DNA from: Salinirubellus salinus
Lineage (GTDB): Archaea > Halobacteriota > Halobacteria > Halobacteriales > Haloarculaceae
Assembly (NCBI RefSeq): GCF_025231485.1
Contig: NZ_CP104003.1
Location: 3,038,001-3,102,000, forward strand
Reading direction: 5' to 3'
DNA: 64,000 nucleotides
The position numbers and the translations under genes are program-made. Shown here piece after piece: positions 1 through 64,000 of the stretch (position 1 is the stretch's first letter; each line of letters opens with the position of its first letter). The notes below the pieces were generated by a model, which saw only the letters and a program-made list of their open reading frames with translations, searched no databases and was not told the DNA's origin.

Positions 1-7
1 CGGTGAG

Positions 8-895
8 ATGGCTTCGCTCGAACCCGGGGACTTCTACCTCCTCTCGGGTGTCGAGCACGGGATGCGCTTCGCCCGCTGGGTCGACCGGGGGAAGATAGAG
101 AACTTCTCGCGCCTCGACGGGGAGGAGGTCGAGTACCGGCTGGACCGGTGTGAGGACCGCGGTCTCGTCGAGCGGAAGACCATCCAGTACACGGGGTTCC
201 GGCTGACGTTCGAGGGGTACGACGCGCTGGCGCTCCGGACCTTCTCCGAGCGCGAGACCCTGCAGGGCGTCGGCGCGCCGCTCGGGGTGGGCAAGGAGAG
301 CGACGTCTACGAGGCCCAGTCGTACAAGCCGCTCGCGCTGAAGTTCCACCGCGAGGGGTACACGAACTTCCGCGAGGTACAGAAGGAGCGCGACTACACG
401 AGCGACAAGGAGCACATCTCGTGGTTCTACACGGCCCGGAAGGCCGCCGAGCGGGAACACGAGGCGCTCGAGGCGCTCTACCCGGCCGTCCGGGTCCCCC
501 GCCCGGTGGACCAGAACCGCCACGCCATCGTGATGGAGAAACTGTCGGGGGTCGAACTCTCGAAGGCGAAACTCGACCCGTCGCAGGCGGTGGGGGTGCT
601 CGACCTGATCCTGGACGAGGTCCAGACGGCGTACCAGGAGGGGTACGTCCACGCGGACATGTCCGAGTACAACGTCTTCGTCGACGAGGACGGGGTGACG
701 GTGTTCGACTGGCCGCAGGCGGTCCCCGTCGACCACGAGAACGCCGACGAGTTCCTCGAACGCGACGTGCGCAACCTCGTGGGCTACTTCCGGCGGAAAC
801 ACCCGGCAGAGGTGCCCGAAGTGGACGTCGGTGCGGTGGCCGAGGCCATCAGGACGGACGCCTTCGAGGGCGTTCGGACGCTCACCTCGGAGTAG
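8..895 (+). CDS. rio2: RIO2-family serine/threonine protein kinase
   Basis: Atypical protein kinase/ATPase of the RIO2 family, which in archaea and eukaryotes acts in late maturation of the small ribosomal subunit. The 295-residue protein has an N-terminal winged-helix region (about residues 1-85), a RIO-type phosphate loop GVGKESDVYEA (about 93-103), the nucleotide-binding Lys in ALKFH (about 112), the catalytic loop HADMSEYN (about 216-223) and the metal-binding DWPQ (about 234). Length is normal for archaeal RIO2. A TGA two bases before the ATG may be the stop of an upstream gene outside the window. Confidence 0.95.
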   Translation: MASLEPGDFYLLSGVEHGMRFARWVDRGKIENFSRLDGEEVEYRLDRCEDRGLVERKTIQYTGFRLTFEGYDALALRTFSERETLQGVGAPLGVGKESDVYEAQSYKPLALKFHREGYTNFREVQKERDYTSDKEHISWFYTARKAAEREHEALEALYPAVRVPRPVDQNRHAIVMEKLSGVELSKAKLDPSQAVGVLDLILDEVQTAYQEGYVHADMSEYNVFVDEDGVTVFDWPQAVPVDHENADEFLERDVRNLVGYFRRKHPAEVPEVDVGAVAEAIRTDAFEGVRTLTSE

Positions 896-982
896 TCGGG
901 CACGTGGCGCGGCCGCTCTCGGTGGGGTGAAAGAGGGGAGAAGTGTCGCGTGTGACCGCGGGGGATGGAGCGTGCGTGTGGT

Positions 983-1690
983 TCAGTCGGTCTCCTCGAC
1001 GAGCTCCTCGTCGAGCTCGTCGTCGCCACCGACCGGGACCTCGACGGGCTGGACCTCGTCGAATCGCTCCTGCACGTCGTCGAAGCGCTCCTGGAGCTGG
1101 TCGAGCTGCTCCTCGTAGCGCTCGAGCTGCTCCTCGAAGCGGCCCTCGAAGTCGGTGGCCTGCTCCTCGATGCGGCCCTGCAGGTCCTCGGCGCCCTCGT
1201 CGAGCTGCTCCTGGAGCTCCTCGAGCTGGTCCACGAGCTGCTCGAAGGAGTCCATGGTCCGCTCCTCGACGTCCTCGTTGGTGTCGAGCAGGAACTCGAT
1301 CTGGTCGTTGATGGCCTCGAGCGAGTCGGCGGTGAGGTCGTCGTAGCTCTCGATGCCCCCACTGTACTGCTCGTCGACCGCGTCGAACGCCTGGCTGTGC
1401 TGCTCGCCCAGCGTGTCGAAGCCCTCGTCGACGGCCTCGCGGATCTCGTCGACGGTGCCCTCGGAGCCGGGGAGCGCCTGCTCGATGGTGTCGAGCACCG
1501 TGTGGATGGAGGTCTGGCCGAACTCCAGGGTCCGCTTCTGGGCGGCCTCCTGGGCGTCGAAGGAGTCCTGGAACGTCTCCGCGAGGTTACGCGGGAGGTC
1601 CAGCGACCGCTCGAACACCTGCTGGCCGGACTTGATCGTGTTTCGCTGCAGCTCGAAGACCGCACTGATGGGGGAGTTCTTGTCACTCAT
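983..1690 (-). CDS. phaP: Phasin-like, coiled-coil granule-associated protein (PhaP-like)
   Basis: A 235-residue acidic protein made almost wholly of amphipathic helix. The N-terminal part (about 1-80) has the short hydrophobic helix and LQRNT-type opening seen in haloarchaeal phasins; residues about 130-215 form a Glu/Gln/Leu-rich coiled coil, followed by a very acidic tail. No enzyme motif is visible. It overlaps the end of the AbrB-type gene by 8 bases, the same order as the phaR-phaP pair of Haloferax mediterranei, where PhaP coats polyhydroxyalkanoate granules. The assignment rests on this gene order and helix pattern. No PHA synthase (phaE/phaC) is present here, so it could be another structural coiled-coil protein. 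Confidence 0.6.
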   Translation of the reverse strand: MSDKNSPISAVFELQRNTIKSGQQVFERSLDLPRNLAETFQDSFDAQEAAQKRTLEFGQTSIHTVLDTIEQALPGSEGTVDEIREAVDEGFDTLGEQHSQAFDAVDEQYSGGIESYDDLTADSLEAINDQIEFLLDTNEDVEERTMDSFEQLVDQLEELQEQLDEGAEDLQGRIEEQATDFEGRFEEQLERYEEQLDQLQERFDDVQERFDEVQPVEVPVGGDDELDEELVEETD

Positions 1691-1997
1691 TGGTATCGCC
1701 TCGGTTTCGCTTGACGGGCACGATGACCGTCTGGACGATGTCGCCCTCCCGGATGTCGAGTGCCTCGCGCTCGGCGTCGGGGATGCTGATGCGCCCGCTG
1801 CGCTGGACGCGCGTCTTGAACGTCGCGGTCCGACTCAGTTCCTCGAGTTCGGTGCTCAGCCCGACATCGGGTCCGGCGGACGCACCCGCGAGCCGCCGCA
1901 GGAGCTCCCGCTGAGCCCCCACGGCGTCCTGTCCGGCGCCCTGGAGTTCCTCCAGGAGTTCCGGGACTAGCGTACGACCGCCGTCGTGCTTCGACAT
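1683..1997 (-). CDS. phaR: AbrB/SpoVT-family regulator, PhaR-like
   Basis: A 104-residue protein whose C-terminal half (about 55-98) is a swapped-hairpin AbrB domain: FKTRVQRSGRISIPDAER followed by DIREGDIV. The N-terminal half is helical and may mediate dimerisation. In H. mediterranei the AbrB-type PhaR is cotranscribed with PhaP and represses its own promoter. Here it precedes the phasin-like gene with translational overlap, and a large palindrome lies just upstream of its promoter. The ATG at 1997 is preferred: a CTTAAG box on the minus strand (near 2030) lies about 33 bases before it. Confidence 0.65.
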   Translation of the reverse strand: MSKHDGGRTLVPELLEELQGAGQDAVGAQRELLRRLAGASAGPDVGLSTELEELSRTATFKTRVQRSGRISIPDAEREALDIREGDIVQTVIVPVKRNRGDTNE

Positions 1998-2026
1998 CGT
2001 CTAGCCCCAACTGGTACCTGCGAGAA

Positions 2027-2080
2027 CTTAAGGATTCCGCTGATTACCATCTGCTGCCATTCGTTGGCAGCAAATGGTAA
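2027..2080 (-). promoter_or_regulatory. Promoter and candidate operator of the phaR-phaP pair
   Basis: Two 16-base arms at 2044-2059 and 2065-2080 (left arm TTACCATCTGCTGCCA) form an inverted repeat around a 5-base spacer with a single mismatch. It lies directly upstream of a CTTAAG TATA-like box (near 2027-2033, minus strand), about 33 bases before the phaR start. A dimeric regulator, most simply the AbrB-type product itself, could bind here and control entry of the basal transcription factors. The autoregulation is inferred from the H. mediterranei PhaR precedent. Confidence 0.6.
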
Positions 2081-2167
2081 AGAATCGGGACGGCGGCGTG
2101 GTGCATCCGCCGGCCGCCCGTCCGAGATGCTGTAGGCTCGCCGACTACTCCAGCGTTCTGCCGCCAA

Positions 2168-2296
2168 TGTGTGGTGGGTATATACGCCGACCCGTCGCGT
2201 GCGGGCCGCTCCGGCCGCCTCCGGCCCGTGGATGCTAGCCGACGCTCTTAACCCAACCCCCTCCGACGTACCCACAGACAGCGGTCCCGCCATCAC
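2168..2296 (+). promoter_or_regulatory. Upstream region of the DUF445 gene: two TATA-like boxes and a GC hairpin
   Basis: GGTATATACGC near 2170-2180 is a strong archaeal TATA-like box, and CTCTTAACCC near 2243-2252 is a second, closer to the ATG at 2297. Between them a GC-rich inverted repeat (CGGGCCG and CGGCCCG, about 2197-2230) would form a hairpin in a transcript from the first box. Either box could drive the DUF445 gene; the distal one would give a leader of roughly 90 bases. Confidence 0.4.
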
Positions 2297-3577
2297 ATGA
2301 TCCCGTCGAACATCGACTGGAGTCTCCTGCTGATCCCACCCATCACGGGGGTCATCGGGTACATCACCAACTGGGTCGGCATCCGACTCCTGTTCAAGCC
2401 GCTGAACTTCGTCGGGGTGCGGGTCCGCGGGCTGGAGGAGTTCGTCCCCCACCTCCCGGAGAAACTCCAGCAGATCCCCGGCGTGATGGAGGGTCGCCTC
2501 GGCTGGCAGGGCATCATCCCCTCGCGAGCGGCGAAGATGGGGAGCATCGCCGTCGACAAGGGCGTCGGGAAGCTCGCCACGCAGGAGGAGTACTACGACC
2601 GCTTCGACTCCGAGGAGATCGCCAGCCACATCGTCGCCACCGCCGGCGACGAGATACGGGACCTGGTCGAGGAGGTCATCCGACGCGAACACCCACAGCT
2701 CTGGGCCGACATGCCCGACGCGGGCAAGGAACTCGTCTTCACGCGCGTGGAGCGCCAGCTCCCCGAGGTCACAGAGCGCATCACCGAGGAAATGGGCCAC
2801 CACGTCGACGAACTGCTGGACGTGAAACTGATGATCATGAACCACCTCGAGGAGCACCCCGAACTCATCAACCGGATGTTCCTGGAGACGGGCGAACGCG
2901 AACTGAAGTTCATCGTCAACTCCGGGTTCTACCTCGGTACGCTGCTCGGGATGGTCTCCATCCCGCTGTTCGTGTTCGTCCAGAGCCCGTTCGTCCTCCC
3001 CGTCGCCGGCATCTTCGTCGGCTACTTCACCAACTACATCGCCATCAAGGCCATCTTCCAGCCGCAGAACCCCATCCAGGTCGGCCCGTTCACCATCCAG
3101 GGGCTGTTCCTCAAGCGCCAGAACGAGGCCAGCGAGACGTACGCCAGCATCGTCGCCGAGGACATCATCACCGTCCAGAACGTCGCCCGGAACATGCTCT
3201 ACGGCCGGAAGTCCGACCGGACCCGGCGGCTCATCCGCGAGGCGCTCCGGCCCGCGGTGGACGACGCCGTCGGCGTGGCCGGCCCGCTCGTCCGGGTCAC
3301 GACGGGCGAACGCGAGTACGAGGCCATCCGCGAGTCCGTCGCCACCGAGAGCGTCGAGGCGGCGCTCGAGCCGCTGTCGGACCCCGAGTTCAACCGCCAG
3401 CGGGCCGCCGCGGTCCAGTCGCTCGTCGCCGAGCGGATGAAGGCCCTCTCCAGACCGGAGTTCGCGGAGACGCTCCGCACCGCGTTCAAGGAGGACGAGT
3501 GGATGCTCATCTGGGTCGGCGCCGTGCTCGGGTTCGTCGCCGGCTGGATCCAGCTCGCGGTGGTGACCGCCGTATGA
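2297..3577 (+). CDS. DUF445 family membrane protein
   Basis: A 426-residue DUF445 (YheB-like) protein. It begins with a hydrophobic helix followed by the family's GxxGYxTNWVGIRLLFKP signature (about residues 15-35); a matching FVGYFTNYIAIKAIFQPQNP segment recurs near residue 240 after two central membrane helices, so the protein contains an internal duplication of the membrane-proximal motif. A final hydrophobic helix lies at about 405-425. The soluble parts are helical and acidic. Biochemical function of the family is not established. It overlaps the next gene by four bases (ATGA), indicating coupled translation. Confidence 0.9.
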   Translation: MIPSNIDWSLLLIPPITGVIGYITNWVGIRLLFKPLNFVGVRVRGLEEFVPHLPEKLQQIPGVMEGRLGWQGIIPSRAAKMGSIAVDKGVGKLATQEEYYDRFDSEEIASHIVATAGDEIRDLVEEVIRREHPQLWADMPDAGKELVFTRVERQLPEVTERITEEMGHHVDELLDVKLMIMNHLEEHPELINRMFLETGERELKFIVNSGFYLGTLLGMVSIPLFVFVQSPFVLPVAGIFVGYFTNYIAIKAIFQPQNPIQVGPFTIQGLFLKRQNEASETYASIVAEDIITVQNVARNMLYGRKSDRTRRLIREALRPAVDDAVGVAGPLVRVTTGEREYEAIRESVATESVEAALEPLSDPEFNRQRAAAVQSLVAERMKALSRPEFAETLRTAFKEDEWMLIWVGAVLGFVAGWIQLAVVTAV

Positions 3578-4875
3578 GCGACGACACCTTCTCGCCCGGC
3601 GACGACGCCTTCGACGAGGGCGAGCGGACGAACGCGGCCCGCTCCAGTCTGGACTGGCTCGTCTCGGCGTTCGAGGACGGCGGTCGCGCCGCCACGGACG
3701 ACTTCGACCCCCAGCTCGTCGAGCGCCTGTTCGGCGTGCTGGAGCGAGCCGCCCGCGGCGACGTGGAGGGGCGGGAACTCGAGCGCCTGCTCTCCGTGCT
3801 CGAGGCCGCCGTCGTCGAGAACCGGCTGGCGGCCGAGGAGTTCGAGCAGTTGCTCGACCTCCTCGAGGCGACGCTCTCGGGCGACGAGGGGACCGACACG
3901 GACCGCGAGGAGGTGCTCGAACTGCTGGAGGCGGCCATCGTCGACCCGACGAAACTGGCGAGCGCGGGCACGGAGGGGGTGTTCTCCATCGTCGAGGCGG
4001 CGCTGGCCGACCCCGAGGCGGCGGCCGAGAGCGGGCTCGACGGTGTGTTCGACCTGCTGGAGACGCTCGGGCTGAGCGCGGAGGCGACCCGCCGGCTCGA
4101 ACTCGAGGAGGGCGACACCGACCCGTTCCGCGTCGCCCGCATCGCCGCCGCGGCCTCCCAGCGGGCGACGGGCTACTCGGTCCGCTCGGGCGTCCGCACG
4201 GGGACTCGGATGGTGCAGGCCGTCGTCAACGCCGAGTCCATCGCGGACCTCGTCGAGCGGGTACGCGAGATAACCTTCGACGAGATGCGTCGGCTCGGTA
4301 TCGACGTGGGCGAGGCGGAGACGCCGGCCTCGCGGTGGGCCGCACGCCGACAGGTCGACGCCGAGCGCCTCCGCGAGGAGGCCGGCTGGCTGCTGGACCG
4401 TTCGGCCGACGTGGACTACGAGGAACCGGTCCACCCGGCGTTCCCGAACGTCCTCCGGCAACTCGCGGCCGACGAGGCCCGCATCCTCCGGCTGCTGATC
4501 GCCGAGGGGGACGAACCCGCCGTCACCGTCCGCGACCGCGGGGTCGTCCCCCTGTCCTCCTCGCTCGTCGCCGAGGACCTCACGATGATTGGCATCAACG
4601 CCGGCGTGCGCGACGAGGACCGCGTGTCCGTCTACCTCGACAACCTCGAACGGCTTGGGCTGGTCGCGTTCTCCGACGAGCCGGTCGAGACCCTCAAGCG
4701 CTACCAGGTGCTGGAGGCCCAGCCGGCCGTCGAGGACGCGATGGACGAGGCCTCGCGGCCGAAACTGGTCCGCCACAGCGTCGGGTTGACCGCGTTCGGC
4801 ACGGCGTTCTGCGAGACGTGTCTCCCGTTCGTCGGCGACGGCCCGACCGTCGATGACGAGGAGGAGGGCGCGTAA
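3574..4875 (+). CDS. Abi-alpha-like (DUF4393) C-terminal domain protein
   Basis: A 433-residue soluble protein beginning at the ATG that overlaps the stop of the DUF445 gene. The first 190 residues are repetitive acidic helices rich in LLEAxL-type heptads (leucine and glutamate every few residues). The C-terminal part (about 300-425) has the pattern ADEARILRLL, a VxDRG segment and a winged-helix-like stretch ending in LTAFGxxFCxxCLP, which resembles the Abi-alpha/DUF4393 family. The coupling to a DUF445 membrane protein suggests joint function, but none is known. Confidence 0.65.
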   Translation: MSDDTFSPGDDAFDEGERTNAARSSLDWLVSAFEDGGRAATDDFDPQLVERLFGVLERAARGDVEGRELERLLSVLEAAVVENRLAAEEFEQLLDLLEATLSGDEGTDTDREEVLELLEAAIVDPTKLASAGTEGVFSIVEAALADPEAAAESGLDGVFDLLETLGLSAEATRRLELEEGDTDPFRVARIAAAASQRATGYSVRSGVRTGTRMVQAVVNAESIADLVERVREITFDEMRRLGIDVGEAETPASRWAARRQVDAERLREEAGWLLDRSADVDYEEPVHPAFPNVLRQLAADEARILRLLIAEGDEPAVTVRDRGVVPLSSSLVAEDLTMIGINAGVRDEDRVSVYLDNLERLGLVAFSDEPVETLKRYQVLEAQPAVEDAMDEASRPKLVRHSVGLTAFGTAFCETCLPFVGDGPTVDDEEEGA

Positions 4876-5135
4876 CCCCGTCGCACGGCCGGTCCCACTT
4901 CGAAGGCCTCAAGTACGCGTTTCCGGTAGGTAGGGGTAGTTCGCTGGCAGCACGGGCACCAGCGGGCGCCTGCTACGGCAGGTCGGGATGTGGCTGGCGA
5001 GGAACGAACGAAGTGAGTTCCTCGGGAACGCGAACGGCGGCGGAGCCGTCGTGAGCGGCGAGGTGCGACGCGCCTCGACCGAGAGACTCCGTCCCTCGAC
5101 CGGCTGAACCACGCAACGCCCGTGGTGAATACACG
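4876..5135 (+). other. Intergenic region before rpl15e
   Basis: No conserved gene is seen. A TCAAGTACG box near 4908 is the only promoter-like site. A 39-codon frame (4988-5107) has the compositional look of the common haloarchaeal extragenic sequence made from GAACGAAG/CGAAGTGAG words, so it is not called as a gene. If the promoter is at 4908, L15e has a leader of about 200 bases. Confidence 0.4.
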
Positions 5136-5726
5136 ATGGCACGAAGTTTCTACTCCCACATCCGGGAGGCGTGGAAGACCCCCAAGGAGGGGAAGCTCGC
5201 AGAGCTACAGTGGCAGCGACAGCAGGATTGGCGGCGCCAGGGCGCCATCGAGCGCATCGAGCGCCCCACCCGACTGGACAAGGCTCGCTCGCTGGGCTAC
5301 AAGGCCAAGCAGGGCGTCGTCGTCGCCCGCGTGGCCGTCCGCAAGGGGACCGCCCGCAAGGTCCGGCACAAGGCCGGTCGGCGCTCGAAGCGCCAGGGTG
5401 TCAACAAGATCACCCGGCGCAAGTCCATCCAGCGCATCGCCGAGGAGCGCGCCTCGCGCAAGTTCCGCAACCTGCGCGTGCTCAACTCCTACTGGGTCGG
5501 CGAGGACGGCTCGCGCAAGTGGCACGAGGTCGTCATGCTGGACCCGAACCACCCCGCCATCGAGAACGACGACGACCTGAACTGGATCTGTGACGATTCA
5601 CACAAGGGTCGCGTCTTCCGTGGCAAGACCAGCGCCGGCCAGAAGGGCCGGGGGATGCAACAGCGCGGCAAGGGGACGGAACACACCCGTCCGTCGCTGC
5701 GCTCGAACAACCGCCGCGGGAAGTAA
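5136..5726 (+). CDS. rpl15e: 50S ribosomal protein L15e
   Basis: A 196-residue, Arg/Lys-rich protein matching archaeal L15e through its whole length: N-terminal [14 protein letters not shown], central [15 protein letters not shown] and the C-terminal [14 protein letters not shown] tail. It binds 23S rRNA in the large subunit. Length is typical. It is one of few basic proteins in this acidic proteome. It stands alone between an Abi-alpha-like gene and a convergent membrane-protein gene. Confidence 0.97.
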
Positions 5727-5783
5727 GGCGGGTCGCGGTTCTGTTCTCCACTCGATCCTCTCACCGCCGAGCGGCGGCGACGG

Positions 5784-6242
5784 TTACAGCCTGACGGCGC
5801 CGACGAGGAACGCCACCAGCGCGGCGGCCACCACGACGTGGAGGACGAACAGCACCGCGAGTCCGGTCGTGGTCACGCCCTGCACCGTCGCCATCGGCAG
5901 GAGCAGGAGCGCGAACACCGCCACGGCCGCGATGCCGAAGTTCCGCACCGGCCGCTCGGTCAGGCGTATCAGCGCGGCGTAGACGACGGTGGCGCCGACG
6001 CCGGCGAAGAGGCTGAACGCCACGATGGGTCCGACCGCGAACGGGCTCTGCCCGACGGTCGGGAGGCCGAGGTCGAGGTCGACGGCGAGGACGACGGCCC
6101 GGACGAGCAGCGCGGCCACGATGGCGACGGCGGTGCCGAGCGTCGCGCGACGGGCGAGTGCCATCGCGTTCTGCGGGACGGGGTACCGTTCCGTCGTCAG
6201 GTCGGTCGACCGTTCGGTCGGCGTCTGGACTGTGCTAGCCAT
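5784..6242 (-). CDS. DUF6069-like four-helix membrane protein
   Basis: A 152-residue protein with four predicted membrane helices (about 30-50, 65-90, 100-122 and 128-150) separated by short loops; the second and third are linked by a TERPVRNF motif. This is the layout of the DUF6069 family found in Haloarchaea and Actinobacteria, of unknown function. An AGTTATG box about 30 bases before the ATG supports a leaderless transcript. It is convergent with rpl15e. Confidence 0.65.
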   Translation of the reverse strand: MASTVQTPTERSTDLTTERYPVPQNAMALARRATLGTAVAIVAALLVRAVVLAVDLDLGLPTVGQSPFAVGPIVAFSLFAGVGATVVYAALIRLTERPVRNFGIAAVAVFALLLLPMATVQGVTTTGLAVLFVLHVVVAAALVAFLVGAVRL

Positions 6243-6309
6243 GACAGGCCAGAACGCGCCGCGAGAACATAACTGGGCGCTTACCGGGGGGTGAGCGTGG
6301 CCGGCCGGG

Positions 6310-8208
6310 TCACTCGCCGCGGCCGTCAGCGAGCAGGGCGTCGAAGTCGACGGCGGCGTCGGCCTGCACCGCCCAGAGCGCGGCGTACTTCCCGCCCTCG
6401 GCCAGCAGGTCGTCGTGGCTCCCGCGCTCGGTCACCCGGCCGTCCTCCAGCACGAGGATGGTGTCGGCGTCCCGGACCGTCGAGAGCCGGTGGGCGACGA
6501 CGAGCGTGGTCCGGCCCTCGCTCAGGCGGGCGAGCGCCCGCTGGATGGCCCGCTCGGTCTCCGTGTCGACCGCGCTCGTCGCCTCGTCCAGCACGAGGAT
6601 ACGCGGGTCCTGCAGCATCGCGCGGGCGATGGAGATGCGCTGGCGCTGGCCCCCGGAGAGCTTGACGCCCCGCTCGCCGATGCGGGTGTCGTAGCCGTCG
6701 GGCAGGTCCCGGGCGAAGCTATCGACCTCGGCGTCGCGGGCCGCCGCCAGCATCTCGTCCTCGGTGACGTCGAACGCACCGTAGACGAGGTTCTCGCGGA
6801 CGGTGCCGTCGAACAGGTAGACGTCCTGCGAGACGTAGCCGACGGCCCGGCGCAGGTCGGCGAGCGAGGCGTCGCGCACGTCCACGCCGTCGACCCGGAC
6901 CGCCCCCGTGTCGGTGTCGTAGAGCCGCAACACGAGTTTGGCGAGCGTCGACTTCCCGGCTCCCGTCGGGCCGACGAGGGCGACGGTCTCGCCCGGGGTC
7001 GCCTCGAACGAGACGCCCCGGACGACCGGCTCCTCGGGGCGGTAGCCGAACGTCACGTCCTCGAAGGCGAGGTGCCCCTCGACCGGGTCGAGCGCGACGG
7101 GGGCTGCGCGCTCGGCCACCGAGACGGGTCGGTGTGCCAGTCCGAACACCCGCTCGCCCGACGCGCGGGCGTTCTCGTAGGAGTTGACGATGCGTCCGAT
7201 GCCCGCCAGCGGGTCGACGAACCGCTGGGTCAGGAACAGGAAGGTGACGAACTCGCCGACGAGCAGCGTCCCGGAGAAGAACGGCGGGGCGCCGACGAGC
7301 AGCCAGTAGCCGCCGACGGCGAACGTCGCGGCGAACGAGAGCCCCGCGAGCAGGTCCATCGTCGGGTTGTAGAAGTAATCGAGACGGACGACCGAGAGCG
7401 AGCGCTCGAGGTAGTCCTCGCTCGCCTCGGCGACCCGTGCCTCCTCGTAGGGCTCGGTGGCGGCCGCCTTGATGACCTCGATACCCGAGAGGTTGTTCTC
7501 CAGCCGCGTGTTGAGTTCGCCCACCGCCTCGCGCAGGGCGCGGTAGCGGGTCCGGATCTCGCGGGCGAACCAGACGGTGAACCCGGCGAGCAGCGGGACC
7601 GCGACGAGCGTCACCACGGCGAGCTGTGCGTTCAGCCAGAACAGCACGCCGGCGATGCCGAGGATGGTGACGACGAGCTGGATGGCCCCGCCCACGGTGG
7701 AGTCGAGGAACGACCGCAGATTGCGGACGTCGTTGTTGAGGATGCTCATCACCTGACCGGTCTGCTTGTCGTCGAAGAACGCCATGTCGAGGCGCTGCAT
7801 CGCGGTGTAGGCCGAGACGCGGACCGCGTGCTGGACGCGGTTCGAGAACAGCGCCATCGACACCCCCTGCGTCCACGTGAAGACGACGGCCAGCACGAAC
7901 GAGGCGAGGATGAGGCCGGCCGAGAGCTGGAACTGCCCGAGTTCGGTGGTCGGGAGCCACGCGGCGGGGACGAGCGGCAGTCGGTAGGTGGCGTTCCCGG
8001 TCAGCAGCGCGTCGATGGTGACACCGAGGACGAGCGGCGGGACGAGGCCGACGGTCCGGGAGACGAGCGAGGCGAGCGTGCCGACGACGAACAGCGGCAG
8101 GTGCGGACGGCCGTAGGTGGCGAACAGTTCGACCATCGGGTCGCGGTCGAGGTCGCCGAGTCCGTCCGTTGAGTGCGACTCGGACGCGCGCGTGGGTGGG
8201 TGCGACAC
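6310..8208 (-). CDS. ABC exporter, fused permease and ATPase (MsbA/BmrA type)
   Basis: A 632-residue half-transporter that would work as a homodimer to export lipids or drugs. Residues about 30-330 hold six membrane helices of the ABC exporter fold. The nucleotide-binding domain has Walker A GPTGAGKST (about 412-420), signature LSGGQRQR (about 517-524), Walker B ILVLDEATSAVD and the switch VAHRLS. The start codon is GTG. A perfect 7+7 palindrome overlaps that start codon, and a GTTATC box about 30 bases upstream implies leaderless transcription. The substrate cannot be told from sequence. Confidence 0.93.
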   Translation of the reverse strand: MSHPPTRASESHSTDGLGDLDRDPMVELFATYGRPHLPLFVVGTLASLVSRTVGLVPPLVLGVTIDALLTGNATYRLPLVPAAWLPTTELGQFQLSAGLILASFVLAVVFTWTQGVSMALFSNRVQHAVRVSAYTAMQRLDMAFFDDKQTGQVMSILNNDVRNLRSFLDSTVGGAIQLVVTILGIAGVLFWLNAQLAVVTLVAVPLLAGFTVWFAREIRTRYRALREAVGELNTRLENNLSGIEVIKAAATEPYEEARVAEASEDYLERSLSVVRLDYFYNPTMDLLAGLSFAATFAVGGYWLLVGAPPFFSGTLLVGEFVTFLFLTQRFVDPLAGIGRIVNSYENARASGERVFGLAHRPVSVAERAAPVALDPVEGHLAFEDVTFGYRPEEPVVRGVSFEATPGETVALVGPTGAGKSTLAKLVLRLYDTDTGAVRVDGVDVRDASLADLRRAVGYVSQDVYLFDGTVRENLVYGAFDVTEDEMLAAARDAEVDSFARDLPDGYDTRIGERGVKLSGGQRQRISIARAMLQDPRILVLDEATSAVDTETERAIQRALARLSEGRTTLVVAHRLSTVRDADTILVLEDGRVTERGSHDDLLAEGGKYAALWAVQADAAVDFDALLADGRGE

Positions 8209-8224
8209 TTACCAGAAGTAAGTG
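8206..8224. promoter_or_regulatory. Palindromic operator candidate over the ABC exporter start
   Basis: CACTTAC at 8206-8212 and GTAAGTG at 8218-8224 are perfect inverted repeats with a 5-base spacer. The left arm contains the exporter's GTG start codon (8206-8208), so a bound dimer would cover the inferred transcription start. The regulator is not in the immediate neighbourhood. Confidence 0.5.
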
Positions 8225-8256
8225 GGCGGCCGAGATAACGTGCGCGGCGGTGGGCC

Positions 8257-10086
8257 CTACTCCACGTACATCGACTCGATCTCGGCCTCCCAGTTGGCCT
8301 CGATGTCGCGGCGGCGCTTCTTCAGCGTCGGCGTGAGCTCGTCCTCCTCCACCGAGAACGCGCGGGGGACGAGACGGGTCTTCTTCACCCGCTCGTAGTC
8401 GGCGAGGTGGGTGTTTGCCTCGGCGACCTCCCCGTCGAGGAGTTCGACCACCGAGGGGTGTTCGACGAGCGACTCGGGCACCGCGTTCACGTTGTCCATC
8501 TCGTCGCGGACGACCGCGCGCTCGTCGTAGTCGATCCCCTCCGCGTCGGCGAACTTCAACAGGGCGCCGAAGTTCGGCTGGACGAGCGCGGTGACGTACT
8601 TGCGGCCCTCCGCGACGACCATCGCCTCCTCGACGTACTGCGAACTCCGGAGGTGGTCCTCGATGGGCGCGGGGTAGATGTTCTTCCCGGTGTCGAGCAC
8701 CTGCAGGCGCTTCATCCGGTCGACGATCTTCAGGTGGTCGTCCTGCCACTCGCCCACGTCACCGGTGTGGTACCAGCCGTCCTCGTCGAGGGCGTCGGCG
8801 GTGGCGTCGGGGTTGTTCCAGTACCCCTTCATTATCTGGGGGCCGCGTCCGAGGACCTCGTTCTCCGGGCCGAGCTTCACCTCGGTGCCGGGCATCGGCT
8901 CGCCGACGGTGCCGGGGTGGAAGTTGTCGATGCGATTGAACGTCAGGCCCGCCGTGGTCTCCGTGGCGCCGTAGCCCTCCAGCAGGGGGACCCCCATCCC
9001 CCAGAAGAAGTAGAGGACCTCGGCGTCGATGCTGGCGGCGCCGGTGATGGCGTAGGCGATCTCGTCGACGCCGAGCCGCTCGCGGAACGTCGAGAGTACC
9101 AGCCGGTCCGCGAGGGCGTGCTTCGCCCGCAGGACCGAGCCGGGGTTCCCTCGTTCCAGTGCCTCGCCGTACTCGATGGCGACCCCCATGGCCCACTCGG
9201 CGATGCGTCGCTTCGCGCCCTCCTCCTCGCTCACGGCCTCGCGGATGCCGTCGTACATCCGCCGGTAGACCCGCGGGACCGAGGGGACCACGTTCGGTCG
9301 TATCTCACCGAAATCCTCGAGGAGGTTCTTCACGTCCATGTACGCCGAGCAGAACCCCTGGTTCATTCCGGAGTAGTGGGCCATCCGCTGGTAGATGTGG
9401 TTCAGCGGGAGGAACGCCGTCCCGATGGTCCCCGGTGGCTGCTCGGGCATCGCGACGATGGCCATCTCCATCTCGGCGAGGAAGTTGGTGTGGGTGAGTT
9501 CACACCCCTTCGGCATCCCGGTCGTCCCGGAGGTGTAGACCAGCGTGTGGACGTCCTCGTCGGCCGCGTCGAGGCCGGGTGCCGACTCCACGTCGAACTC
9601 GGCGCGTGGGAGGTCCTCGAGGTCGAGGACGTGGTCGACCACGTCGGTCACCTCCCCGGGGACCTCGGACTCCCGTATCAGTACCTTGGCGCCGGCGTCC
9701 TCGACGACGAACGCCATCTGCTCGGGGCTGAACGAGGGGTAGACCGGCACGAGGACGAGGCGGGCGAGCACCGTCGCCATGTCCACCACGGACCACTCGT
9801 AGCGCGTCTCGGCGCTGATGGCGACGCGGTCGCCGGGGTCGGCCAGTTCCAGCAGGCCGCCCGCCACCTCGGCCGCCTCCTCCAGTAACTCGGTGTACGA
9901 GCGGGTCGTCCACTCGCCGCCATCGTCGCGGAACTTCGCCGCCGGGAGGTCCGCGTACCGCTCGGTCCGGTCGAGGTACCACGCACAGAGCGGTCCCTCG
10001 GGGACGACGATGGGGTCACCGACCCGTACACCCTCCTCGCTCGCTCGGCCTTCCGTTACCTCCGTCCCCGCTGTCTCGACAGCCAT
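8257..10086 (-). CDS. Long-chain acyl-CoA synthetase (AMP-forming)
   Basis: ANL-superfamily enzyme activating fatty acids to acyl-CoA through an acyl-adenylate. The 609-residue protein shows the P-loop-like YTSGTTGMPKG (about 187-197), GYGATETTAG (about 375), the adenylate-binding YHTGDVG (about 445) and the hinge/catalytic region DRMKRLQVLDTGKNI (about 458-472). The ATG at 10086 is preferred over the longer frame to 10146 because an A/T-rich box near 10112-10120 on the minus strand fits as its promoter. Divergent from the GNAT gene. The FACS-type long form with the MKRLQ segment favours long-chain substrates. Confidence 0.9.
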   Translation of the reverse strand: MAVETAGTEVTEGRASEEGVRVGDPIVVPEGPLCAWYLDRTERYADLPAAKFRDDGGEWTTRSYTELLEEAAEVAGGLLELADPGDRVAISAETRYEWSVVDMATVLARLVLVPVYPSFSPEQMAFVVEDAGAKVLIRESEVPGEVTDVVDHVLDLEDLPRAEFDVESAPGLDAADEDVHTLVYTSGTTGMPKGCELTHTNFLAEMEMAIVAMPEQPPGTIGTAFLPLNHIYQRMAHYSGMNQGFCSAYMDVKNLLEDFGEIRPNVVPSVPRVYRRMYDGIREAVSEEEGAKRRIAEWAMGVAIEYGEALERGNPGSVLRAKHALADRLVLSTFRERLGVDEIAYAITGAASIDAEVLYFFWGMGVPLLEGYGATETTAGLTFNRIDNFHPGTVGEPMPGTEVKLGPENEVLGRGPQIMKGYWNNPDATADALDEDGWYHTGDVGEWQDDHLKIVDRMKRLQVLDTGKNIYPAPIEDHLRSSQYVEEAMVVAEGRKYVTALVQPNFGALLKFADAEGIDYDERAVVRDEMDNVNAVPESLVEHPSVVELLDGEVAEANTHLADYERVKKTRLVPRAFSVEEDELTPTLKKRRRDIEANWEAEIESMYVE

Positions 10087-10157
10087 GCTGTGTGTTGATA
10101 GGTACCGAGCGGCATATCCTTTTCTCCGGCACACACCGGACCGCAACGCGCTTGCCG

Positions 10158-10760
10158 GTGGCTCGCGGAGCGCCGGACGTGCTCGAGGACCGACTCTGGA
10201 AGGTGACCCGGACCCGGCCCGCGCGGGTCGTCTACGAGGCGCTCGCGGCCCGCGGCGTGAAGGCGGCGACGATGCTGCTGTACGTCTGCGAGGAGGTCCC
10301 CGCGGTGCGACCCCCCGAGGGGGTCACGTTCGCCCGGTACACGGGCGGGGCGTACCCGGCCGACGCCCGTGCGGAGGCCTACGCCGACCTCGACCCGGCC
10401 GACGAGGTGCTGTTCGCGCTCGTCGACGGCGAGTACGCCGGGCGCGTGTTCCTCTCGGCGCGCCCCGTCACCGAGACGGCCATCGACGAGACGGTGGACC
10501 GGGAGGGCGCCTACGTCTGGCGGCTCTTCACCGACCCGGCGTTCCGGGGCCGCGGCGTCGCGTCGGCGCTCGTCGGCCGTGGCGTGGCGCTCGCCCGCGA
10601 GGCGTTCGGCGTCGACCGGGCGTACGCGCTCGTCGCGCGGGACAACTACCCCTCGAAGCGCACGTTCGAGTCGAACGGGTTCGAGGCGCGCGAGAGGGTG
10701 GACTACTGGCGTGTCGGACGGGCCTCGCGGCGCCGGTGGCGCTCGCTCGACGACGAGTGA
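10158..10760 (+). CDS. GNAT-family N-acetyltransferase
   Basis: About 200 residues with the acetyl-CoA binding segment of GNAT enzymes: LFTDPAFRGRGVASALVGRGVALA (RGRGVA is the pyrophosphate loop), followed by VARDNYPSKRTFESNGF, the usual last strand and helix. The N-terminal 45 residues are helical and resemble no other domain. Start is uncertain: an in-frame ATG at 10092 would leave only five bases to the divergent gene, so GTG at 10158 (or 10179) is preferred. Substrate unknown. Confidence 0.75.
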   Translation: MARGAPDVLEDRLWKVTRTRPARVVYEALAARGVKAATMLLYVCEEVPAVRPPEGVTFARYTGGAYPADARAEAYADLDPADEVLFALVDGEYAGRVFLSARPVTETAIDETVDREGAYVWRLFTDPAFRGRGVASALVGRGVALAREAFGVDRAYALVARDNYPSKRTFESNGFEARERVDYWRVGRASRRRWRSLDDE

Positions 10761-10795
10761 CTCCGTTGGGAGCGGGTGGCGTACGTATCGCTCCG

Positions 10796-10850
10796 TAGAT
10801 ATATATCCGTTCAATATCTATTTATCTTAAACTAAATTTATGGTGTGCGG
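10796..10850 (+). promoter_or_regulatory. AT-rich promoter of the phospholipid operon
   Basis: A 55-base stretch far richer in A and T than its surroundings (ATATATAT, TTTATCTTAAACTAAATTTA). The last box, TAAATTTATGG near 10838-10848, lies about 30 bases before the ATG at 10875, the normal spacing for this genome. It likely drives the three-gene unit up to 12966. Confidence 0.6.
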
Positions 10851-10874
10851 TTCCGGTGCCCCACACGGAGGCGC

Positions 10875-11576
10875 ATGAGTCAGAAGAACCAGGTCTCGGG
10901 GAAGATGCGGACGTGGGTTCGGACGCGCGCGGCGGAACACGGCTGGGCCGTCGACCGCGAACCGTTCCTGACGCGACTCGACGTGGCCGACTGGGTGAGC
11001 ATGGGCGCGCTGTTCTTCGGGTGGACCGCGGCGCTCCTCGTCCTCTCCGGGGACCCGAACTGGGGTATCGTGTCGATGCTGGTCGCGTTCGGCTTCGACA
11101 AGCTCGACGGGGCCGTCGCCCGCCACTACGGGCTGACGAGCGACCTCGGGTTGCAGATCGACTCGTACATCGACATCTTCGCGTACCTCGTCCCCGCGGC
11201 GCTCCTGCTGTACACCGACATCGTCGCCAACCCCTACCTGAGCACGGTGCTCGGCTTCCTCGTCCTGGCGTTCGGCGGGCTCCGGCTCGTCCGGCACTCC
11301 AGCGAGGGATTCGGCGAGGACGGCGGCACCGCCTACTACACGGGCATCACGGTGGTCCACGCGAACGTCGTCGTCGTGGGCAACTACTTCGCGGCCGCGC
11401 TGCTCCCGTTCTGGAGCCCCCTGCTGGTCGCGCTGACGGTCCTCCCGACGTGTCCGCTGATGGTGTCGAACTACCGTTCGTACAAGACCGACGGGGGGCA
11501 CCTGCTCGTGGCGGTCCTCGGACTCGTGGCGACCGGGCTGGCGCTCGTCCTCGAGTTCGGCTCCCTCCCCCTCTGA
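10875..11576 (+). CDS. CDP-alcohol phosphatidyltransferase family membrane protein
   Basis: Membrane enzyme that transfers a phosphatidyl (in archaea archaetidyl) group from a CDP-lipid to an alcohol. The 233-residue protein carries the full signature D-G-x2-A-R-x8-G-x3-D-x3-D as DGAVAR...DLG...D...D at about residues 79-101, and six hydrophobic segments. The acceptor (serine, glycerol phosphate or inositol phosphate) cannot be assigned. ATG at 10875 follows the AT-rich promoter at normal spacing. Its stop overlaps the start of the PHP gene. Confidence 0.88.
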   Translation: MSQKNQVSGKMRTWVRTRAAEHGWAVDREPFLTRLDVADWVSMGALFFGWTAALLVLSGDPNWGIVSMLVAFGFDKLDGAVARHYGLTSDLGLQIDSYIDIFAYLVPAALLLYTDIVANPYLSTVLGFLVLAFGGLRLVRHSSEGFGEDGGTAYYTGITVVHANVVVVGNYFAAALLPFWSPLLVALTVLPTCPLMVSNYRSYKTDGGHLLVAVLGLVATGLALVLEFGSLPL

Positions 11577-12268
11577 TGCGGTTCGACCCGCACGTCCACT
11601 CGCGGTGGTCCTACGACTCGTCGGCGTCGGTCCACGACCTGCTCGCGGCGGCGGCAGACGCGGGACTGGACGCCGTCGCCGTCACCGACCACGACGCCGT
11701 CGAGGGGTCGCTCCGCGCCGCCGCGCTCGCCCCCGAGTACGGCCTGCTGGGGGTGCCGGGCGTGGAGGTGTCGACGGCCGACGGCCACCTGCTCGCGCTG
11801 GGCGTCGAACACCGGCCCGAGCCGGGGCGACCGCTCGCCGAGACGGTCGCGACGGTCCGCGAGTGGGGCGGCCTCGCGGTGGTCCCCCACCCGTTCCAGC
11901 GGACGCGACACGGCGCCCGACCGCCCGCTATCTCCGACTGCGACGGCGTGGAGGTGTACAACGCCCTGCTGATGACGGGGGTCAGGAACCGTCGGGCGAG
12001 ACGGTTCGCCGACCGCGAGGGGTACCCCCACCTCGCCGGGAGCGACGCACACGTCTCCCGGATGGTCGGCCGGGCCTACACCGAGGTGGGACTCGACCCC
12101 CGTGGCGACCCGAGCGAGGTCGACCCCGGGGAACTGCTCGACGCGATTCGACAGGGCCGGAGCGCCGCTCGCGGTTCCCGGACACCCGTCGCCCGCTACG
12201 TCCGGAAGTTCGCCACCAACGCGGGACTGAAGACGGGTGCCGGCCTCCGGTCGGCGCTCGGCCGGTGA
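11576..12268 (+). CDS. PHP-domain metal-dependent phosphoesterase
   Basis: A 230-residue PHP protein with the metal ligands in place: HVHS (6-9), TDHD (37-40), the Glu in GVEVS (about 64), VPHPF (103-107) and AGSDAH (154-159). Members of this family hydrolyse nucleotides or sugar phosphates such as 3'-phosphoadenosine phosphates or nucleoside phosphates. It starts inside the stop codon of the phosphatidyltransferase gene (TGATG) and its own stop overlaps the next ATG, so the three genes are translated as a coupled set. A role in phosphate-ester turnover linked to lipid synthesis is inference. Confidence 0.85.
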   Translation: MRFDPHVHSRWSYDSSASVHDLLAAAADAGLDAVAVTDHDAVEGSLRAAALAPEYGLLGVPGVEVSTADGHLLALGVEHRPEPGRPLAETVATVREWGGLAVVPHPFQRTRHGARPPAISDCDGVEVYNALLMTGVRNRRARRFADREGYPHLAGSDAHVSRMVGRAYTEVGLDPRGDPSEVDPGELLDAIRQGRSAARGSRTPVARYVRKFATNAGLKTGAGLRSALGR

Positions 12269-12966
12269 TGGACCGACCGACCGGCACCTCGCTGTTCACC
12301 TCCCGGGCGGCCCGTCGCGGCGCGCTCGTCCGGGTCGGCCTCCTCGTCCTCGTGGTGGCCGGTGCCGGCGCCCTGCTCGTGACGCTGGTCCCGGCGCTGA
12401 CCGACCCCGAGCGGTTGCGCGCCGAGGTCCGGGCGTTCGGCCCGTACGCCCCGCTGGCGTTCGTCGCGCTCCAGACCGTGCAGGTGGTGATCGCGCCGAT
12501 CCCGGGCCAGTTGCTGGGGGGTGTCGCCGGTTACCTGTTCGGCGGCCTCGCGGGGAGCGGCTACTCCCTGCTCGGGGTCGCACTGGGGAGTGCGCTCGCC
12601 ATCGGCGCGACCCGCCGGTTCGGCCGGTCGTACGCCGAGCGCGTCCTCGACGAGGACGTCCTCGCCCGCTTCGACGCGGTCGTCGACGCCGTCGGCGAAC
12701 CGGGGCTGTTCGTCATGTTCCTCCTCCCGGTCTTCCCCGACGACGCGCTCTGCTTCCTCGCCGGCCTGACCGAGATCCCCGTCTCGCGCCTGCTCGTGCT
12801 CGTCGTCGTCGGCCGGGCACCCACGTTCGTCCTCGCCGCCTACCTCGGCGGGAGCGTCGCGGAGTCGAACCTCCTGCTCGCGGGACTGCTGGCGGCCACG
12901 ATGGCCGTCCTCGCCGTCGTGGGCTACCGACACCGCGAGGCGCTCGTGGCCGCCGTCGAGGGGTGA
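12268..12966 (+). CDS. TVP38/TMEM64 (DedA superfamily) membrane protein
   Basis: A 232-residue protein with six or so hydrophobic segments and the SNARE-associated/VTT domain core: PIPGQLLGGVAGYLFG (about 79-94), a re-entrant glycine-rich segment GVALGSALAIGATRRFGR (about 100-117), and FLLPVFPDDALCFLAGL (about 152-168). VTT-domain proteins are lipid scramblases or lipid-carrier transporters in known cases, which suits a gene coupled to a phospholipid-synthesis enzyme. Starts at the ATG overlapping the upstream TGA. Confidence 0.85.
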   Translation: MDRPTGTSLFTSRAARRGALVRVGLLVLVVAGAGALLVTLVPALTDPERLRAEVRAFGPYAPLAFVALQTVQVVIAPIPGQLLGGVAGYLFGGLAGSGYSLLGVALGSALAIGATRRFGRSYAERVLDEDVLARFDAVVDAVGEPGLFVMFLLPVFPDDALCFLAGLTEIPVSRLLVLVVVGRAPTFVLAAYLGGSVAESNLLLAGLLAATMAVLAVVGYRHREALVAAVEG

Positions 12967-12971
12967 CCCGA

Positions 12972-13003
12972 ACAACTATCTGAACGGTTGCTCAATCGTA
13001 GGT
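12972..13003 (+). promoter_or_regulatory. Promoter with imperfect palindrome before the ArsC-like unit
   Basis: An ACTATC box near 12975-12980 lies about 30 bases before the ATG at 13004. Immediately after it TGAAC...GCTCA (about 12981-12994) is an imperfect inverted repeat with the TGAA/TTCA-like half-sites common in ArsR/SmtB operators. It would overlap the region between TATA box and transcription start, a repressing position. Confidence 0.35.
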
Positions 13004-13093
13004 ATGGACGGGACCGCAGCGCGGCTGGCCGGACTGCACGACCTGGACACCGTGGCGCTCGACGCGCTGGACGAGATGGGGGGTGCGCGATGA
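13004..13093 (+). CDS. 29-residue ORF coupled to the ArsC-like gene
   Basis: An ATG at the position expected for a leaderless transcript opens a 29-codon frame (starting MDGTAARLAGLHDLD, acidic and helical) whose TGA overlaps the ATG of the next gene (ATGA at 13090-13093). No family is recognised. It may be a short helical peptide, a translational-coupling leader, or the remnant N-terminus of a lost regulator. Upstream location and exact overlap argue that it is translated. Confidence 0.45.
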   Translation: MDGTAARLAGLHDLDTVALDALDEMGGAR

Positions 13094-13521
13094 GCGACCG
13101 GAAGCGCCTCGCGTTCGTCTGCGTGCAGAACGCTGGCCGCTCGCAGATGTCGGCCGCGTTCGCCCGCCGGGAGGTCGCAGCGCGCGGGCTTGACTGGGAG
13201 ATTCTCACGGGGGGCACCCACCCGGCCGACGGGGTCCACCCCGAGGTCGTCGAGGTGATGGCCGAACTCGACGTCGACCTCTCCGAGGCGACGCCGCAGC
13301 GACTCACCGACGAGGAACTCTCGACGTGCGACGTGGTAGCGACGATGGGGTGTTCGACCCTCTCGCTCGACGCCGACACGGACGTCCGGGACTGGGCGCT
13401 CCCGGACCCCCACGGGGAGGACGTCGACCGGGTGCGCGAGATACGCGAGACGGTCCGGGAGCGGGTCGCCGACCTGTTCGACGAACTCAAGGCCGAGACG
13501 GCGACGGCGAGCGAGGACTGA
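13090..13521 (+). CDS. Low-molecular-weight phosphatase / arsenate reductase-like protein
   Basis: A 143-residue member of the LMW protein-tyrosine phosphatase/ArsC fold. The phosphate loop C-x5-R is CVQNAGR (Cys11-Arg17) followed by SQMSAAFA, as in thioredoxin-coupled arsenate reductases, and the acid loop is in WALPDPHGED (about 100-109). A Cys at about 79 (STCDVVATMGCS has two) could provide the resolving thiol needed for arsenate reduction, but pairing is not certain. Phosphatase activity is the alternative. Coupled to the preceding 29-codon ORF. Confidence 0.8.
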   Translation: MSDRKRLAFVCVQNAGRSQMSAAFARREVAARGLDWEILTGGTHPADGVHPEVVEVMAELDVDLSEATPQRLTDEELSTCDVVATMGCSTLSLDADTDVRDWALPDPHGEDVDRVREIRETVRERVADLFDELKAETATASED

Positions 13522-13601
13522 GCACTCGGCCGCTCCCCCGACCGCTCGCTCCCGGCACACGCCAGCACACGGCTTTTATACTACGATAACCGAGAGTAAC
13601 C

Positions 13602-13913
13602 GTGGCGAAGGACTCACTCAGTGACGTCGCCGGACTGCCGGACGAACTCGGCCTCGACGAGGCGTTCGCTCAGGAACAACAGCAGTTGACCGTCCGCGTC
13701 GAGTCGCGGCGGTACGGCAAACCCATGACCATCGTGGAGGGGTTCGACGACGACCTCACCAGCGCGAGCGACCTGAAGGAACTCGCCTCGGACCTCAAGA
13801 AGGCCGTCGGCGCGGGTGGCACCGTGACCGAGGGACATATCGAGATCCAGGGCGACCAGACCGAACGGGTGCGCGAGATCCTCGCGGACCGTGGCTACTC
13901 CGTGACCGGCTAG
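13602..13913 (+). CDS. Translation initiation factor aIF1 (SUI1/YciH family)
   Basis: A 103-residue SUI1 protein: RRYGKPMTIVEGFD (about 36-49), then the conserved DLKELASDLKKAVGAGGTV and a closing IEIQGDQTERVREILADRGY. aIF1 binds the small subunit near the P site and checks start-codon pairing. The start is GTG at 13602, 29 bases after the first base of a CTTTTATAC box, so the mRNA is leaderless. Stands alone. Confidence 0.93.
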   Translation: MAKDSLSDVAGLPDELGLDEAFAQEQQQLTVRVESRRYGKPMTIVEGFDDDLTSASDLKELASDLKKAVGAGGTVTEGHIEIQGDQTERVREILADRGYSVTG

Positions 13914-13939
13914 ACCGTTTCTGACGGGGTTTCGGTGCG

Positions 13940-14200
13940 GTTGTCGTTGGCGCGTGGAGCCTCGGCTGCAGCGTCGATCCGAGCGACAGTTGGCAGACGA
14001 GGGCGTCGCGGAACGGAGCGGACGACGGAGACAGCCGAGACAGCGCGCAGACGCGCGAATCGCGGTACGTGGGAGACCGCACAGCGACCGCCCCGCAGAG
14101 CGGCCGGTCCGGCTGGAGGCCGGACACGGCAGGCCTGCCCTTCCCCGGACTCGAACCCGGCCGCCAGAGGCCGTCAGCTCTCGTCGGTCATCGCCACCGC
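13940..14200. repeat. Extragenic repeat, copy A
   Basis: This gap of about 380 bases holds a copy of a dispersed element. Bases 14047-14068 are identical to 23568-23589 (a 22-base block starting GCAGACGCGCG). The following words ACCGCACAGCGACCGC, CCGCAGAGCGGCCGG, a hairpin-forming GC segment and GCCTGCCCTTCCCCGG match, in order, both ends of the fold-back copy near 23.6-23.9 kb. No protein is supported: the open frames here are Arg-rich artefacts. Confidence 0.65.
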
Positions 14201-14292
14201 ACCGCCAACCGCCCCCACCGCCCGTAACCCCAAGTACCAGGACGGGACCACTCCGGCCCAGCGATGGCCGACCACCACCACCCGGAGCGACC

Positions 14293-14769
14293 GTGAGCAG
14301 CCGTGCCCTCGTCGCCTACGAGCGACCCGACGGCCGCTACGACACCCACGAGGCCCGCGGCGAACTGCTGGGGAGTCGCATCACCACCCGGACTCCCTTC
14401 GGCGGTCGGGACCGCCCCGTCGAGCCCGTGCCGACCGAGCGTGGCGTTGACCGGGCCGCACTCGCCGCGCGGGTCGCGTTCGGCCGCCACGAGGCGCTCG
14501 TCCTCGTCGCCCCCGACTACGACACGCGGACGTTCGTCGCGCTCCCGTTCGGGGTGCCGGACGCGGCGAGCGGTACGGGAGCCCTGGTCGAGAGCCACGG
14601 CCCGGGCGACGAGTCGTGGCTCCGCGGCTGGGTCGGGGGCTTCCGGGGAGCGCTGGCCGAGGCGTCGGCACGCGGGCTCGACGCTGGCGAGGCGAGCGAC
14701 CTGCTCCGGGCGGAGGCGGCGGGGTTCGAGCGCGAGGGGCGGACCGTGCTCCGGCCGGGTGGGTCGTGA
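14293..14769 (+). CDS. DUF6735-like haloarchaeal protein
   Basis: A 158-residue protein starting at GTG 14293 with SSRALVAYERPDGRYD, the typical opening of DUF6735 proteins confined to Haloarchaea. The middle is alpha/beta (VLVAPDYDTRTFVALPFG) and the C-terminus helical. No catalytic motif is apparent. It lies just upstream of nucS, whose own promoter begins after its stop. Function unknown. Confidence 0.7.
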   Translation: MSSRALVAYERPDGRYDTHEARGELLGSRITTRTPFGGRDRPVEPVPTERGVDRAALAARVAFGRHEALVLVAPDYDTRTFVALPFGVPDAASGTGALVESHGPGDESWLRGWVGGFRGALAEASARGLDAGEASDLLRAEAAGFEREGRTVLRPGGS

Positions 14770-14829
14770 GCGTCCCGGCGGGCGACGCGGACGGTGAGGC
14801 TTTTGCCTCGCCGCCGGATAGCGTCGGGA

Positions 14830-15609
14830 GTGACAGACGCGGACGCCGATGCCGACGCCGCCCCCGAGCCGACCCCCGCCGCGGGCGTGGAGACGCTGGT
14901 CGACCCCACCGCCGAGGCGGCCCACGCGCTGCTCGAGCGTCGCCTCGACGGCGAGACGCTCGTCACCGTCTACGGCCGCTGTACCGTCGAGTACGACGGC
15001 CGCGCGGCGTCCTCGCTCGGCCCCGGCGACCGACTCCTCGTCCTCAAACCGGACGGGACGGCGCTCGTCCACACCACGGAGAACCAGAAGCCGGTGAACT
15101 GGCAGCCCCCCGGTTGCACCCACGAGGTGTCGCTGGTCGACGGGGGCCTCCGGGTGCGCTCGGAGCGCTCGACCCCCGCGGAGGAACTGCGCGTCGCGTT
15201 CGAGACGGTCGAGCAGGTCTCGGCGTTCGACGCCCGCGACGAGGAGGACCTCGCGCTCACGGGGACGGAGGAGGACCTCCGCCAGCGCATCCTCGACGAC
15301 CCCGACCTCGTGGAGTCTGGGTTCCGGCCGCTGGCGACCGAGCGCGAGACGAGCGCCGGCGCCGTCGACGTCTACGGCGAGGACCGCGAGGGCCGGACGG
15401 TGGTGCTGGAGTTGAAACGACGGCGGGTCGGACCGGACGCGGTCGGGCAACTGGTGCGCTACGTCGAGGCGCTCCGTCGGGAGTTGCACACCGACGCGGA
15501 GATCAGGGGGGTGCTGGTCGCGCCGAGCGTGACCGACCGGGCGCGGGAGTTGCTGGGGGAGGAGGGGCTGGAGTTCGTCTCGTTGACGCCTCGGGCCTCG
15601 GACGACTGA
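14830..15609 (+). CDS. nucS: Endonuclease NucS (EndoMS)
   Basis: RecB-like nuclease that cuts both strands at mismatched bases (EndoMS) or branched single-stranded flaps. The 259-residue protein has the N-terminal beta-rich DNA/dimerisation domain (about 1-125, including NWQPPGC) and the C-terminal nuclease domain with GAVDVYGEDREGRTVVLELKRR (Asp, and Glu-x-Lys of the active site) and AVGQLVRYVEAL. GTG at 14830 lies exactly 30 bases after the start of a CTTTTGCC box, which itself sits in a GAGGC-TTTT-GCCTC inverted repeat. It is convergent with mutS, so two mismatch-repair routes are neighbours. Confidence 0.93.
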   Translation: MTDADADADAAPEPTPAAGVETLVDPTAEAAHALLERRLDGETLVTVYGRCTVEYDGRAASSLGPGDRLLVLKPDGTALVHTTENQKPVNWQPPGCTHEVSLVDGGLRVRSERSTPAEELRVAFETVEQVSAFDARDEEDLALTGTEEDLRQRILDDPDLVESGFRPLATERETSAGAVDVYGEDREGRTVVLELKRRRVGPDAVGQLVRYVEALRRELHTDAEIRGVLVAPSVTDRARELLGEEGLEFVSLTPRASDD

Positions 15610-15656
15610 ACGCCCGTCTCTGCTGGTGGTTCGTATCGAGGCGGTTCGCCCGGCGA

Positions 15657-15875
15657 GCAGACGCGCGAGTCACGGCACGACTGAACCCGCACAGCACCGC
15701 CCAGCCCAGTCCTCACGCCTCCCCAGCCGATTGCGTTCCTCGGCTCGCTCCACTCGCCTGCGGTACTCATCCCTCGCACGGGCCGTTCGCTGGCCTCACG
15801 CCGTTCGGCACCGCTCACGGCGCGCGCCACGTCGACAATCCAGCCTCCCGAGACACCCCCGTTTCCGGTCGAACG
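15657..15875. repeat. Extragenic repeat, copy B (3' side of mutS)
   Basis: The first part (15657-15695) resembles the head of copy A (GCAGACGCGCGAG, then CCCGCACAGCACCGCCC). Bases 15700-15875 form a 176-base block that aligns without gaps to 18639-18814 on the other side of mutS: the first 32 and last roughly 109 bases agree at about nine positions in ten, while about 35 bases in between differ. It ends 7 bases from the mutS stop codon. Confidence 0.75.
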
Positions 15876-15882
15876 CGCCCGA

Positions 15883-18489
15883 CTACTCGCGCTCCTCGGC
15901 CCTGCGTTTCAACGCCGCGAGCGTGTTCAGCGCCTCCACCGGGGTGGTGTTCCCGATGTCCACCTCGCGGAGGCGTTCGAGGAGTTCGTCGGGTGCGTGG
16001 TGCCCGTTCGTCGCCGGTTCCACGTCACTGGCACTGTGACCGTTCGACGCTTCCTCCGGCCCGAGCAACGCCCGCGCTCGCTCGACCACCGAGTCGGGCA
16101 CCCCGGCCATCCGCGCCACGTCGACGCCGTAGGAGGCGGTGGCAGGTCCCTCGCGCACGTCGTGGTCGAAGGTGACGCTTCCGCCCTCGCGGGTCGCCGA
16201 GAAGTGCCGGTTCCGTGCGCGCGGGAGCGAGTCGGCGACGGCCGTGAGGTCGTGGTGGTGCGTGGCGAACAGGGTGAACGCCTCGGTCTCGTCGTGGAGG
16301 TGCTCGGTCACCGCGCGGGCGATGGCGAACCCGTCGGCCGTGGAGGTGCCGCGGCCCACCTCGTCCAGCAGGACGAGTGAGTCCTCGCTGGCGTGCTGGA
16401 GGATGCCCGCGAGTTCGTCCATCTCGACCATGAACGTCGAGCGGCCGCCGGCGATGTCGTCGCTCGCGCCCACGCGGGTGAAGATACGGTCGAGGACGGG
16501 CAGGCGTGCGGACGCGGCGGGGACGAAACTCCCGATCTGCGCGAGGACGCAGACGAGGGCCACCTGCCGCATGTACGTCGACTTCCCGCTCATGTTCGGG
16601 CCGGTCAGGACCGTCACCGGCGCCTCGCGCGGGAGGTGCGCGTCGTTCGGGACGAACGACTGCTGGGTCCGCTCGACGACGGGGTGCCGGCCCCGCTCGA
16701 CGTGGACGCTGTCGGTCTCTCCAACCTCGGGCCGGCAGTAGTCGTGCTCGGCCGCGACGGTCGCCAGCGAGACGAGCGTGTCGAGTTCCGCGACGGCGTC
16801 GGCGACCCGCTGGACGCGCTCGGTCTCGTCGCCGACGGCCGCCCGGACCTCCCGGAACAGTTCGTACTCGAGGTCGTCGGCCCGGCCCTCGGCCCGGACG
16901 ATCTCGTCCTCGCGCTCCTTCAACTCGGGCGTGTAGTACCGCTCGCTGTTCTTCAGGGTCTGGCGGCGCTGGTAGTCCTCGGGCACGCGGTCGGTGTTGG
17001 CCTTCGTCACCTCGATGTAGTAGCCGTGGACCTGGTTGAAGCCGACCTTCAGCGAGTCGACGCCGGTGCGTTCGCGCTCCTCGGCCTCCAACGAGTCGAT
17101 CCAGCGTTTCCCCTCGCGTTCGGTCTGCCGGAGTTCGTCCAGTCGCTCGTCGTACCCCTCGCGGACGACGCCGCCCTCGGTGAGCTCGATGGGTGGGTCC
17201 TCCGCGACGGCCTCGTCGATGGTCTCACGGACGTCTTCGAGGGGGTCCAGTCGCTCGTGCAGGTCACGGAGTCGGTCGCTCTCGGCACCGGCCAGCGCCT
17301 CGCGCAGGGCCGGGACGACGGCGAGGGTGTCGTGGAGCGAGCGCAGGTCGCGTGCGTTCCCGCGCCCCCGCGAGATGCGGGCGATGAGTCGCTCCACGTC
17401 GTAGACGTCGTGGAGGCGCTCGTGGAGGAACTCCCGCGTGGAGAGGTCGCCGACGAGTTCCTCGACGGCCCCCTGTCGCGCCCGGATCTCGTCGGTGTCG
17501 AGCAGCGGTCGGCGGAGCCAGTCGTGGAGCCTCCGGCGGCCGAGCGCGCAGGCCGTCTCGTCCAGCACGTCGACGAGCGCGGTGCCCGTCGCGCCGTGGA
17601 CCGACCGGCGCTCGAACAGTTCGAGCGAGCGCAGGGCGACCGCGTCCAGCAGCATGTACTCGCGCGGGTCGTAGCGCGTGAGGTGCGTGAGGTAGTCGAG
17701 TCGGTCGCGTTCGCCCTCGTCGGTGGTCCCTCTGGCGTACTCGGCGTACGCGAGCAGGGCGCCGCAGGCCCGAATCTCGGCGGGCGAGGCGAGGAGCGTC
17801 TCCGGCCGGCCGAAGTAGTCGCTCACGCGCTCGTGTGCCCGGTCGAACCCGAACGCCCCGGCGTCGTACGGCGTGACCATGCAGTCGCCGCCGAATACCT
17901 CGCGCGCCTCGGGGACCGAGACGTCCGGGCCGACGACGGCCTCGGCGGGGTCGAACCGGCCCGCCTCGTCGCGCAGCGTGGCCGCGTCCGTGGTGCCGGT
18001 GGCGTAGAAGTCACCCGTCGAGACGTCCAGCATGGCGAGGCCGTAGCCCTCCTCGCCCTCGACCAGTGCGGCGACGAAGTTGTTCTCGTCGCCCCCGAGC
18101 AGTTCGGCCTCGGTGAGCGTGCCGGGCGTGACGACGCGTGTGACCGCCCGCTCGACCGGTCCCGTGGCCTCCTCGGGTTCCTCCACCTGGTCGGCGACGG
18201 CGACGCGGAAGCCCGCGTCGAGGAGGGTCTCGATGTACCCCTCGGCGTTGTCGACGGGGATGCCGGCCATCGGGTAGCGGCCGGTCGAGTCCTCGCGCTT
18301 GGTGAGGGTGATCTCGCAGACGCGGGCGGTGACCTCGGCGGCGTCGCAGAACGTCTCGTAGAAGTCGCCCACCTGGAAGAGGACGAGCGAGTCGTCGTAG
18401 CGGGCACAGAGGTCGCGGTACTGGGTGAGCATCGGGGTGAGTTCCCCCTGCATCGCCTCGGGCGCGCCCAGTGCCGCCTCCGTGTTCAT
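15883..18489 (-). CDS. mutS: DNA mismatch repair protein MutS
   Basis: An 868-residue MutS1 that recognises mismatches as a dimer and recruits MutL. The N-terminal mismatch-binding motif is FYETF (Phe of the F-x-E motif, about residue 43); the ATPase has Walker [10 protein letters not shown] (about 633-641), [12 protein letters not shown] (Walker B, about 705) and the ATHHHDL switch. A C-terminal tail (about 805-868) resembles the oligomerisation helix. A GATTTAGGA box about 30 bases before the ATG implies leaderless transcription. No mutL is adjacent. Extragenic 176-base direct repeats flank it. Confidence 0.96.
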
Positions 18490-18614
18490 GGACGTGTGGT
18501 GTCGTTCGGCTCCTAAATCTCGCTCGGTCTCTAGGGGTCGGTCTTATCGGGTGTGAGGTGGGTTTGTGTGGGCCGGTGTAGGTGCGGCCGTGTCGTGTCG
18601 TGTCGAGCGAGGTG

Positions 18615-18814
18615 ACTAGCGCGGTACGAAGAGAATCGCCCAGCACAGCCCTCACGCCTCCCCAGCCGATCCCTTCACTCGCCTCACTTCGCTCGTCTCG
18701 TTCAGTCATCCCTCGCACGAGCCGTTCGCGGGCCTCACTCCGTTCGGCACCGCTCACGGCGCACGCCACGTTGAGAATCCAGTCTCTCGGGACACCCCCG
18801 TTTCCCGTCGAACG
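18615..18814. repeat. Extragenic repeat, copy C (5' side of mutS)
   Basis: Lies between the divergent mutS and FAD-oxidoreductase genes. Bases 18639-18814 are the partner of 15700-15875, in the same orientation. A shorter head (GCGGTAC at 18620-18626, then CCCAGCACAGCC) recalls copies A and B. The variable centre contains the CACTTCGCTCG-type words widespread between haloarchaeal genes. An open frame on the minus strand across it is not considered coding because the same frame appears in copy B with its variable middle. Confidence 0.75.
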
Positions 18815-18857
18815 ACCCCGCCCCGAACCTCATTACCCTCCCCGTCATCCCCCAACC

Positions 18858-20003
18858 GTGCACGTCTGTATCGTCGGTGGCGGCATCGTCGGCCTCGCCA
18901 GCGCTCACGCACTCGCCACGCACGGGGCCGCGGTGACGCTCGTGGAGCAGGGTCACCTCGGCAGCGGGTCGACCGACCGCGCCGTCGGTGGCATCCGCGC
19001 GCAGTTCTCCCGGCCGGAGAACGTCCGGCTCTCGCTGGCGAGCACGACCGTCTGGGAGACCTTCGAGGAGCGCTTCGGCGTCGACATCGGCTACCGGCGC
19101 GAGGGCTACCTGTTCCTCGCGCGTGGCGAGGAGACCGCCGCCGCCCTCCGCGAGTCCGCGGGGATGCAGGCCGACCTCGGGGTGCCCGTGGCGGTGCTCT
19201 CCCCGACCGAGGCGACCGAGCACTGCCCCGAACTCCGGGCCGACCGCTACGCGCTGGCGACCTACTCGCCGACCGACGGCTGGGCCGACCCCCACCTCGC
19301 GGTACAGGGGTACGCCAGCGGGTGCCGGGCGGCAGGCGTCGACCTGCGGACCAGGACGGCGGTGACGGACCTGCTGACCGACGGCGAGCGCGTGGTGGGC
19401 GTCGAGACGGCCGATGGCGAGGTCCGGGCCGACCACGTGGTGAACGCCGCAGGGGCGTGGGCCGCTCGCCTCGCCGCGATGGCCGACCTCGAGGTGCCGG
19501 TCTCGCCCCGCCGCCGGCAGGTCGCGGTCGTCGACCCCGAGACGCCCCTCCCCGAGTCGGTCCCGCTCGTCGTGGACCTCGAATCCGGGTCGTACTTCCG
19601 CCCCGAACGCGAGGGCCGGGCGCTCGTCGGCGGGCACTTCGCGACGGCGGACGACCCCGCTGACCCCGACCACTTCCGCGAGAAGGTGGACACCGACTGG
19701 GCGGTCACGGCCGTCGAGCGGGCGGGCGAGACGGCCCGTTACTTCGGGCCGGAGACGCGCCTCCGGAGCGGGTGGGCCGGACTCTACGCCGTGACGCCGG
19801 ACCACAGCCCGATTCTGGAGAGGACTGTGCCGGGGTTCGTGCAGGCCGTCGGGTTCTCCGGCCACGGGTTCCAGCACGCCCCGGCGACCGGACAGGTGGT
19901 CGCCGACCTGTGTCTCGGCGGGGAGACCGACCTCGTCGACCTCGGGGCGTTCCGTGGCGACCGGTTCGACGGTTCGACGACGTCCGAGTCACACGTCGCC
20001 TGA
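18858..20003 (+). CDS. FAD-dependent amino-acid oxidase-type oxidoreductase (DAO family)
   Basis: A 381-residue flavoprotein with an N-terminal Rossmann dinucleotide fold VCIVGGGIVGLASAHALA (3-20) and the acidic end of beta-2 (VTLVEQG). The second FAD contact is NAAGAWAARLA (about 195-205), and the C-terminal GFSGHGFQHAPATGQVVADL closes the cofactor site. These features are those of sarcosine oxidase beta/glycine oxidase/glycerol-3-phosphate dehydrogenase relatives; the amine substrate is not determined. GTG at 18858 begins the Rossmann strand and follows a CATTACCC box at suitable spacing. Confidence 0.85.
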   Translation: MHVCIVGGGIVGLASAHALATHGAAVTLVEQGHLGSGSTDRAVGGIRAQFSRPENVRLSLASTTVWETFEERFGVDIGYRREGYLFLARGEETAAALRESAGMQADLGVPVAVLSPTEATEHCPELRADRYALATYSPTDGWADPHLAVQGYASGCRAAGVDLRTRTAVTDLLTDGERVVGVETADGEVRADHVVNAAGAWAARLAAMADLEVPVSPRRRQVAVVDPETPLPESVPLVVDLESGSYFRPEREGRALVGGHFATADDPADPDHFREKVDTDWAVTAVERAGETARYFGPETRLRSGWAGLYAVTPDHSPILERTVPGFVQAVGFSGHGFQHAPATGQVVADLCLGGETDLVDLGAFRGDRFDGSTTSESHVA

Positions 20004-20035
20004 TCGGTGCACGACGGTCTCACGGCTTCACAACG

Positions 20036-20044
20036 CTTTTGTCC
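20036..20044 (+). promoter_or_regulatory. TATA-like box for the pheST leader transcript
   Basis: CTTTTGTCC begins exactly 30 bases before the ATG at 20066. The same box at 30 bases precedes rps6e, nucS, the SHOCT gene and the DUF5806 gene in this window, so transcription is expected to begin at or next to that ATG. No comparable box stands at this spacing before the pheS ATG at 20252. Confidence 0.7.
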
Positions 20045-20065
20045 GCGCACGGTAGAGCGTGACAC

Positions 20066-20146
20066 ATGCCCACCGACCCACGCGACGGGCGTCACGTTCC
20101 CCGACGAGCGACGCGGCCACGGGTCGGCTTCTTCTTCCGCGACTGA
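20066..20146 (+). CDS. Candidate phenylalanine leader peptide upstream of pheST
   Basis: A 26-codon frame at the predicted leaderless start: it begins MPTDPRDGRHVPRR and ends VGFFFRD followed by TGA, with three consecutive TTC (Phe) codons four to six residues before the stop. The gene downstream charges tRNA-Phe. In Enterobacteria pheST is controlled by a Phe-rich leader peptide and attenuation; no such control of archaeal pheST is known to me. The stop codon is the first three bases of a 9-bp stem. Translation of this ORF is inferred from promoter spacing. Confidence 0.55.
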   Translation: MPTDPRDGRHVPRRATRPRVGFFFRD

Positions 20147-20203
20147 CCGGGGCGGACTGCGCGGCGACGCCGAGGGGCGTCCCGCGACGGGAAACCCCGG
20201 TCA
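20144..20203 (+). promoter_or_regulatory. Two-level hairpin in the pheST leader
   Basis: TGACCGGGG (20144-20152) pairs perfectly with CCCCGGTCA (20195-20203). Inside it GACGCC (20166-20171) and GGCGTC (20176-20181) form a second perfect stem around GAGG. The first three bases of the outer stem are the stop codon of the Phe-rich ORF, so ribosomes stalled on the Phe codons or terminating there would cover its 5' arm. There is no T-run after it, so if it regulates, it may act on translation, stability or pausing. Confidence 0.55.
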
Positions 20204-20251
20204 CGGATGCGGAACCGCTAACTGACAGACCACCACAGACACACCCAGTAG

Positions 20252-21781
20252 ATGCCACGTAGACTCCCGGAGACACAGGTCGTCTTGCTCGAAGCGGCGA
20301 GCGCGACCGACGAGAAGACCGTCGACCGACTGGCCGAGGAGACCGGCGAGAAGGTGGAGACGCTCACCCGCGCCGCCTTCGAACTCGCCGACGAGGGCCT
20401 CCTCGCCGTCACCGAACGCACAGCACAGGACCTCTCGCTGACCGACGAGGCCCGCGAGTACCTCGAATCGGGGCTCCCCGAGCGCCGGCTCTACGACGCC
20501 GCACTCGACGCCGGCGCCGACGAGGAGTCCGTCTCGCTCGGACGAGTCATCGGCGCTTCGGGCCTCGAAGGCCCCGAGGTCGACATCGCGCTCTCGAACT
20601 TCGCCCGCAAGGGGTTCGGGAGCATCGACTCGGGCGAGATATCGGTCGCGCCGTCGGGGCCGGAGGTTGACCCGGAGGCCGACCCCGAGGCCGAGGCGCT
20701 CGCCGTCGTCGGCGACGACGGCGCCGACGCGGGCTACCTCGACGAGAACGTCCTGAACCGACTCGAATCGCGCGACCTGCTCGTCCGGAGCGAGACGACC
20801 GTCCGCTCCGTGACCCTCACGGACGAGGGGGTCAACGCCATGATGGAGGGGCTGGAGACCGCCGAGACGGTCGGACAGGTCACCTCCGAGATGCTCACCT
20901 CGGGCGAGTGGCGCGACGTCGAGTTCGCCGAGTACAACGTCGAGGCCGATTCGGAGGTCGAGTACGGCGGGCGGAAACACGTCCTCCGGCAGACTGCCGA
21001 CCGCGTGAAGGACGTCCTCGTCGGGATGGGGTTCGACGAGATGCAGGGCCCGCACGCCGACGCGGAGTTCTGGATCAACGACTGCCTGTTCATGCCGCAG
21101 GACCACCCCGCACGGACCCACTGGGACCAGTTCGCGCTGGACCTGCCGCCGATGAAGGACCTCCCCGAGGACCTCGTCGCGCGCGTCGAGGACGCCCACC
21201 GGAACGGCGTCGGCGAGGACGGCGACGGCTACCACTCGCCGTGGACCGAGGAGGTGGCCCGCGGCGTGGACCTCCGGGGCCACACCACCTCGCTGTCGAT
21301 GCGGTACCTCTCGGGCCACGAGGTCGGTGACCTCGAACCGCCCCAGCGGTACTTCTCCGTCGAGAAGGTCTACCGGAACGACACGCTCGACCCGACCCAC
21401 CTGCTGGAGTTCTTCCAGATCGAGGGCTGGGTGATGGCCGATGACCTCTCGGTGCGTGACCTGATGGGGACGTTCACCGAGTTCTACGAGCAGTTCGGCA
21501 TCACGGACATCGAGTTCAAGCCCCACTACAACCCGTACACGGAACCCTCGTTCGAGCTGTTCGGCACCCACCCGGAGACGGGCGAGATCGTCGAGATCGG
21601 CAACTCCGGCATCTTCCGCGAGGAGGTCCTGCGCCCGCTCGGCGTCGAGTGTGACGTGATGGCGTGGGGGCTCGCGCTGGAGCGCCTGCTCATGCTCATG
21701 TACGGCTTCGAGGACATCCGCGACGTCCACGGGACGCTGTGTGACCTCGACCTGCTGCGGACCACGGAGGCGGTCTACTGA
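20252..21781 (+). CDS. pheS: Phenylalanyl-tRNA synthetase alpha subunit
   Basis: Catalytic subunit of the class II alpha2-beta2 enzyme. The 509-residue protein has archaeal-type N-terminal winged-helix DNA/tRNA-binding repeats (about 1-200) and the class II core: motif 1 near HVLRQTADRVKDVLVGMGF, motif 2 in RYFSVEKVYRNDTLDPTHLLEFFQ, and motif 3 in WGLALERLLMLMYG, with the Phe-pocket EFWINDCLF/EPSFELFG segments. It shares TGATG with pheT. Transcription probably starts 186 bases upstream. Confidence 0.97.
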   Translation: MPRRLPETQVVLLEAASATDEKTVDRLAEETGEKVETLTRAAFELADEGLLAVTERTAQDLSLTDEAREYLESGLPERRLYDAALDAGADEESVSLGRVIGASGLEGPEVDIALSNFARKGFGSIDSGEISVAPSGPEVDPEADPEAEALAVVGDDGADAGYLDENVLNRLESRDLLVRSETTVRSVTLTDEGVNAMMEGLETAETVGQVTSEMLTSGEWRDVEFAEYNVEADSEVEYGGRKHVLRQTADRVKDVLVGMGFDEMQGPHADAEFWINDCLFMPQDHPARTHWDQFALDLPPMKDLPEDLVARVEDAHRNGVGEDGDGYHSPWTEEVARGVDLRGHTTSLSMRYLSGHEVGDLEPPQRYFSVEKVYRNDTLDPTHLLEFFQIEGWVMADDLSVRDLMGTFTEFYEQFGITDIEFKPHYNPYTEPSFELFGTHPETGEIVEIGNSGIFREEVLRPLGVECDVMAWGLALERLLMLMYGFEDIRDVHGTLCDLDLLRTTEAVY

Positions 21782-23502
21782 TGCCGGTCGTCGACGTCGA
21801 CCCCGACGAGCTGCGGCGGCTCACGGGCCACGAGGAGAAGGACGACGAGGAGCTCAAGTCGGACCTGTTCGCGCTCGGGCTGGAGTTCGAGGGCGAGACG
21901 GAGGACGGCGAGTTCCAGCTGGAGTTCGCCCCCGACCGACTGGACCGCCTCAGCGTGGAGGGGGTCGCCCGGTCGCTGCGCTACCAGTACGGCGACGACC
22001 GCGGGGTCTACATCCCGACCACGAACAGCGCCGAGTGGGTCATCGAGGTGGACGAGTCGGTCCCCGAGGAGCGCCCGTACGTCACGGGCGCCATCGTCCG
22101 CGGGCTGGACATGACCGAGGAGAAACTGGAGTCGCTCATCCAGTTGCAGGAGAAGCTCCACGCGACGATGGGGCGCAAGCGGGCGAAGGGCGCCATCGGC
22201 GTCCACGACCTCGCGATGCTGAAGGGTCGCGCCGGCGCGGGCGAGGGTGACAAGCCCAAGTCCATCACCTACCGTGGCGTGGACCCGGACGGCGACCGGT
22301 TCGTCCCGCTCGACGCGGACACGGACATGACCCCGCGCGAGGTGCTGACCGACCACGACACGGGCGCGACGTACGCACCGCTCGTCGAGGACCTGGAGCG
22401 GTTCCCGGCCATCTACGACGACGTGGGGCTGTTCTCGTTCCCGCCGGTCATCAACGGCAAGCGGACCGAGGTGGACGAGGGGACCCGCGACGTGTTCGTC
22501 GAGATGACGGGCACCGACCAGTGGACCATCGACCGGATGCTCAACATCGTCTGCTACGCGCTCGACGCCCGCGCGGGGCGCGTCGAGCTGGTGGACGTGG
22601 AGTACCCGGACCGCACCCTCGAGCGGCCGGACCTCTCGACGGACACGAAGACCGTCGCGCACTCGCGCATCGAGTCGGTGCTCGGCATCCCGCTGGACTC
22701 GGAGGCGGTCGTGGACCTGCTGGAGCGCTCGGGCCTCGACGCGACCGTCGAGACGGACGAGGAGGCCGGGACGGTCACCTACGAGGCCGGTATCCCGCCC
22801 TACCGCGTGGACGTGCTCCACCCGCTCGACGTGGTGGACGACGTGGGTCGGGCCTACGGGTTCAACGACCTCGAGCCGCGCTACCCGGACGTCTCGACGG
22901 TCGGCGGGCGCCACGAGCGCTCCCGCGTCGAGGACGCGGCCCGCGACGCCCTCGTCGGCCTCGGGTTCGAGGACCTCCTGAACTTCCACATGATCAGCGA
23001 GGCGGAGAACTTCGACCGCCTCTCCGTGGCGCCCGGTGACGGCTACGGTGCCGAGGAGCCGGTGACCATCACCGAACCCTACAGCGAGGACTACACCATG
23101 TTGCGGACGTGGGCGCTCCCCTCGCTGCTGATGGTCCTGGAGAACAACACGCACCGGGCGTACCCGCAGGACCTCGCGGAGATCGGCCTCGCGGCCCACC
23201 GCGACGACGCGGAGAACACCGGCGTCGCCGAACACCGGACCGTCGCCGCGGTGCTCGCCCGGAGTGAGGCCTCCTACGAGGACGCCAAGTCGCGGCTGGT
23301 GGCACTCGCGCGGGCGTTCGGCACGGCGGTCGAGACGCCCGCCACCGAGCACCCGTCGTTCATCCCGGGCCGCGTGGCCGACGTGGTGGTGGACGGCGAG
23401 ACGGTCGGTGTCATCGGCGAGGTGCACCCCGAGGTCGTCGTGGAACACGACGTGGAGGTGCCCGTCGCGGCGTTCGAACTTCGGCTCGACGCGCTGCGGT
23501 AG
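21781..23502 (+). CDS. pheT: Phenylalanyl-tRNA synthetase beta subunit
   Basis: The 573-residue subunit of the archaeal/eukaryal type, lacking the bacterial EMAP and B8 domains. It opens with MPVVDVDPDELRRLTG, followed by the B3/B4 editing fold, B5 domain (about 275-345, HSRIESVLGIPLD) and catalytic-like core with GRVADVVVDGETVGVIGEVHPEV near the end. It provides dimer architecture and editing of mischarged Tyr-tRNA. Starts within the pheS stop, giving one-to-one coupled synthesis. Confidence 0.97.
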   Translation: MPVVDVDPDELRRLTGHEEKDDEELKSDLFALGLEFEGETEDGEFQLEFAPDRLDRLSVEGVARSLRYQYGDDRGVYIPTTNSAEWVIEVDESVPEERPYVTGAIVRGLDMTEEKLESLIQLQEKLHATMGRKRAKGAIGVHDLAMLKGRAGAGEGDKPKSITYRGVDPDGDRFVPLDADTDMTPREVLTDHDTGATYAPLVEDLERFPAIYDDVGLFSFPPVINGKRTEVDEGTRDVFVEMTGTDQWTIDRMLNIVCYALDARAGRVELVDVEYPDRTLERPDLSTDTKTVAHSRIESVLGIPLDSEAVVDLLERSGLDATVETDEEAGTVTYEAGIPPYRVDVLHPLDVVDDVGRAYGFNDLEPRYPDVSTVGGRHERSRVEDAARDALVGLGFEDLLNFHMISEAENFDRLSVAPGDGYGAEEPVTITEPYSEDYTMLRTWALPSLLMVLENNTHRAYPQDLAEIGLAAHRDDAENTGVAEHRTVAAVLARSEASYEDAKSRLVALARAFGTAVETPATEHPSFIPGRVADVVVDGETVGVIGEVHPEVVVEHDVEVPVAAFELRLDALR

Positions 23503-23567
23503 GACTCCGGCGGTTCTCGGTTCGGCGCCTCTTTCCGGTGTGGCAGTTCGAGTGCTTGGTTCAGCGA

Positions 23568-23862
23568 GCAGACGCGCGAATCGCGGTACATCTGAAACAA
23601 CACGCAGAGCGGCCGGGCCACCGCGGGGGCGGCGGCCACGGCTGGCCCTGCCCTCCCCCGGACTCGGACAGCCACGGCTTCGCCGTGGCGTCCTCGCCGG
23701 CCGCGCTTCCCGCTTCACCAAGTGAACCACGTGGCCTGCGGGTCCCGCGAACGCCAGTGAGCGAGGACTCGCAACGGGGAAGGGCAGGGCACGCCGTGTG
23801 CGCCCGCGAGGGCGCACCGGCCGCTCTGCGGTGCGGTTGCTGTGCGGTTTACCATGTACCGC
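23568..23862. repeat. Fold-back extragenic repeat, copy D
   Basis: The two ends are inverted copies of the same sequence. GCGGTACAT (23583-23591) matches ATGTACCGC (23854-23862), CGCAGAGCGGCCGG (23603-23616) matches its complement at 23817-23830, and CCCTGCCCT near 23646 matches AGGGCAGGG near 23781. The left end is 22/22 identical to copy A and the right end, read in reverse, also matches copy A. The middle contains the small hairpins CCACGGC/GCCGTGG and TTCAC/GTGAA. No transposase is present, so this is either a non-autonomous element or a structured extragenic sequence. Confidence 0.65.
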
Positions 23863-24187
23863 GCTAGTCTCCCCGTTCGTCGTCACAGAGCACACCGTCA
23901 CGCTCGTCTACACAGGAACCGTAGCACACCCGCCCGTCGCCACAGAACCCGAACCACGTGCCCCCACACCACCCAGACACACCGCCCCACGCCGACGAAA
24001 GACAGAAGAACGCGCCGGACCCACCGTCTAGCGTGACCCGACCGTCCACGTCCCTCGAGACCACCACCCCGCTACGTGAGACGCGTCACTCGCACTCGCT
24101 CCCTGTAGGCCCCCTCTAGGGCCACACTTTGCTTCGACAGTTCCTTGAGACGGCGCATCGACCGACGAACAACGACCAGTATCCACG
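23863..24187 (+). other. C-rich, G-poor region before valS
   Basis: About 320 bases without a recognisable gene. The + strand is unusually rich in A and C and poor in G between about 23880 and 24010. A short GGCCC/GGGCC hairpin lies at 24108-24123, then CACTTTGCTTCG near 24125 is a possible promoter box for valS. A long 5' leader is possible, but nothing conserved can be shown. Confidence 0.35.
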
Positions 24188-26842
24188 ATGAGTACGCCAC
24201 CCGAACAGACCGAACGAACCGCGGAGGAACCGACCCTCGAGGGCGAGTACGACCCCAGCGAGGTCGAGCCCAAGTGGCAGCAACGCTGGGTCGACGACGA
24301 GACGTACGTCTACGAGGAACCCGAGGGTGACCGTGAGGCGGTCGACCCGGACACCGTCTTCACCATCGACACGCCGCCGCCGACGGTGTCGGGCAGTCTC
24401 CACTGGGGGCACGTCTACGGCGCCACGCTGCAGGACTTCGTCGCCCGCTTCGAGCGGATGCGCGGGCAGGACGTCTTCTTCCCCTTCGGCTACGACGACA
24501 ACGGCATCGCCAGCGAGCGCCTCACGGAGGACGAACTCGACATCCGGCACCAGGAGTTCGAGCGCCGGGAGTTCCAGGAGAAGTGCCGCGAGGTCTGTGC
24601 GACCTACGAGGCCGAGTTCACCGAGAAGATGCAGGCGCTCGGCGTCTCCATCGACTGGAACAACACCTACCAGACCATCGAGCCGCGGGTCCAGCGCATC
24701 TCCCAGCGCTCGTTCATCGACCTCTACGAGCAGGGCCGGGAGTACCGCCAGCGCGCGCCGACTATCTGGTGTCCGGAGTGCGCCACGGCCATCTCGCAGG
24801 TCGAGACGGAGGACGACGAGCGACCGAGCCACTTCCACGACATCGAGTTCTCGGTCGTGGAGACGGACGAGGCGTTCACCATCTCCACGACGCGACCGGA
24901 ACTCCTGCCCGCGTGTGTCGCCGTCTTCGTCCACCCGGACGACGACGCGAACCAGCACCTCGTCGGCGAGGAGGCGAAGATCCCCCTGTTCGGTCAGGAG
25001 GTCCCCATCATCGAGGACGAGCGGGTCGACATGGAGACCGGCTCGGGCGTCGTGATGTGCTGTACGTTCGGCGACCAGACCGACATCGAGTGGTACCAGG
25101 CCCACGACCTCCCGCTCCGTATCGCCATCGACGAGACGGGGACGATGACCGAGGAGGCCGACGAGTACGCCGGGATGGGGAGCGACGAAGCACGCGAGGC
25201 TATCGTCGCCGACCTCGACGAGGCTGGTGCCCTGCTCGACCGGCGCGGCATCACGCACACCGTCAACGTCCACGAGCGGTGTGGCGTCCCCGTCGAGTTC
25301 CTCGTCACCGAGCAGTGGTACATCGAGCTACTGGACAAGAAGGAGGAGTACCTTGAGGCGGGCCGGTCGATGGACTGGTACCCCGAGAAGATGTTCACGC
25401 GGTACAAGAACTGGATCGAGGGGCTGCAGTGGGACTGGGCCATCTCGCGCCAGCGCTCCTCGGGCATCCCGTTCCCGGTCTGGTACTGCGCCGACTGCGA
25501 CGAACCGGTCATGGCCGAGAACGAGAGCCTGCCGGTCGACCCGCTCAGCGACGACCCGCCGGTCGACTCGTGTCCGGAGTGTGGCCACGCCGAGTTCGTC
25601 CCGGAGGACGACGTCTTCGACACGTGGGCCACCTCGTCGCTCACCCCGCTCATCAACGCGGGCTGGCAGGGCGAGAGCGAGGGCATGACGCGGCCGGAGC
25701 TCTACCCGATGGACATGCGGCCGCAGGGCCACGACATCATCTCGTTCTGGCTGTTCCACACCGTCGTCAAGTGCTACGAGCACACCGGCGAGGTCCCGTT
25801 CGACCAGGTCATGGTCAACGGGATGGTGCTGGACGAGAACCGCGTCAAGATGTCGAAGTCGCTCGGGAACATCGTCGAACCCGACTCGGTCCTCGAGAAG
25901 TACCCGGTCGACGCGGCGCGCTACTGGGCCGCCGGCTCCAGCGTCGGCGACGACCTGCCGTACAAGGAGAAGGGTATCGTCGCGGGCGAGCGCCTGCTCC
26001 AGAAGCTCTGGAACGCCTCGCGGCTGGTCGACTCGCTGGCCGAGGACGCGCCCGAGGAGCGGCCCGCGGACCTCGCGGAACTGGACCGCTGGCTGCTGGC
26101 GTCGCTCGACGCCGAGATCGACTACGTCACCGAGAAGCTCGAGAACCGGGAGTTCTCGAAGGCCCGCGACTCGCTCCGATCGTTCTTCTGGCACACGTTC
26201 TGTGACGACTACCTCGAGGTCGCCAAGGGCCGGGTCCGCGAGGACGACGACGAGAGCGCGAAGTGGACGCTCCGGACCGCCCACCGGCGGTTCCTCAAAC
26301 TGTTCGCGCCCGTGCTCGCGCACGCGACGGAGGAGCTATGGGCCGCGATGTACCGCGAGGAGTCGAGCATCCACCAGTCCGAGTGGCCCGAGCCGCTCGG
26401 CATCGAGGCGGACCTCGACGCGGGCGAGCGGGCTCTCTCGGTCGTCGGCGCGCTCCGGAAGTACAAGTCCGAGCGCAACCTCGCGCTGAACGAACCGCTC
26501 TCGCGGGTCCGCGCCTACGGCGAGGGCCTCGGCGAGTTCGCGACCGACATCGCGGGTGCGATGCACGTCGAGTCGTTCGAACTGCTGGACGAGCGGCCGG
26601 AGGTCGAGACGGTCGTCGCGGGCATCGACCTCGACTACTCGAAGGTCGGGCCGGCGTTCGGGGCGGACGTCCCGGACATCGAGTCGGCCATCGAGGCCGA
26701 CGAGTACGACATCGAGGGCGAGACGCTCCACGCGGCGGGTCACGACCTCGACGCGGAGATGTTCGACGTCGAGGAGGAACGCCGGTACGACGGCGAGGGC
26801 GACCTGCTGGAACTCGACGACGCCATCGTCATCGTCGGGTAG
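24188..26842 (+). CDS. valS: Valyl-tRNA synthetase
   Basis: An 884-residue class I synthetase. The HIGH motif is HWGH in PPTVSGSLHWGHVYG (about residue 71-74) and the KMSKS motif is exact (about 555-559, VKMSKSLGNIVEPD). The connective-peptide editing domain lies between (about 195-350), two zinc-type Cys pairs are visible (CPEC near 197 and CADC/CPEC near 435-470), and the C-terminal anticodon-binding helical domain runs from about 630. The opening EYDPSEVEPKWQQRW is typical of archaeal ValS. Catalyses charging of tRNA-Val. Length fits haloarchaeal ValS, not the longer IleS. Confidence 0.95.
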   Translation: MSTPPEQTERTAEEPTLEGEYDPSEVEPKWQQRWVDDETYVYEEPEGDREAVDPDTVFTIDTPPPTVSGSLHWGHVYGATLQDFVARFERMRGQDVFFPFGYDDNGIASERLTEDELDIRHQEFERREFQEKCREVCATYEAEFTEKMQALGVSIDWNNTYQTIEPRVQRISQRSFIDLYEQGREYRQRAPTIWCPECATAISQVETEDDERPSHFHDIEFSVVETDEAFTISTTRPELLPACVAVFVHPDDDANQHLVGEEAKIPLFGQEVPIIEDERVDMETGSGVVMCCTFGDQTDIEWYQAHDLPLRIAIDETGTMTEEADEYAGMGSDEAREAIVADLDEAGALLDRRGITHTVNVHERCGVPVEFLVTEQWYIELLDKKEEYLEAGRSMDWYPEKMFTRYKNWIEGLQWDWAISRQRSSGIPFPVWYCADCDEPVMAENESLPVDPLSDDPPVDSCPECGHAEFVPEDDVFDTWATSSLTPLINAGWQGESEGMTRPELYPMDMRPQGHDIISFWLFHTVVKCYEHTGEVPFDQVMVNGMVLDENRVKMSKSLGNIVEPDSVLEKYPVDAARYWAAGSSVGDDLPYKEKGIVAGERLLQKLWNASRLVDSLAEDAPEERPADLAELDRWLLASLDAEIDYVTEKLENREFSKARDSLRSFFWHTFCDDYLEVAKGRVREDDDESAKWTLRTAHRRFLKLFAPVLAHATEELWAAMYREESSIHQSEWPEPLGIEADLDAGERALSVVGALRKYKSERNLALNEPLSRVRAYGEGLGEFATDIAGAMHVESFELLDERPEVETVVAGIDLDYSKVGPAFGADVPDIESAIEADEYDIEGETLHAAGHDLDAEMFDVEEERRYDGEGDLLELDDAIVIVG

Positions 26843-26938
26843 GCCGGGCGCCCCCCTGGTAACCGTTCGCATATAAACTGCCCGGCCAATACCGCCACGA
26901 CCGATGGGTCATTAAGTAACGACCATTATGTTCACGGC

Positions 26939-27397
26939 ATGCAGTTTCGGTTCCGACCGATGACCGCGGCTGACGCCCGTGCCGTCGAGCGCTGGCGCTA
27001 CCCCGCGCCGTACGACGTCTACGACCGACGCTCGGCCCGGTCGCTCGATCCGGCGGCAGAACCGGGACGGTACTTCGCCGCCGAGAACAAGGAACACCTC
27101 GCGGGGTTCTTCGAGTTCGAGCGCCAGACAGAGGAGGGCACCCTCCGGTTCGACCTCTCGCTGCGCCCGGACCTGACCGGCGAGGGCCACGGCGAGTCGT
27201 TCGTCAGCGCCGGCCTCCGCTTCGCCGAGGACCGCTGGGACGCCGACTCCTACGAGGTGGAGGTGGACTCGTTCAACGACCGTGCGCTGACCGTCTACGA
27301 GCGGCTGGGGTTCTCGCCCGTCGAGGGGCAGGCGGTCTCCGACGGTGGTCGCTCGGCCGAGTACGTCCTGATGCGCTCCGACGGCACGCCGGAGTGA
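26939..27397 (+). CDS. GNAT-family N-acetyltransferase
   Basis: A 152-residue single-domain GNAT: FRFRPMTAADARAVERWRYPAPYDVYD at the N-terminus (substrate side of the RimJ-like branch), acetyl-CoA loop region LRPDLTGEGHGESFVSAGL (about 75-93), then VEVDSFNDRALTVYERLGF. A CATTAAGTAAC box about 28 bases before the ATG supports a leaderless start. Substrate not identifiable. Convergent with the acyl-CoA ligase gene. Confidence 0.85.
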   Translation: MQFRFRPMTAADARAVERWRYPAPYDVYDRRSARSLDPAAEPGRYFAAENKEHLAGFFEFERQTEEGTLRFDLSLRPDLTGEGHGESFVSAGLRFAEDRWDADSYEVEVDSFNDRALTVYERLGFSPVEGQAVSDGGRSAEYVLMRSDGTPE

Positions 27398-27406
27398 CCG
27401 CGGTCC

Positions 27407-29113
27407 CTACCCGTCCTCGCGCTCCCTGAGCGACGTCCGTCGCACCTTCCCGGTCGAGGTCTTGGGCAGGTCGTCGACGAACCGTATCTCGCGGGGGTAC
27501 TCGTACTCGGCCAGTCGCTCGCGGACGAGCGTGCGGAGCTCCTCGCGGAGGTCGTCGTCGGTGGGGTCGCCATCGGCCCGCTCTACGAAGGCCACGATGC
27601 GCTCGCCCCGGGTCTCGTCCGGGAGCCCCACGACGCCGGCCTGTTCGACCGCGGGGTGTTCGAGCAACGCCTTCTCCACCTCCAGCGGCCCCACGCGGTA
27701 GCCAGAGGTGAGGATGACGTCGTCGGCCCGGGAGACGAAGTGGACGTAGCCGTCGTCGTCGCGGGTGGCGAGGTCGTCCGTGAGGAACCACTCGCCCGCG
27801 GGGAGGGCCGTGCCGGCCACGTCCTCGGCCGAGAGGGTGATGGTCTTCGCGCGCGTGGCCTCGGGCTTGCCGAGGTAGCGGTCGAAGAAGACGCGGCGGT
27901 CACCGGGATACAGGGCTACCTCGCCGGTCTCGCCCGTGGGGAGCGGCGTCCGTGTCTCCCGGTCGAGGATAGCGAGGTCGTAGCCCGGCAGGGGCCGACC
28001 CATGCTCCCCGGCTCGGGGTCGAACCAGTCCGAGCGGTTGCCGACGGCGAGGTTGAGCTCGGTCTGGCCGTAGAACTCGTTGCAGGCGACGCCGGGGAGG
28101 TCCGTCTCGACCCACTCGAGGACCTCCGGGGTGAGCGGTTCGCCCGCGGTGGCCAGCACGGAGAGCGAGAGGTCGAAGCGCTCCGCTGGGGCCTCGACCG
28201 TCATCAGCATCCGGAGCGCCGTCGGCGGCATGAACGCGTGGGTCACGTCGTGGTCGGCGAGCAGGGAGAACGCCCACTCGGGGTCGAACCCCTCGCGTGG
28301 GGCGGCGACGACGGGGTGACCGTGGTGCCACGCGCCGAACAGGGTGCCGCCGAGCGCGGCCCCCCACGCCCAGTCGGCGGGCGTCCAGACGACGGTGTCC
28401 GCGCCGTCGTAGCCCTCGAAGAAGTTGTGGGCCGCGGCCGCCCGGCCCAGCCAGAGGGCGTGGCTGTGGACGACTCCCTTCGGGGGGCCCGTCGACCCGG
28501 AGGTGTACATCACCGCCGTCTCCGTCTCGGGGGTGGCGTCGTGCGGGTCGAAGCCGGCCGGGCCGTCAGCGAGGAGGGTGTCGAAGTCGTGGGCGTCGGT
28601 GGCCGTCGAGCCCGCACCCACGTAGACGACGTCCGCGAGGTCCGGACAGTCGTCGCGGATGGACGCTACCGTCTCTCGCACGCGCGCGTCCGCGACGAGG
28701 GCGACGGCCTCGGCGTCGGCCAGTCGGTACCGCAGGGCGTCGGTGCCGAAGAGGACGGTGAGAGGGACGGTGGCGGCGCCCACCTTCCAGCACGCGAGGT
28801 GGGTGACGGGGTTGGCGGGGCGCTGGGGGACGCAGACGCCGACGCGGTCGCCGGGCGAGACGCCGAGGGACTCGAGGGCGCCGGCGAGTCGGTTCGACCG
28901 CTCGTCGAGGTCGCCGAACGTGTGGGTCTCGACCCCGTCCTCACGGACGTGGTGGACCGCGGGGGCGTCGGGGTCGTGCTTCCGCAGGAGGTCCTCGGCG
29001 GGGTGGTGGTCGGCTGGGAGGTCCCACGCGAACGACTCGCGGGCCGTCTCGTAGTCCCCGTACTCGGGCATCACGCGGTAGCCGTGGTCTGCGTCGTCTG
29101 CGCCCGGTGTCAT
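27407..29113 (-). CDS. AMP-forming acyl-CoA synthetase (acetyl/medium-chain type)
   Basis: A 568-residue ANL enzyme that activates a carboxylic acid with ATP and CoA. Motifs: YTSGSTGPPKG (about 203-213), the aromatic WTPADWAWG segment typical of acetyl-/medium-chain ligases (about 243-251), EFYGQTELN (about 342), the adenylate-binding TDDLATRDDDGY (about 440) and the C-terminal lysine in PKTSTGKVRR (about 550-559). This resembles the MACS/acetyl-CoA synthetase branch rather than the long-chain enzyme near 9 kb. Chain length is not determinable. Confidence 0.88.
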   Translation of the reverse strand: MTPGADDADHGYRVMPEYGDYETARESFAWDLPADHHPAEDLLRKHDPDAPAVHHVREDGVETHTFGDLDERSNRLAGALESLGVSPGDRVGVCVPQRPANPVTHLACWKVGAATVPLTVLFGTDALRYRLADAEAVALVADARVRETVASIRDDCPDLADVVYVGAGSTATDAHDFDTLLADGPAGFDPHDATPETETAVMYTSGSTGPPKGVVHSHALWLGRAAAAHNFFEGYDGADTVVWTPADWAWGAALGGTLFGAWHHGHPVVAAPREGFDPEWAFSLLADHDVTHAFMPPTALRMLMTVEAPAERFDLSLSVLATAGEPLTPEVLEWVETDLPGVACNEFYGQTELNLAVGNRSDWFDPEPGSMGRPLPGYDLAILDRETRTPLPTGETGEVALYPGDRRVFFDRYLGKPEATRAKTITLSAEDVAGTALPAGEWFLTDDLATRDDDGYVHFVSRADDVILTSGYRVGPLEVEKALLEHPAVEQAGVVGLPDETRGERIVAFVERADGDPTDDDLREELRTLVRERLAEYEYPREIRFVDDLPKTSTGKVRRTSLREREDG

Positions 29114-29167
29114 TGCCGGGCGTTCGTGACCGGGGGTGTTCGGCGTTGCGGTGGTCGACCGTGCGGC

Positions 29168-30220
29168 TCAGTCGAGGTCCGCGCCCACCGCGTCCTCGAC
29201 ACTCTCGAAGCCGTCGCGGTCGAGGCGTTCCAGCAGTCCCTCGTTGATGTCGCGGGCGATGCTCGGGCCCTCGTAGACGAAGGCGGTGTAGAGCTGGACG
29301 ACGCTGGCGCCCGCGCGAATCTTGGCGTAGGCCCCCTCGGCGTCGGCCACGCCGCCGACGCCGACGACGGGGACGTCGGTTCGCTCGGCGACGAACCGGA
29401 CCATCGCGGTGGCCGCGTCCTCGATGGGGGCCCCGGAGAGGCCGCCCGTCTCGACGCGGTTCTCGTTGCGGAGGCTCTCGGGGCGCTGGGTGGTGGTGTT
29501 CGTGGCGATGATGCCGTCCAGCCCCAGGTCGTCGACGACGGCGATGGCCTCCTCGACGGCTGGCTCGGGGAGGTCGGGCGAGAGCTTCACGAGCAGCGGG
29601 TCGGCCCCGGCGTCACGGAGGGTCCCGAGGATGGACTCGAGGCGCTCGCGTTGCTGGAGTTCGCGGAGGCCGGGCGTGTTCGGCGAGGAGACGTTGACGA
29701 CGAAGTAGTCGCCACCCTCGGCGACGCGCTCGTAGGTGTACAGGTAGTCTGCCTCGGCGTCCTCGAGGGGGGTGGTCTTCGACTTCCCGATGTTGACGCC
29801 GACGGGGACCGGGACGTCCGTCGCGGCGAGGCGTTCGCCGGCGACGTCCGCACCCTCGTTGTTGAAGCCCATGCGGTTGACGAGAGCGCGGTCCTCGGGG
29901 AGGCGGAAGAGGCGCGGGCGGGGGTTGCCGGGCTGGGCCTCGGCGGTGACGCCGCCCACCTCGACGTGGCCGAAGCCGAACGCCGCGAGGGCGTTCGGGA
30001 CGCGAGCGTCCTTGTCGAAGCCGGCGGCGATCCCGAGGGGGTTGTCGAACGACTGGCCGAACGCCTCGGTCTCGAGTCGGGGGTCGTCGACCGTGTAGCG
30101 GTCGGCGAGTCGGTCGGTGAGCCCGGTCCGCTGAGCGAGTTCGAGCGCGGAGAGCGCGGTCTCGTGGACGGTCTCGGCCGGGAGCGAGAAGAGCAGCGGC
30201 TTGGCGGCCTCGTACAGCAT
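29168..30220 (-). CDS. pyrD: Dihydroorotate dehydrogenase, quinone-dependent (class 2)
   Basis: FMN enzyme of de novo pyrimidine synthesis oxidising dihydroorotate to orotate and passing electrons to the quinone pool. The 350-residue protein has the N-terminal membrane-associating helices (MLYEAAKPLLFSLPAETVHE) that mark class 2, the barrel starting at NPLGIAAGFDKD (about 60-71), the catalytic Ser loop NVSSPNTPGLRELQ (about 175-188) and the FMN phosphate site VGVGGVADAEGAYAKIRAGASVVQLYTAF near the end. A CGTTTAATT box in the 39-base gap before it gives it its own promoter. Confidence 0.95.
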   Translation of the reverse strand: MLYEAAKPLLFSLPAETVHETALSALELAQRTGLTDRLADRYTVDDPRLETEAFGQSFDNPLGIAAGFDKDARVPNALAAFGFGHVEVGGVTAEAQPGNPRPRLFRLPEDRALVNRMGFNNEGADVAGERLAATDVPVPVGVNIGKSKTTPLEDAEADYLYTYERVAEGGDYFVVNVSSPNTPGLRELQQRERLESILGTLRDAGADPLLVKLSPDLPEPAVEEAIAVVDDLGLDGIIATNTTTQRPESLRNENRVETGGLSGAPIEDAATAMVRFVAERTDVPVVGVGGVADAEGAYAKIRAGASVVQLYTAFVYEGPSIARDINEGLLERLDRDGFESVEDAVGADLD

Positions 30221-30259
30221 TGGTGGAGAACGGCGGCGCCCCGAATTAAACGACTCGGC

Positions 30260-30457
30260 TCAGAACTCGTGTTCGACCTCGTCCGGGTCCGCCTTCTGGA
30301 TGATAATCTTGTTGTCGCGCACGCGCACGAACACCTCGTCGCCGATCTCGAGGCCGGCGACGGCGAGTTCGTCCTCGTGGAGGTTGACGTGAACGTTGTG
30401 GTACTCGCCGTTCTCGTCCTTCGCCCCACTCGGACTGAGCTTCTTCTTGCGGACCAT
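30260..30457 (-). CDS. Small AbrB-fold-like protein
   Basis: A 65-residue protein starting MVRKKKLSPSG with a NVHVNLHEDELAVAGLEIGDEVFVRVRDNKIIIQ core, which has the beta-loop-beta IGDEV turn of swapped-hairpin AbrB proteins, and an acidic end. It is conserved in type among Haloarchaea, where such small proteins are free-standing, and it is not paired with a toxin here. DNA binding is possible because of the basic N-terminus. An ACTTATGTATC box lies about 33 bases upstream. It is divergent from MC1. Confidence 0.7.
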   Translation of the reverse strand: MVRKKKLSPSGAKDENGEYHNVHVNLHEDELAVAGLEIGDEVFVRVRDNKIIIQKADPDEVEHEF

Positions 30458-30806
30458 CGCGGTATGTCCGGGCTTGGCCCCAGTAGATACATAAGTGTAC
30501 CGTGACCGTCCCCCGTCGATAGTTGTCGAGAACAGACGGGTACGTCGCCGTCGGGCGGAATCCGGGTCCGAGCGCCGCGTCGCGTGCGGCCGGGCTGGTG
30601 CACCCGCGTGGGCACGCGGGCGCACGTGAGTGTGCACGAACGATACAGAACTGATCGGTGGCGTGCGTGTGGTGCCGTACGGGGCCCCTCCGGGCGTGTC
30701 GTGCGCGAGTGGGCGCCGGGTATATGAACGAGGGGCCGTCGTCCCCCGGTTTGGGGGTACGTTTATATATGGTCGTGTGTACGGGTCACATGGTGGTGTG
30801 AGAACC
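30458..30806. promoter_or_regulatory. Divergent promoter region between the small AbrB-like gene and MC1
   Basis: The MC1 side has two TATA-like boxes, GGGTATATGAAC (near 30719-30730) and GTTTATATATGG (near 30760-30771), the second about 45 bases before the MC1 ATG. Between them CCCCC-GGTTT-GGGGG forms a small hairpin. Farther left CCCGCGTG and CACGCGGG (about 30604-30621) are perfect inverted repeats with a 2-base spacer. Two alternative starts for an abundant chromosomal protein would be plausible. Confidence 0.45.
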
Positions 30807-31121
30807 ATGGCACGTGACGACGACAACAAGCGGAACTTCGCACTGCGCGACGCGACTGGCCAGGAGAGCAGCGTCTTCTCTGGGCGTACCCCACGGCAGG
30901 CAGCTCTGAAGGCAGCACGCCGACTGGACCCAGGCAAGACCGAACAGCAGGCGCAGCATCACGAACTCAGGCTCCGAGAGAAAGGGACGAAGAAGGTCCA
31001 CATCTACGACGGGTGGGCCTGGAAAGAGTCGGCGCCGGACGACAAACCCGGCTGGATGCCCGGCGAGATCACGGAGGCGAACGTCTCGAAGAAGGGCATC
31101 GAGCACCTCGAGGAGATCTGA
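30807..31121 (+). CDS. Non-histone chromosomal protein MC1
   Basis: A 104-residue MC1 architectural protein, which bends DNA as a monomer in methanogens and Haloarchaea. Recognisable segments are RNFALRDATGQESSVFSGRTPRQAALKAARR (about 9-39) and LREKGTKKVHIYDGWAW (about 55-71). The extra acidic residues and C-terminal SKKGIEHLEEI are halophilic adaptations. ATG at 30807 gives a normal-length protein. Confidence 0.95.
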   Translation: MARDDDNKRNFALRDATGQESSVFSGRTPRQAALKAARRLDPGKTEQQAQHHELRLREKGTKKVHIYDGWAWKESAPDDKPGWMPGEITEANVSKKGIEHLEEI

Positions 31122-31465
31122 CCCGGTCCAGCACATCCAACTTCTTCGGCGAGCCCGGCCGCGGAGCGGTGCGGCCCACGAACGCGGCCCAGGCCCACCG
31201 AAGCGAGGGCGTTATGACTCGCGCACGCGAAGCGTCGCCCGCACGTTCTCGTGCCACGCGGCACTCACCCGGCGGGACCCGACGCGGACACGGGGGACCC
31301 ACACCCCGTGCCCTCACGGGCCGCGAGGGATGACCGTCCGGTCTCCAGCCGCGTGACAGTCCACCTCCCGAGCGGCGGCTACGCGCCGGTACGCCAGACT
31401 CCCCTGTGGAACGTTCTCACGACTCCTACGGTACGATTTCGCGTGACGGAGCGGCTCTATAACGA
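31122..31465 (+). other. Spacer between MC1 and the rRNA promoters
   Basis: About 340 bases with no gene that can be supported; the open frames are Arg/Pro-rich artefacts of GC content. A TCTATAACG word near 31456 lies just before the first rRNA promoter. Confidence 0.5.
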
Positions 31466-31470
31466 CGGGG

Positions 31471-31836
31471 TTAAGTGTGAATCCCCCATCGGATGGAATG
31501 CGAAGGACGCGGGGCGCGGTGCCCCGCCGAGTCTCGTCGTGCCGCCGCGGCGCGACGGGATGCCGAACCGTGCCCCTTAAGTGATTGAGGGCGTTCGGAT
31601 TGGTTACGCACAACGGGTCGCCTTCGGGCGAAAACCGGGTCGAGACCGAACCGTTCCCCTTAAGTGTCTAAGGGCGCTCGGTCTGGGTACGCGCGACGGA
31701 TCGCCTTCGGGCGAGAACCGAGCGAGACTCAGACCGTGCCCCTTAAGTGGTTGAGGGCGCTCGGATTGGTTACGCACAACGGGTCGCCTTCGGGCGAAAA
31801 CCGGGTCGAAACCGAACCGAGCCCCTTAAGTGTATC
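31471..31836 (+). promoter_or_regulatory. Tandem rRNA promoters P1-P5
   Basis: TTAAGTG boxes begin at 31471, 31577, 31660, 31743 and 31826. The last four are exactly 83 bases apart and each is preceded by CCCC and followed by a GGGCGYTCGG-TTACGC block, so this is an 83-base tandem promoter repeat. The TTAAGT element with downstream GGGCG is the form of TATA box used by haloarchaeal rRNA operons. Multiple tandem promoters raise and tune rRNA output. Confidence 0.8.
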
Positions 31837-31899
31837 AGGGCGTTCGGTTGGGTTACGCAGAAACGGTCGGCATCGCACACCGGTGCCCGGCCGAGGATC

Positions 31900-32043
31900 G
31901 AACCAACTCCGGTGGGTTTATGATGACCTGCGGCGTTGGTTCAGGTCCGAAGCAATCGGGCGCCCCTCGCCATGAAGGGCGTCCAGGTCCGGACCAAGTT
32001 CGGTGGGTTTATACGAACTCGCCGGCTTGGTTCAGGTCCGAAG
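31900..32043 (+). promoter_or_regulatory. Second pair of repeated rRNA promoters (P6, P7)
   Basis: Two related blocks about 91 bases apart share GGTGGGTTTAT (31911 and 32002) and TTGGTTCAGGTCCGAAG (ending 31952 and 32043). Each contains a TTTATG or TTTATA box and is bracketed by small inverted repeats (GAACCAAC/GTTGGTTC in the first, ACCAAG/CTTGGT in the second). They look like additional promoters close to the 16S leader, different in type from P1-P5. Confidence 0.55.
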
Positions 32044-32094
32044 AAGATGAGGATTCCACCCCTGCGGTCCGCCGTCAAGATGGAATCTGATGTT

Positions 32095-32146
32095 AGCCTT
32101 GGTAGTTCGGTGACACTCGGTCGGTCCGACTGTCGCCGAACCCGAT
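32095..32146 (+). other. 16S rRNA processing stem, 5' strand
   Basis: AGCCTTGGTAGTTC (32095-32108) is fully complementary to 33776-33789, and CCGAACCCGAT (32136-32146) to 33736-33746. The two flanks pair around the whole 16S gene and form the long stem in which archaeal pre-rRNA is cut at bulge-helix-bulge motifs. Confidence 0.8.
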
Positions 32147-32231
32147 AGCAGACATGTGCTCGATTGGCGTCGAGCACACCCGCCTGAGTTCACATTACGA
32201 ACTCACCCACCCGCGCTCTGCGCGGGTTAGC

Positions 32232-33697
<1,466 letters not shown>

Positions 33698-33735
33698 AAC
33701 GATCGGGACCGGAGTTCTACTCCGGCCCACCTTAC

Positions 33736-33789
33736 ATCGGGTTCGGTCGACTCGTCGAGCCGACCGGGCACCTAAGAACTACCAAGGCT
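33736..33789 (+). other. 16S rRNA processing stem, 3' strand
   Basis: ATCGGGTTCGG (33736-33746) and GAACTACCAAGGCT (33776-33789) pair with the 5' flank of 16S at 32136-32146 and 32095-32108. The stem ends seven bases before tRNA-Ala. Confidence 0.8.
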
Positions 33790-33796
33790 AACTGTT

Positions 33797-33868
33797 GGGC
33801 CCATAGCTCAGTGGGAGAGTGCCTCCTTTGCAAGGAGGATGCCCTGGGTTCGAATCCCAGTGGGTCCA
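33797..33868 (+). tRNA. tRNA-Ala (anticodon UGC)
   Basis: A 72-base cloverleaf in the 16S-23S spacer. Acceptor GGGCCCA pairs with TGGGTCC (one G-U), D-arm includes TAGCTCAGTGGG, the anticodon loop TTTGCAA gives UGC, and the T-arm is CTGGGTTCGAATCCCAG. CCA is not encoded. tRNA-Ala in this position is the archaeal norm. Confidence 0.98.
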
Positions 33869-34007
33869 TGTCCGAACGAATGCGATTCCCTTAAGTGGGA
33901 AACGCCGCTTCGTTCGTGTACGACTGATGCACCACCCCGTGCAAGCGCGGGTGGGAAGGGTCGAGGTGCGCACTCCGTCGCGGGAGGCGTATCTAATGAC
34001 GCCGCGT

Positions 34008-34022
34008 GTACGTGCGATCCAG
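34008..34022 (+). other. 23S rRNA processing stem, 5' strand
   Basis: GTACGTGCGATCCAG (34008-34022) is perfectly complementary to 37073-37087 beyond the 23S 3' end; the adjacent GGACCCG (about 34032-34038) also pairs with CGGGTCC near 37057. Together they form the 23S bulge-helix-bulge processing stem. Confidence 0.8.
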
Positions 34023-34064
34023 GCACTCACTGGACCCGTCTACCTCTGGTAGACGGATTCGATT

Positions 34065-34122
34065 GCCGGTCATACGACCGGCAGCCAGTCATACGACTGG
34101 CATGTCAGTTATCAGACTGACA
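34065..34122 (+). other. Three tandem 7-bp hairpins before 23S
   Basis: GCCGGTC-ATAC-GACCGGC (34065-34082), GCCAGTC-ATAC-GACTGGC (34084-34101) and TGTCAGT-TATCAG-ACTGACA (34103-34122) are three consecutive perfect hairpins, each 7 bp, the first two with the same ATAC loop. They fill the space between the 23S processing stem and the mature 5' end. Confidence 0.75.
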
Positions 34123-34129
34123 ACCATCG

Positions 34130-37038
<2,909 letters not shown>

Positions 37039-37072
37039 ATCGTCTGCCGCGGTAGGCGGGTCCGGGTGCTAA

Positions 37073-37087
37073 CTGGATCGCACGTAC
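37073..37087 (+). other. 23S rRNA processing stem, 3' strand
   Basis: CTGGATCGCACGTAC pairs with 34008-34022 upstream of 23S. Confidence 0.8.
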
Positions 37088-37096
37088 AACGCGTTA

Positions 37097-37151
37097 CCGA
37101 CACTGGCGTCGGGAGCATCGCTCTCGACCGTGGTTCGAATCCACGAGTCGG
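37097..37151 (+). ncRNA. tRNA-like element directly before 5S rRNA
   Basis: A mini-tRNA fold: acceptor-like CCGAC (37097-37101) pairs with GTCGG (37147-37151); a 9-bp hairpin GTCGGGAGC-ATC-GCTCTCGAC stands in for the anticodon arm; a perfect T-arm CGTGG-TTCGAAT-CCACG spans 37129-37145; there is no D-arm. 5S starts two bases after it. In Haloferax volcanii the 5S 5' end is made by tRNase Z cutting after a tRNA-like structure, and this element has that form. Confidence 0.75.
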
Positions 37152-37153
37152 CG

Positions 37154-37275
37154 TTAAGGCGGCCACAGCGGTGGGGTTACACCCGTACCCATCCCGAACA
37201 CGGAAGTTAAGCCCACCAGCGTTTCGGTGAGTACTGGAGTGTGCGAACCTCTGGGAAACTCGATTCGCCGCCTAC
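37154..37275 (+). rRNA. 5S ribosomal RNA
   Basis: About 122 bases from TTAAGGCGGCCACAGCGG to GATTCGCCGCCTA, with the conserved CCCATCCCGAACACGGAAG and terminal pairing of GGCGGC with GCCGCC. The last ribosomal gene of the operon; no tRNA-Cys follows it, unlike many haloarchaeal operons. Confidence 0.96.
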
Positions 37276-37289
37276 CATTCATTACCATC

Positions 37290-37394
37290 GACGAGCGACG
37301 GCGACGTCGTTCGTCTCCATCCATCATCTCGCCGAGCGACAGCCACGTCGCTCGGCCTTCTCTCGTTCCGACGAGCGGCTGCACCGTTCGTCGG
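37290..37394 (+). terminator. Hairpin cluster after 5S (rrn termination region)
   Basis: Three stems in tandem: 37290-37315 (GACGAGCGACG with CGTCGTTCGTC), 37332-37355 (CCGAGCGAC-AGCCAC-GTCGCTCGG, perfect) and 37368-37394 (CCGACGAGCGG with CCGTTCGTCGG, one G-U). The second is followed by a pyrimidine-rich stretch CCTTCTCTCGTTCC. All share a GACGAGCG-like core, so they are probably duplicated. They likely end the rRNA transcript or protect its 3' end. Confidence 0.55.
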
Positions 37395-37501
37395 GGTGAG
37401 TCGACGAGTCGTGAGTGGCGACACTCACGGTCCTCCGAAATAAACGAACCTGCAGTTGTGAGTTGCGAAGGTTTATGCGGACGTGTCACTCACGTCAGTC
37501 T

Positions 37502-38698
37502 ATGACAACCACGCAGTCGACACCCCCGGCGTTCGAGGAGACGAGCGAACTCGACCTCATCAGGCAGACCGCCGCGGACATCGCCTCGGACTACGACGAC
37601 CAGTACTGGCGCGACGTGGCCGACGGGATGGAACCCGAGGCGTTCTGGCAGGACTGTGCGGACGCCGGGTTCCTCGGCGCCACCGTGCCCGAGGAGTACG
37701 GCGGCGAGGGGATGGGGTTCTGGGAGCTCTCGGCCATCGTCGAGGAACTCTCCGAGCGCGGCTGCATGGGTGTGGAGATGCTGTTCGTCGTCACCGTCTG
37801 TTTCGGTGGCATCACGCTCACCAACTACGGCACCGAGGAGCAGAAGACGGAGATCCTCCCGCAGCTCTGTGACGGGGACTACAACTTCTGCATGGCGCTG
37901 ACCGAACCCGACGCGGGGCACAACGCGCCGAACATGGATACGTTCGCCGAGCGTGACGGCGACGAGTTCGTGATCGACGGCACGAAACAGTGGATCTCGG
38001 GTGTCGAGCGCGCGGACAAGATGCTCCTGGTCGCGCGCACCCAGAAGCGCGAGGAGGTCCCCAAGCGCACGCAGGGCGTGACCCTGTTCCTCGCGGACCC
38101 GCACGACGACGCCATCGAGTTCCGCGAACTCGACACCGGCATCCCCACGCCGGAGAAACAGTTCGAGGTGTCCATCGACGGCTACCGCGCCCACGAGGAC
38201 GACGTCATCGGCACCGAGGGGATGGGACTCTACCAGCTGTTCGACACCGTCAACCCCGAGCGACTCCTCGGTGCCGCGGGCGCGGTGGGCATCGGCCGCA
38301 ACGCGCTCCGGCGGGCCATCGACTACGCGAAGGAGCGCGAGGTGTTCGACCAGCCCATCGGCGCACACCAGGCGGTCCAGCACCCCATCGCCGAGCACTG
38401 GTCCCGGCTGGAGGCCGCACACCTCCTGCTCCGGAAGGCCGCGTGGATGGTCGACAACGAACCGGACCCGAAGAAGCGTGCGGAGATCGCCAACATGGCG
38501 AAGCTCCGCGCGACCGAGGCGGGCCACGACGCCACGGACGTGGCGGTGCAGGTCCACGGTGGCAACGGCTTCTCGCGTGACTACACGGTCATCGACATGT
38601 GGAAGGGCACGCGGCTGGGGAAGGTGGCGCCCGGCTCGACGGAGATGATGCGCAACCACATCGCCGAGCACACGCTGGGGCTGCCGCGCTCCTACTAG
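37502..38698 (+). CDS. Acyl-CoA dehydrogenase family protein
   Basis: A 398-residue FAD enzyme that introduces a double bond into acyl-CoA. Recognisable parts are GFLGATVPEEYGGEGMGF (about 52-69), CMALTEPDAGHNAPNMDTF (the FAD-binding middle domain), GTKQWISG and the C-terminal helical domain with VQVHGGNGFSRDY (about 352-364). At the position of the medium-chain enzyme's catalytic Glu, the sequence is APGSTEMMR, with Pro before Gly, so the base must come from another helix. The ATG follows a GGTTTATGC box at leaderless spacing. Confidence 0.88.
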   Translation: MTTTQSTPPAFEETSELDLIRQTAADIASDYDDQYWRDVADGMEPEAFWQDCADAGFLGATVPEEYGGEGMGFWELSAIVEELSERGCMGVEMLFVVTVCFGGITLTNYGTEEQKTEILPQLCDGDYNFCMALTEPDAGHNAPNMDTFAERDGDEFVIDGTKQWISGVERADKMLLVARTQKREEVPKRTQGVTLFLADPHDDAIEFRELDTGIPTPEKQFEVSIDGYRAHEDDVIGTEGMGLYQLFDTVNPERLLGAAGAVGIGRNALRRAIDYAKEREVFDQPIGAHQAVQHPIAEHWSRLEAAHLLLRKAAWMVDNEPDPKKRAEIANMAKLRATEAGHDATDVAVQVHGGNGFSRDYTVIDMWKGTRLGKVAPGSTEMMRNHIAEHTLGLPRSY

Positions 38699-38705
38699 CA
38701 ACCAC

Positions 38706-38743
38706 TTTTTGCACCTCGCTCGCTGCGCTCGCTCGGGCAAAAA
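38706..38743. terminator. Bidirectional terminator-like inverted repeat
   Basis: TTTTTGC (38706-38712) and GCAAAAA (38737-38743) flank CGCTCGCTGCGCTCGCTCG, giving a hairpin with T-runs on either strand, eight bases past the acyl-CoA dehydrogenase stop. A second poly-A stretch follows at about 38749. It can serve that gene and the minus-strand gene ending at 38872. Confidence 0.55.
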
Positions 38744-38871
38744 CGTGGAAAAAAACGCTCCTCGTTCCCTTCGGTCACTCGTCGCGCGCGGGCGTCGCTT
38801 CGCTCCGCCGGTGAAACCGCTCGCTCCGCTCGCGGCATGCTCGACAGCACTCGGTGAGTGACGACGCTATC

Positions 38872-39189
38872 CTACTCCCTGTACGGCCAGTTCGGGTCGC
38901 GCCTCTCCGTCTCCCGTGGCGCACGTGTCCGCTCGACGGCCGCCGCGGTGATGGCCCCGTACTCCTCGTAGTTCTCGCGTGCGCGCGCCAGCGAGAGGTG
39001 GTTGTACTCGCTCTCGTAGCCGGGGTCGTAGAACGCGACGAGGTCGTCGAGCCAGTAACAGACCGGACAGACCTCGTAGGACCCCGGCGTGTCCGGCGCG
39101 AGCGTCTGGTAGCCACAGCAGGGACAGAACCCACGCTCGCGGGAGACCGGGCTGTCGTCGCGGTACCGCCGGGGGTCGCCGGTCGACAC
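38872..39189 (-). CDS. CPCC-family cysteine-rich protein
   Basis: A 105-residue protein with the defining CPCCGYQTL (about 22-30) and a second pair CPVCYW (about 41-46), which together can bind one zinc ion, followed by helical DDLVAFYDPGYESEYNHLSLARARENYEEYGA. This is the Cys_rich_CPCC family found widely in Bacteria and some Archaea. No function is established. Confidence 0.85.
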   Translation of the reverse strand: MSTGDPRRYRDDSPVSRERGFCPCCGYQTLAPDTPGSYEVCPVCYWLDDLVAFYDPGYESEYNHLSLARARENYEEYGAITAAAVERTRAPRETERRDPNWPYRE

Positions 39190-39244
39190 GAGCGGCCCTA
39201 CGGGCGCGGGCGGCTTAGCGGTGCAGGTCCCGGAGGGTCCGGAC

Positions 39245-39535
39245 TCACTCCGCGTCCGCGAGGTGTGCCTCGACCGTCTGGGCGTGTTCCTCTAGTTCGG
39301 CCGCGAGTGTCCGTGCCTGCTCGGGGGTCAGCGTCACCGTGTCGGCGTGAGCCGGGAGGTTCGAGAGCTGCGTGTTGTCCAGCTCGAGCTGGAGCGTGAG
39401 GTGGTCGGGGTTCCGGAGCGGTGCGGTGACGTTCAGCGTGGCGTAGGCCTCGTCGGTGAAGTCGTGGCCCTCCGCGGTCCCGTCCAGCAGGTCGAGGGTG
39501 GTGTAGGCGTTCACCCGCATGATCCGGTCGGCCAT
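39245..39535 (-). CDS. DUF6360-like haloarchaeal protein
   Basis: A 96-residue protein from the ATG at 39535 (MADRIMRVNAYTTLDLLDG), with beta strands ATLNVTAPLR and LTLQLELDNTQ and a C-terminal helix LTPEQARTLAAELEEHAQTVEAHL. This fits DUF6360, a small haloarchaeal family. A CCTCAAG box on the minus strand about 30 bases upstream supports the start and excludes the longer Arg-rich frame. No function known. Confidence 0.6.
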   Translation of the reverse strand: MADRIMRVNAYTTLDLLDGTAEGHDFTDEAYATLNVTAPLRNPDHLTLQLELDNTQLSNLPAHADTVTLTPEQARTLAAELEEHAQTVEAHLADAE

Positions 39536-39718
39536 ACGCGGGGATGGTGGCTCGTGGTCTTGAGGGTGGTGTCTGGCCGTGGGACGGCGGGGAAGAGCTA
39601 GCATCCGCGGGGCAGCGGCGCCGCCGAGCGGTTCCCTCGTGTCGGAGGGAGCGCAGTCAACCGAGAGGCGCGCTTTCGAAGCCAACGTGTCGCCGCGCGC
39701 GTGCAACAGTGTGGTGGC

Positions 39719-41470
39719 CTAGTCGTCGGCCGTCGACGGGGCGGGGCTCGCCGCCAGGTCGTCGTCCGCCGCGTACGGGTACCACGTCGTCTTCGTGTTG
39801 TGCATGAACGGGTCCTCGTACGTGGTCTCCTCGGGCTCGGCGAGGTTCTGGAGGTCGTCCTCGTCGTGGCGCGCGACGAAGTCGCGGAAGCTCTCGCCGT
39901 CCCGACGCTCGGTCTCGAACGTCGCCAGCAGGTTCCGGACGTACCCCGGCACCTCGTCGGCGGCGACGCGCAGCTCGACCCAGTCGGCGAACTGCGGGTT
40001 CTCGCCGAGGCCGCCGCCGAGCCCGATGTCGAACGCCTCGACCGGCTCGCCGTCCTTGCGGGTCTTCATCCCGCGCAGGGAGATGTCGGCGATCTGTGGC
40101 TGGGCGCACGAGGCCGTACACCCGGAGAGGTGGATGTGGAAGTCCTCGACGCCCTCGGGCACCAGGACGTTGTCCTTCAGCCAGCGGGCGTAGCGGACCA
40201 TCCGGTTCTTCGTCTCGACGATGGAGAGCGAGCAGTACTCCGTCCCCGTGCAGGCGATGGAGCCACGCATGAACGGGTGCGGGTCCGGGGCGTACCGTTC
40301 GAGCAGGGGTTCGGCGAGGAACTCCTCGAGGTCCCCCTCGTCGATGTCGGCGACGACGAGGTTCTGTCGCTGGGTGATGCCGACCAGTTCCGAGCCGTAC
40401 GCCTCGGCGAGGTCGGCGAGCGCGATGGTGTCCGAGGCGCTGGTGCGCCCCACGAGGACCGAGAGGCCGACGAAGTACCGCCCGTCGGCCTGCTCGTGGA
40501 CGCCGACGTAGTCGCCGGCCGAGTCGGCGCGCCCGGCGTTGTAGTCGTACTGGTGACGCAGGTCCTCGCCCGCGGTGGGGAGGTCGTAGTCCACGTACTC
40601 CTGCAGGACCTCGCGGAGCTTCTCGGCGCCCCACTCGTCGACGAGGAACTTGATGCGGGCGTTGAACCGGTTGTCCCGGTCGCCGTGGTCACGGAACAGC
40701 GCGGAGATGCCGGCGGAGACGTCGGTCATCCGCTCGGGCGTACAGAACACGTCGATGTCGCGGGCGAGTCGCGGCTCCTTGCGCGAGAGGCCCCCGCCGA
40801 CGCGGACGTTGAACCCCTTCACCGTCTCGCCGTCGCGTTCCTTCGTGGCCGGTTCGAACGCGAGGTCGTTGATGTCACCCTGGCCGGAGCCGCGGGTGTC
40901 GCCCGTCACGCTCACCTTCCACTTGCGCGGGAGGTTCGAGTGCGCGGGGTTCCCCTTGAACGCCGCGTTGAGTTCCTGGACGAGCGGCCAGACGTCGAGG
41001 TGTTCGTCCGCGTCACGCCCGGCGAGCGGCGAGCCGACGATGTTGCGCCACGAGTCACCGCAGGCCTGGATGGTCGAGAGGCCGTGGGCTTCGAGCTTCT
41101 CGAAGATGGCCGGGACGTCCCCCAGTTCGATCCAGTGGAGCTGGATGGACTGGCGCGTCGTCCAGTCGCAGTAGGCGCCGTCCCACTCGGGGTTCTCGGC
41201 GGGGCCGGTGGCGTACTCAGCGGCGATCTCGCCGACGACCCGGAGCTGTTCGGGCGTCAGGCGACCCAGCGGCGTCCCGACCCGCAGCATGAAGTACGAC
41301 TCCTGTCCCTTCCGCTGGTGGTACAGACCCCACCACTTGAAGCGCTCGAACCACGCGTCGCGTTCGTCCTCGGGGATGGCGTCCCAGCCCTCAGCAGCGA
41401 ACCGGAAGAGGTGGTCCCGGATCTCCGTGCCGTAGACCTCGTCCTTCCAGCCTTCGACCTTGCTCGGCAT
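39719..41470 (-). CDS. Ferredoxin-nitrite reductase (siroheme, 4Fe-4S), assimilatory
   Basis: Reduces nitrite to ammonium with six electrons from ferredoxin. The 583-residue protein has two copies of the NiR/SiR ferredoxin-like and alpha/beta repeat; the cluster/siroheme ligands are CTGTEYC (about 408-414) and CTASC (about 452-456). The CTG form of the first motif is typical of nitrite rather than sulfite reductases. Matches NasD of H. mediterranei in size. No nitrate reductase or transporter gene lies next to it. A GGCCTTTGACC box lies about 30 bases upstream of the ATG. Confidence 0.85.
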   Translation of the reverse strand: MPSKVEGWKDEVYGTEIRDHLFRFAAEGWDAIPEDERDAWFERFKWWGLYHQRKGQESYFMLRVGTPLGRLTPEQLRVVGEIAAEYATGPAENPEWDGAYCDWTTRQSIQLHWIELGDVPAIFEKLEAHGLSTIQACGDSWRNIVGSPLAGRDADEHLDVWPLVQELNAAFKGNPAHSNLPRKWKVSVTGDTRGSGQGDINDLAFEPATKERDGETVKGFNVRVGGGLSRKEPRLARDIDVFCTPERMTDVSAGISALFRDHGDRDNRFNARIKFLVDEWGAEKLREVLQEYVDYDLPTAGEDLRHQYDYNAGRADSAGDYVGVHEQADGRYFVGLSVLVGRTSASDTIALADLAEAYGSELVGITQRQNLVVADIDEGDLEEFLAEPLLERYAPDPHPFMRGSIACTGTEYCSLSIVETKNRMVRYARWLKDNVLVPEGVEDFHIHLSGCTASCAQPQIADISLRGMKTRKDGEPVEAFDIGLGGGLGENPQFADWVELRVAADEVPGYVRNLLATFETERRDGESFRDFVARHDEDDLQNLAEPEETTYEDPFMHNTKTTWYPYAADDDLAASPAPSTADD

Positions 41471-41558
41471 TCGTACCCGACCCACGGCGTCGCCGGTCAA
41501 AGGCCCGCCTGCCGGGTCAATCCTCCCCGGTGGTTCCCGAAACCGGAACGGATGGCCG

Positions 41559-41888
41559 CTACTTCGGGGACGGTCGACGGCCGCGTCGGGGGCGGTGGAC
41601 GCTGGTCGACTCGACCGGACGGAACCGGCCCTCGGGGTCGACGCGGCCCATCTCGAGCCAGTCGGTGACGCCGCTGGCGCCGCAGGCGATACACTGGCCG
41701 GCGACCCGTGCCTCGACCGCGGCGCCGTCCGCCGCCACCGCCACGAACCCCTCGGCGAGGAAGTCGGTGAGCGGGCAGTCACAGACCGAATCGCCCGCCA
41801 GCAGCCACAGGTCGCCCACGTTCACCCGGCGCTGGTCGTTCACGCTCAGCCAGGCGCCGTCGTCGAGCTGGTGGACTGCGGTGCCCAT
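41559..41888 (-). CDS. Unrecognised Cys-pair protein upstream of nitrite reductase
   Basis: A 109-residue acidic protein with CDC (about residues 36-38) and CIAC (about 86-89), a possible metal site, in an otherwise beta-rich sequence (AWLSVNDQRRVNVGDLWLL). The last 15 residues are basic and low in complexity. It lies on the same strand as the nitrite reductase gene, 89 bases before it, with its own GGCTTAGGACT box. A link to nitrogen assimilation is only positional. Confidence 0.6.
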   Translation of the reverse strand: MGTAVHQLDDGAWLSVNDQRRVNVGDLWLLAGDSVCDCPLTDFLAEGFVAVAADGAAVEARVAGQCIACGASGVTDWLEMGRVDPEGRFRPVESTSVHRPRRGRRPSPK

Positions 41889-42115
41889 GCCCCGACGGAG
41901 GGCCGCCCCAGTCCTAAGCCCGCGGGTCCGTGCGACCCTCGCCGGCTGTCACCGGACGTGGTGACGCGCGCTGCAGAGAGAATCGCAGGCGGGCGGCCGT
42001 ATCGCCCCGTCTCCCGCCGTCCCTGGTAGCGGCAACGGATTCCGGGAGACGGTTTTGTGGGTACGTGCTGCGGGTGAACGCGGCGTTATACGGCCGCCCC
42101 GTCTACGGTGGGACG

Positions 42116-42199
42116 ATGAGTGAGGATTCGACCGCCTCTCGACAGCACGCGCCGGCCGACGTGGCGCCGGAACTGCACGAGGAGGGGAGCGACGCGTGA
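42116..42199 (+). CDS. 27-residue conserved-looking ORF
   Basis: Starts at an ATG about 30 bases after GCGTTATACGG, the expected place for a leaderless start, and reads MSEDSTASRQHAPADVAPELHEEG before its stop, which overlaps the GTG of the next gene (GTGA). Too short for a family call; the acidic composition is like that of real genes here. Confidence 0.45.
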   Translation: MSEDSTASRQHAPADVAPELHEEGSDA

Positions 42200-42336
42200 G
42201 CGAGCAGCAGACCGACGCCCGGGACGAACCCGAGGTCGACCGGAGCCACCTCGACGTCGAGGACGGCTGTGGCTGTGCGGAGGTCTGGGAGCACCTCTCC
42301 GAGACACGTGAGGCCGCGGCCGAGGAGTCGGAGTAG
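42196..42336 (+). CDS. 46-residue protein with a CGC motif
   Basis: Translationally coupled to the 27-codon ORF (GTG at 42196). The sequence has an acidic N-terminus, then DVEDGCGCAEVWEHLSETRE: two Cys in CGC ahead of an amphipathic helix. Only two Cys are present, so metal binding would need a dimer. Small Cys-containing proteins of this kind are numerous in Haloarchaea and mostly uncharacterised. Confidence 0.6.
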   Translation: MSEQQTDARDEPEVDRSHLDVEDGCGCAEVWEHLSETREAAAEESE

Positions 42337-42423
42337 CGCCGGTGCCCTCGTGACCCCGCGGCTTCGCGTGGCGCACGCCCGAGGACGAGACGCTTTTGTC
42401 CGACGTGACCCAATCGACGCCCG

Positions 42424-43074
42424 ATGAGAGACCGACGGGGCCTGCCGACGGACCGCGAGTCGCCGGTCGGCGAACCGGTCATCCGTGGCGACCCCGCTGT
42501 CGCCGGCGACCGTGCGGCCCGATTCGACCCGAACGACCCGGAGAGCCTCGCGGACGCCGCCGACACCGTGCGGCGGTTCTCGCAGAACACCGCCGGCGAC
42601 CCGGACAACGTCTTCATGCTCCGGGGGGCCGCCGCCTGCGCCGCACTGGTCCGCGGCGAGGGCTCGTACAAGGCCGCGGCCGAACGCGCCGGCGGTGACG
42701 CCACCGTCGCGTTCATCCGCAAGTGGGCGCGGGTCCACGACCTCCCCCGGTCGATCCGGCGCTACGTCGCTCACGGCCGCATCGCCCCCACGGCCGCCAA
42801 ACACGTCGCTCGCGTCGCCGGTGAGTCCCGGTTCATGCTCGCGTGGGCCGTCCTCGACCACGACCTGACCGTCCGCGAGGTCCGGAAGGTGGCGAGCGCC
42901 ATCAACGACGGGGCGACGGTGGAGGCGGCGCTGGCGGAGGTGGGTGCGGAACTCGGCGAACTGACGCTGACCCTGCCGCCGAGCACCTACCTCGAACTGC
43001 GGCGGCAGGCCGCGCTGGGTGACACCGACCCGGACGAACTGGTGGCCGAGGCGCTGGCCGAGTACCTGGAGTAG
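42424..43074 (+). CDS. Haloarchaeal protein with ParB-like helix-turn-helix (DUF7119-like)
   Basis: A 216-residue protein. Residues about 70-165 (GSYKAAAERAGG, then LPRSIRRYVAHGRIAPTAAKHVARV and LTVREVRKVASAIN) follow the layout of the ParB/KorB helix-turn-helix region, including the LP and the G-x-I-x2-x-A-A-x-H helix. There is no N-terminal ParB CTPase/nuclease domain. The C-terminus (about 175-216) is a short ribbon-helix-like LPPSTYLELRRQAALG segment. A CTTTTGTCC box lies 31 bases before the ATG. Probably DNA binding; role unknown. Confidence 0.65.
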   Translation: MRDRRGLPTDRESPVGEPVIRGDPAVAGDRAARFDPNDPESLADAADTVRRFSQNTAGDPDNVFMLRGAAACAALVRGEGSYKAAAERAGGDATVAFIRKWARVHDLPRSIRRYVAHGRIAPTAAKHVARVAGESRFMLAWAVLDHDLTVREVRKVASAINDGATVEAALAEVGAELGELTLTLPPSTYLELRRQAALGDTDPDELVAEALAEYLE

Positions 43075-43115
43075 TTCGGAAACGTTTACCCACGAGCCTC
43101 CCTGTGTCCAGTCGA

Positions 43116-43189
<74 letters not shown>

Positions 43190-43336
43190 TACGTCACGCC
43201 GAGGGACAACGAGGCGTGGACGCGCCGCCCCCACCGTCCCCACGGCTCGCGTCTCACGTCCGACCGCCGACTCCGGACACTCCTGCGCCGATGACGGTGC
43301 CCGTAGCGATATATCGGCCGCCGGGCGATAGAGGAC

Positions 43337-45160
43337 ATGGACGACCGGTCCGAGCAACTCCTGGTCCGGAGCGAGACACTGGAACGTGTCACCGACGGGG
43401 TCGTCTCGCTCGACGCCGACCTCCGGTACACCTACGTCAACCAGCGGGCCGAGGAGATACTCGGCGTCGACCGGGCGACGCTCCTCGGGACGCACGTGTG
43501 GGACGCCTTCCCCGAGGCGACCGGGACCGTCGCGGAGTCGCGGTTCCGCGAGGCGATGGGGAGCCAGCGGCCGCTGGAGTTCGAGCGATACAACGAGCGA
43601 CTCGACCGCTGGTTCGAGGTCAGGGTCTACCCCGACGAGGAGGGCCTCTCGGTCTACTTCACCGACGCGACCGAACGCAAGCGGACCGAGCGCGACCTCG
43701 AACAGACGAACCGGCGGCTCGAGGCCCTCCTGGAGAACACGGTCGACCCCGCCTACGTGAAAGACGCCGCGGGGCGGTACCTCTACGTCAACTCGGCCGC
43801 CGCGGTCCTGTTCGGCCGTGACCCGGACGAGGTAGTCGGCCTGTCGGACGAGGCCCTCTTCGACGCCGAGAGCGCCGCCGCCATCGCCGCCGTCGATCGG
43901 GAGATACTCGCGTCGGGCGAGCGTGACCTTCGGGAGGCGGTCCGGTACGTCGGCGGCCAGCGGCACGTCTTCCTGGACGACAAGTACCCGTACCGCGACG
44001 CGGACGGCACCGTCGCCGGCGTGATGGGTATCAGCCGCGAGGTGACCGACCGGGTGGCGCAGCGACAGCGCCTCGACGAACTGAGCGAAGAGTACGAGGC
44101 GCTGTTCTCGAACGCCGTCGACGCCATCTTCCTCCTCGACGTCGGCGGTGACGGGCCGGACGCCGAGTTCCGGTTCCACCGGCTCAACCCGGCCCACGAG
44201 GTGGCGACGGGCCTCACCACGGACGCGGTCCGGGGGAAGACCCCACGCGAGGCGCTCGGCGAACAGCTGGGGGCGGAACTGACGGCCAACTACCAACGCT
44301 GTCTGGACGCGGGCCGGCCCATCACCTACGAGGAGCGACTGGAGTTCCCGGCCGGCCGGAGCTACTGGGAGACGAGCCTCGCCCCGGTGCGGGTCAACGG
44401 CGAGGTGACTCGTATCGTCGGCATCGCCCGGGAGACGACCGACCGGGTCGAACGCGAGCGCGAACTCGAGCAGCAGAACGAGCGCCTCGACGAGTTCGCG
44501 AACGTCGTCTCGCACGACCTCCGGAGTCCGCTGACCGTCGCCAGCGGCTACCTCCACCTGCTCTCCGAGGACTGTGCCCCCGACCACGAGGAGGCGTTCG
44601 GTCGCATCGCCGACGCCCTGAACCGGATGGAGGAGATCGTCGAGGACACGCTGACGCTCGCCCGCGACGGCGACACCGTCGTCGACGCCGAGCCGGTGCC
44701 GGTCACCGACCTGGTCACCCGGTCCTGGGGGTTCACGGACACCGCCGACGCGAGGCTCGTGGTCGACGACGAGTGTACCGTCATCGGGGACGCGAGCCGA
44801 CTCCAGCACCTGTTCCAGAACCTGTTTCGTAACGCCGTCGAACACGGTTCGACGAGCTCCGGCTCGCCGGCTCGGCAGGACGCCGCCGACCACGGGGAGA
44901 CGGACGAGGACCCGCCGATCACCGTCCACGTCGGCCGGTTCGGCACGGACGGGTTGTACGTCGCGGACGACGGTCCCGGGGTCCCCGCTGACGACCGCGA
45001 GGAGGTGTTCGAGACGGGGTACACGACCACCACCGAAGGGACGGGGTTCGGCCTCGCCATCGTCCGCCGGGCGGCGGAGGGCCACGGCTGGTCGGTCCGG
45101 GTCACCGACGCGCCCGAGGGGGGCGCGCGCTTCGAGTTCACGGGCGTGACGTTCGCCTGA
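43337..45160 (+). CDS. PAS-domain sensor histidine kinase
   Basis: A 607-residue soluble histidine kinase with three PAS domains (about 8-115, 128-245 and 253-370) joined by the usual TERKRTERDL/DRVERERELEQQN linkers. The phosphoacceptor is His in FANVVSHDLRSPLT (about 393). The ATPase has N-box LFRNAVEHG, G1 VADDGPGVP and G2 GTGFGLAIV. No membrane helix, receiver domain or neighbouring response regulator, so it senses an internal signal and partners with a distant protein. A GATATATCG box lies about 30 bases upstream. Confidence 0.93.
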   Translation: MDDRSEQLLVRSETLERVTDGVVSLDADLRYTYVNQRAEEILGVDRATLLGTHVWDAFPEATGTVAESRFREAMGSQRPLEFERYNERLDRWFEVRVYPDEEGLSVYFTDATERKRTERDLEQTNRRLEALLENTVDPAYVKDAAGRYLYVNSAAAVLFGRDPDEVVGLSDEALFDAESAAAIAAVDREILASGERDLREAVRYVGGQRHVFLDDKYPYRDADGTVAGVMGISREVTDRVAQRQRLDELSEEYEALFSNAVDAIFLLDVGGDGPDAEFRFHRLNPAHEVATGLTTDAVRGKTPREALGEQLGAELTANYQRCLDAGRPITYEERLEFPAGRSYWETSLAPVRVNGEVTRIVGIARETTDRVERERELEQQNERLDEFANVVSHDLRSPLTVASGYLHLLSEDCAPDHEEAFGRIADALNRMEEIVEDTLTLARDGDTVVDAEPVPVTDLVTRSWGFTDTADARLVVDDECTVIGDASRLQHLFQNLFRNAVEHGSTSSGSPARQDAADHGETDEDPPITVHVGRFGTDGLYVADDGPGVPADDREEVFETGYTTTTEGTGFGLAIVRRAAEGHGWSVRVTDAPEGGARFEFTGVTFA

Positions 45161-45316
45161 GCGGGGCCGACGCCCGGCCCGGCCCGGTCGCCGGTCCCGC
45201 CCGTCGTCGTGCACGCGGCCCGCGCGCGGCACCCCGCGGCGGCCGCTGTCTGCGGTGGGTGTGAAGAGAGAAGACGTGTCCAGCGGGCCTCGCGTCTCGA
45301 GTCGGCGGCAGTCGGC

Positions 45317-46363
45317 TCAGTCCTTCGTCGGCAGGAACGCCAGGGCGATGATGAGGAAGGTGGAGGCGCCCGAGAGGATGGTGACGCCCCAGAGCCCGTT
45401 CTGTCGCTGCTTGAACGCGTCCTGCGTCTTCCGGGTCTCCTGGTACTCGCCCACGTCCGGCGAGAGCTGGACGTGTTCCTCGTCGGGGAAGTAGACGACG
45501 TGCTGGACGTCGCTCAGCGTGACGTTGCTCCCTTCCTCGAGTTCGACACTGTTCTCGCTCGGGCCGGTCCAGGCGAAGCGGACCCCGTCGGCCGAGACGT
45601 TCTCGACGACGGCCTCGTTGCGGGCGTAGGTCACCGTCGACCCCTCGGAGATGACCGCCTCGTCGGGGGCGGGCAGGTACGAGGAGAGCAGCTCGGTGGT
45701 GCCGTTCGCACGGTAGACGACGTACTCGTTGCCGTCGTCACGGGTGACCGTCTGGTTCTCGACGGCCGAATCGGCGGCGAGGCGCTGGCTGACGTTGAAC
45801 GTCTGGACCGCGCGGAACGTGCGGGTGGCGTTGTCCGCGTAGATGGTGTACGGCTCGCCCCAGACGAGCGTCGCGCCGTCCTCGGTGACGCTGTAGACGG
45901 TGGTGCTGTTACCCTCGTAGGCGAACGAGTCGTTGACCGCCACGGTGGTCGTGACGTTGCCGTCCCGGACCAGGTCGAAGCTCCCGGCCGAGGCGTTCAG
46001 GTCGACGGTGGCCGCGCTCCCGTTGAACTCGACGGAGTCGCCGTCCGCGAGCGTGGTGGTGTAGCGGGCGTCCTGCCCGTCGAACGCGAACTGGGCAGGG
46101 TTCAACGTGGTGTTACTGGACACCGTCTCGGTGTATCTGGCCGACTCGTTCGTCCAGACGAGTTCACCCACGACGCTCCCCTCTTCGGCCTCGATCGTCG
46201 ACACCGTGTACGTCTCGTCGCCGACCTGGAAGCTATCGCCCTGTGCCAGCTCCTCGCCGGAGAGCTCCATCTGCGGCGAGTCGGCCACCGCGATGACCGA
46301 GTACGCCGACGCCCCCATGACGAGGAAGAACACGAAGTAGATCGTCGCGACGCGTCGTTGCAT
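45317..46363 (-). CDS. Exported-loop membrane protein, function unknown
   Basis: A 348-residue protein with one membrane helix at each end (about 7-28 and 322-343) and a large external beta-rich domain between them. The loop has many N-glycosylation sequons (NES, NTT, NAS, NVT, NDS, NST, NAT, NVS, NQT, NGT), fitting an exposed glycoprotein. It contains repeated AFDG/DGDSVEFNG-type strands. No enzyme motif. The neighbour on the same strand is a PGF-CTERM protein. Confidence 0.7.
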   Translation of the reverse strand: MQRRVATIYFVFFLVMGASAYSVIAVADSPQMELSGEELAQGDSFQVGDETYTVSTIEAEEGSVVGELVWTNESARYTETVSSNTTLNPAQFAFDGQDARYTTTLADGDSVEFNGSAATVDLNASAGSFDLVRDGNVTTTVAVNDSFAYEGNSTTVYSVTEDGATLVWGEPYTIYADNATRTFRAVQTFNVSQRLAADSAVENQTVTRDDGNEYVVYRANGTTELLSSYLPAPDEAVISEGSTVTYARNEAVVENVSADGVRFAWTGPSENSVELEEGSNVTLSDVQHVVYFPDEEHVQLSPDVGEYQETRKTQDAFKQRQNGLWGVTILSGASTFLIIALAFLPTKD

Positions 46364-46429
46364 ACGCGGGGCGACGGAATCGCGGGCAATAGGCGTTACT
46401 TTTCAACGACGCGAACGGCGACCGACTCC

Positions 46430-47695
46430 CTACCGTCGTCGCGCGAGGAGCACGAGGGCGAGGAGGCCGCCGAGCGCGGCCAGCACGCCGAATCCCGGAC
46501 CGGCGCCGGCCGTCGGGGTCCGGACGCCCTCGGGTTGCTGCTGGCTCTGTGGTGCCTGCCTGGCGCTCCCGCCCGGCGCGGTGGCTGTCGTCGCGGCGGG
46601 CTGCTGACCGCCACCGTCGGCGGCCGTCGCCGTCCCCTGTGGCTGGGACGTGGCGGTCGCGGTGTCCTGCGGCCGGGGGGTCGCCGTCGCAGTGGCGGTG
46701 CCCCGTGGCTCCTGCGTCGACGTGGCGGTCGGCGCGGGCGTCGGCGTGGCCGTGGCGGCCGGGGTCGGGGTGGCCGTCGGCGTGGCCGTGGCGGCCGGGG
46801 TCGGGGTGGCCGTCGGCGTCCTCGAGTCACCGCTGCTGGCTGCCTCGGTCGGTGTGGCCGTGGCGGTCGGCGCGGGCGTCGGAGTCGGGGTACTGCTGCT
46901 GGTGCTGTCGTAGGGGTCGTCCTGTCCGGGCGGCGGGCCGAGGGTCTCGTAGGCCTCCCGCTCGGAGTCACACTCGCAGACGTAGAAGTAGTGCGAGGTC
47001 AGCTCGACCTCGGCGAACTGGCCCTGCCAGTTCGTCCCGTTGGCCTTGCCGTCGATCTGGTACCAGCCGGGTTCGTCGGGCATCCGGTAGCACGGGCCCG
47101 CCGAGGAGCGGTAGCCCTGGTGGGCGACGATCTCGTCCTCGGGGTAGAGTTCGGGGTTCTTGTCGCCGTCCTCGCGGCCGGCCTCCTTGCCCCCCTCGTC
47201 CTCGCGGGACTGCGCCCCGAGCTCGTCACCGTCGTAGAGCTTGACGACGATGTGGCTTCCGTTGAACTTGTTCTTCTCGAGGTACGAGAGCAGGTCGACG
47301 TCCGTCGGCGTCCCCGGATCGTCGTTGTCGCGGTCGATGCCGAACGCGGCGGTGTTCGAGGTCGAACACTGCGAGAAGTCGACGTCCGGGTTCCCGATGA
47401 CGATGTACTCGAGCTTCTCGATCCCGTCCCCCGCCCCGGCGTCCTCGAACAGTTCGTCGGTACCCGCGGCGAAGTGGTTGATGGAGGCGTTGTACTCCCC
47501 GCCGGGGTTCTCGCTGGCGGGGTAGTGGTCGGTGTCGAACGGGAGCTTCACCGTGTAGTTCCCGTTCTCGAGACCGTGGGGCCGGGTCGCGTCGGCGGCG
47601 CCGACCCCCTTGACGCCGGCCGCACCGACGGTGACCACGGAGAGGGCCACCACCGCGACGACCACCGCTTTCTGTGTCTGGTTCACACGTGTCAT
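46430..47695 (-). CDS. Secreted surface protein with PGF-CTERM-like anchor
   Basis: A 421-residue protein with a Sec signal (about residues 1-33, KAVVVAVVALSVVTVGAAG), a folded extracellular domain (about 35-225) with three or four Cys and several N-glycosylation sequons, a long Thr/Pro/Ala linker (about 235-375) built from ATPTP repeats, and a C-terminal AGPGFGVLAALGGLLALVLLARRR. The PGF, hydrophobic helix and Arg cluster match PGF-CTERM, processed and lipid-anchored by archaeosortase ArtA. The ATG at 47695 starts the signal peptide; AAATATAAAG at about 47765 is its promoter. Confidence 0.8.
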   Translation of the reverse strand: MTRVNQTQKAVVVAVVALSVVTVGAAGVKGVGAADATRPHGLENGNYTVKLPFDTDHYPASENPGGEYNASINHFAAGTDELFEDAGAGDGIEKLEYIVIGNPDVDFSQCSTSNTAAFGIDRDNDDPGTPTDVDLLSYLEKNKFNGSHIVVKLYDGDELGAQSREDEGGKEAGREDGDKNPELYPEDEIVAHQGYRSSAGPCYRMPDEPGWYQIDGKANGTNWQGQFAEVELTSHYFYVCECDSEREAYETLGPPPGQDDPYDSTSSSTPTPTPAPTATATPTEAASSGDSRTPTATPTPAATATPTATPTPAATATPTPAPTATSTQEPRGTATATATPRPQDTATATSQPQGTATAADGGGQQPAATTATAPGGSARQAPQSQQQPEGVRTPTAGAGPGFGVLAALGGLLALVLLARRR

Positions 47696-47752
47696 GTCTG
47701 CGTGGCTGGCGCCACCCTGCACGAACGCTCCCCTAAGGGTTCTGGGGGGCAT

Positions 47753-48017
47753 ACGCCGCCCTTTATATTTCAGACTCGGCTATAGTTGGATTATAAATCA
47801 ACGGCCGGTACACACCGACGTTACCCCTCGACGACCGGTCGTCGCGCAGTCCTGTGGTCTGGCGGCTGACGGGGCCCGCCGACCGGGGACGCGCGGTGGC
47901 GCCCTGCCGCGAGACGGCCCGTAGAGCCATATTAACTGACCTTCGATGAACGGGTTTAAACGACCGGACCATGCCTGCAGAATCCACATAGACGTCGGTT
48001 CGAACGATGGGGATACA
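47753..48017. promoter_or_regulatory. Divergent promoter region between the surface protein and livK
   Basis: The left side has TTATATTTC (minus-strand AAATATAAAG) for the surface protein. The right side has GGGTTTAAACG (about 47950-47960) as the TATA-like element for the livKHMGF operon, giving a leader of about 30 bases before the ATG at 48018. An AT-rich word GGATTATAAATC (about 47788-47799) is an additional candidate for either direction. Confidence 0.5.
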
Positions 48018-49445
48018 ATGGCAGACAAGCCAGAGCGCACTGACGGGGGTGGCGTCGACCGACGCCGCCTCCTGAAGTACGCCGGTGCGGGGGCGTCAGG
48101 CGTCTCCCTCGCCGGTTGTAAGGTCCGGCAGCCGACCACGCCGACACCGTCGAGCGGCGGTGGCGGCCGGGGCACGGTCACCGGCACGCCGAGCAACGAC
48201 GCGCCGTTGCGCGGCAAGACGATCCGTATCGGGTCGCTCGCCCCGCAACCCGAGTCGTTCCCCATCGGCAGTTCCATCTGGAACTCGATGCAGCTGGCGG
48301 CACAGGACATCGACGAGGACGGCGGCGTCGCGGGCGCCGAGGTGGTCCCGAAGTCCGGGAACACCGAGACGTCGCCGGCGACCGGTCGCTCGGAGTTCCT
48401 CCGACTCGTCCAGGAGGAGGGCGTCCACACCACGTTCGGGACGTTCCTCACGCAGGTCACGCTCCAGTGTTTCATCCCGATGCGTGACACCAAGACCGTC
48501 CACGTCACGACGGCCGCCGCGGGACCGAAGCCGGCACGCATCGTCAGTCAGCGCTACGACGAGTTCAAGTACCACTTCCGTGCGGGTCCGATCAACTCCT
48601 TCGACCTGGCGAAGGCCGAACTTGAGTTCCTCGAACTCTACGCCGAACAGCTCGGCTGGGACAGCGTCGCCGTCCTCATCGAGGACATCGGGCCGTTCGA
48701 CCCCTTCGCCGAACTGCTCGACGGGAACATCCAGGACGTCGTCCAGACGGACATCTTCAAGCGCTCGTCGTCGGGGACGACCAACTGGACGCCGCTCTGG
48801 GACGAGGTGGAGAACTCCGGCGCCGACGTGTGTCTCATCGCGCAGGCGCTCACCGGTGCCTCCGCCGTGAAGCAGTGGGCCCAGCAGGAACGCCCGTTCG
48901 AGTTCGGCGGCATCTCCGTGCCCGCACAGGTCTCGGAGTTCTGGGAGTCCGTCGACGGCGCCTGCGAACACGTGTTCACGATGAACGCGATGACCCCGCA
49001 GACGACCAACACGCCGCGGACCCAGGACTTCGTCCAGCGCTACCAGGCGGCGTTCGACACCGTCCCCGTCTACTCCGGCCCCATCACGTACGACGCGGTG
49101 AAGGGCTGGCGGAAGGCGATGGAGGCCGTCGTCGAGGAGCAGGGCCTGCGGCGGGTCCCCACCTCGGACGAGCTCGTCACGGCGATGGAGAACCTCTCGT
49201 ACAACGAGGGGACCGTCCTGCCCGAGTTCTCGTTCACCCCCAGGGACGCCAAGTACGCCCACGACCCGCAGTGGTCCTCCATGCAGGAGACGGGCGTGCC
49301 GGTCTGGCAGCAGTGGCAACTCGACGAGGACGTCCGCGACGACTACGGGACGATGCACTCGTTCGCGCCGGAACAGAACAAGAGTTCGGACTACACGTAC
49401 CCGGACTGGATCGACTACCCCAGCGGCCACCCCGCCACCCAGTAA
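48018..49445 (+). CDS. livK: ABC transporter substrate-binding lipoprotein, branched-chain amino-acid type
   Basis: The 475-residue periplasmic-binding-protein (type I) lipoprotein of a Liv-type importer. It has a twin-arginine signal with DRRRLLKYAG (Arg15-17) and lipobox LAGC (Cys34), typical of Tat-exported haloarchaeal lipoproteins. The binding domain begins at TIRIGSLAPQPESFP and follows the ANF-receptor fold (VAVLIEDIGPFDPFAELL). Branched-chain amino acids, short amides or urea are possible ligands. First gene of a five-gene unit. Confidence 0.88.
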   Translation: MADKPERTDGGGVDRRRLLKYAGAGASGVSLAGCKVRQPTTPTPSSGGGGRGTVTGTPSNDAPLRGKTIRIGSLAPQPESFPIGSSIWNSMQLAAQDIDEDGGVAGAEVVPKSGNTETSPATGRSEFLRLVQEEGVHTTFGTFLTQVTLQCFIPMRDTKTVHVTTAAAGPKPARIVSQRYDEFKYHFRAGPINSFDLAKAELEFLELYAEQLGWDSVAVLIEDIGPFDPFAELLDGNIQDVVQTDIFKRSSSGTTNWTPLWDEVENSGADVCLIAQALTGASAVKQWAQQERPFEFGGISVPAQVSEFWESVDGACEHVFTMNAMTPQTTNTPRTQDFVQRYQAAFDTVPVYSGPITYDAVKGWRKAMEAVVEEQGLRRVPTSDELVTAMENLSYNEGTVLPEFSFTPRDAKYAHDPQWSSMQETGVPVWQQWQLDEDVRDDYGTMHSFAPEQNKSSDYTYPDWIDYPSGHPATQ

Positions 49446-50320
49446 TGGCCAGCCTACTCAACGCGATACTCAACGCCACGTTCATCTCGGCACTGTACGC
49501 CATCATCGCCATCGGATTCACCCTCATCTTCGGGGTCGGTGGGGTGCTGAACTTCGCCCACGGGGCGCTGTTGACGGTGGGCGCGTTCGCCGCGTACATC
49601 GTCGCAAACCCCACCCAGTACGGCATGAGCCCGTGGCTGGGACTGCTCGTCGCGCCCGTCGCCACGGCGGTCGTCGGCGGGGTCCTCTACAAGGGCGTCG
49701 TCCGCTACGTCGAGGGGAAACCGGTGACGCTGCTCATCCTGACGTTCGTCATCGGATTCTTCGTCCAGCACGCGCTCCGCATCTTCGTCACGAACCAGCC
49801 CATCTCCGTGACCCAGCCCATCGGCGGCCAGACGATGCTGCTCGGGCAGGAGATACAGCGCTGGGACGTCGCCATCTTCGTCATCTCCTGGGCCATCCTC
49901 GGTGCGGTGTTCTTCTTCGTCAACTACACCAAGACCGGGCAGGCCATCCTCGCGGTCTCGATGACGAAGAAGGGCTCCTCGCTGGTCGGTATCGACTCCG
50001 AGCAGATCAACCTCTACACGTGGGTGATGGCCGCGGGCTTCGCGGGCATCGCCGGCGCCCTGCTCATGATGAAACAGACGGGCAACTGGAACATGGGGAC
50101 GAGTCCGCTCATCCTCGCGTTCTCCATCGTCATCCTCGGCGGCCTCGGCTCCATCCGGGGCTCCATCGTCGGCGCGTACGTCATCGGCTTCGTCGAGACG
50201 TTCACCGTCGCGTTCGTCCCGGACGGCTCGAAACTCACCGGGCTGGCGTCGCTGGTGTTGCTCGTCGTGTTCCTGCTCGTGAAACCCGAAGGCCTGTTCG
50301 GCCGGGAGGCTGCCGAATAA
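49445..50320 (+). CDS. livH: Branched-chain amino-acid ABC transporter permease LivH
   Basis: A 291-residue permease with about eight membrane helices and the LivH hallmarks: LYAIIAIGFTLIFGVGGVLNFAHGALLTVGAFAAY at the N-terminus and the EAA-like SLVGIDSEQINLYTWVMAAGFAGIAGAL loop near 190. The ATG shares its A with the stop of livK (TAATG), so translation is coupled. Confidence 0.93.
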   Translation: MASLLNAILNATFISALYAIIAIGFTLIFGVGGVLNFAHGALLTVGAFAAYIVANPTQYGMSPWLGLLVAPVATAVVGGVLYKGVVRYVEGKPVTLLILTFVIGFFVQHALRIFVTNQPISVTQPIGGQTMLLGQEIQRWDVAIFVISWAILGAVFFFVNYTKTGQAILAVSMTKKGSSLVGIDSEQINLYTWVMAAGFAGIAGALLMMKQTGNWNMGTSPLILAFSIVILGGLGSIRGSIVGAYVIGFVETFTVAFVPDGSKLTGLASLVLLVVFLLVKPEGLFGREAAE

Positions 50321-51621
50321 TGTCGAACTCGAACGAATCCGGATTCCGACGGAACCGCACCGCCGAGGAGCAGCGTCAGCTGGTCCTCGAGAAGCTCAAC
50401 CCGCTGACGATGCCGCTGCGCTACCAGCTCGGCCTGGTGGGGCTCCTCGCCATCGCGCTCGTCCCCACGCAGCTCTACCCGAACGAGCTGGGACAGTTCA
50501 CCAACCTGCTCTACCTCATCATGTTCGCGATGAGCTGGGACGTGGTCTCGGGCTACACCGGCCAGCTCTCGTTCGGTCACGCGTTCTTCTTCGCGCTGGG
50601 TGGCTACAGCTCGGCCATCCTGAACCTGCAACACGGGATGAGCCCCGGTCTCTCCATCCCCATCGGGATGCTCGTCGCCGCCATCGGCGGCGTCGCGGTC
50701 GGCCTGCCGGCGCTGCGCCTGCGCGGGCCGTACCTCTCGCTCGTCACGCTCATCGTGCCCATCATCCTCGCGAAGTTCTTCATCCTGTTCAACAACGGGT
50801 TCACCCCGTTCGGCCTGCAGATCGCCCCGCAGGGATTCGGCGGCCAGACCGGCCCCGGCATCCCGGACTCGCTGTTCGGCGGCCAGAGCGCCCTGTTCAG
50901 CACGCAGACCATCGTGGACCTGCTCCCGCTCCCCGAGGCCTACACCAGCCTGCAGGTCGGCGCACTCGCGGAGTACTACTTCTCGTTCGCGCTGCTCTGT
51001 CTTGTCGCGGCGGTGCTCGTCGCGGTCACCCGCTCGTCGGCGGGTGACGTGCTGACTGCCATCCGCGAGGACGAGGACGCGGTCGCGGCCGCCGGGCTGA
51101 ACCCGGCGAAGTTCAAACTGTTCGCGTTCGTGCTCTCCGCCGCAGTCGGCGGCCTCGCGGGTGCGGCGCTCGTCCACACCTCGGTGAACTCCCCCTCGCC
51201 GGCCTCGCTGCTCGGCGGCATCCCCGGTGGTGCGACGGGGAGCCCCATCCAGGTGAGCATCAACGTCATCATCATGTCCATCCTCGGCGGCACCGGCACC
51301 ATCGTCGGCGCCGCGGTGGGTGCGGTGTTCTTCGGCGCCTCGACCGCCGTCGTCTCCGGCATCGACGCGACGGTGCCGGTGCTCGGCGTCACCGTGTCGA
51401 ACCTGAAGCCGCTCCCGCTGCTGACCGCCGCGATGGTCGTGCTGGTGTTCCTGCCGGGGGGACTGGTCCGCTTCGGCATCCGGGCCGGCCGGAACGTCCT
51501 CGCCGCCTCGCGCGGCGAGGAGCCCGAGGAGCCACTGTTCGAGTCGTTCGAGGACAGCGTCCTCGGCGAGATCGTCGCGAAGTACCGCGAGGACATCGAG
51601 GACATCACGGAGGGCAAGTAG
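50320..51621 (+). CDS. livM: Branched-chain amino-acid ABC transporter permease LivM
   Basis: A 433-residue permease. After a hydrophilic N-terminal extension of about 45 residues it has SWDVVSGYTGQLSFGHAFFFALGGYSSAI and LRLRGPYLSLVTL, family hallmarks. The EAA-like loop is AGLNPAKFKLFAFVLSAAVGGLAGAAL. The C-terminal tail is acidic and about 50 residues long, as often in haloarchaeal LivM. Overlaps livH by TAATG. Confidence 0.93.
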   Translation: MSNSNESGFRRNRTAEEQRQLVLEKLNPLTMPLRYQLGLVGLLAIALVPTQLYPNELGQFTNLLYLIMFAMSWDVVSGYTGQLSFGHAFFFALGGYSSAILNLQHGMSPGLSIPIGMLVAAIGGVAVGLPALRLRGPYLSLVTLIVPIILAKFFILFNNGFTPFGLQIAPQGFGGQTGPGIPDSLFGGQSALFSTQTIVDLLPLPEAYTSLQVGALAEYYFSFALLCLVAAVLVAVTRSSAGDVLTAIREDEDAVAAAGLNPAKFKLFAFVLSAAVGGLAGAALVHTSVNSPSPASLLGGIPGGATGSPIQVSINVIIMSILGGTGTIVGAAVGAVFFGASTAVVSGIDATVPVLGVTVSNLKPLPLLTAAMVVLVFLPGGLVRFGIRAGRNVLAASRGEEPEEPLFESFEDSVLGEIVAKYREDIEDITEGK

Positions 51622-52416
51622 ATGAGCATCGACGCCGACACCGACGCCGACACCGACGTCAGCCGACAGTTCGGACCGCGGGACGGCATCCTGGTGGCCA
51701 ACGACCTGCTCAAGCAGTTCGGGGGGCTCACCGCCGTCGACGAGCTGAGCTTCGCGGTCCAGGAACAGGAGATACTCGGCTTCATCGGCCCGAACGGGGC
51801 GGGGAAGTCGACGACGTTCAACTGCGTCACGGGCGCGTACGAGCCCACCGGCGGCACCGTCTGGTTCAAGGGCGAGGACGTCACCGGCCTCGAGGCCCAC
51901 GAGATGGTCAAGCGCGGGATGGCCCGCACCTTCCAGGACTTCGCGCCGCTGGAGGACCGCAGCGTCGTCCGGAACGTCGAGCTCTCGCTCGCGCCGGACA
52001 AACTGTTCACGCTCTCGGGTGTGGGCGGTGAGACCCGGCGACTGGCCGAGGAGATCTGCCGACGCGTCGGGCTCGGCGAGGTGCTGGACAAGACGCCCGA
52101 CGAGCTCCCGCACGCGGACATGCTGAAGCTCGAACTGGCGAAGGCCATCGCGAACGAGCCCGACCTGATGCTGGTCGACGAGCCGTTCGCCGGTCTCTCC
52201 AGTCAGGAGGTGACGGAGCTCTCCGAGATACTGGAGAGCCTGCGACAGAACGGGATGACCCTCATCGTGGTCGACCACAACATGCGCGGGCTGCTCCAGC
52301 TCATCGACCGCGCGTTCGTCATCCAGTTCGGCTCGCGCATCGCCGACGGCAGCCCCGACGAGATCACCAGTAACCCCAAGGTGCAGGAGGCGTACCTTGG
52401 GGGTGACGAACTATGA
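51622..52416 (+). CDS. livG: Branched-chain amino-acid ABC transporter ATPase LivG
   Basis: A 264-residue ATPase: Walker A GPNGAGKST (about 56-64), Q-loop, Walker B LMLVDEPFAGLS (about 183) and the switch VVDHNM. The expected LSGGQ signature is replaced by ELPHADMLKLELAKA (about 154-168), where ELPHADML stands at the signature position; livF carries a normal one. The start immediately follows the livM stop. Confidence 0.88.
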   Translation: MSIDADTDADTDVSRQFGPRDGILVANDLLKQFGGLTAVDELSFAVQEQEILGFIGPNGAGKSTTFNCVTGAYEPTGGTVWFKGEDVTGLEAHEMVKRGMARTFQDFAPLEDRSVVRNVELSLAPDKLFTLSGVGGETRRLAEEICRRVGLGEVLDKTPDELPHADMLKLELAKAIANEPDLMLVDEPFAGLSSQEVTELSEILESLRQNGMTLIVVDHNMRGLLQLIDRAFVIQFGSRIADGSPDEITSNPKVQEAYLGGDEL

Positions 52417-53174
52417 GCACGGACCGAGCCCGGTCGGCCACGGAGGCCGAACCGGCACAACCGAACACCGAAGTCCTCCGCGCAGAGGGCCTGCGAGTCT
52501 CCTACGGCAAGGTGCAGGCACTGCGTGGACTGGACATGTACGTCAACCAGGGCGAGGTCGTCTCGCTCATCGGACCGAACGGGGCCGGCAAGTCCACGTT
52601 CGCGAACACCGCCACCGGCTTCATCGGCTACGAGGGCTCTATCACCTACCGCGGGCAGGAGGTCTCCGGCGTCGGCCAGCGCGAACTGGTCGAGCAGGGG
52701 ATGATCCACTGCACGGAGAAGCGCGACCTCTTCGGCTACATGAGCGTCGACGAGAACCTCCGACTCGGCGCCTACGCCATCGAGGACGAGTCGTACGTCG
52801 AACAGCAACTGGAGTTCGTCTACGACCTCTTCCCCCGACTCGAAGAGCGGGTCTCGCAGAACGCCCGCTCGATGTCCGGCGGCGAGCAACAGATGCTCGC
52901 CATCGGTCGCGCCCTGATGGGCGACCCGGACCTGCTCATCCTCGACGAGCCGACCATCGGCCTCGCGCCGGTCATCCTCGACGACATCTCGCAGGCGTTC
53001 GGTCCCATCCAGGACCAGGGCGTGACCATCCTGCTCACCGAGCAGAACGTCACGTTCGCGCTGAAACACGCAGACCGGATGTACCTCCTCGAGAACGGGG
53101 AGGTCGTCAAGACCGGCACCCCCGAGGAACTGCGCGGCGACGACTACATCCGCGAGTCGTACCTCGGCGGGTAA
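52413..53174 (+). CDS. livF: Branched-chain amino-acid ABC transporter ATPase LivF
   Basis: A 253-residue ATPase with Walker A GPNGAGKST (about 53-61), signature MSGGEQQM (about 151-158), Walker B LLILDEPTIGLAP and a LLTEQN switch of the LivF type, in which the switch His is replaced by Gln. Overlaps livG by four bases (ATGA). It closes the livKHMGF operon. Confidence 0.95.
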   Translation: MSTDRARSATEAEPAQPNTEVLRAEGLRVSYGKVQALRGLDMYVNQGEVVSLIGPNGAGKSTFANTATGFIGYEGSITYRGQEVSGVGQRELVEQGMIHCTEKRDLFGYMSVDENLRLGAYAIEDESYVEQQLEFVYDLFPRLEERVSQNARSMSGGEQQMLAIGRALMGDPDLLILDEPTIGLAPVILDDISQAFGPIQDQGVTILLTEQNVTFALKHADRMYLLENGEVVKTGTPEELRGDDYIRESYLGG

Positions 53175-53329
53175 GTCGGCGTCGGCGGTCTGGGGTGCAG
53201 GCGTTCTGGCTTTCTCATCTTTCGTGGTCCAGAGCGGTCGTGACGCCGCTCTCGATTGTGGCAGTCGGAGTCCAACCGGAGCGAGAGGGAGCGCTCGCTG
53301 CGCTCGACACTCGCGAGAGACGGGCCGGA

Positions 53330-53383
53330 GCCGGATCCGAACCACGGTCGCTCGCTTCGCTCGCTCCCTGGTTCGAATCCGGC
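53330..53383. repeat. Inverted repeat that mimics a tRNA T-arm
   Basis: The gap after livF (53175-53421) is low-complexity, but contains GCCGGATCCGAACCA (53330-53344) and TGGTTCGAATCCGGC (53369-53383), inverted copies with one mismatch. The right copy is a near-copy of the T-arm and 3' acceptor side of the tRNA-Cys 40 bases away. The loop is the GCTCGCTTCGCTCGCT word common between haloarchaeal genes. Confidence 0.6.
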
Positions 53384-53421
53384 CGTAGATGGCTCTCTCG
53401 CTCACTGTCGTTCGCGAGAAG

Positions 53422-53498
53422 AGCCAAGGGCCGGATTTGAACCGGCGGGGGTTCCGCTCTGCAGGCGGATGCGTTGGGCCAGACTCTGCCACCTTGGC
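53422..53498 (-). tRNA. tRNA-Cys (anticodon GCA)
   Basis: A 77-base cloverleaf on the minus strand. Acceptor GCCAAGG pairs perfectly with CCTTGGC, discriminator U; anticodon stem TCCGC/GCGGA with loop CTGCAGA gives GCA; T-arm GCCGGTTCAAATCCGGC. CCA not encoded. In many Haloarchaea tRNA-Cys is the last gene of the rRNA operon; here it is separate from it by 16 kb. Confidence 0.95.
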
Positions 53499-53544
53499 GC
53501 GCAGACGAAACTAGAACAGAACCGCTGTTAAGCGTAGCGGTCCG

Positions 53545-53937
53545 CTACCGCCGCGCCCGCTCGCGCCACTCGCGCTGCTGTTCACGCTCGGCGACGTGCG
53601 CCACGCCACCGGCCACCTCCTCCCGAACCGACCGCTCGAACGCCACCGTCCCCGAGAGGAAGCCCCGCTCGAACGCCTCGACCAGTTCGTACGACCACCG
53701 GTCGTCGATGACACCCGCGGGCAGGACGTCGTCCCGGATGCTGTCGGCCAGTTCCTCGTGGCCCGTCTCGCGCAGCAGCGGCTCCGCGGCGGCGAACCGG
53801 TCCATCCCCCGCCCGATCTGGTGGTGGAACGCCAGCAGGTGGCCGTACGCCCGGTGGACGTGCTCGATGCCCAACTGGAGTTCGTGCAACGCCTCGCGCT
53901 CCGCCTCGTCGATGTCTGGTCGTTCGGTCTGTGCCAT
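53545..53937 (-). CDS. Haloarchaeal helical protein of unknown function
   Basis: A 130-residue all-helical, acidic protein with conserved-looking HRAYGHLLAFHHQIGRGMDRFAAAEPLLRETGHEELA and DDRWSYELVEAFERGFL. Three close His residues (HLLAFHHQ) could bind metal. The ATG at 53937 is preferred: an ACTTTTGCC box lies about 30 bases upstream. No family recognised with confidence. Confidence 0.65.
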   Translation of the reverse strand: MAQTERPDIDEAEREALHELQLGIEHVHRAYGHLLAFHHQIGRGMDRFAAAEPLLRETGHEELADSIRDDVLPAGVIDDRWSYELVEAFERGFLSGTVAFERSVREEVAGGVAHVAEREQQREWRERARR

Positions 53938-54080
53938 GCGCCACCGTACGTCACGAAACGGCAAAAGTCTCTGGTTCGTGCAGGTCAACCCCACTCGTCG
54001 TCCGGCGGGCGCAACTGGCGGCTGGACCGGGTCGGGTGGCGCAAACACTCAAGCCCGCGGTCCGCGAGTGTCACTCGACC

Positions 54081-54137
54081 ATGACGACACGTCGCACGCC
54101 GGTGACCGACCGGCGACAGGCGGGTGTGTGGCCGTGA
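54081..54137 (+). CDS. 18-codon ORF before the tail-tube-like genes
   Basis: An ATG about 31-33 bases after a CTCAAG box opens 18 codons (MTTRRTPVTDRRQAGVWP). Its TGA overlaps the GTG of the next gene (GTGA), so it may act as a coupling leader. Basic composition is unlike the acidic proteome, which lowers confidence that the peptide itself matters. Confidence 0.3.
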   Translation: MTTRRTPVTDRRQAGVWP

Positions 54138-54598
54138 CCGCGCCGCGTGAGCGGTCCACGGACGAACGCGACTACCCCTACCCCAACGTCCGGTTCCTCC
54201 TCGAGATCGAGGGGCTGACGACGGCCGGGTTCAGCGGGTGCCGACTCGGTGCATCGACCACGGCGGTCCTCTCGTACCGGGCGGGCAACGAGCCACCGAC
54301 GCCCCGAAAAATCCCGGGAACGACGGACTACGAGGCGATAACGCTGGAGCGGGGCGTCGGTGACGGGACGGCGCTGGCGGACTGGCGTCGCCTCGTCGAG
54401 CGGGGACAGATAGCCGAGGCGCGCCGGTCGGTGGCGGTCGTCATCCTCGACGAAGGGGGCGAGGCCGGGCCGCGCTGGGAGGCCGAGAACGCCTGGCCCT
54501 CTCGCTACGTGGGACCGCGGCTCGACGCGCTCGACGGTGCCGTGGCCATCGAAGCCCTCGAGATAACCCACGAGGGCTACGAACGCGTGCGACCGTGA
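54134..54598 (+). CDS. Phage-tail-tube-like protein (T4 gp19 / contractile injection tube family)
   Basis: A 154-residue protein with the family pattern: YPYPNVRFLLEIEGLTTAGFSGCRL (about 14-38), a YRAGNEPPTPRKIPGTTDYEAITLERGV block (about 48-75), ADWRRLVE, then VVILDEGGEAGPRWEAENAWPSRYVGPRLDA and AIEALEITHEGYERV. These are the hallmarks of the inner-tube subunit of contractile tails and extracellular injection systems. No sheath, baseplate, spike or AAA+ ATPase gene is near. GTG 54134 is coupled to the preceding short ORF. Confidence 0.8.
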   Translation: MTAPRERSTDERDYPYPNVRFLLEIEGLTTAGFSGCRLGASTTAVLSYRAGNEPPTPRKIPGTTDYEAITLERGVGDGTALADWRRLVERGQIAEARRSVAVVILDEGGEAGPRWEAENAWPSRYVGPRLDALDGAVAIEALEITHEGYERVRP

Positions 54599-54611
54599 CC
54601 GTCGAGGCCCG

Positions 54612-55058
54612 ATGAGCGGCCTACCGCCGGACCCCTGCACGGGAGACCGGTTCACCGTCGAGGTGACGGGCTACGGGACCATCGACGTCACCGAGGTGGC
54701 CGGGCTGGAGGCGACGGTGGGGTCGCGCACCGAGTCCCGCGTGCCGGGGCTCCCGCGGTGGCTCGTCGGCGAGCGGACCGTCCGGGACGCCGTCTCGCCC
54801 TCGCTCGTGCTCACCCGTGGTGTCGCCCGCGAGACGCCGCTCCGGGACTGGTTCGACGACTGGGTGGCCGAGACGGTCGGGCGCCGGACCGTGGTCGTCG
54901 CCCTGCTCGACCACGACGGACTCCCGGCGGTCCGCTGGACCTGCGAGCGGGCGTACCCGACGCGGTGGACGGGCCCACGACTCCGGGCCGCCCGGCGGGC
55001 GGTCGCGACCGAGTCACTCGAACTCGCCCACGACGGCGTGGAGCAGCTGTCGCCCTGA
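54612..55058 (+). CDS. Second tail-tube-like protein (gp19 family, diverged)
   Basis: A 148-residue paralogue of the preceding protein: DRFTVEVTGYGTIDVTEVAGLEATV (about 11-35), PLRDWFDDWVAETVGRRTVVVALLDHDGLPAVRWTCERAYPTRWTGPRLRAAR and ATESLELAHDGVEQL. The YRxG...TPRK block is replaced by PGLPRWLVGERTVRD. Two unequal tube proteins in tandem is how many contractile injection systems are arranged, but no other component follows. Confidence 0.75.
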   Translation: MSGLPPDPCTGDRFTVEVTGYGTIDVTEVAGLEATVGSRTESRVPGLPRWLVGERTVRDAVSPSLVLTRGVARETPLRDWFDDWVAETVGRRTVVVALLDHDGLPAVRWTCERAYPTRWTGPRLRAARRAVATESLELAHDGVEQLSP

Positions 55059-55067
55059 GCGGTCCTG

Positions 55068-56351
55068 TCAGACCGTCACCGACTCGCCCAGTTCCGGGGC
55101 GCTGGCGTCGTAGCCGTCCGCCCGGAGTTCCTCGGCGAACGCCTCGCAGCGGTCGCCGTGGTTCACGAGGATGCGGGCGTCGGCGTACGAGTCGAGGAAC
55201 GACCGGAGGCCGCCGTGGTCCGCGTGCGCGGAGAAGTCGAACCGCTCGGTGCGAGCGGCGACACGCATCACTCGGCCGTCGATCTCTGCGCTCCCCGTCT
55301 CCAGCAGTTCGCGGCCGGGCGTCCCCTCCACCTGGTAGCCCGAGAACAGGATGCGGTTCTTCGGGTGGCCGCGGATCTCGGGGACGTAGGTCATCGCCGG
55401 GCCGCCCGAGAGCATCCCACTCGTGGTGACGATGACCGTGTTGTCGTCGGCGATGCGCTTTCGCTGGCCGTCCCGCCCCGTGACGAACCGGGCGTTCCCC
55501 ACGGCCCGGCCGAACGCGTCCGGGTCCCGCAGGAACGCGGGGTAGTTCCGCAGCATCCGCGTGAGTCCCTTCCCCATCCCGTCGACGTAACACGGCAGGT
55601 CGTGGGCCTCACAGACCAGCAGCATCTCCTGCGTGCGGCCGATGGCGAACGCCGGGACGACGACGGTACCGCCCTCGTAGAGCGTCTCGCGGACGGCGTC
55701 GGCGAACCGCCGTTCCACCTCGGCGCGTGGTCCGTGGTCCACGTCGGAGTAGGTCGACTCGCATATCACGACGTCCGCGTCGGGACGGTCGGTGGTGGCG
55801 CTCACCAGCCGCTGTGAGTCCGTGTGGAAGTCCCCGGTGTACAGCAGTCGCGTCTCGCCCTCGTCGTCGGACTGCGTCCGACTGCCCGTGGGGCGCCGCC
55901 CCGCGTCGTCTATCAGGACGTGTGCGCTCCCGGGGATGTGGCCGGCGTTGTAGAACGTGACCTCGTACCCCGCCGCGGTGAACGGCTCGTCGTAGCCGTG
56001 CTCGACCGACACCTGCGTCATGCGACGGAGTTCCGTCTCGGTGAACGGGCACTGCGGGGTGCCACCGTGGAGCTTCAGCGTGTCCCGGCCGAGGCGCATC
56101 GCGAACTCGCGTGTGGGGGGCGTCCAGTGGATGGGCGGCCGCGAGGTACCCGACAGGAGCGCCGGGAGCGCCCCGACGTGGTCGAGGTGGCCGTGGCTCA
56201 CGACGACGGCGTCGGGGTCCACGTCGCGCATCCCGACGGGCCACTGGGGTGGGTTCGCCGTCAGCATCCCGAAGTCGAGCAGGAGCGAGTCGTCCAGCAG
56301 GACCGCACTCCGACCCACCTCGCGTGCGCCGCCGAGGAACTCCACCTTCAT
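55068..56351 (-). CDS. Beta-CASP metallo-beta-lactamase RNase (aCPSF2-like)
   Basis: A 427-residue nuclease of the archaeal CPSF73/RNase J group. Motifs: SHGHLDHVG (52-60), the GHIPGSAHV His, YTGDFH Asp, and the beta-CASP A (VICESTYSD), B (SAHADHGG) and C (VNHGD) elements. It lacks N-terminal KH domains, which separates it from aCPSF1. Such enzymes cut RNA or trim it 5'-3'. An unusual insert of about 15 residues (RRPTGSRTQSDDEGE) follows the GHI motif. Convergent with the second tube-like gene. Confidence 0.9.
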   Translation of the reverse strand: MKVEFLGGAREVGRSAVLLDDSLLLDFGMLTANPPQWPVGMRDVDPDAVVVSHGHLDHVGALPALLSGTSRPPIHWTPPTREFAMRLGRDTLKLHGGTPQCPFTETELRRMTQVSVEHGYDEPFTAAGYEVTFYNAGHIPGSAHVLIDDAGRRPTGSRTQSDDEGETRLLYTGDFHTDSQRLVSATTDRPDADVVICESTYSDVDHGPRAEVERRFADAVRETLYEGGTVVVPAFAIGRTQEMLLVCEAHDLPCYVDGMGKGLTRMLRNYPAFLRDPDAFGRAVGNARFVTGRDGQRKRIADDNTVIVTTSGMLSGGPAMTYVPEIRGHPKNRILFSGYQVEGTPGRELLETGSAEIDGRVMRVAARTERFDFSAHADHGGLRSFLDSYADARILVNHGDRCEAFAEELRADGYDASAPELGESVTV

Positions 56352-56474
56352 TCGGTCGGGGTTCGCGGCGGCGGGGCTTGGGGCCGTCGGTTCGAGGCCG
56401 GCCGCGGGGCACTCTCACCACCGGGAGTGTGACAGCGGGTGAACGCTCAAGTCCGTCCGTCTCCCACTGCAGGT

Positions 56475-56615
56475 GTGACCGTCTACTACGTCGTCGTCGA
56501 CGGGGACCGCGTCGCCGGCCCGTTCGAGACCCGCAAGGAGGCCAAGCGCGAGGCCGACACCCGCGCCACGAACGAGATCATGCTCCACTACGGCGTCGAA
56601 GCCGTCGAGGAGTGA
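56475..56615 (+). CDS. 46-residue conserved small protein
   Basis: Starts at GTG 56475, exactly 30 bases after the first base of a CTCAAGTCC box, so probably leaderless. It reads as a beta hairpin VYYVVVDGDRVAGPFETRKEAKREA followed by a helix, similar in form to small haloarchaeal GPFET-type proteins that resemble a GYF/SPOR-like half domain. Its TGA overlaps the GTG of the RDD gene, indicating coupling. Function unknown. Confidence 0.6.
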   Translation: MTVYYVVVDGDRVAGPFETRKEAKREADTRATNEIMLHYGVEAVEE

Positions 56616-57055
56616 GCGACCGCGACGCCGCACCCCCCGAGCCTGCCCCACTCCGGGTCCGCACCCCCGCGTTCCTCCTCGACCAGCTGGTCGTCACCCT
56701 CCTCGTCGTCGGCCCCGCGCTCGCACTCGGCTACCGGGCCGAACTGCTCACCCCGCCCGAACGGACGTGGGCGTTCCTCGCGGCGATGGCCGTCGCCTTC
56801 GTGTATCACCTGCTCGCCGAGTGGCGCACGGGGACGACGCTCGGCAAGCGCGTCTTCGGCCTCCGGGTGGTGAGCGACGACGGCACCCCGCTCTCCTTCC
56901 GCGGGTCGTTCCTCCGCAACGCCCTCCGGCTCGTCGACGGGCTGGGCTACTGGAGCGTCGCCGTCGCGGTCATCCTCCTCCGTGGGGACGGCAAGCGCCT
57001 CGGCGACTGGGCGGGCCGGACGCTGGTGGTCCACGCCGGGCGAGTCCGCCAGTGA
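56612..57055 (+). CDS. RDD family membrane protein
   Basis: A 147-residue protein of the RDD family with three membrane helices (about 20-42, 53-70, 115-132). The defining residues are Asp in FLLDQLVV (about 24), the [11 protein letters not shown] segment, and [10 protein letters not shown]; a C-terminal [13 protein letters not shown] closes the domain. RDD proteins are thought to transport small solutes or cations. GTG 56612 overlaps the preceding stop. Confidence 0.88.
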
Positions 57056-57056
57056 C

Positions 57057-57332
57057 TCACTCCGCCTGCCAGCGCCTGACCTCGAACTCCGCGTAGCCAC
57101 CGTAGGCCAGTTCCAGCGACCCGACCCACCAGTTCCAGCGGTCGACCAGCCGCTCGTCCGGGGCGTCCCCGAGGTGTTCGACGAGCTCGGCGACGGTGAG
57201 TTCGGTGCCGGTGTCGTCGGCGTACTGCCCGGATTCGGCGAGGTCCATCGCCTGCCGGACGACGACGCGGAGCGACCCCGGCTCGGGGCCGAACGTCTCG
57301 CGCAGGCTGGCTTCGAGTCGAGCGCGGTTCAC
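57057..57332 (-). CDS. Small haloarchaeal protein of unknown function
   Basis: A 91-residue protein, GTG start at 57332, with a helical N-terminus ([18 protein letters not shown]) and an aromatic end [25 protein letters not shown]. No motif of known function. It is convergent with the RDD gene, ending two bases after that gene's stop, and divergent from rps6e. The much longer frame through rps6e is rejected. Confidence 0.6.
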
Positions 57333-57482
57333 GCCCCTCGATACGTGCCCGGCGGCCAAGACTCCCCCGTTCGGGGCGGTCGCCGTGAACGTCGCAGGGC
57401 GGCCCCACGCGCCCCCGTCGGCGGTACTGGGCCTGCAGGCCGTTTCAACACCCTTTTGCTCGGGCACCCAGTCAGTCCGGGT

Positions 57483-57896
57483 ATGGCTGACTTCCAGGTC
57501 TCCGTCGCCGACCCCGACGACGGGACGACGTACCAGTTCGACGTGGAGGGACAGGACGCGAACCGATTCATCGGTCGCGAACTCGGCGAGACGGTCGACG
57601 GCGGCGCCGTCGGTCTCGACGGCTACGACCTCGAGCTCACGGGCGGCTCCGACACCGCCGGCCGACCGATGCGACAGGACGTCGCCGGCCCGAACCTCAA
57701 GGCCGTCCTCCTCACGGGTGGCACGGGGTTCAACCCGACCCGCGACGGCGAGCGAAAGCGCGTCACCGTCCGCGGCCGCGAGGTCAGCGAGGACACCCGC
57801 CAGATCAACGCGAAGATCGCCGGTCGCGGTGACCAGTCCGTCGCCGAACTCCTCGGCCTCGAGGGCGACGACGAGGAGAGCGAGGACGACGAGTAA
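57483..57896 (+). CDS. rps6e: 30S ribosomal protein S6e
   Basis: A 137-residue S6e: [51 protein letters not shown] and the conserved [35 protein letters not shown]. The acidic C-terminal tail [11 protein letters not shown] is halophilic. The ATG is 30 bases after the first base of CTTTTGCTC, a standard leaderless start here. It is followed four bases later by a conserved gene. Confidence 0.97.
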
Positions 57897-57899
57897 GCA

Positions 57900-58349
57900 G
57901 TGACGGACCGGGTCTCCTCCGAGAACGCGTCCGTCGAGACGGTCCGCGCCACGCTCGCCAGCGCCGGCGCCACCGGCCGACCGCGCATCGCGGTTCCCGA
58001 GGAGACCGCCGAGCAGTTCCCCGCCGACGAGCTCGTCACGCTCGTCCTCGGCGGGACGGTCTATCACGCCCGCGTCGACGTGGCGCTCGACGACTCGCTC
58101 GAGATTCGCGGGGCCTACGACAACCGCCGGCTGGCACGGGAGGCCGACGGCGAGAACCGCCTCGTCGAGTGGGCGAAGAACGAGGGCGTCGACGTCGGCC
58201 GGTCGGTGCTCCTCGACACCGTCGTCGAGGGGGAACGCTACGGCGTCCGCAAGCCGGGCGAGACCACGGTGTACGAGGTGCCCGAGACGACGGTGAACAC
58301 GAGCCTCGACCGGATCGCGCAGTCGCTCGACGGAGGTGACGACGAGTGA
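57900..58349 (+). CDS. Conserved haloarchaeal protein downstream of S6e (DUF7112-like)
   Basis: A 149-residue protein, GTG start, four bases after rps6e. The N-terminal helix is followed by VTLVLGGTVYHARVDVALDDSLEIRGAYDNRRLARE (beta-rich) and VDVGRSVLLDTVVEGERYGVRKPGETTVYEVPE. The gene is a common neighbour of rps6e in Haloarchaea. No catalytic site is visible. It overlaps the next gene by four bases. Confidence 0.7.
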   Translation: MTDRVSSENASVETVRATLASAGATGRPRIAVPEETAEQFPADELVTLVLGGTVYHARVDVALDDSLEIRGAYDNRRLAREADGENRLVEWAKNEGVDVGRSVLLDTVVEGERYGVRKPGETTVYEVPETTVNTSLDRIAQSLDGGDDE

Positions 58350-58789
58350 CGGGGATGGCCGACCGCCTCGACGCCTTCCTCGCCGGCGAGCGAACCGACG
58401 ACGTGGCGTTCTACCTCCACGAGGACGGCGTCGGCGACGTCGAGGCGCTGGCGGACGTGGGCGTCCGGACCGACCACGGCGTCCTCCTCGTCCTCCCGGG
58501 CGAGGAGGGCCGCGCCGCGTTCCAGCGGGCCACCTCGCTCAACCCGATGAACTTCGCCGGGATGGCGATGGACACCGAGGGAGAGGTGGACCGCGACCTG
58601 ACCGACGGCACCTGCCCCGCCGGTGACGGCGAGGACCACTACGCCAAGTTCGTCTTCGCGTTCGCCGAGGAGCACCATCCCGAGATGGAGGGGCTCTACG
58701 CCGAGGGCGACGTGCTCCACGCCTACGCGGCCTGCGCCTGCGGGGAGACCTACTCCGAGAAGTGGCTGGCTGGCGAGGACGGGGCCTGA
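58346..58789 (+). CDS. DUF5807-like haloarchaeal protein
   Basis: A 147-residue protein from GTG 58346 (overlapping the previous stop) with YLHEDGVGDVEALADVGVRTDHGVLLVLPGEEGRAAFQRAT and HAYAACACGETYSEKW near the C-terminus. CACGET could be a metal or thiol site together with an earlier Cys (GTCPAG). Pattern fits DUF5807, function unknown. Third gene of the S6e unit. Confidence 0.7.
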   Translation: MTGMADRLDAFLAGERTDDVAFYLHEDGVGDVEALADVGVRTDHGVLLVLPGEEGRAAFQRATSLNPMNFAGMAMDTEGEVDRDLTDGTCPAGDGEDHYAKFVFAFAEEHHPEMEGLYAEGDVLHAYAACACGETYSEKWLAGEDGA

Positions 58790-58844
58790 GGACGGCTCAC
58801 ACGCACACACGAGACTTTTACCGGGCGATCGACTCAACCGGGGC

Positions 58845-59921
58845 GTGAGCGACAGCGAGGCCGACGCCGTCACCGCAGAGGCGGTCGCCGGTATGGTCGC
58901 GGCGTGCCGTCCCGAGTGGCGCGTGGCCGGGTACGAACGCGCCGCCGAGGGCACCGACTTCGTCGCGTTCGTCGACTGCGAGACGCCGGACGGCCCACGC
59001 GAGGCCGTCCTGAAGGCGACGACCGCGGGGTTCGTCCGACCGGAGGTGGCTCGCGCGGAACCGCGGCTCTACGAACTCGTGGGCCGCGAGACGTCGGTTC
59101 CGGTCCCCGCGGTGTACGGCTCCGTCGACGCCCACGCCGACTACCCCGCACCGTTCTACCTGCTCGAACGCGTCGCCGGCGAGAACGTCGAGTCCGACCC
59201 TACCGCACTCCCGGTCGACGTGCGCGAGCGGGTCTGCCGGGACGCCGGCGCGAACCTCGCCCAACTCCACGGTCTCCGCACCTTCGACCGGGTCGGCTCC
59301 GTGGGCGTCCGCGACGGCGGCCTCGCGGTCGTCCCGAACGACGAGGGCGGCCCCTACGCGGACGGCCGCGAGTGGTTCCGCGACGGGGTCGCCAGCACGC
59401 TCGACGCGCTGGCCGACGGCACCTACTTCCCCGATCTGGCCGACGAGCCCGACCGGTTCGCCGACCTCGTCCCCGACCTCCGGGCGGCGTTCGACGAGCG
59501 ACTCGCGGCGATGCCCCCCCCCGACCCGCCGCGGTTCTGCCACTGGGACTACCGCTGGGGGAACCTCCTGCTCTCCCCCACGACGGGCGAGACTCGGGCG
59601 GTGCTCGACTGGGCGAACCTCTCCACCACGGACCCGGCGTACAACCTCGCGTGTGTCGAGTACCACCTCCTGCACGACGGCGACGACGAGGCGACCCGCG
59701 AGCGCCACCGCCGGGCGCTCCGCGGGGCGTACGTCGCCGGACGCGAGGGCTGGCGGTTCGACGCGAGCGTCACCGAGCGGATGGAGACCTACGCGCTGCT
59801 GAAGCGGTGTGACGCGATGGCGTGTCTGCCGCTCTGGCACGAGGAGAAAGACAGGGCGGGGAGAGCACGGGTCGAGCGGGTCCACCGCGAGGCGGTGGCC
59901 GAGTTCGTGGACGGTGACTAG
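58845..59921 (+). CDS. Aminoglycoside phosphotransferase-family kinase
   Basis: A 358-residue APH/choline-kinase-like phosphotransferase. The nucleotide Lys is in REAVLKATT (about 54), the catalytic loop is FCHWDYRWGNLLL (about 228-240; HxDxxxxN with Asp as base), and the metal Asp is in RAVLDWANLS (about 250). Its substrate (small alcohol, amine or sugar) cannot be told. GTG start 30 bases after the first base of CTTTTACC. It overlaps the convergent DHH gene by four bases. Confidence 0.88.
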   Translation: MSDSEADAVTAEAVAGMVAACRPEWRVAGYERAAEGTDFVAFVDCETPDGPREAVLKATTAGFVRPEVARAEPRLYELVGRETSVPVPAVYGSVDAHADYPAPFYLLERVAGENVESDPTALPVDVRERVCRDAGANLAQLHGLRTFDRVGSVGVRDGGLAVVPNDEGGPYADGREWFRDGVASTLDALADGTYFPDLADEPDRFADLVPDLRAAFDERLAAMPPPDPPRFCHWDYRWGNLLLSPTTGETRAVLDWANLSTTDPAYNLACVEYHLLHDGDDEATRERHRRALRGAYVAGREGWRFDASVTERMETYALLKRCDAMACLPLWHEEKDRAGRARVERVHREAVAEFVDGD

Positions 59922-61021
59922 CGGTCGGCCGCGATCCCCTCGTCGTCCTCGTCGGCGTGCTGGCGGGCCACCTCGCGGAACGCCTCGAGGATGACCTCCT
60001 GCGTGACCGCGCCGCGCGAACTCCAGTGGTGCGCGTAGTCGAGCATGTCGTCGTAGATGTCGGGCTTGCACCCGGCCGCCTTCGGGTGGCCGCCACCGTT
60101 CACTCTGCCGGCCACCTCGTGACACAGCTCGAACGAGTCGGTCCCCCGGATGGAGGCGCTCCCGGCCGGCTTGACGACGACCGCCGCGTCGGTTCCCTGC
60201 TCGCGGAACGCCTCGGCCACCTCGTTCTGCGAACAGCGGCCGTAGGTGATGCCGACCGTCCACGGGCCGACCTCCTCGATGCGTCCACGCTTCACCGCGA
60301 GGTCGACGAGCTGCTCCTTCTCGATCCGGCGCTCGGCGATGTACGCCTCGACGGGTTCGGGGAGGTCCGCACCGAAGCGGCCGACGACCTCGACGTACGC
60401 CTCGGGTTCCTCCCAGTAGGCGTAGTCCGCGAGGTCGTCCGAGCGCGGGTCCTCGCGGAGCCAGAGGTCGTGGTCGCGCGTGACCGCGGCGAGGTCGGCG
60501 AACCGGTCGTCGAACGCGTGGTCGATGGAGCGAAGCGCCACGTCGGCCGTACACTCCTCGTCCGAGTCACCGACGACGAGGTCGACACCCGCCCGTTCGA
60601 CCGCGGTGGAGAGGTCGTCCTCCCACTGGTGGTGGTCGAACCACGCGACTGACGCCGCGCGCTCGACCACGCCGTCGAGGTACTGGATATCGTAGTCGCT
60701 GTCGGGACACAGGTCACAGACGAAGACGCGGGCGTCGGGTTCGAGGTACGCCGCGAGGTACTCGAGTGACTCCTCCAGTTCGTGGGGGCCGGTCGGGAGC
60801 AGGGCTCCCTCGCCGAACGCCTCGCGAACGAGGGCGACGCAGGCGAGGCCGTCGGCGTCGGGGTCGGCGACCACGACGGTGGTGGCACCCTCGAGCGTCT
60901 CGCGAGCCTCGCGTTCGGCCTCCAGCTCGTCGAACGAGTCCGGGGTGAAGAAGCCCGAACCGGGGAGTACCGACTTCCGGGAGAGGGGGAGTCGGTCGTC
61001 GTCGATGAGGAAGTCGTCCAT
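59918..61021 (-). CDS. DHH-family phosphoesterase/nuclease
   Basis: A 367-residue protein with DHH motifs: VVVADPDADGLA (about 49-60), a VFVCDLCPDSD, DHH-type FDHHQWED (about 127-134), and the DHHA1 nucleic-acid end RVNGGGHPKAAGCK (about 313-326). These relate it to RecJ-like exonucleases and nano-RNases that degrade short oligonucleotides. A CCCTTACG box lies about 30 bases before the ATG. Confidence 0.9.
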   Translation of the reverse strand: MDDFLIDDDRLPLSRKSVLPGSGFFTPDSFDELEAEREARETLEGATTVVVADPDADGLACVALVREAFGEGALLPTGPHELEESLEYLAAYLEPDARVFVCDLCPDSDYDIQYLDGVVERAASVAWFDHHQWEDDLSTAVERAGVDLVVGDSDEECTADVALRSIDHAFDDRFADLAAVTRDHDLWLREDPRSDDLADYAYWEEPEAYVEVVGRFGADLPEPVEAYIAERRIEKEQLVDLAVKRGRIEEVGPWTVGITYGRCSQNEVAEAFREQGTDAAVVVKPAGSASIRGTDSFELCHEVAGRVNGGGHPKAAGCKPDIYDDMLDYAHHWSSRGAVTQEVILEAFREVARQHADEDDEGIAADR

Positions 61022-61095
61022 ACGCCGGTGAGACGCCGGCGGCGTAAGGGGATACCGATTACACGGCTCTCCGTGGCGCTCTCGCGAGGTGCTCG

Positions 61096-61521
61096 CTACG
61101 ACTCCAGTTGCCGCACCGTCAACACCGGCACCGGGCAGGTCCGCACGACGGCCTCCGCGACGCTCCCGAGGAGGAACGAGTGCTCGCCGTCGCGCCCGCG
61201 GGTCCCGGTGGCGACCACGTCGGCGTCGACCTCCTGCGCGTAGCGGGCGATCTCGCGGGCGGGGTCCCCGTGCCGCACGGTCCTGACCGTCTCGCCGTCG
61301 ACGCGGGCGGCCACGGCGTCGAGCGCCTCCTGTGCCTGCTCCTCGAGTGCGCCCGCGACCTCGTTGTGGAGCCGTTCGGGGAGCGGTTCGACCCGCGACT
61401 CGTCGAGGACACAGAGGGCGTGGACGGTGGCGTCGAACTTCTCGGCCAGGTCCACGGCTGCCGCCACGGCCCGCTCGCCGCTCTTCGAGCCGTCAGTGGC
61501 GATGATGACCGTCTCGAACAT
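61096..61521 (-). CDS. Universal stress protein UspA family
   Basis: A 141-residue single Usp domain: VIIATDGSKSGERAVAAAVDLA at the start, and the nucleotide loop ATGTRGRDGEHSFLLGSVAEAVVRTCPVPVLTVR (GxxGx9GS, consistent with ATP binding). A CGTTTAAGCC box lies about 30 bases upstream. It is divergent from the next Usp gene. Confidence 0.92.
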   Translation of the reverse strand: MFETVIIATDGSKSGERAVAAAVDLAEKFDATVHALCVLDESRVEPLPERLHNEVAGALEEQAQEALDAVAARVDGETVRTVRHGDPAREIARYAQEVDADVVATGTRGRDGEHSFLLGSVAEAVVRTCPVPVLTVRQLES

Positions 61522-61622
61522 GGAGGTGCGTTCCCCCGCCCGCGGCTTAAACGGGGGGGTCGACGCCCACGCCGCCACGTGTGGGGGGTGGCTTTTTCAC
61601 CGCCCCCGACCCACGCTCGCCC

Positions 61623-62057
61623 ATGGAGATAGAGACGGTGCTCGCCCCGGTCGACGGTAGCGAGGCCGCCATGCGGGCCTGCGAGTACGCCGTGGCGGTC
61701 GCCGAGCGCTACGGTGCGGACCTGCACGTCCTGCACGTCCTCGGCGAGGGGACCACCCGCGCCATCGAGGACGGCGACCTCACCGACGACGACATCGTCG
61801 CGGAGTCCGACCGCCTGATGGACGAGGTGGCGGCGATGGCCGGCGACGTGCCCACGTCTCACTCGACGGCCTACGGCTTCTCGGCGACGCGACTCACCCA
61901 GCACCCGGGGAGCGTCATCCTCGACGCCGCCGACGCCGTCGGTGCCGACTTCGTCGTCCTGCCGCGAGAACCCGTCACCGGCGACCCGGAGGCGGTCATC
62001 GAGAAGGCCGCCGAGTACGTCCTGGCGTACGCCTCACAGCCGGTCCTATCGGTCTGA
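61623..62057 (+). CDS. Universal stress protein-like protein, diverged loop
   Basis: A 144-residue Usp-fold protein: VLAPVDGSEAAMRACEYAVAVAERYGADLHVLHVLG (about 6-41). The nucleotide loop is DFVVLPREPVTGDPEAVIEKAAEYVLAYASQPVLSV, without the GxxGx9GS consensus, so it belongs to the non-ATP-binding class. A GGCTTTTTCACC box is about 30 bases before the ATG. Its 3' end overlaps the convergent GNAT gene by 12 bases. Confidence 0.85.
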   Translation: MEIETVLAPVDGSEAAMRACEYAVAVAERYGADLHVLHVLGEGTTRAIEDGDLTDDDIVAESDRLMDEVAAMAGDVPTSHSTAYGFSATRLTQHPGSVILDAADAVGADFVVLPREPVTGDPEAVIEKAAEYVLAYASQPVLSV

Positions 62058-62630
62058 GTCGTCGATACCGAGGTCGGTCTCGGTGTCGCCCGCTCCCGTC
62101 CCGGCCTCGGTCAGCGCGGCAGTCATCTCGAGTTCGAAACTCCCCGCGTCGCCCGCCTCGAACCCGACCTTCCGGTAGAGCGCCACCGCCGGGTTGTTCC
62201 ACCGCTCGACGGTGAGCCACACGCGGTCGATGCCTGCCTCGTAGCCCGCCCCGAGCAGCGCCTCGATGAGGCCCGTCCCGATGCCGGCGTCCTGGTAGTC
62301 CGAGAGCACGAAGATGGCGAGTTCGTACGCCTCGTCGCCGTCCGGCACCAGCGTGGCGTGTCCAACCACGCTGTCACCGTCCCACGCGAGGACGTTGACG
62401 CACTCGTCGGCGAGGATGGCCTCCAGCCAGTTGCGGATTGCCTCGTCCTTGACCGGGGGGATCCCCTGTGCCCGGTCGGCCGGGTCGAACGCGGTGTACA
62501 TCTCGACGACGGCCTCGAACTCGTCGTCGTAGCGCTCGACGCGTATCTCGCGCCCGTTCCGGTCCTCGAAGACGCACGGCGGGGCCTCGTAGGGGCCCGC
62601 CACCTCGTCGGGGTAGACGAATCCGCTCAT
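62046..62630 (-). CDS. GNAT-family N-acetyltransferase
   Basis: A 194-residue GNAT with an N-terminal extension (about 1-45, MSGFVYPDEVAG), GHATLVPDGDEAYELAIFVLSDYQDAGIGTGLIEALLG (acetyl-CoA site, about 113-149) and the C-terminal LTVERWNNPAVALYRKVGF. In arrangement it is like lysine acetyltransferases of the Pat type, often linked to Usp proteins. It is coupled (ATGA) to the Usp gene upstream on this strand. Confidence 0.88.
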   Translation of the reverse strand: MSGFVYPDEVAGPYEAPPCVFEDRNGREIRVERYDDEFEAVVEMYTAFDPADRAQGIPPVKDEAIRNWLEAILADECVNVLAWDGDSVVGHATLVPDGDEAYELAIFVLSDYQDAGIGTGLIEALLGAGYEAGIDRVWLTVERWNNPAVALYRKVGFEAGDAGSFELEMTAALTEAGTGAGDTETDLGIDDSDR

Positions 62631-62995
62631 CGTACCAGCGTCACCGAGACGGTAGCGTTCAGGACGACGAACTCGGCGATGCTCCCGAGGCTCACCTTCC
62701 CGAGTGGCGAGGTCTCCCCGCCGCCCAGCACGATACGGTCGAACCCCTCGCGCTCCGCGAGTTCGACGAGTCGACTCCCCGGATGCCCTTCGACGACCAC
62801 CACCTCGGCCTCGAGGCCGGCCTCGCGCAGTCGCTCTTCGACGGCCTCGCGGATGGACTCGGTGGAGCGGTCGACAGCGGGGTTCTCGACGACCGCGACG
62901 GTCAGGTCGTCGCCGGCCTCTCGGGTCCGTTCGATGGTCCGGTCGAGGGCGGTCAGCCCGTCGTCGCTGCCGCCGACGCCCAGCAGTACCTTCAT
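62627..62995 (-). CDS. Universal stress protein-like domain
   Basis: A 122-residue Usp protein: KVLLGVGGSDDGLTALDRTIERT, EGHPGSRLVELAEREGFDRIVLGGGETSPLGKVSLGSIAEFVVLNATVSVTLVR. The nucleotide loop GGGETSPLGKVSLGS retains the GxS end (ATP-binding class is possible). First gene of a two-gene unit with the GNAT; overlap by four bases suggests that its acetylation or ligand response is joint, which is inference. GGCTTTTTGTCC is its promoter box. Confidence 0.85.
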   Translation of the reverse strand: MKVLLGVGGSDDGLTALDRTIERTREAGDDLTVAVVENPAVDRSTESIREAVEERLREAGLEAEVVVVEGHPGSRLVELAEREGFDRIVLGGGETSPLGKVSLGSIAEFVVLNATVSVTLVR

Positions 62996-63097
62996 GGACG
63001 GGGGCAGGCCCCGCCGGGACAAAAAGCCACCCCGCCTCGAACGCTCCCCGTCGGTGTCGGGCGAACGCTTTTGCCCGCACTCGCCCCACCTCGGCGT

Positions 63098-63532
63098 ATG
63101 TCCGTCCTCCGGAACCTGCGCGAGGAACTCACCGGCGTCGTCGCCCTCCTCGTCCTCGGCGCCGGGTTCCTCGCCATGGCGTTCCCCACGCTCTCGCCGA
63201 TCCCGTTCTGGGTGATCTGGATCGTCGGGTTCGCGGTCGTCCTCCCCCTCGTGGGCATCGCGACCGGCGAGGCGCTCGACGAGGACGAGGACGCCGACCG
63301 CGACCCGTCCGACCAGTCGCGGCGCGACCGCGACCCGGCCGCCGAGTCCGAACGCGACCCGCTGGCGGAGCTCCGCCGGCGCTACGCCGAGGGGGAGATA
63401 GACGAACTGGAGTTCGAGCGGCGCCTGGAGCGTCTGCTGGAGACCGAGGACGAGGCCGCCGCGGCCGCGTACGTCGACCGGCGACGCACCGACCGCGAGC
63501 AGGAGGCCGACCCCGAGCGCGACTCGGCCTGA
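63098..63532 (+). CDS. SHOCT-domain membrane protein
   Basis: A 144-residue protein with two membrane helices (about 12-30 and 36-55), a charged acidic linker, and a C-terminal SHOCT motif DPLAELRRRYAEGEIDELEFERRLERLL (about 87-114), a short domain seen at the ends of many membrane proteins where it is thought to help oligomerise. ATG 30 bases after the first base of CTTTTGCC (leaderless). Function unknown. Confidence 0.85.
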   Translation: MSVLRNLREELTGVVALLVLGAGFLAMAFPTLSPIPFWVIWIVGFAVVLPLVGIATGEALDEDEDADRDPSDQSRRDRDPAAESERDPLAELRRRYAEGEIDELEFERRLERLLETEDEAAAAAYVDRRRTDREQEADPERDSA

Positions 63533-63595
63533 CCCGTCCGCCAGCCGTCAGACACCGCCGACGGCCTTTTGACCCGCTGGCCCGGACCCTCGGCC

Positions 63596-64000
63596 ATGAC
63601 CGAGGAGCCCGACGCCGAACGCACCGCGGGCGTGGAGGGGGACGCCGCCGGGGACCTCCGCCCCGCGATCCGCCGGGTCGAGGATGGGGACGGACACGAC
63701 TCGCGACTCGCGGACGACGCGGCCCCCGAGGACGACACCGCCGAGGTCCCGCCGGACGTCCGGGAGTACGCCCGCTTCTCGAAGATCGACGGCGCGACCT
63801 ACGACCGGGCCAACGAGTTCCTCCGCGACCGGACCTACGTCACCGCCCGCGAGTGGGCCATCGCGCGGCTCTGTGCCGACTTCCGTACCGAGACCGGTGT
63901 CGAGATGACGAAGATCGGTGAGAACCTCCCGCACCTCGTCCCGTTCATGACCGACACCTACAGCCCGCAGGCGGTGAACCAGGCCCGCGCCTCGTTCAAG
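63596..64000 (+). CDS. DUF5806-like haloarchaeal protein (3' end beyond the window)
   Basis: The first 135 codons of a gene running off the window. The N-terminal 60 residues are acidic and disordered, then comes DVREYARFSKIDGATYDRANEFLRDRTYVTAREWAIARLCADFRTETGVEMTKIGENLPHLVPFMTDTYSPQAVNQARASF, which matches the DUF5806 helical domain restricted to Haloarchaea. ATG is 30 bases after the first base of CTTTTGACC. Function unknown. Confidence 0.8.
   Translation, partial: MTEEPDAERTAGVEGDAAGDLRPAIRRVEDGDGHDSRLADDAAPEDDTAEVPPDVREYARFSKIDGATYDRANEFLRDRTYVTAREWAIARLCADFRTETGVEMTKIGENLPHLVPFMTDTYSPQAVNQARASFK

Follow-up and report, generated by a model that had tools for sequence, protein, structure and literature searches.

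Leader-peptide attenuation is a textbook form of control in bacteria. The pheM leader and attenuator of pheST from E. coli, which is of the same type as trpL and hisL, comprises a short open reading frame (ORF) rich in codons for the cognate amino acid, followed by RNA structure that folds according to the position of the ribosome, and it acts through a terminator hairpin with a U-run and a competing antiterminator. Bacterial T-box leaders bind tRNA directly and need no ribosome. No case of leader-peptide attenuation in Archaea is known to us. The author of an earlier note on this stretch of DNA likewise knew of no such control in Archaea, and no archaeal case was found in the open-access literature that we searched (the search did not extend to papers behind subscription, among them the principal ribosome-profiling study of Haloferax).

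Published work on Haloferax volcanii bears on this question in two ways. Babski et al. (2016; PMC4983044) mapped the transcription starts of this species by dRNA-seq, and rows 12 and 13 of their Table 2 list a 26-aa ORF with a pI of 5.9 in the 150-250 nt 5' UTR of pheS (HVO_2948), with no additional start site at the gene itself, as well as a 23-aa ORF before the tryptophan--tRNA ligase gene HVO_A0127. Both are treated there only as possible small proteins or upstream ORFs (uORFs), and structured leaders are viewed as not typical of haloarchaea; the sections of that paper bearing on these ORFs mention no cognate amino-acid clusters, RNA element or regulatory reading. A separate study of hairpin-associated termination in Hfx. 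volcanii (PMC7237163) assayed one hairpin in vivo and found that it terminated 59% of transcripts, which makes an effect of a structured leader on transcription possible. Unlike the structure described below, that hairpin is located within coding sequence, and no connection with translation has been reported for it.

Here we describe the region upstream of pheS in the window, by which we mean the whole 64,000-nucleotide stretch of Salinirubellus salinus DNA that was analysed (Table 1). The host genome is 4.4 Mb in size, and its relatives are the haloarchaea. As with pheM, a short cognate-rich ORF precedes the same synthetase genes, and RNA structure past the Phe codons is positioned for ribosome-dependent folding; as with T-box leaders, a leader RNA would make a synthetase gene responsive to the charging state of tRNA. 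We consider it likely that the region is a leader-peptide control of pheST that senses Phe-tRNA supply by ribosome position, with translation of the ORF, the response to starvation, the direction of the effect and the output step being inferred.

Table 1. Features of the pheST leader region and genes (positions within the window).
Feature	Position	Strand	Evidence
Promoter P1 of the leader, BRE CAACG and TATA-like CTTTTG (20036-20041)	20031..20041	+	Sequence; consensus of relatives
Leader peptide ORF, 26 codons, MPTDPRDGRHVPRRATRPRVGFFFRD followed by stop	20066..20146	+	Sequence; 175 distinct family members 5' of pheS
Three consecutive Phe codons, TTC TTC TTC	20129..20137	+	Sequence; Phe cluster kept in relatives
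Helix P1, 5' arm, TGACCGGGG, includes the stop codon in this genome	20144..20152	+	Folding, covariation
Internal loop, 5' strand, CGGA (consensus YGGA)	20153..20156	+	GGA invariant in 43-sequence alignment
Helix/hairpin P2	20157..20190	+	Folding, covariation
Internal loop, 3' strand, GAAA	20191..20194	+	GAA without exception, followed by A in at least 90% (43-sequence alignment)
Helix P1, 3' arm, CCCCGGTCA	20195..20203	+	Folding, covariation
Promoter-like box of pheS (probable P2), GGAACCGCTAACTGAC	20211..20226	+	Conserved in most haloarchaea
pheS, phenylalanine--tRNA ligase alpha subunit	20252..21781	+	Pfam PF01409, E 1.4e-74
pheT, phenylalanine--tRNA ligase beta subunit	21781..23502	+	Pfam PF17759, PF03484, PF03483

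A Phe-rich leader ORF upstream of pheS

The earlier note had described a 26-codon ORF with a triple TTC near its stop codon, an ATG at promoter spacing and a pheS gene that begins 105 bases past the end of the ORF, and had recommended aligning the regions upstream of pheS in relatives. All of these features held, with CTTTTG starting 30 nt upstream of the ATG, TGA (20144-20146) as the stop codon and 105 nt separating the ORF end from the pheS start, and the same ORF with clustered Phe codons was found in the relatives. We sampled pheS-upstream regions from 80 named haloarchaeal loci, from relatives, from 146 genomes of the order and from 20 further genomes of one family, and counted as family members those ORFs whose final ten codons include three or more for Phe, which gave 175 distinct sequences. 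The peptides of this family lie upstream of pheS in haloarchaea and have the consensus M-[AP]-S-E-[PS]-H...G-F-G-F-F-F-A[-A]-stop. The uORF is present in approximately three quarters of the haloarchaea sampled and absent from approximately a quarter; no cognate Phe leader was found before pheS in 16 more distant relatives, a small sample.

All 175 distinct uORFs begin with ATG, their modal length is 26, and each peptide contains three to five Phe, the last of which lies 0-3 codons ahead of the stop in 171. The residues in the middle of the peptide vary freely while the Phe cluster is fixed just before the stop, and some leaders carry F-D-F, F-R-F or an F-F split by other residues. A search of 500-nt windows for ATG-initiated ORFs that are 20-50 codons long and have three or more Phe among their final 10 codons gave hits in 61 of 81 pheS-upstream regions, compared to 2 of 2173 control windows taken from other parts of these loci. 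The Phe-rich ORF before pheS is therefore real and beyond chance, and it meets the pheM/trpL-type criterion of a short upstream ORF with clustered cognate codons.

Across the 175 uORFs, TTC and TTT interchange at the Phe columns and all four codons occur at the Gly columns, indicating that the amino acids are what is kept. The earlier note had suggested looking for synonymous-site conservation, and at the Phe codons conservation is of the amino acid, with TTC and TTT exchanged. TTT, the rare Phe codon in these genomes, is enriched in the leaders, where it accounts for 135/649 Phe codons (21%) compared to 96/1527 (6%) in pheS genes (Fisher p 9e-22). At the start of the leader, ATGGCATCCGAACCC (MASEP, the first five codons), the third codon positions are conserved too, which suggests a constraint at the nucleotide level, for example from leaderless initiation, although its cause is unexplained.

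The promoter of the leader is also shared, with the consensus GCAACGTTTTT found at the same place in the 175 relatives and its T-rich box beginning 28-31 nt ahead of the ATG in 167 cases (29-30 nt in 155). The earlier note had found no promoter box at normal spacing for pheS, and this claim must be corrected: pheS is preceded by the promoter-like box GGAACCGCTAACTGAC, whose TATA-like part lies 34 nt upstream of the ATG. A corresponding box, GGAACCGYTAACTGAC, is highly conserved in most haloarchaea, whether or not a uORF is present, and usually lies 29-40 nt ahead of the start of pheS. Judged from sequence alone, it is likely to be a second pheS promoter (P2), the alternative being some other kind of site. 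On the promoter reading, basal transcription would be supplemented by a regulated contribution from promoter P1, and pheST could possibly be in part independent of the leader.

In Haloferax-like relatives the Phe leader, MVSEPKRGTRASEPTTDGFGFFFLTA, is 26 aa long with a pI of 5.94 and lies in a 5' UTR of 212 nt. By length, pI and the 5' UTR of these relatives, and without recourse to its exact mass of 2772 Da, the 26-aa ORF reported from Hfx. volcanii is likely to be the Phe leader. The published map thus concerns the same pheS locus with mapped starts, and the regulatory reading is the addition made here. The earlier note had proposed that 5' ends be examined, and the Hfx. volcanii map shows a long pheS 5' UTR that contains the ORF, without a separate pheS start. 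That the leader ORF and pheS share one transcript is accordingly reported by dRNA-seq for Hfx. volcanii (PMC4983044) and not for the organism studied here, in which a second promoter is likely.

The RNA element and its predicted geometry relative to the ribosome

The stop codon of the leader ORF was said in the earlier note to form the 5' end of a perfect 9-bp stem with an inner hairpin, and this held: TGACCGGGG pairs with CCCCGGTCA without a mismatch. RNA folding of 20144-20251 gave -49.6 kcal/mol (z = -3.98), and 0 of 200 shuffles were as stable. The note had also proposed a search for the stem in relatives, with the absence of the stem and of the Phe codons from close relatives as grounds for refutation. 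Both were found, and in relatives a covarying helix P1, the YGGA...GAAA internal loop and helix P2 follow immediately 3' of the stop. Among 43 aligned sequences, 11 of the 12 pairs had changed on both sides; cells changed on both sides numbered 122 compared to 45 in shuffles, and the covariation score was 0.633 compared to 0.201 (0 of 500 shuffles; 12 pairs). RNAalifold recovered the same two helices from the same alignment. As our first extraction had picked the register partly by pairing, the pairing test was redone with the arms placed only by the first YGGA and GAAA motifs, and with arms swapped among species as the comparison. Helix P1 was 83% paired under this control compared to 68% when swapped, and helix P2 88% compared to 55%.

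A covariance model of the element (R1) gives the copy in the window 29.7 bits. In 146 haloarchaeal genomes, 71 of its matches lie directly upstream of pheS, all but one of them 42-141 nt before the pheS match. That this is a general regulatory element was ruled out for most genomes, where matches away from pheS are weak and those inspected fall mostly in coding DNA. A second copy of the YGGA/GAAA element occurs in L152 (~1468-1527) and L153 (~1452-1511), from genomes G123 and G159 (probably Halorussus), with scores of 38 and 34 bits; as judged by eye, these copies lie upstream of a methyltransferase-like gene and have no Phe-rich ORF. No meaningful match to Rfam 15 was obtained with the region from the window and six relatives, which sets the haloarchaeal element apart from T-box leaders. 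The two-helix structure is thus a new conserved RNA element that is absent from Rfam. A kink-turn reading of the loop was dropped because the loop is symmetric and lacks a 3-nt bulge, an argument that rests on our own reasoning.

In 49 loci without a recognised uORF, a count from which the uORF-bearing L173 is left out, the element was found in only three organisms (L238, L051/L175 and L227), where inspection of the sequence revealed a uORF that is present but frameshifted or extended. The rarity of the element without the uORF indicates that the two have largely been gained and lost together. The exceptions are L273 and L275, which keep the uORF and have lost the element. In these two loci (genomes G070 and G044, ~2.1 Mb) the Phe leader ORF lies 35-37 nt before pheS, apparently without the promoter-like box.

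We measured the distance to the inner four pairs of helix P1 in 149 leaders. These pairs start a median of 7 nt past the first base of the stop codon, and less than 13 nt past it in 99% of leaders; measured from the first base of the last Phe codon the median is 16 nt, with 13 nt or more in 95% of leaders, and from the first Phe codon it is 28 nt, with 13 nt or more in 100%. In bacteria, the ribosome reaches approximately 12-13 nt past the first nucleotide of the codon in its A site, a value that we applied to the archaeal ribosome. If the two footprints are alike, helix P1 would escape a ribosome on the Phe codons and be opened by one that has reached the stop codon. On this assumption, another pheM/trpL-type criterion, a structure that is met differently by a stalled and a terminating ribosome, is fulfilled as well. 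This geometry provides the strongest mechanistic evidence for ribosome sensing, and it remains a prediction that borrows the bacterial footprint.

Proposed mechanism, output step and alternative explanations

The ORF, its Phe codons and the RNA element are shown to be conserved, as are their co-occurrence and geometry. In the mechanism that we propose, RNA polymerase would start at promoter P1 and a ribosome would load on the leaderless 26-codon ORF. When Phe-tRNA is plentiful the ribosome would reach the stop codon and its footprint would open helix P1, and when Phe-tRNA is scarce it would stall on the Phe codons, far enough upstream to keep the element folded. The folded element would allow the transcript to be extended or used for pheST; since a shortage of its product should call for more of a synthetase, we infer that this state, with its stalled ribosome, is ON. 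The likeliest OFF step would be factor-dependent termination of the FttA/aCPSF1 type or hairpin-assisted termination, and P2 would supply basal pheST expression. The reading offered in the earlier note, that ribosome position on the Phe codons controls folding of the leader, is supported as likely by the comparative evidence, and the control of expression itself is inferred.

The inputs to this mechanism, namely the Phe codons, ribosome position and the element, are well supported, but its output is not. TTTT follows the element in 0 of 149 leaders, which rules out an intrinsic terminator at this position. The 3' arm of helix P1 can pair downstream in 82/149 leaders compared to 64-79/149 when shuffled, which is not above the control and provides no sign of a competing hairpin or antiterminator. 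Pairing of the Gly-Phe codons with GAAACC was considered and rejected; it would favour GGT, but GGG and GGC predominate. Two statements of the earlier note therefore held, that there is no T-run, which is true here and in the 149 leaders, and that termination is not assured. With neither a U-tract nor a competing hairpin, the classic terminator/antiterminator switch is absent and the output step is unknown. As the U-run terminator and mutually exclusive hairpins are both unmet criteria, we do not class the haloarchaeal leader in the pheM/trpL family, from which it differs further in its two-helix element with a fixed YGGA/GAAA loop after the stop, its leaderless ORF and the archaeal transcription machinery.

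Among the alternatives, translational coupling survives best, although we consider it unlikely. Here a ribosome that ends the uORF would affect use of the pheS start codon on the long transcript, without transcription termination. In favour of this, no Shine-Dalgarno-like site precedes pheS in 148 of 149 leaders, and in two genomes the uORF ends 35-37 nt before pheS. Against it, pheS may be translated from a separate leaderless mRNA, and the gap between uORF and pheS, which ranges from 35 to 297 nt, is too variable for reinitiation as a general rule.

The remaining alternatives find little support. The element could be a binding site for a protein, either PheRS or a ribosomal protein, that exerts feedback control, with uORF translation only modulating access. 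Its strictly conserved loop, which could form consecutive sheared G-A pairs and is not required by the Phe codons alone, speaks for such a site, but a binding site by itself leaves both the Phe codons and the co-occurrence of element and uORF unexplained; we judge this very unlikely. Equally improbable in our estimation is nascent-peptide arrest, in which the G-F-G-F-F-F tail would stall the ribosome from the exit tunnel and gate the same RNA element in response to a cue other than Phe-tRNA. The peptide is indeed conserved beyond its Phe residues, in the alternate Gly and the MASEP start, but the controlled gene is the cognate synthetase, another synthetase has a cognate Trp cluster in a different peptide, and the tail is interrupted in the leaders with F-D-F, F-R-F or separated F-F. 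Finally, that the ORF encodes an independent small protein that merely neighbours pheST is likewise very unlikely: the ORF has its own promoter, pheS has its own conserved promoter-like box and small proteins are common in haloarchaea (PMC4983044), but the Phe cluster is fixed before the stop while central residues vary, the ORF is closely tied to an RNA element that is positioned with respect to its stop, and the Hfx. volcanii data contain no separate pheS start site.

Trp leaders before trpS and implications for Archaea

The proposed leader-peptide control may not be confined to pheST. We used TIGR00233 to collect TrpRS genes of the bacterial type (motif TGxGPSGP), and a short upstream ORF with W-x-W, usually WRW, was present at 13 of 13 testable bacterial-type trpS loci compared to 2.6% of control windows. 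One example is MQSAPTRWRWRTSGADSLAFAA, ending at the stop; in Haloferax mediterranei the leader is MVSTSHANCWRWHAFREVDSIAV (23 aa), and Hfx. larsenii and Natronorubrum aibiense share a Trp leader. The trpS copies on Haloprofundus and Halobaculum plasmids do not show the W pair, the YGGA/GAAA element was not seen by eye in the tails of the Trp leaders, and no cognate leaders were found before trpE, leuS or hisS in 30, 18 and 29 loci, respectively. The Trp leaders were observed upstream of bacterial-type trpS in L288-L296, L298-L302 and L337-L339.

A bolder reading, which we hold to be more likely than not, is that in haloarchaea ribosome position on cognate leader peptides, Phe for pheST and Trp for bacterial-type trpS, reports how much aminoacyl-tRNA is available, and that the Phe leader does so via a new class of structured RNA switch without an intrinsic terminator. 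The leaders of pheS define a new conserved RNA element. If the bolder reading is true, this would be the first case known to us in which a leader peptide exerts amino-acid-specific control in the domain Archaea. It would also open premature termination in Archaea (FttA/aCPSF1) to genetic analysis in the tractable Haloferax volcanii, and such a clade-wide example would show that transcription-translation coupling in Archaea is tight enough to act as a sensor.
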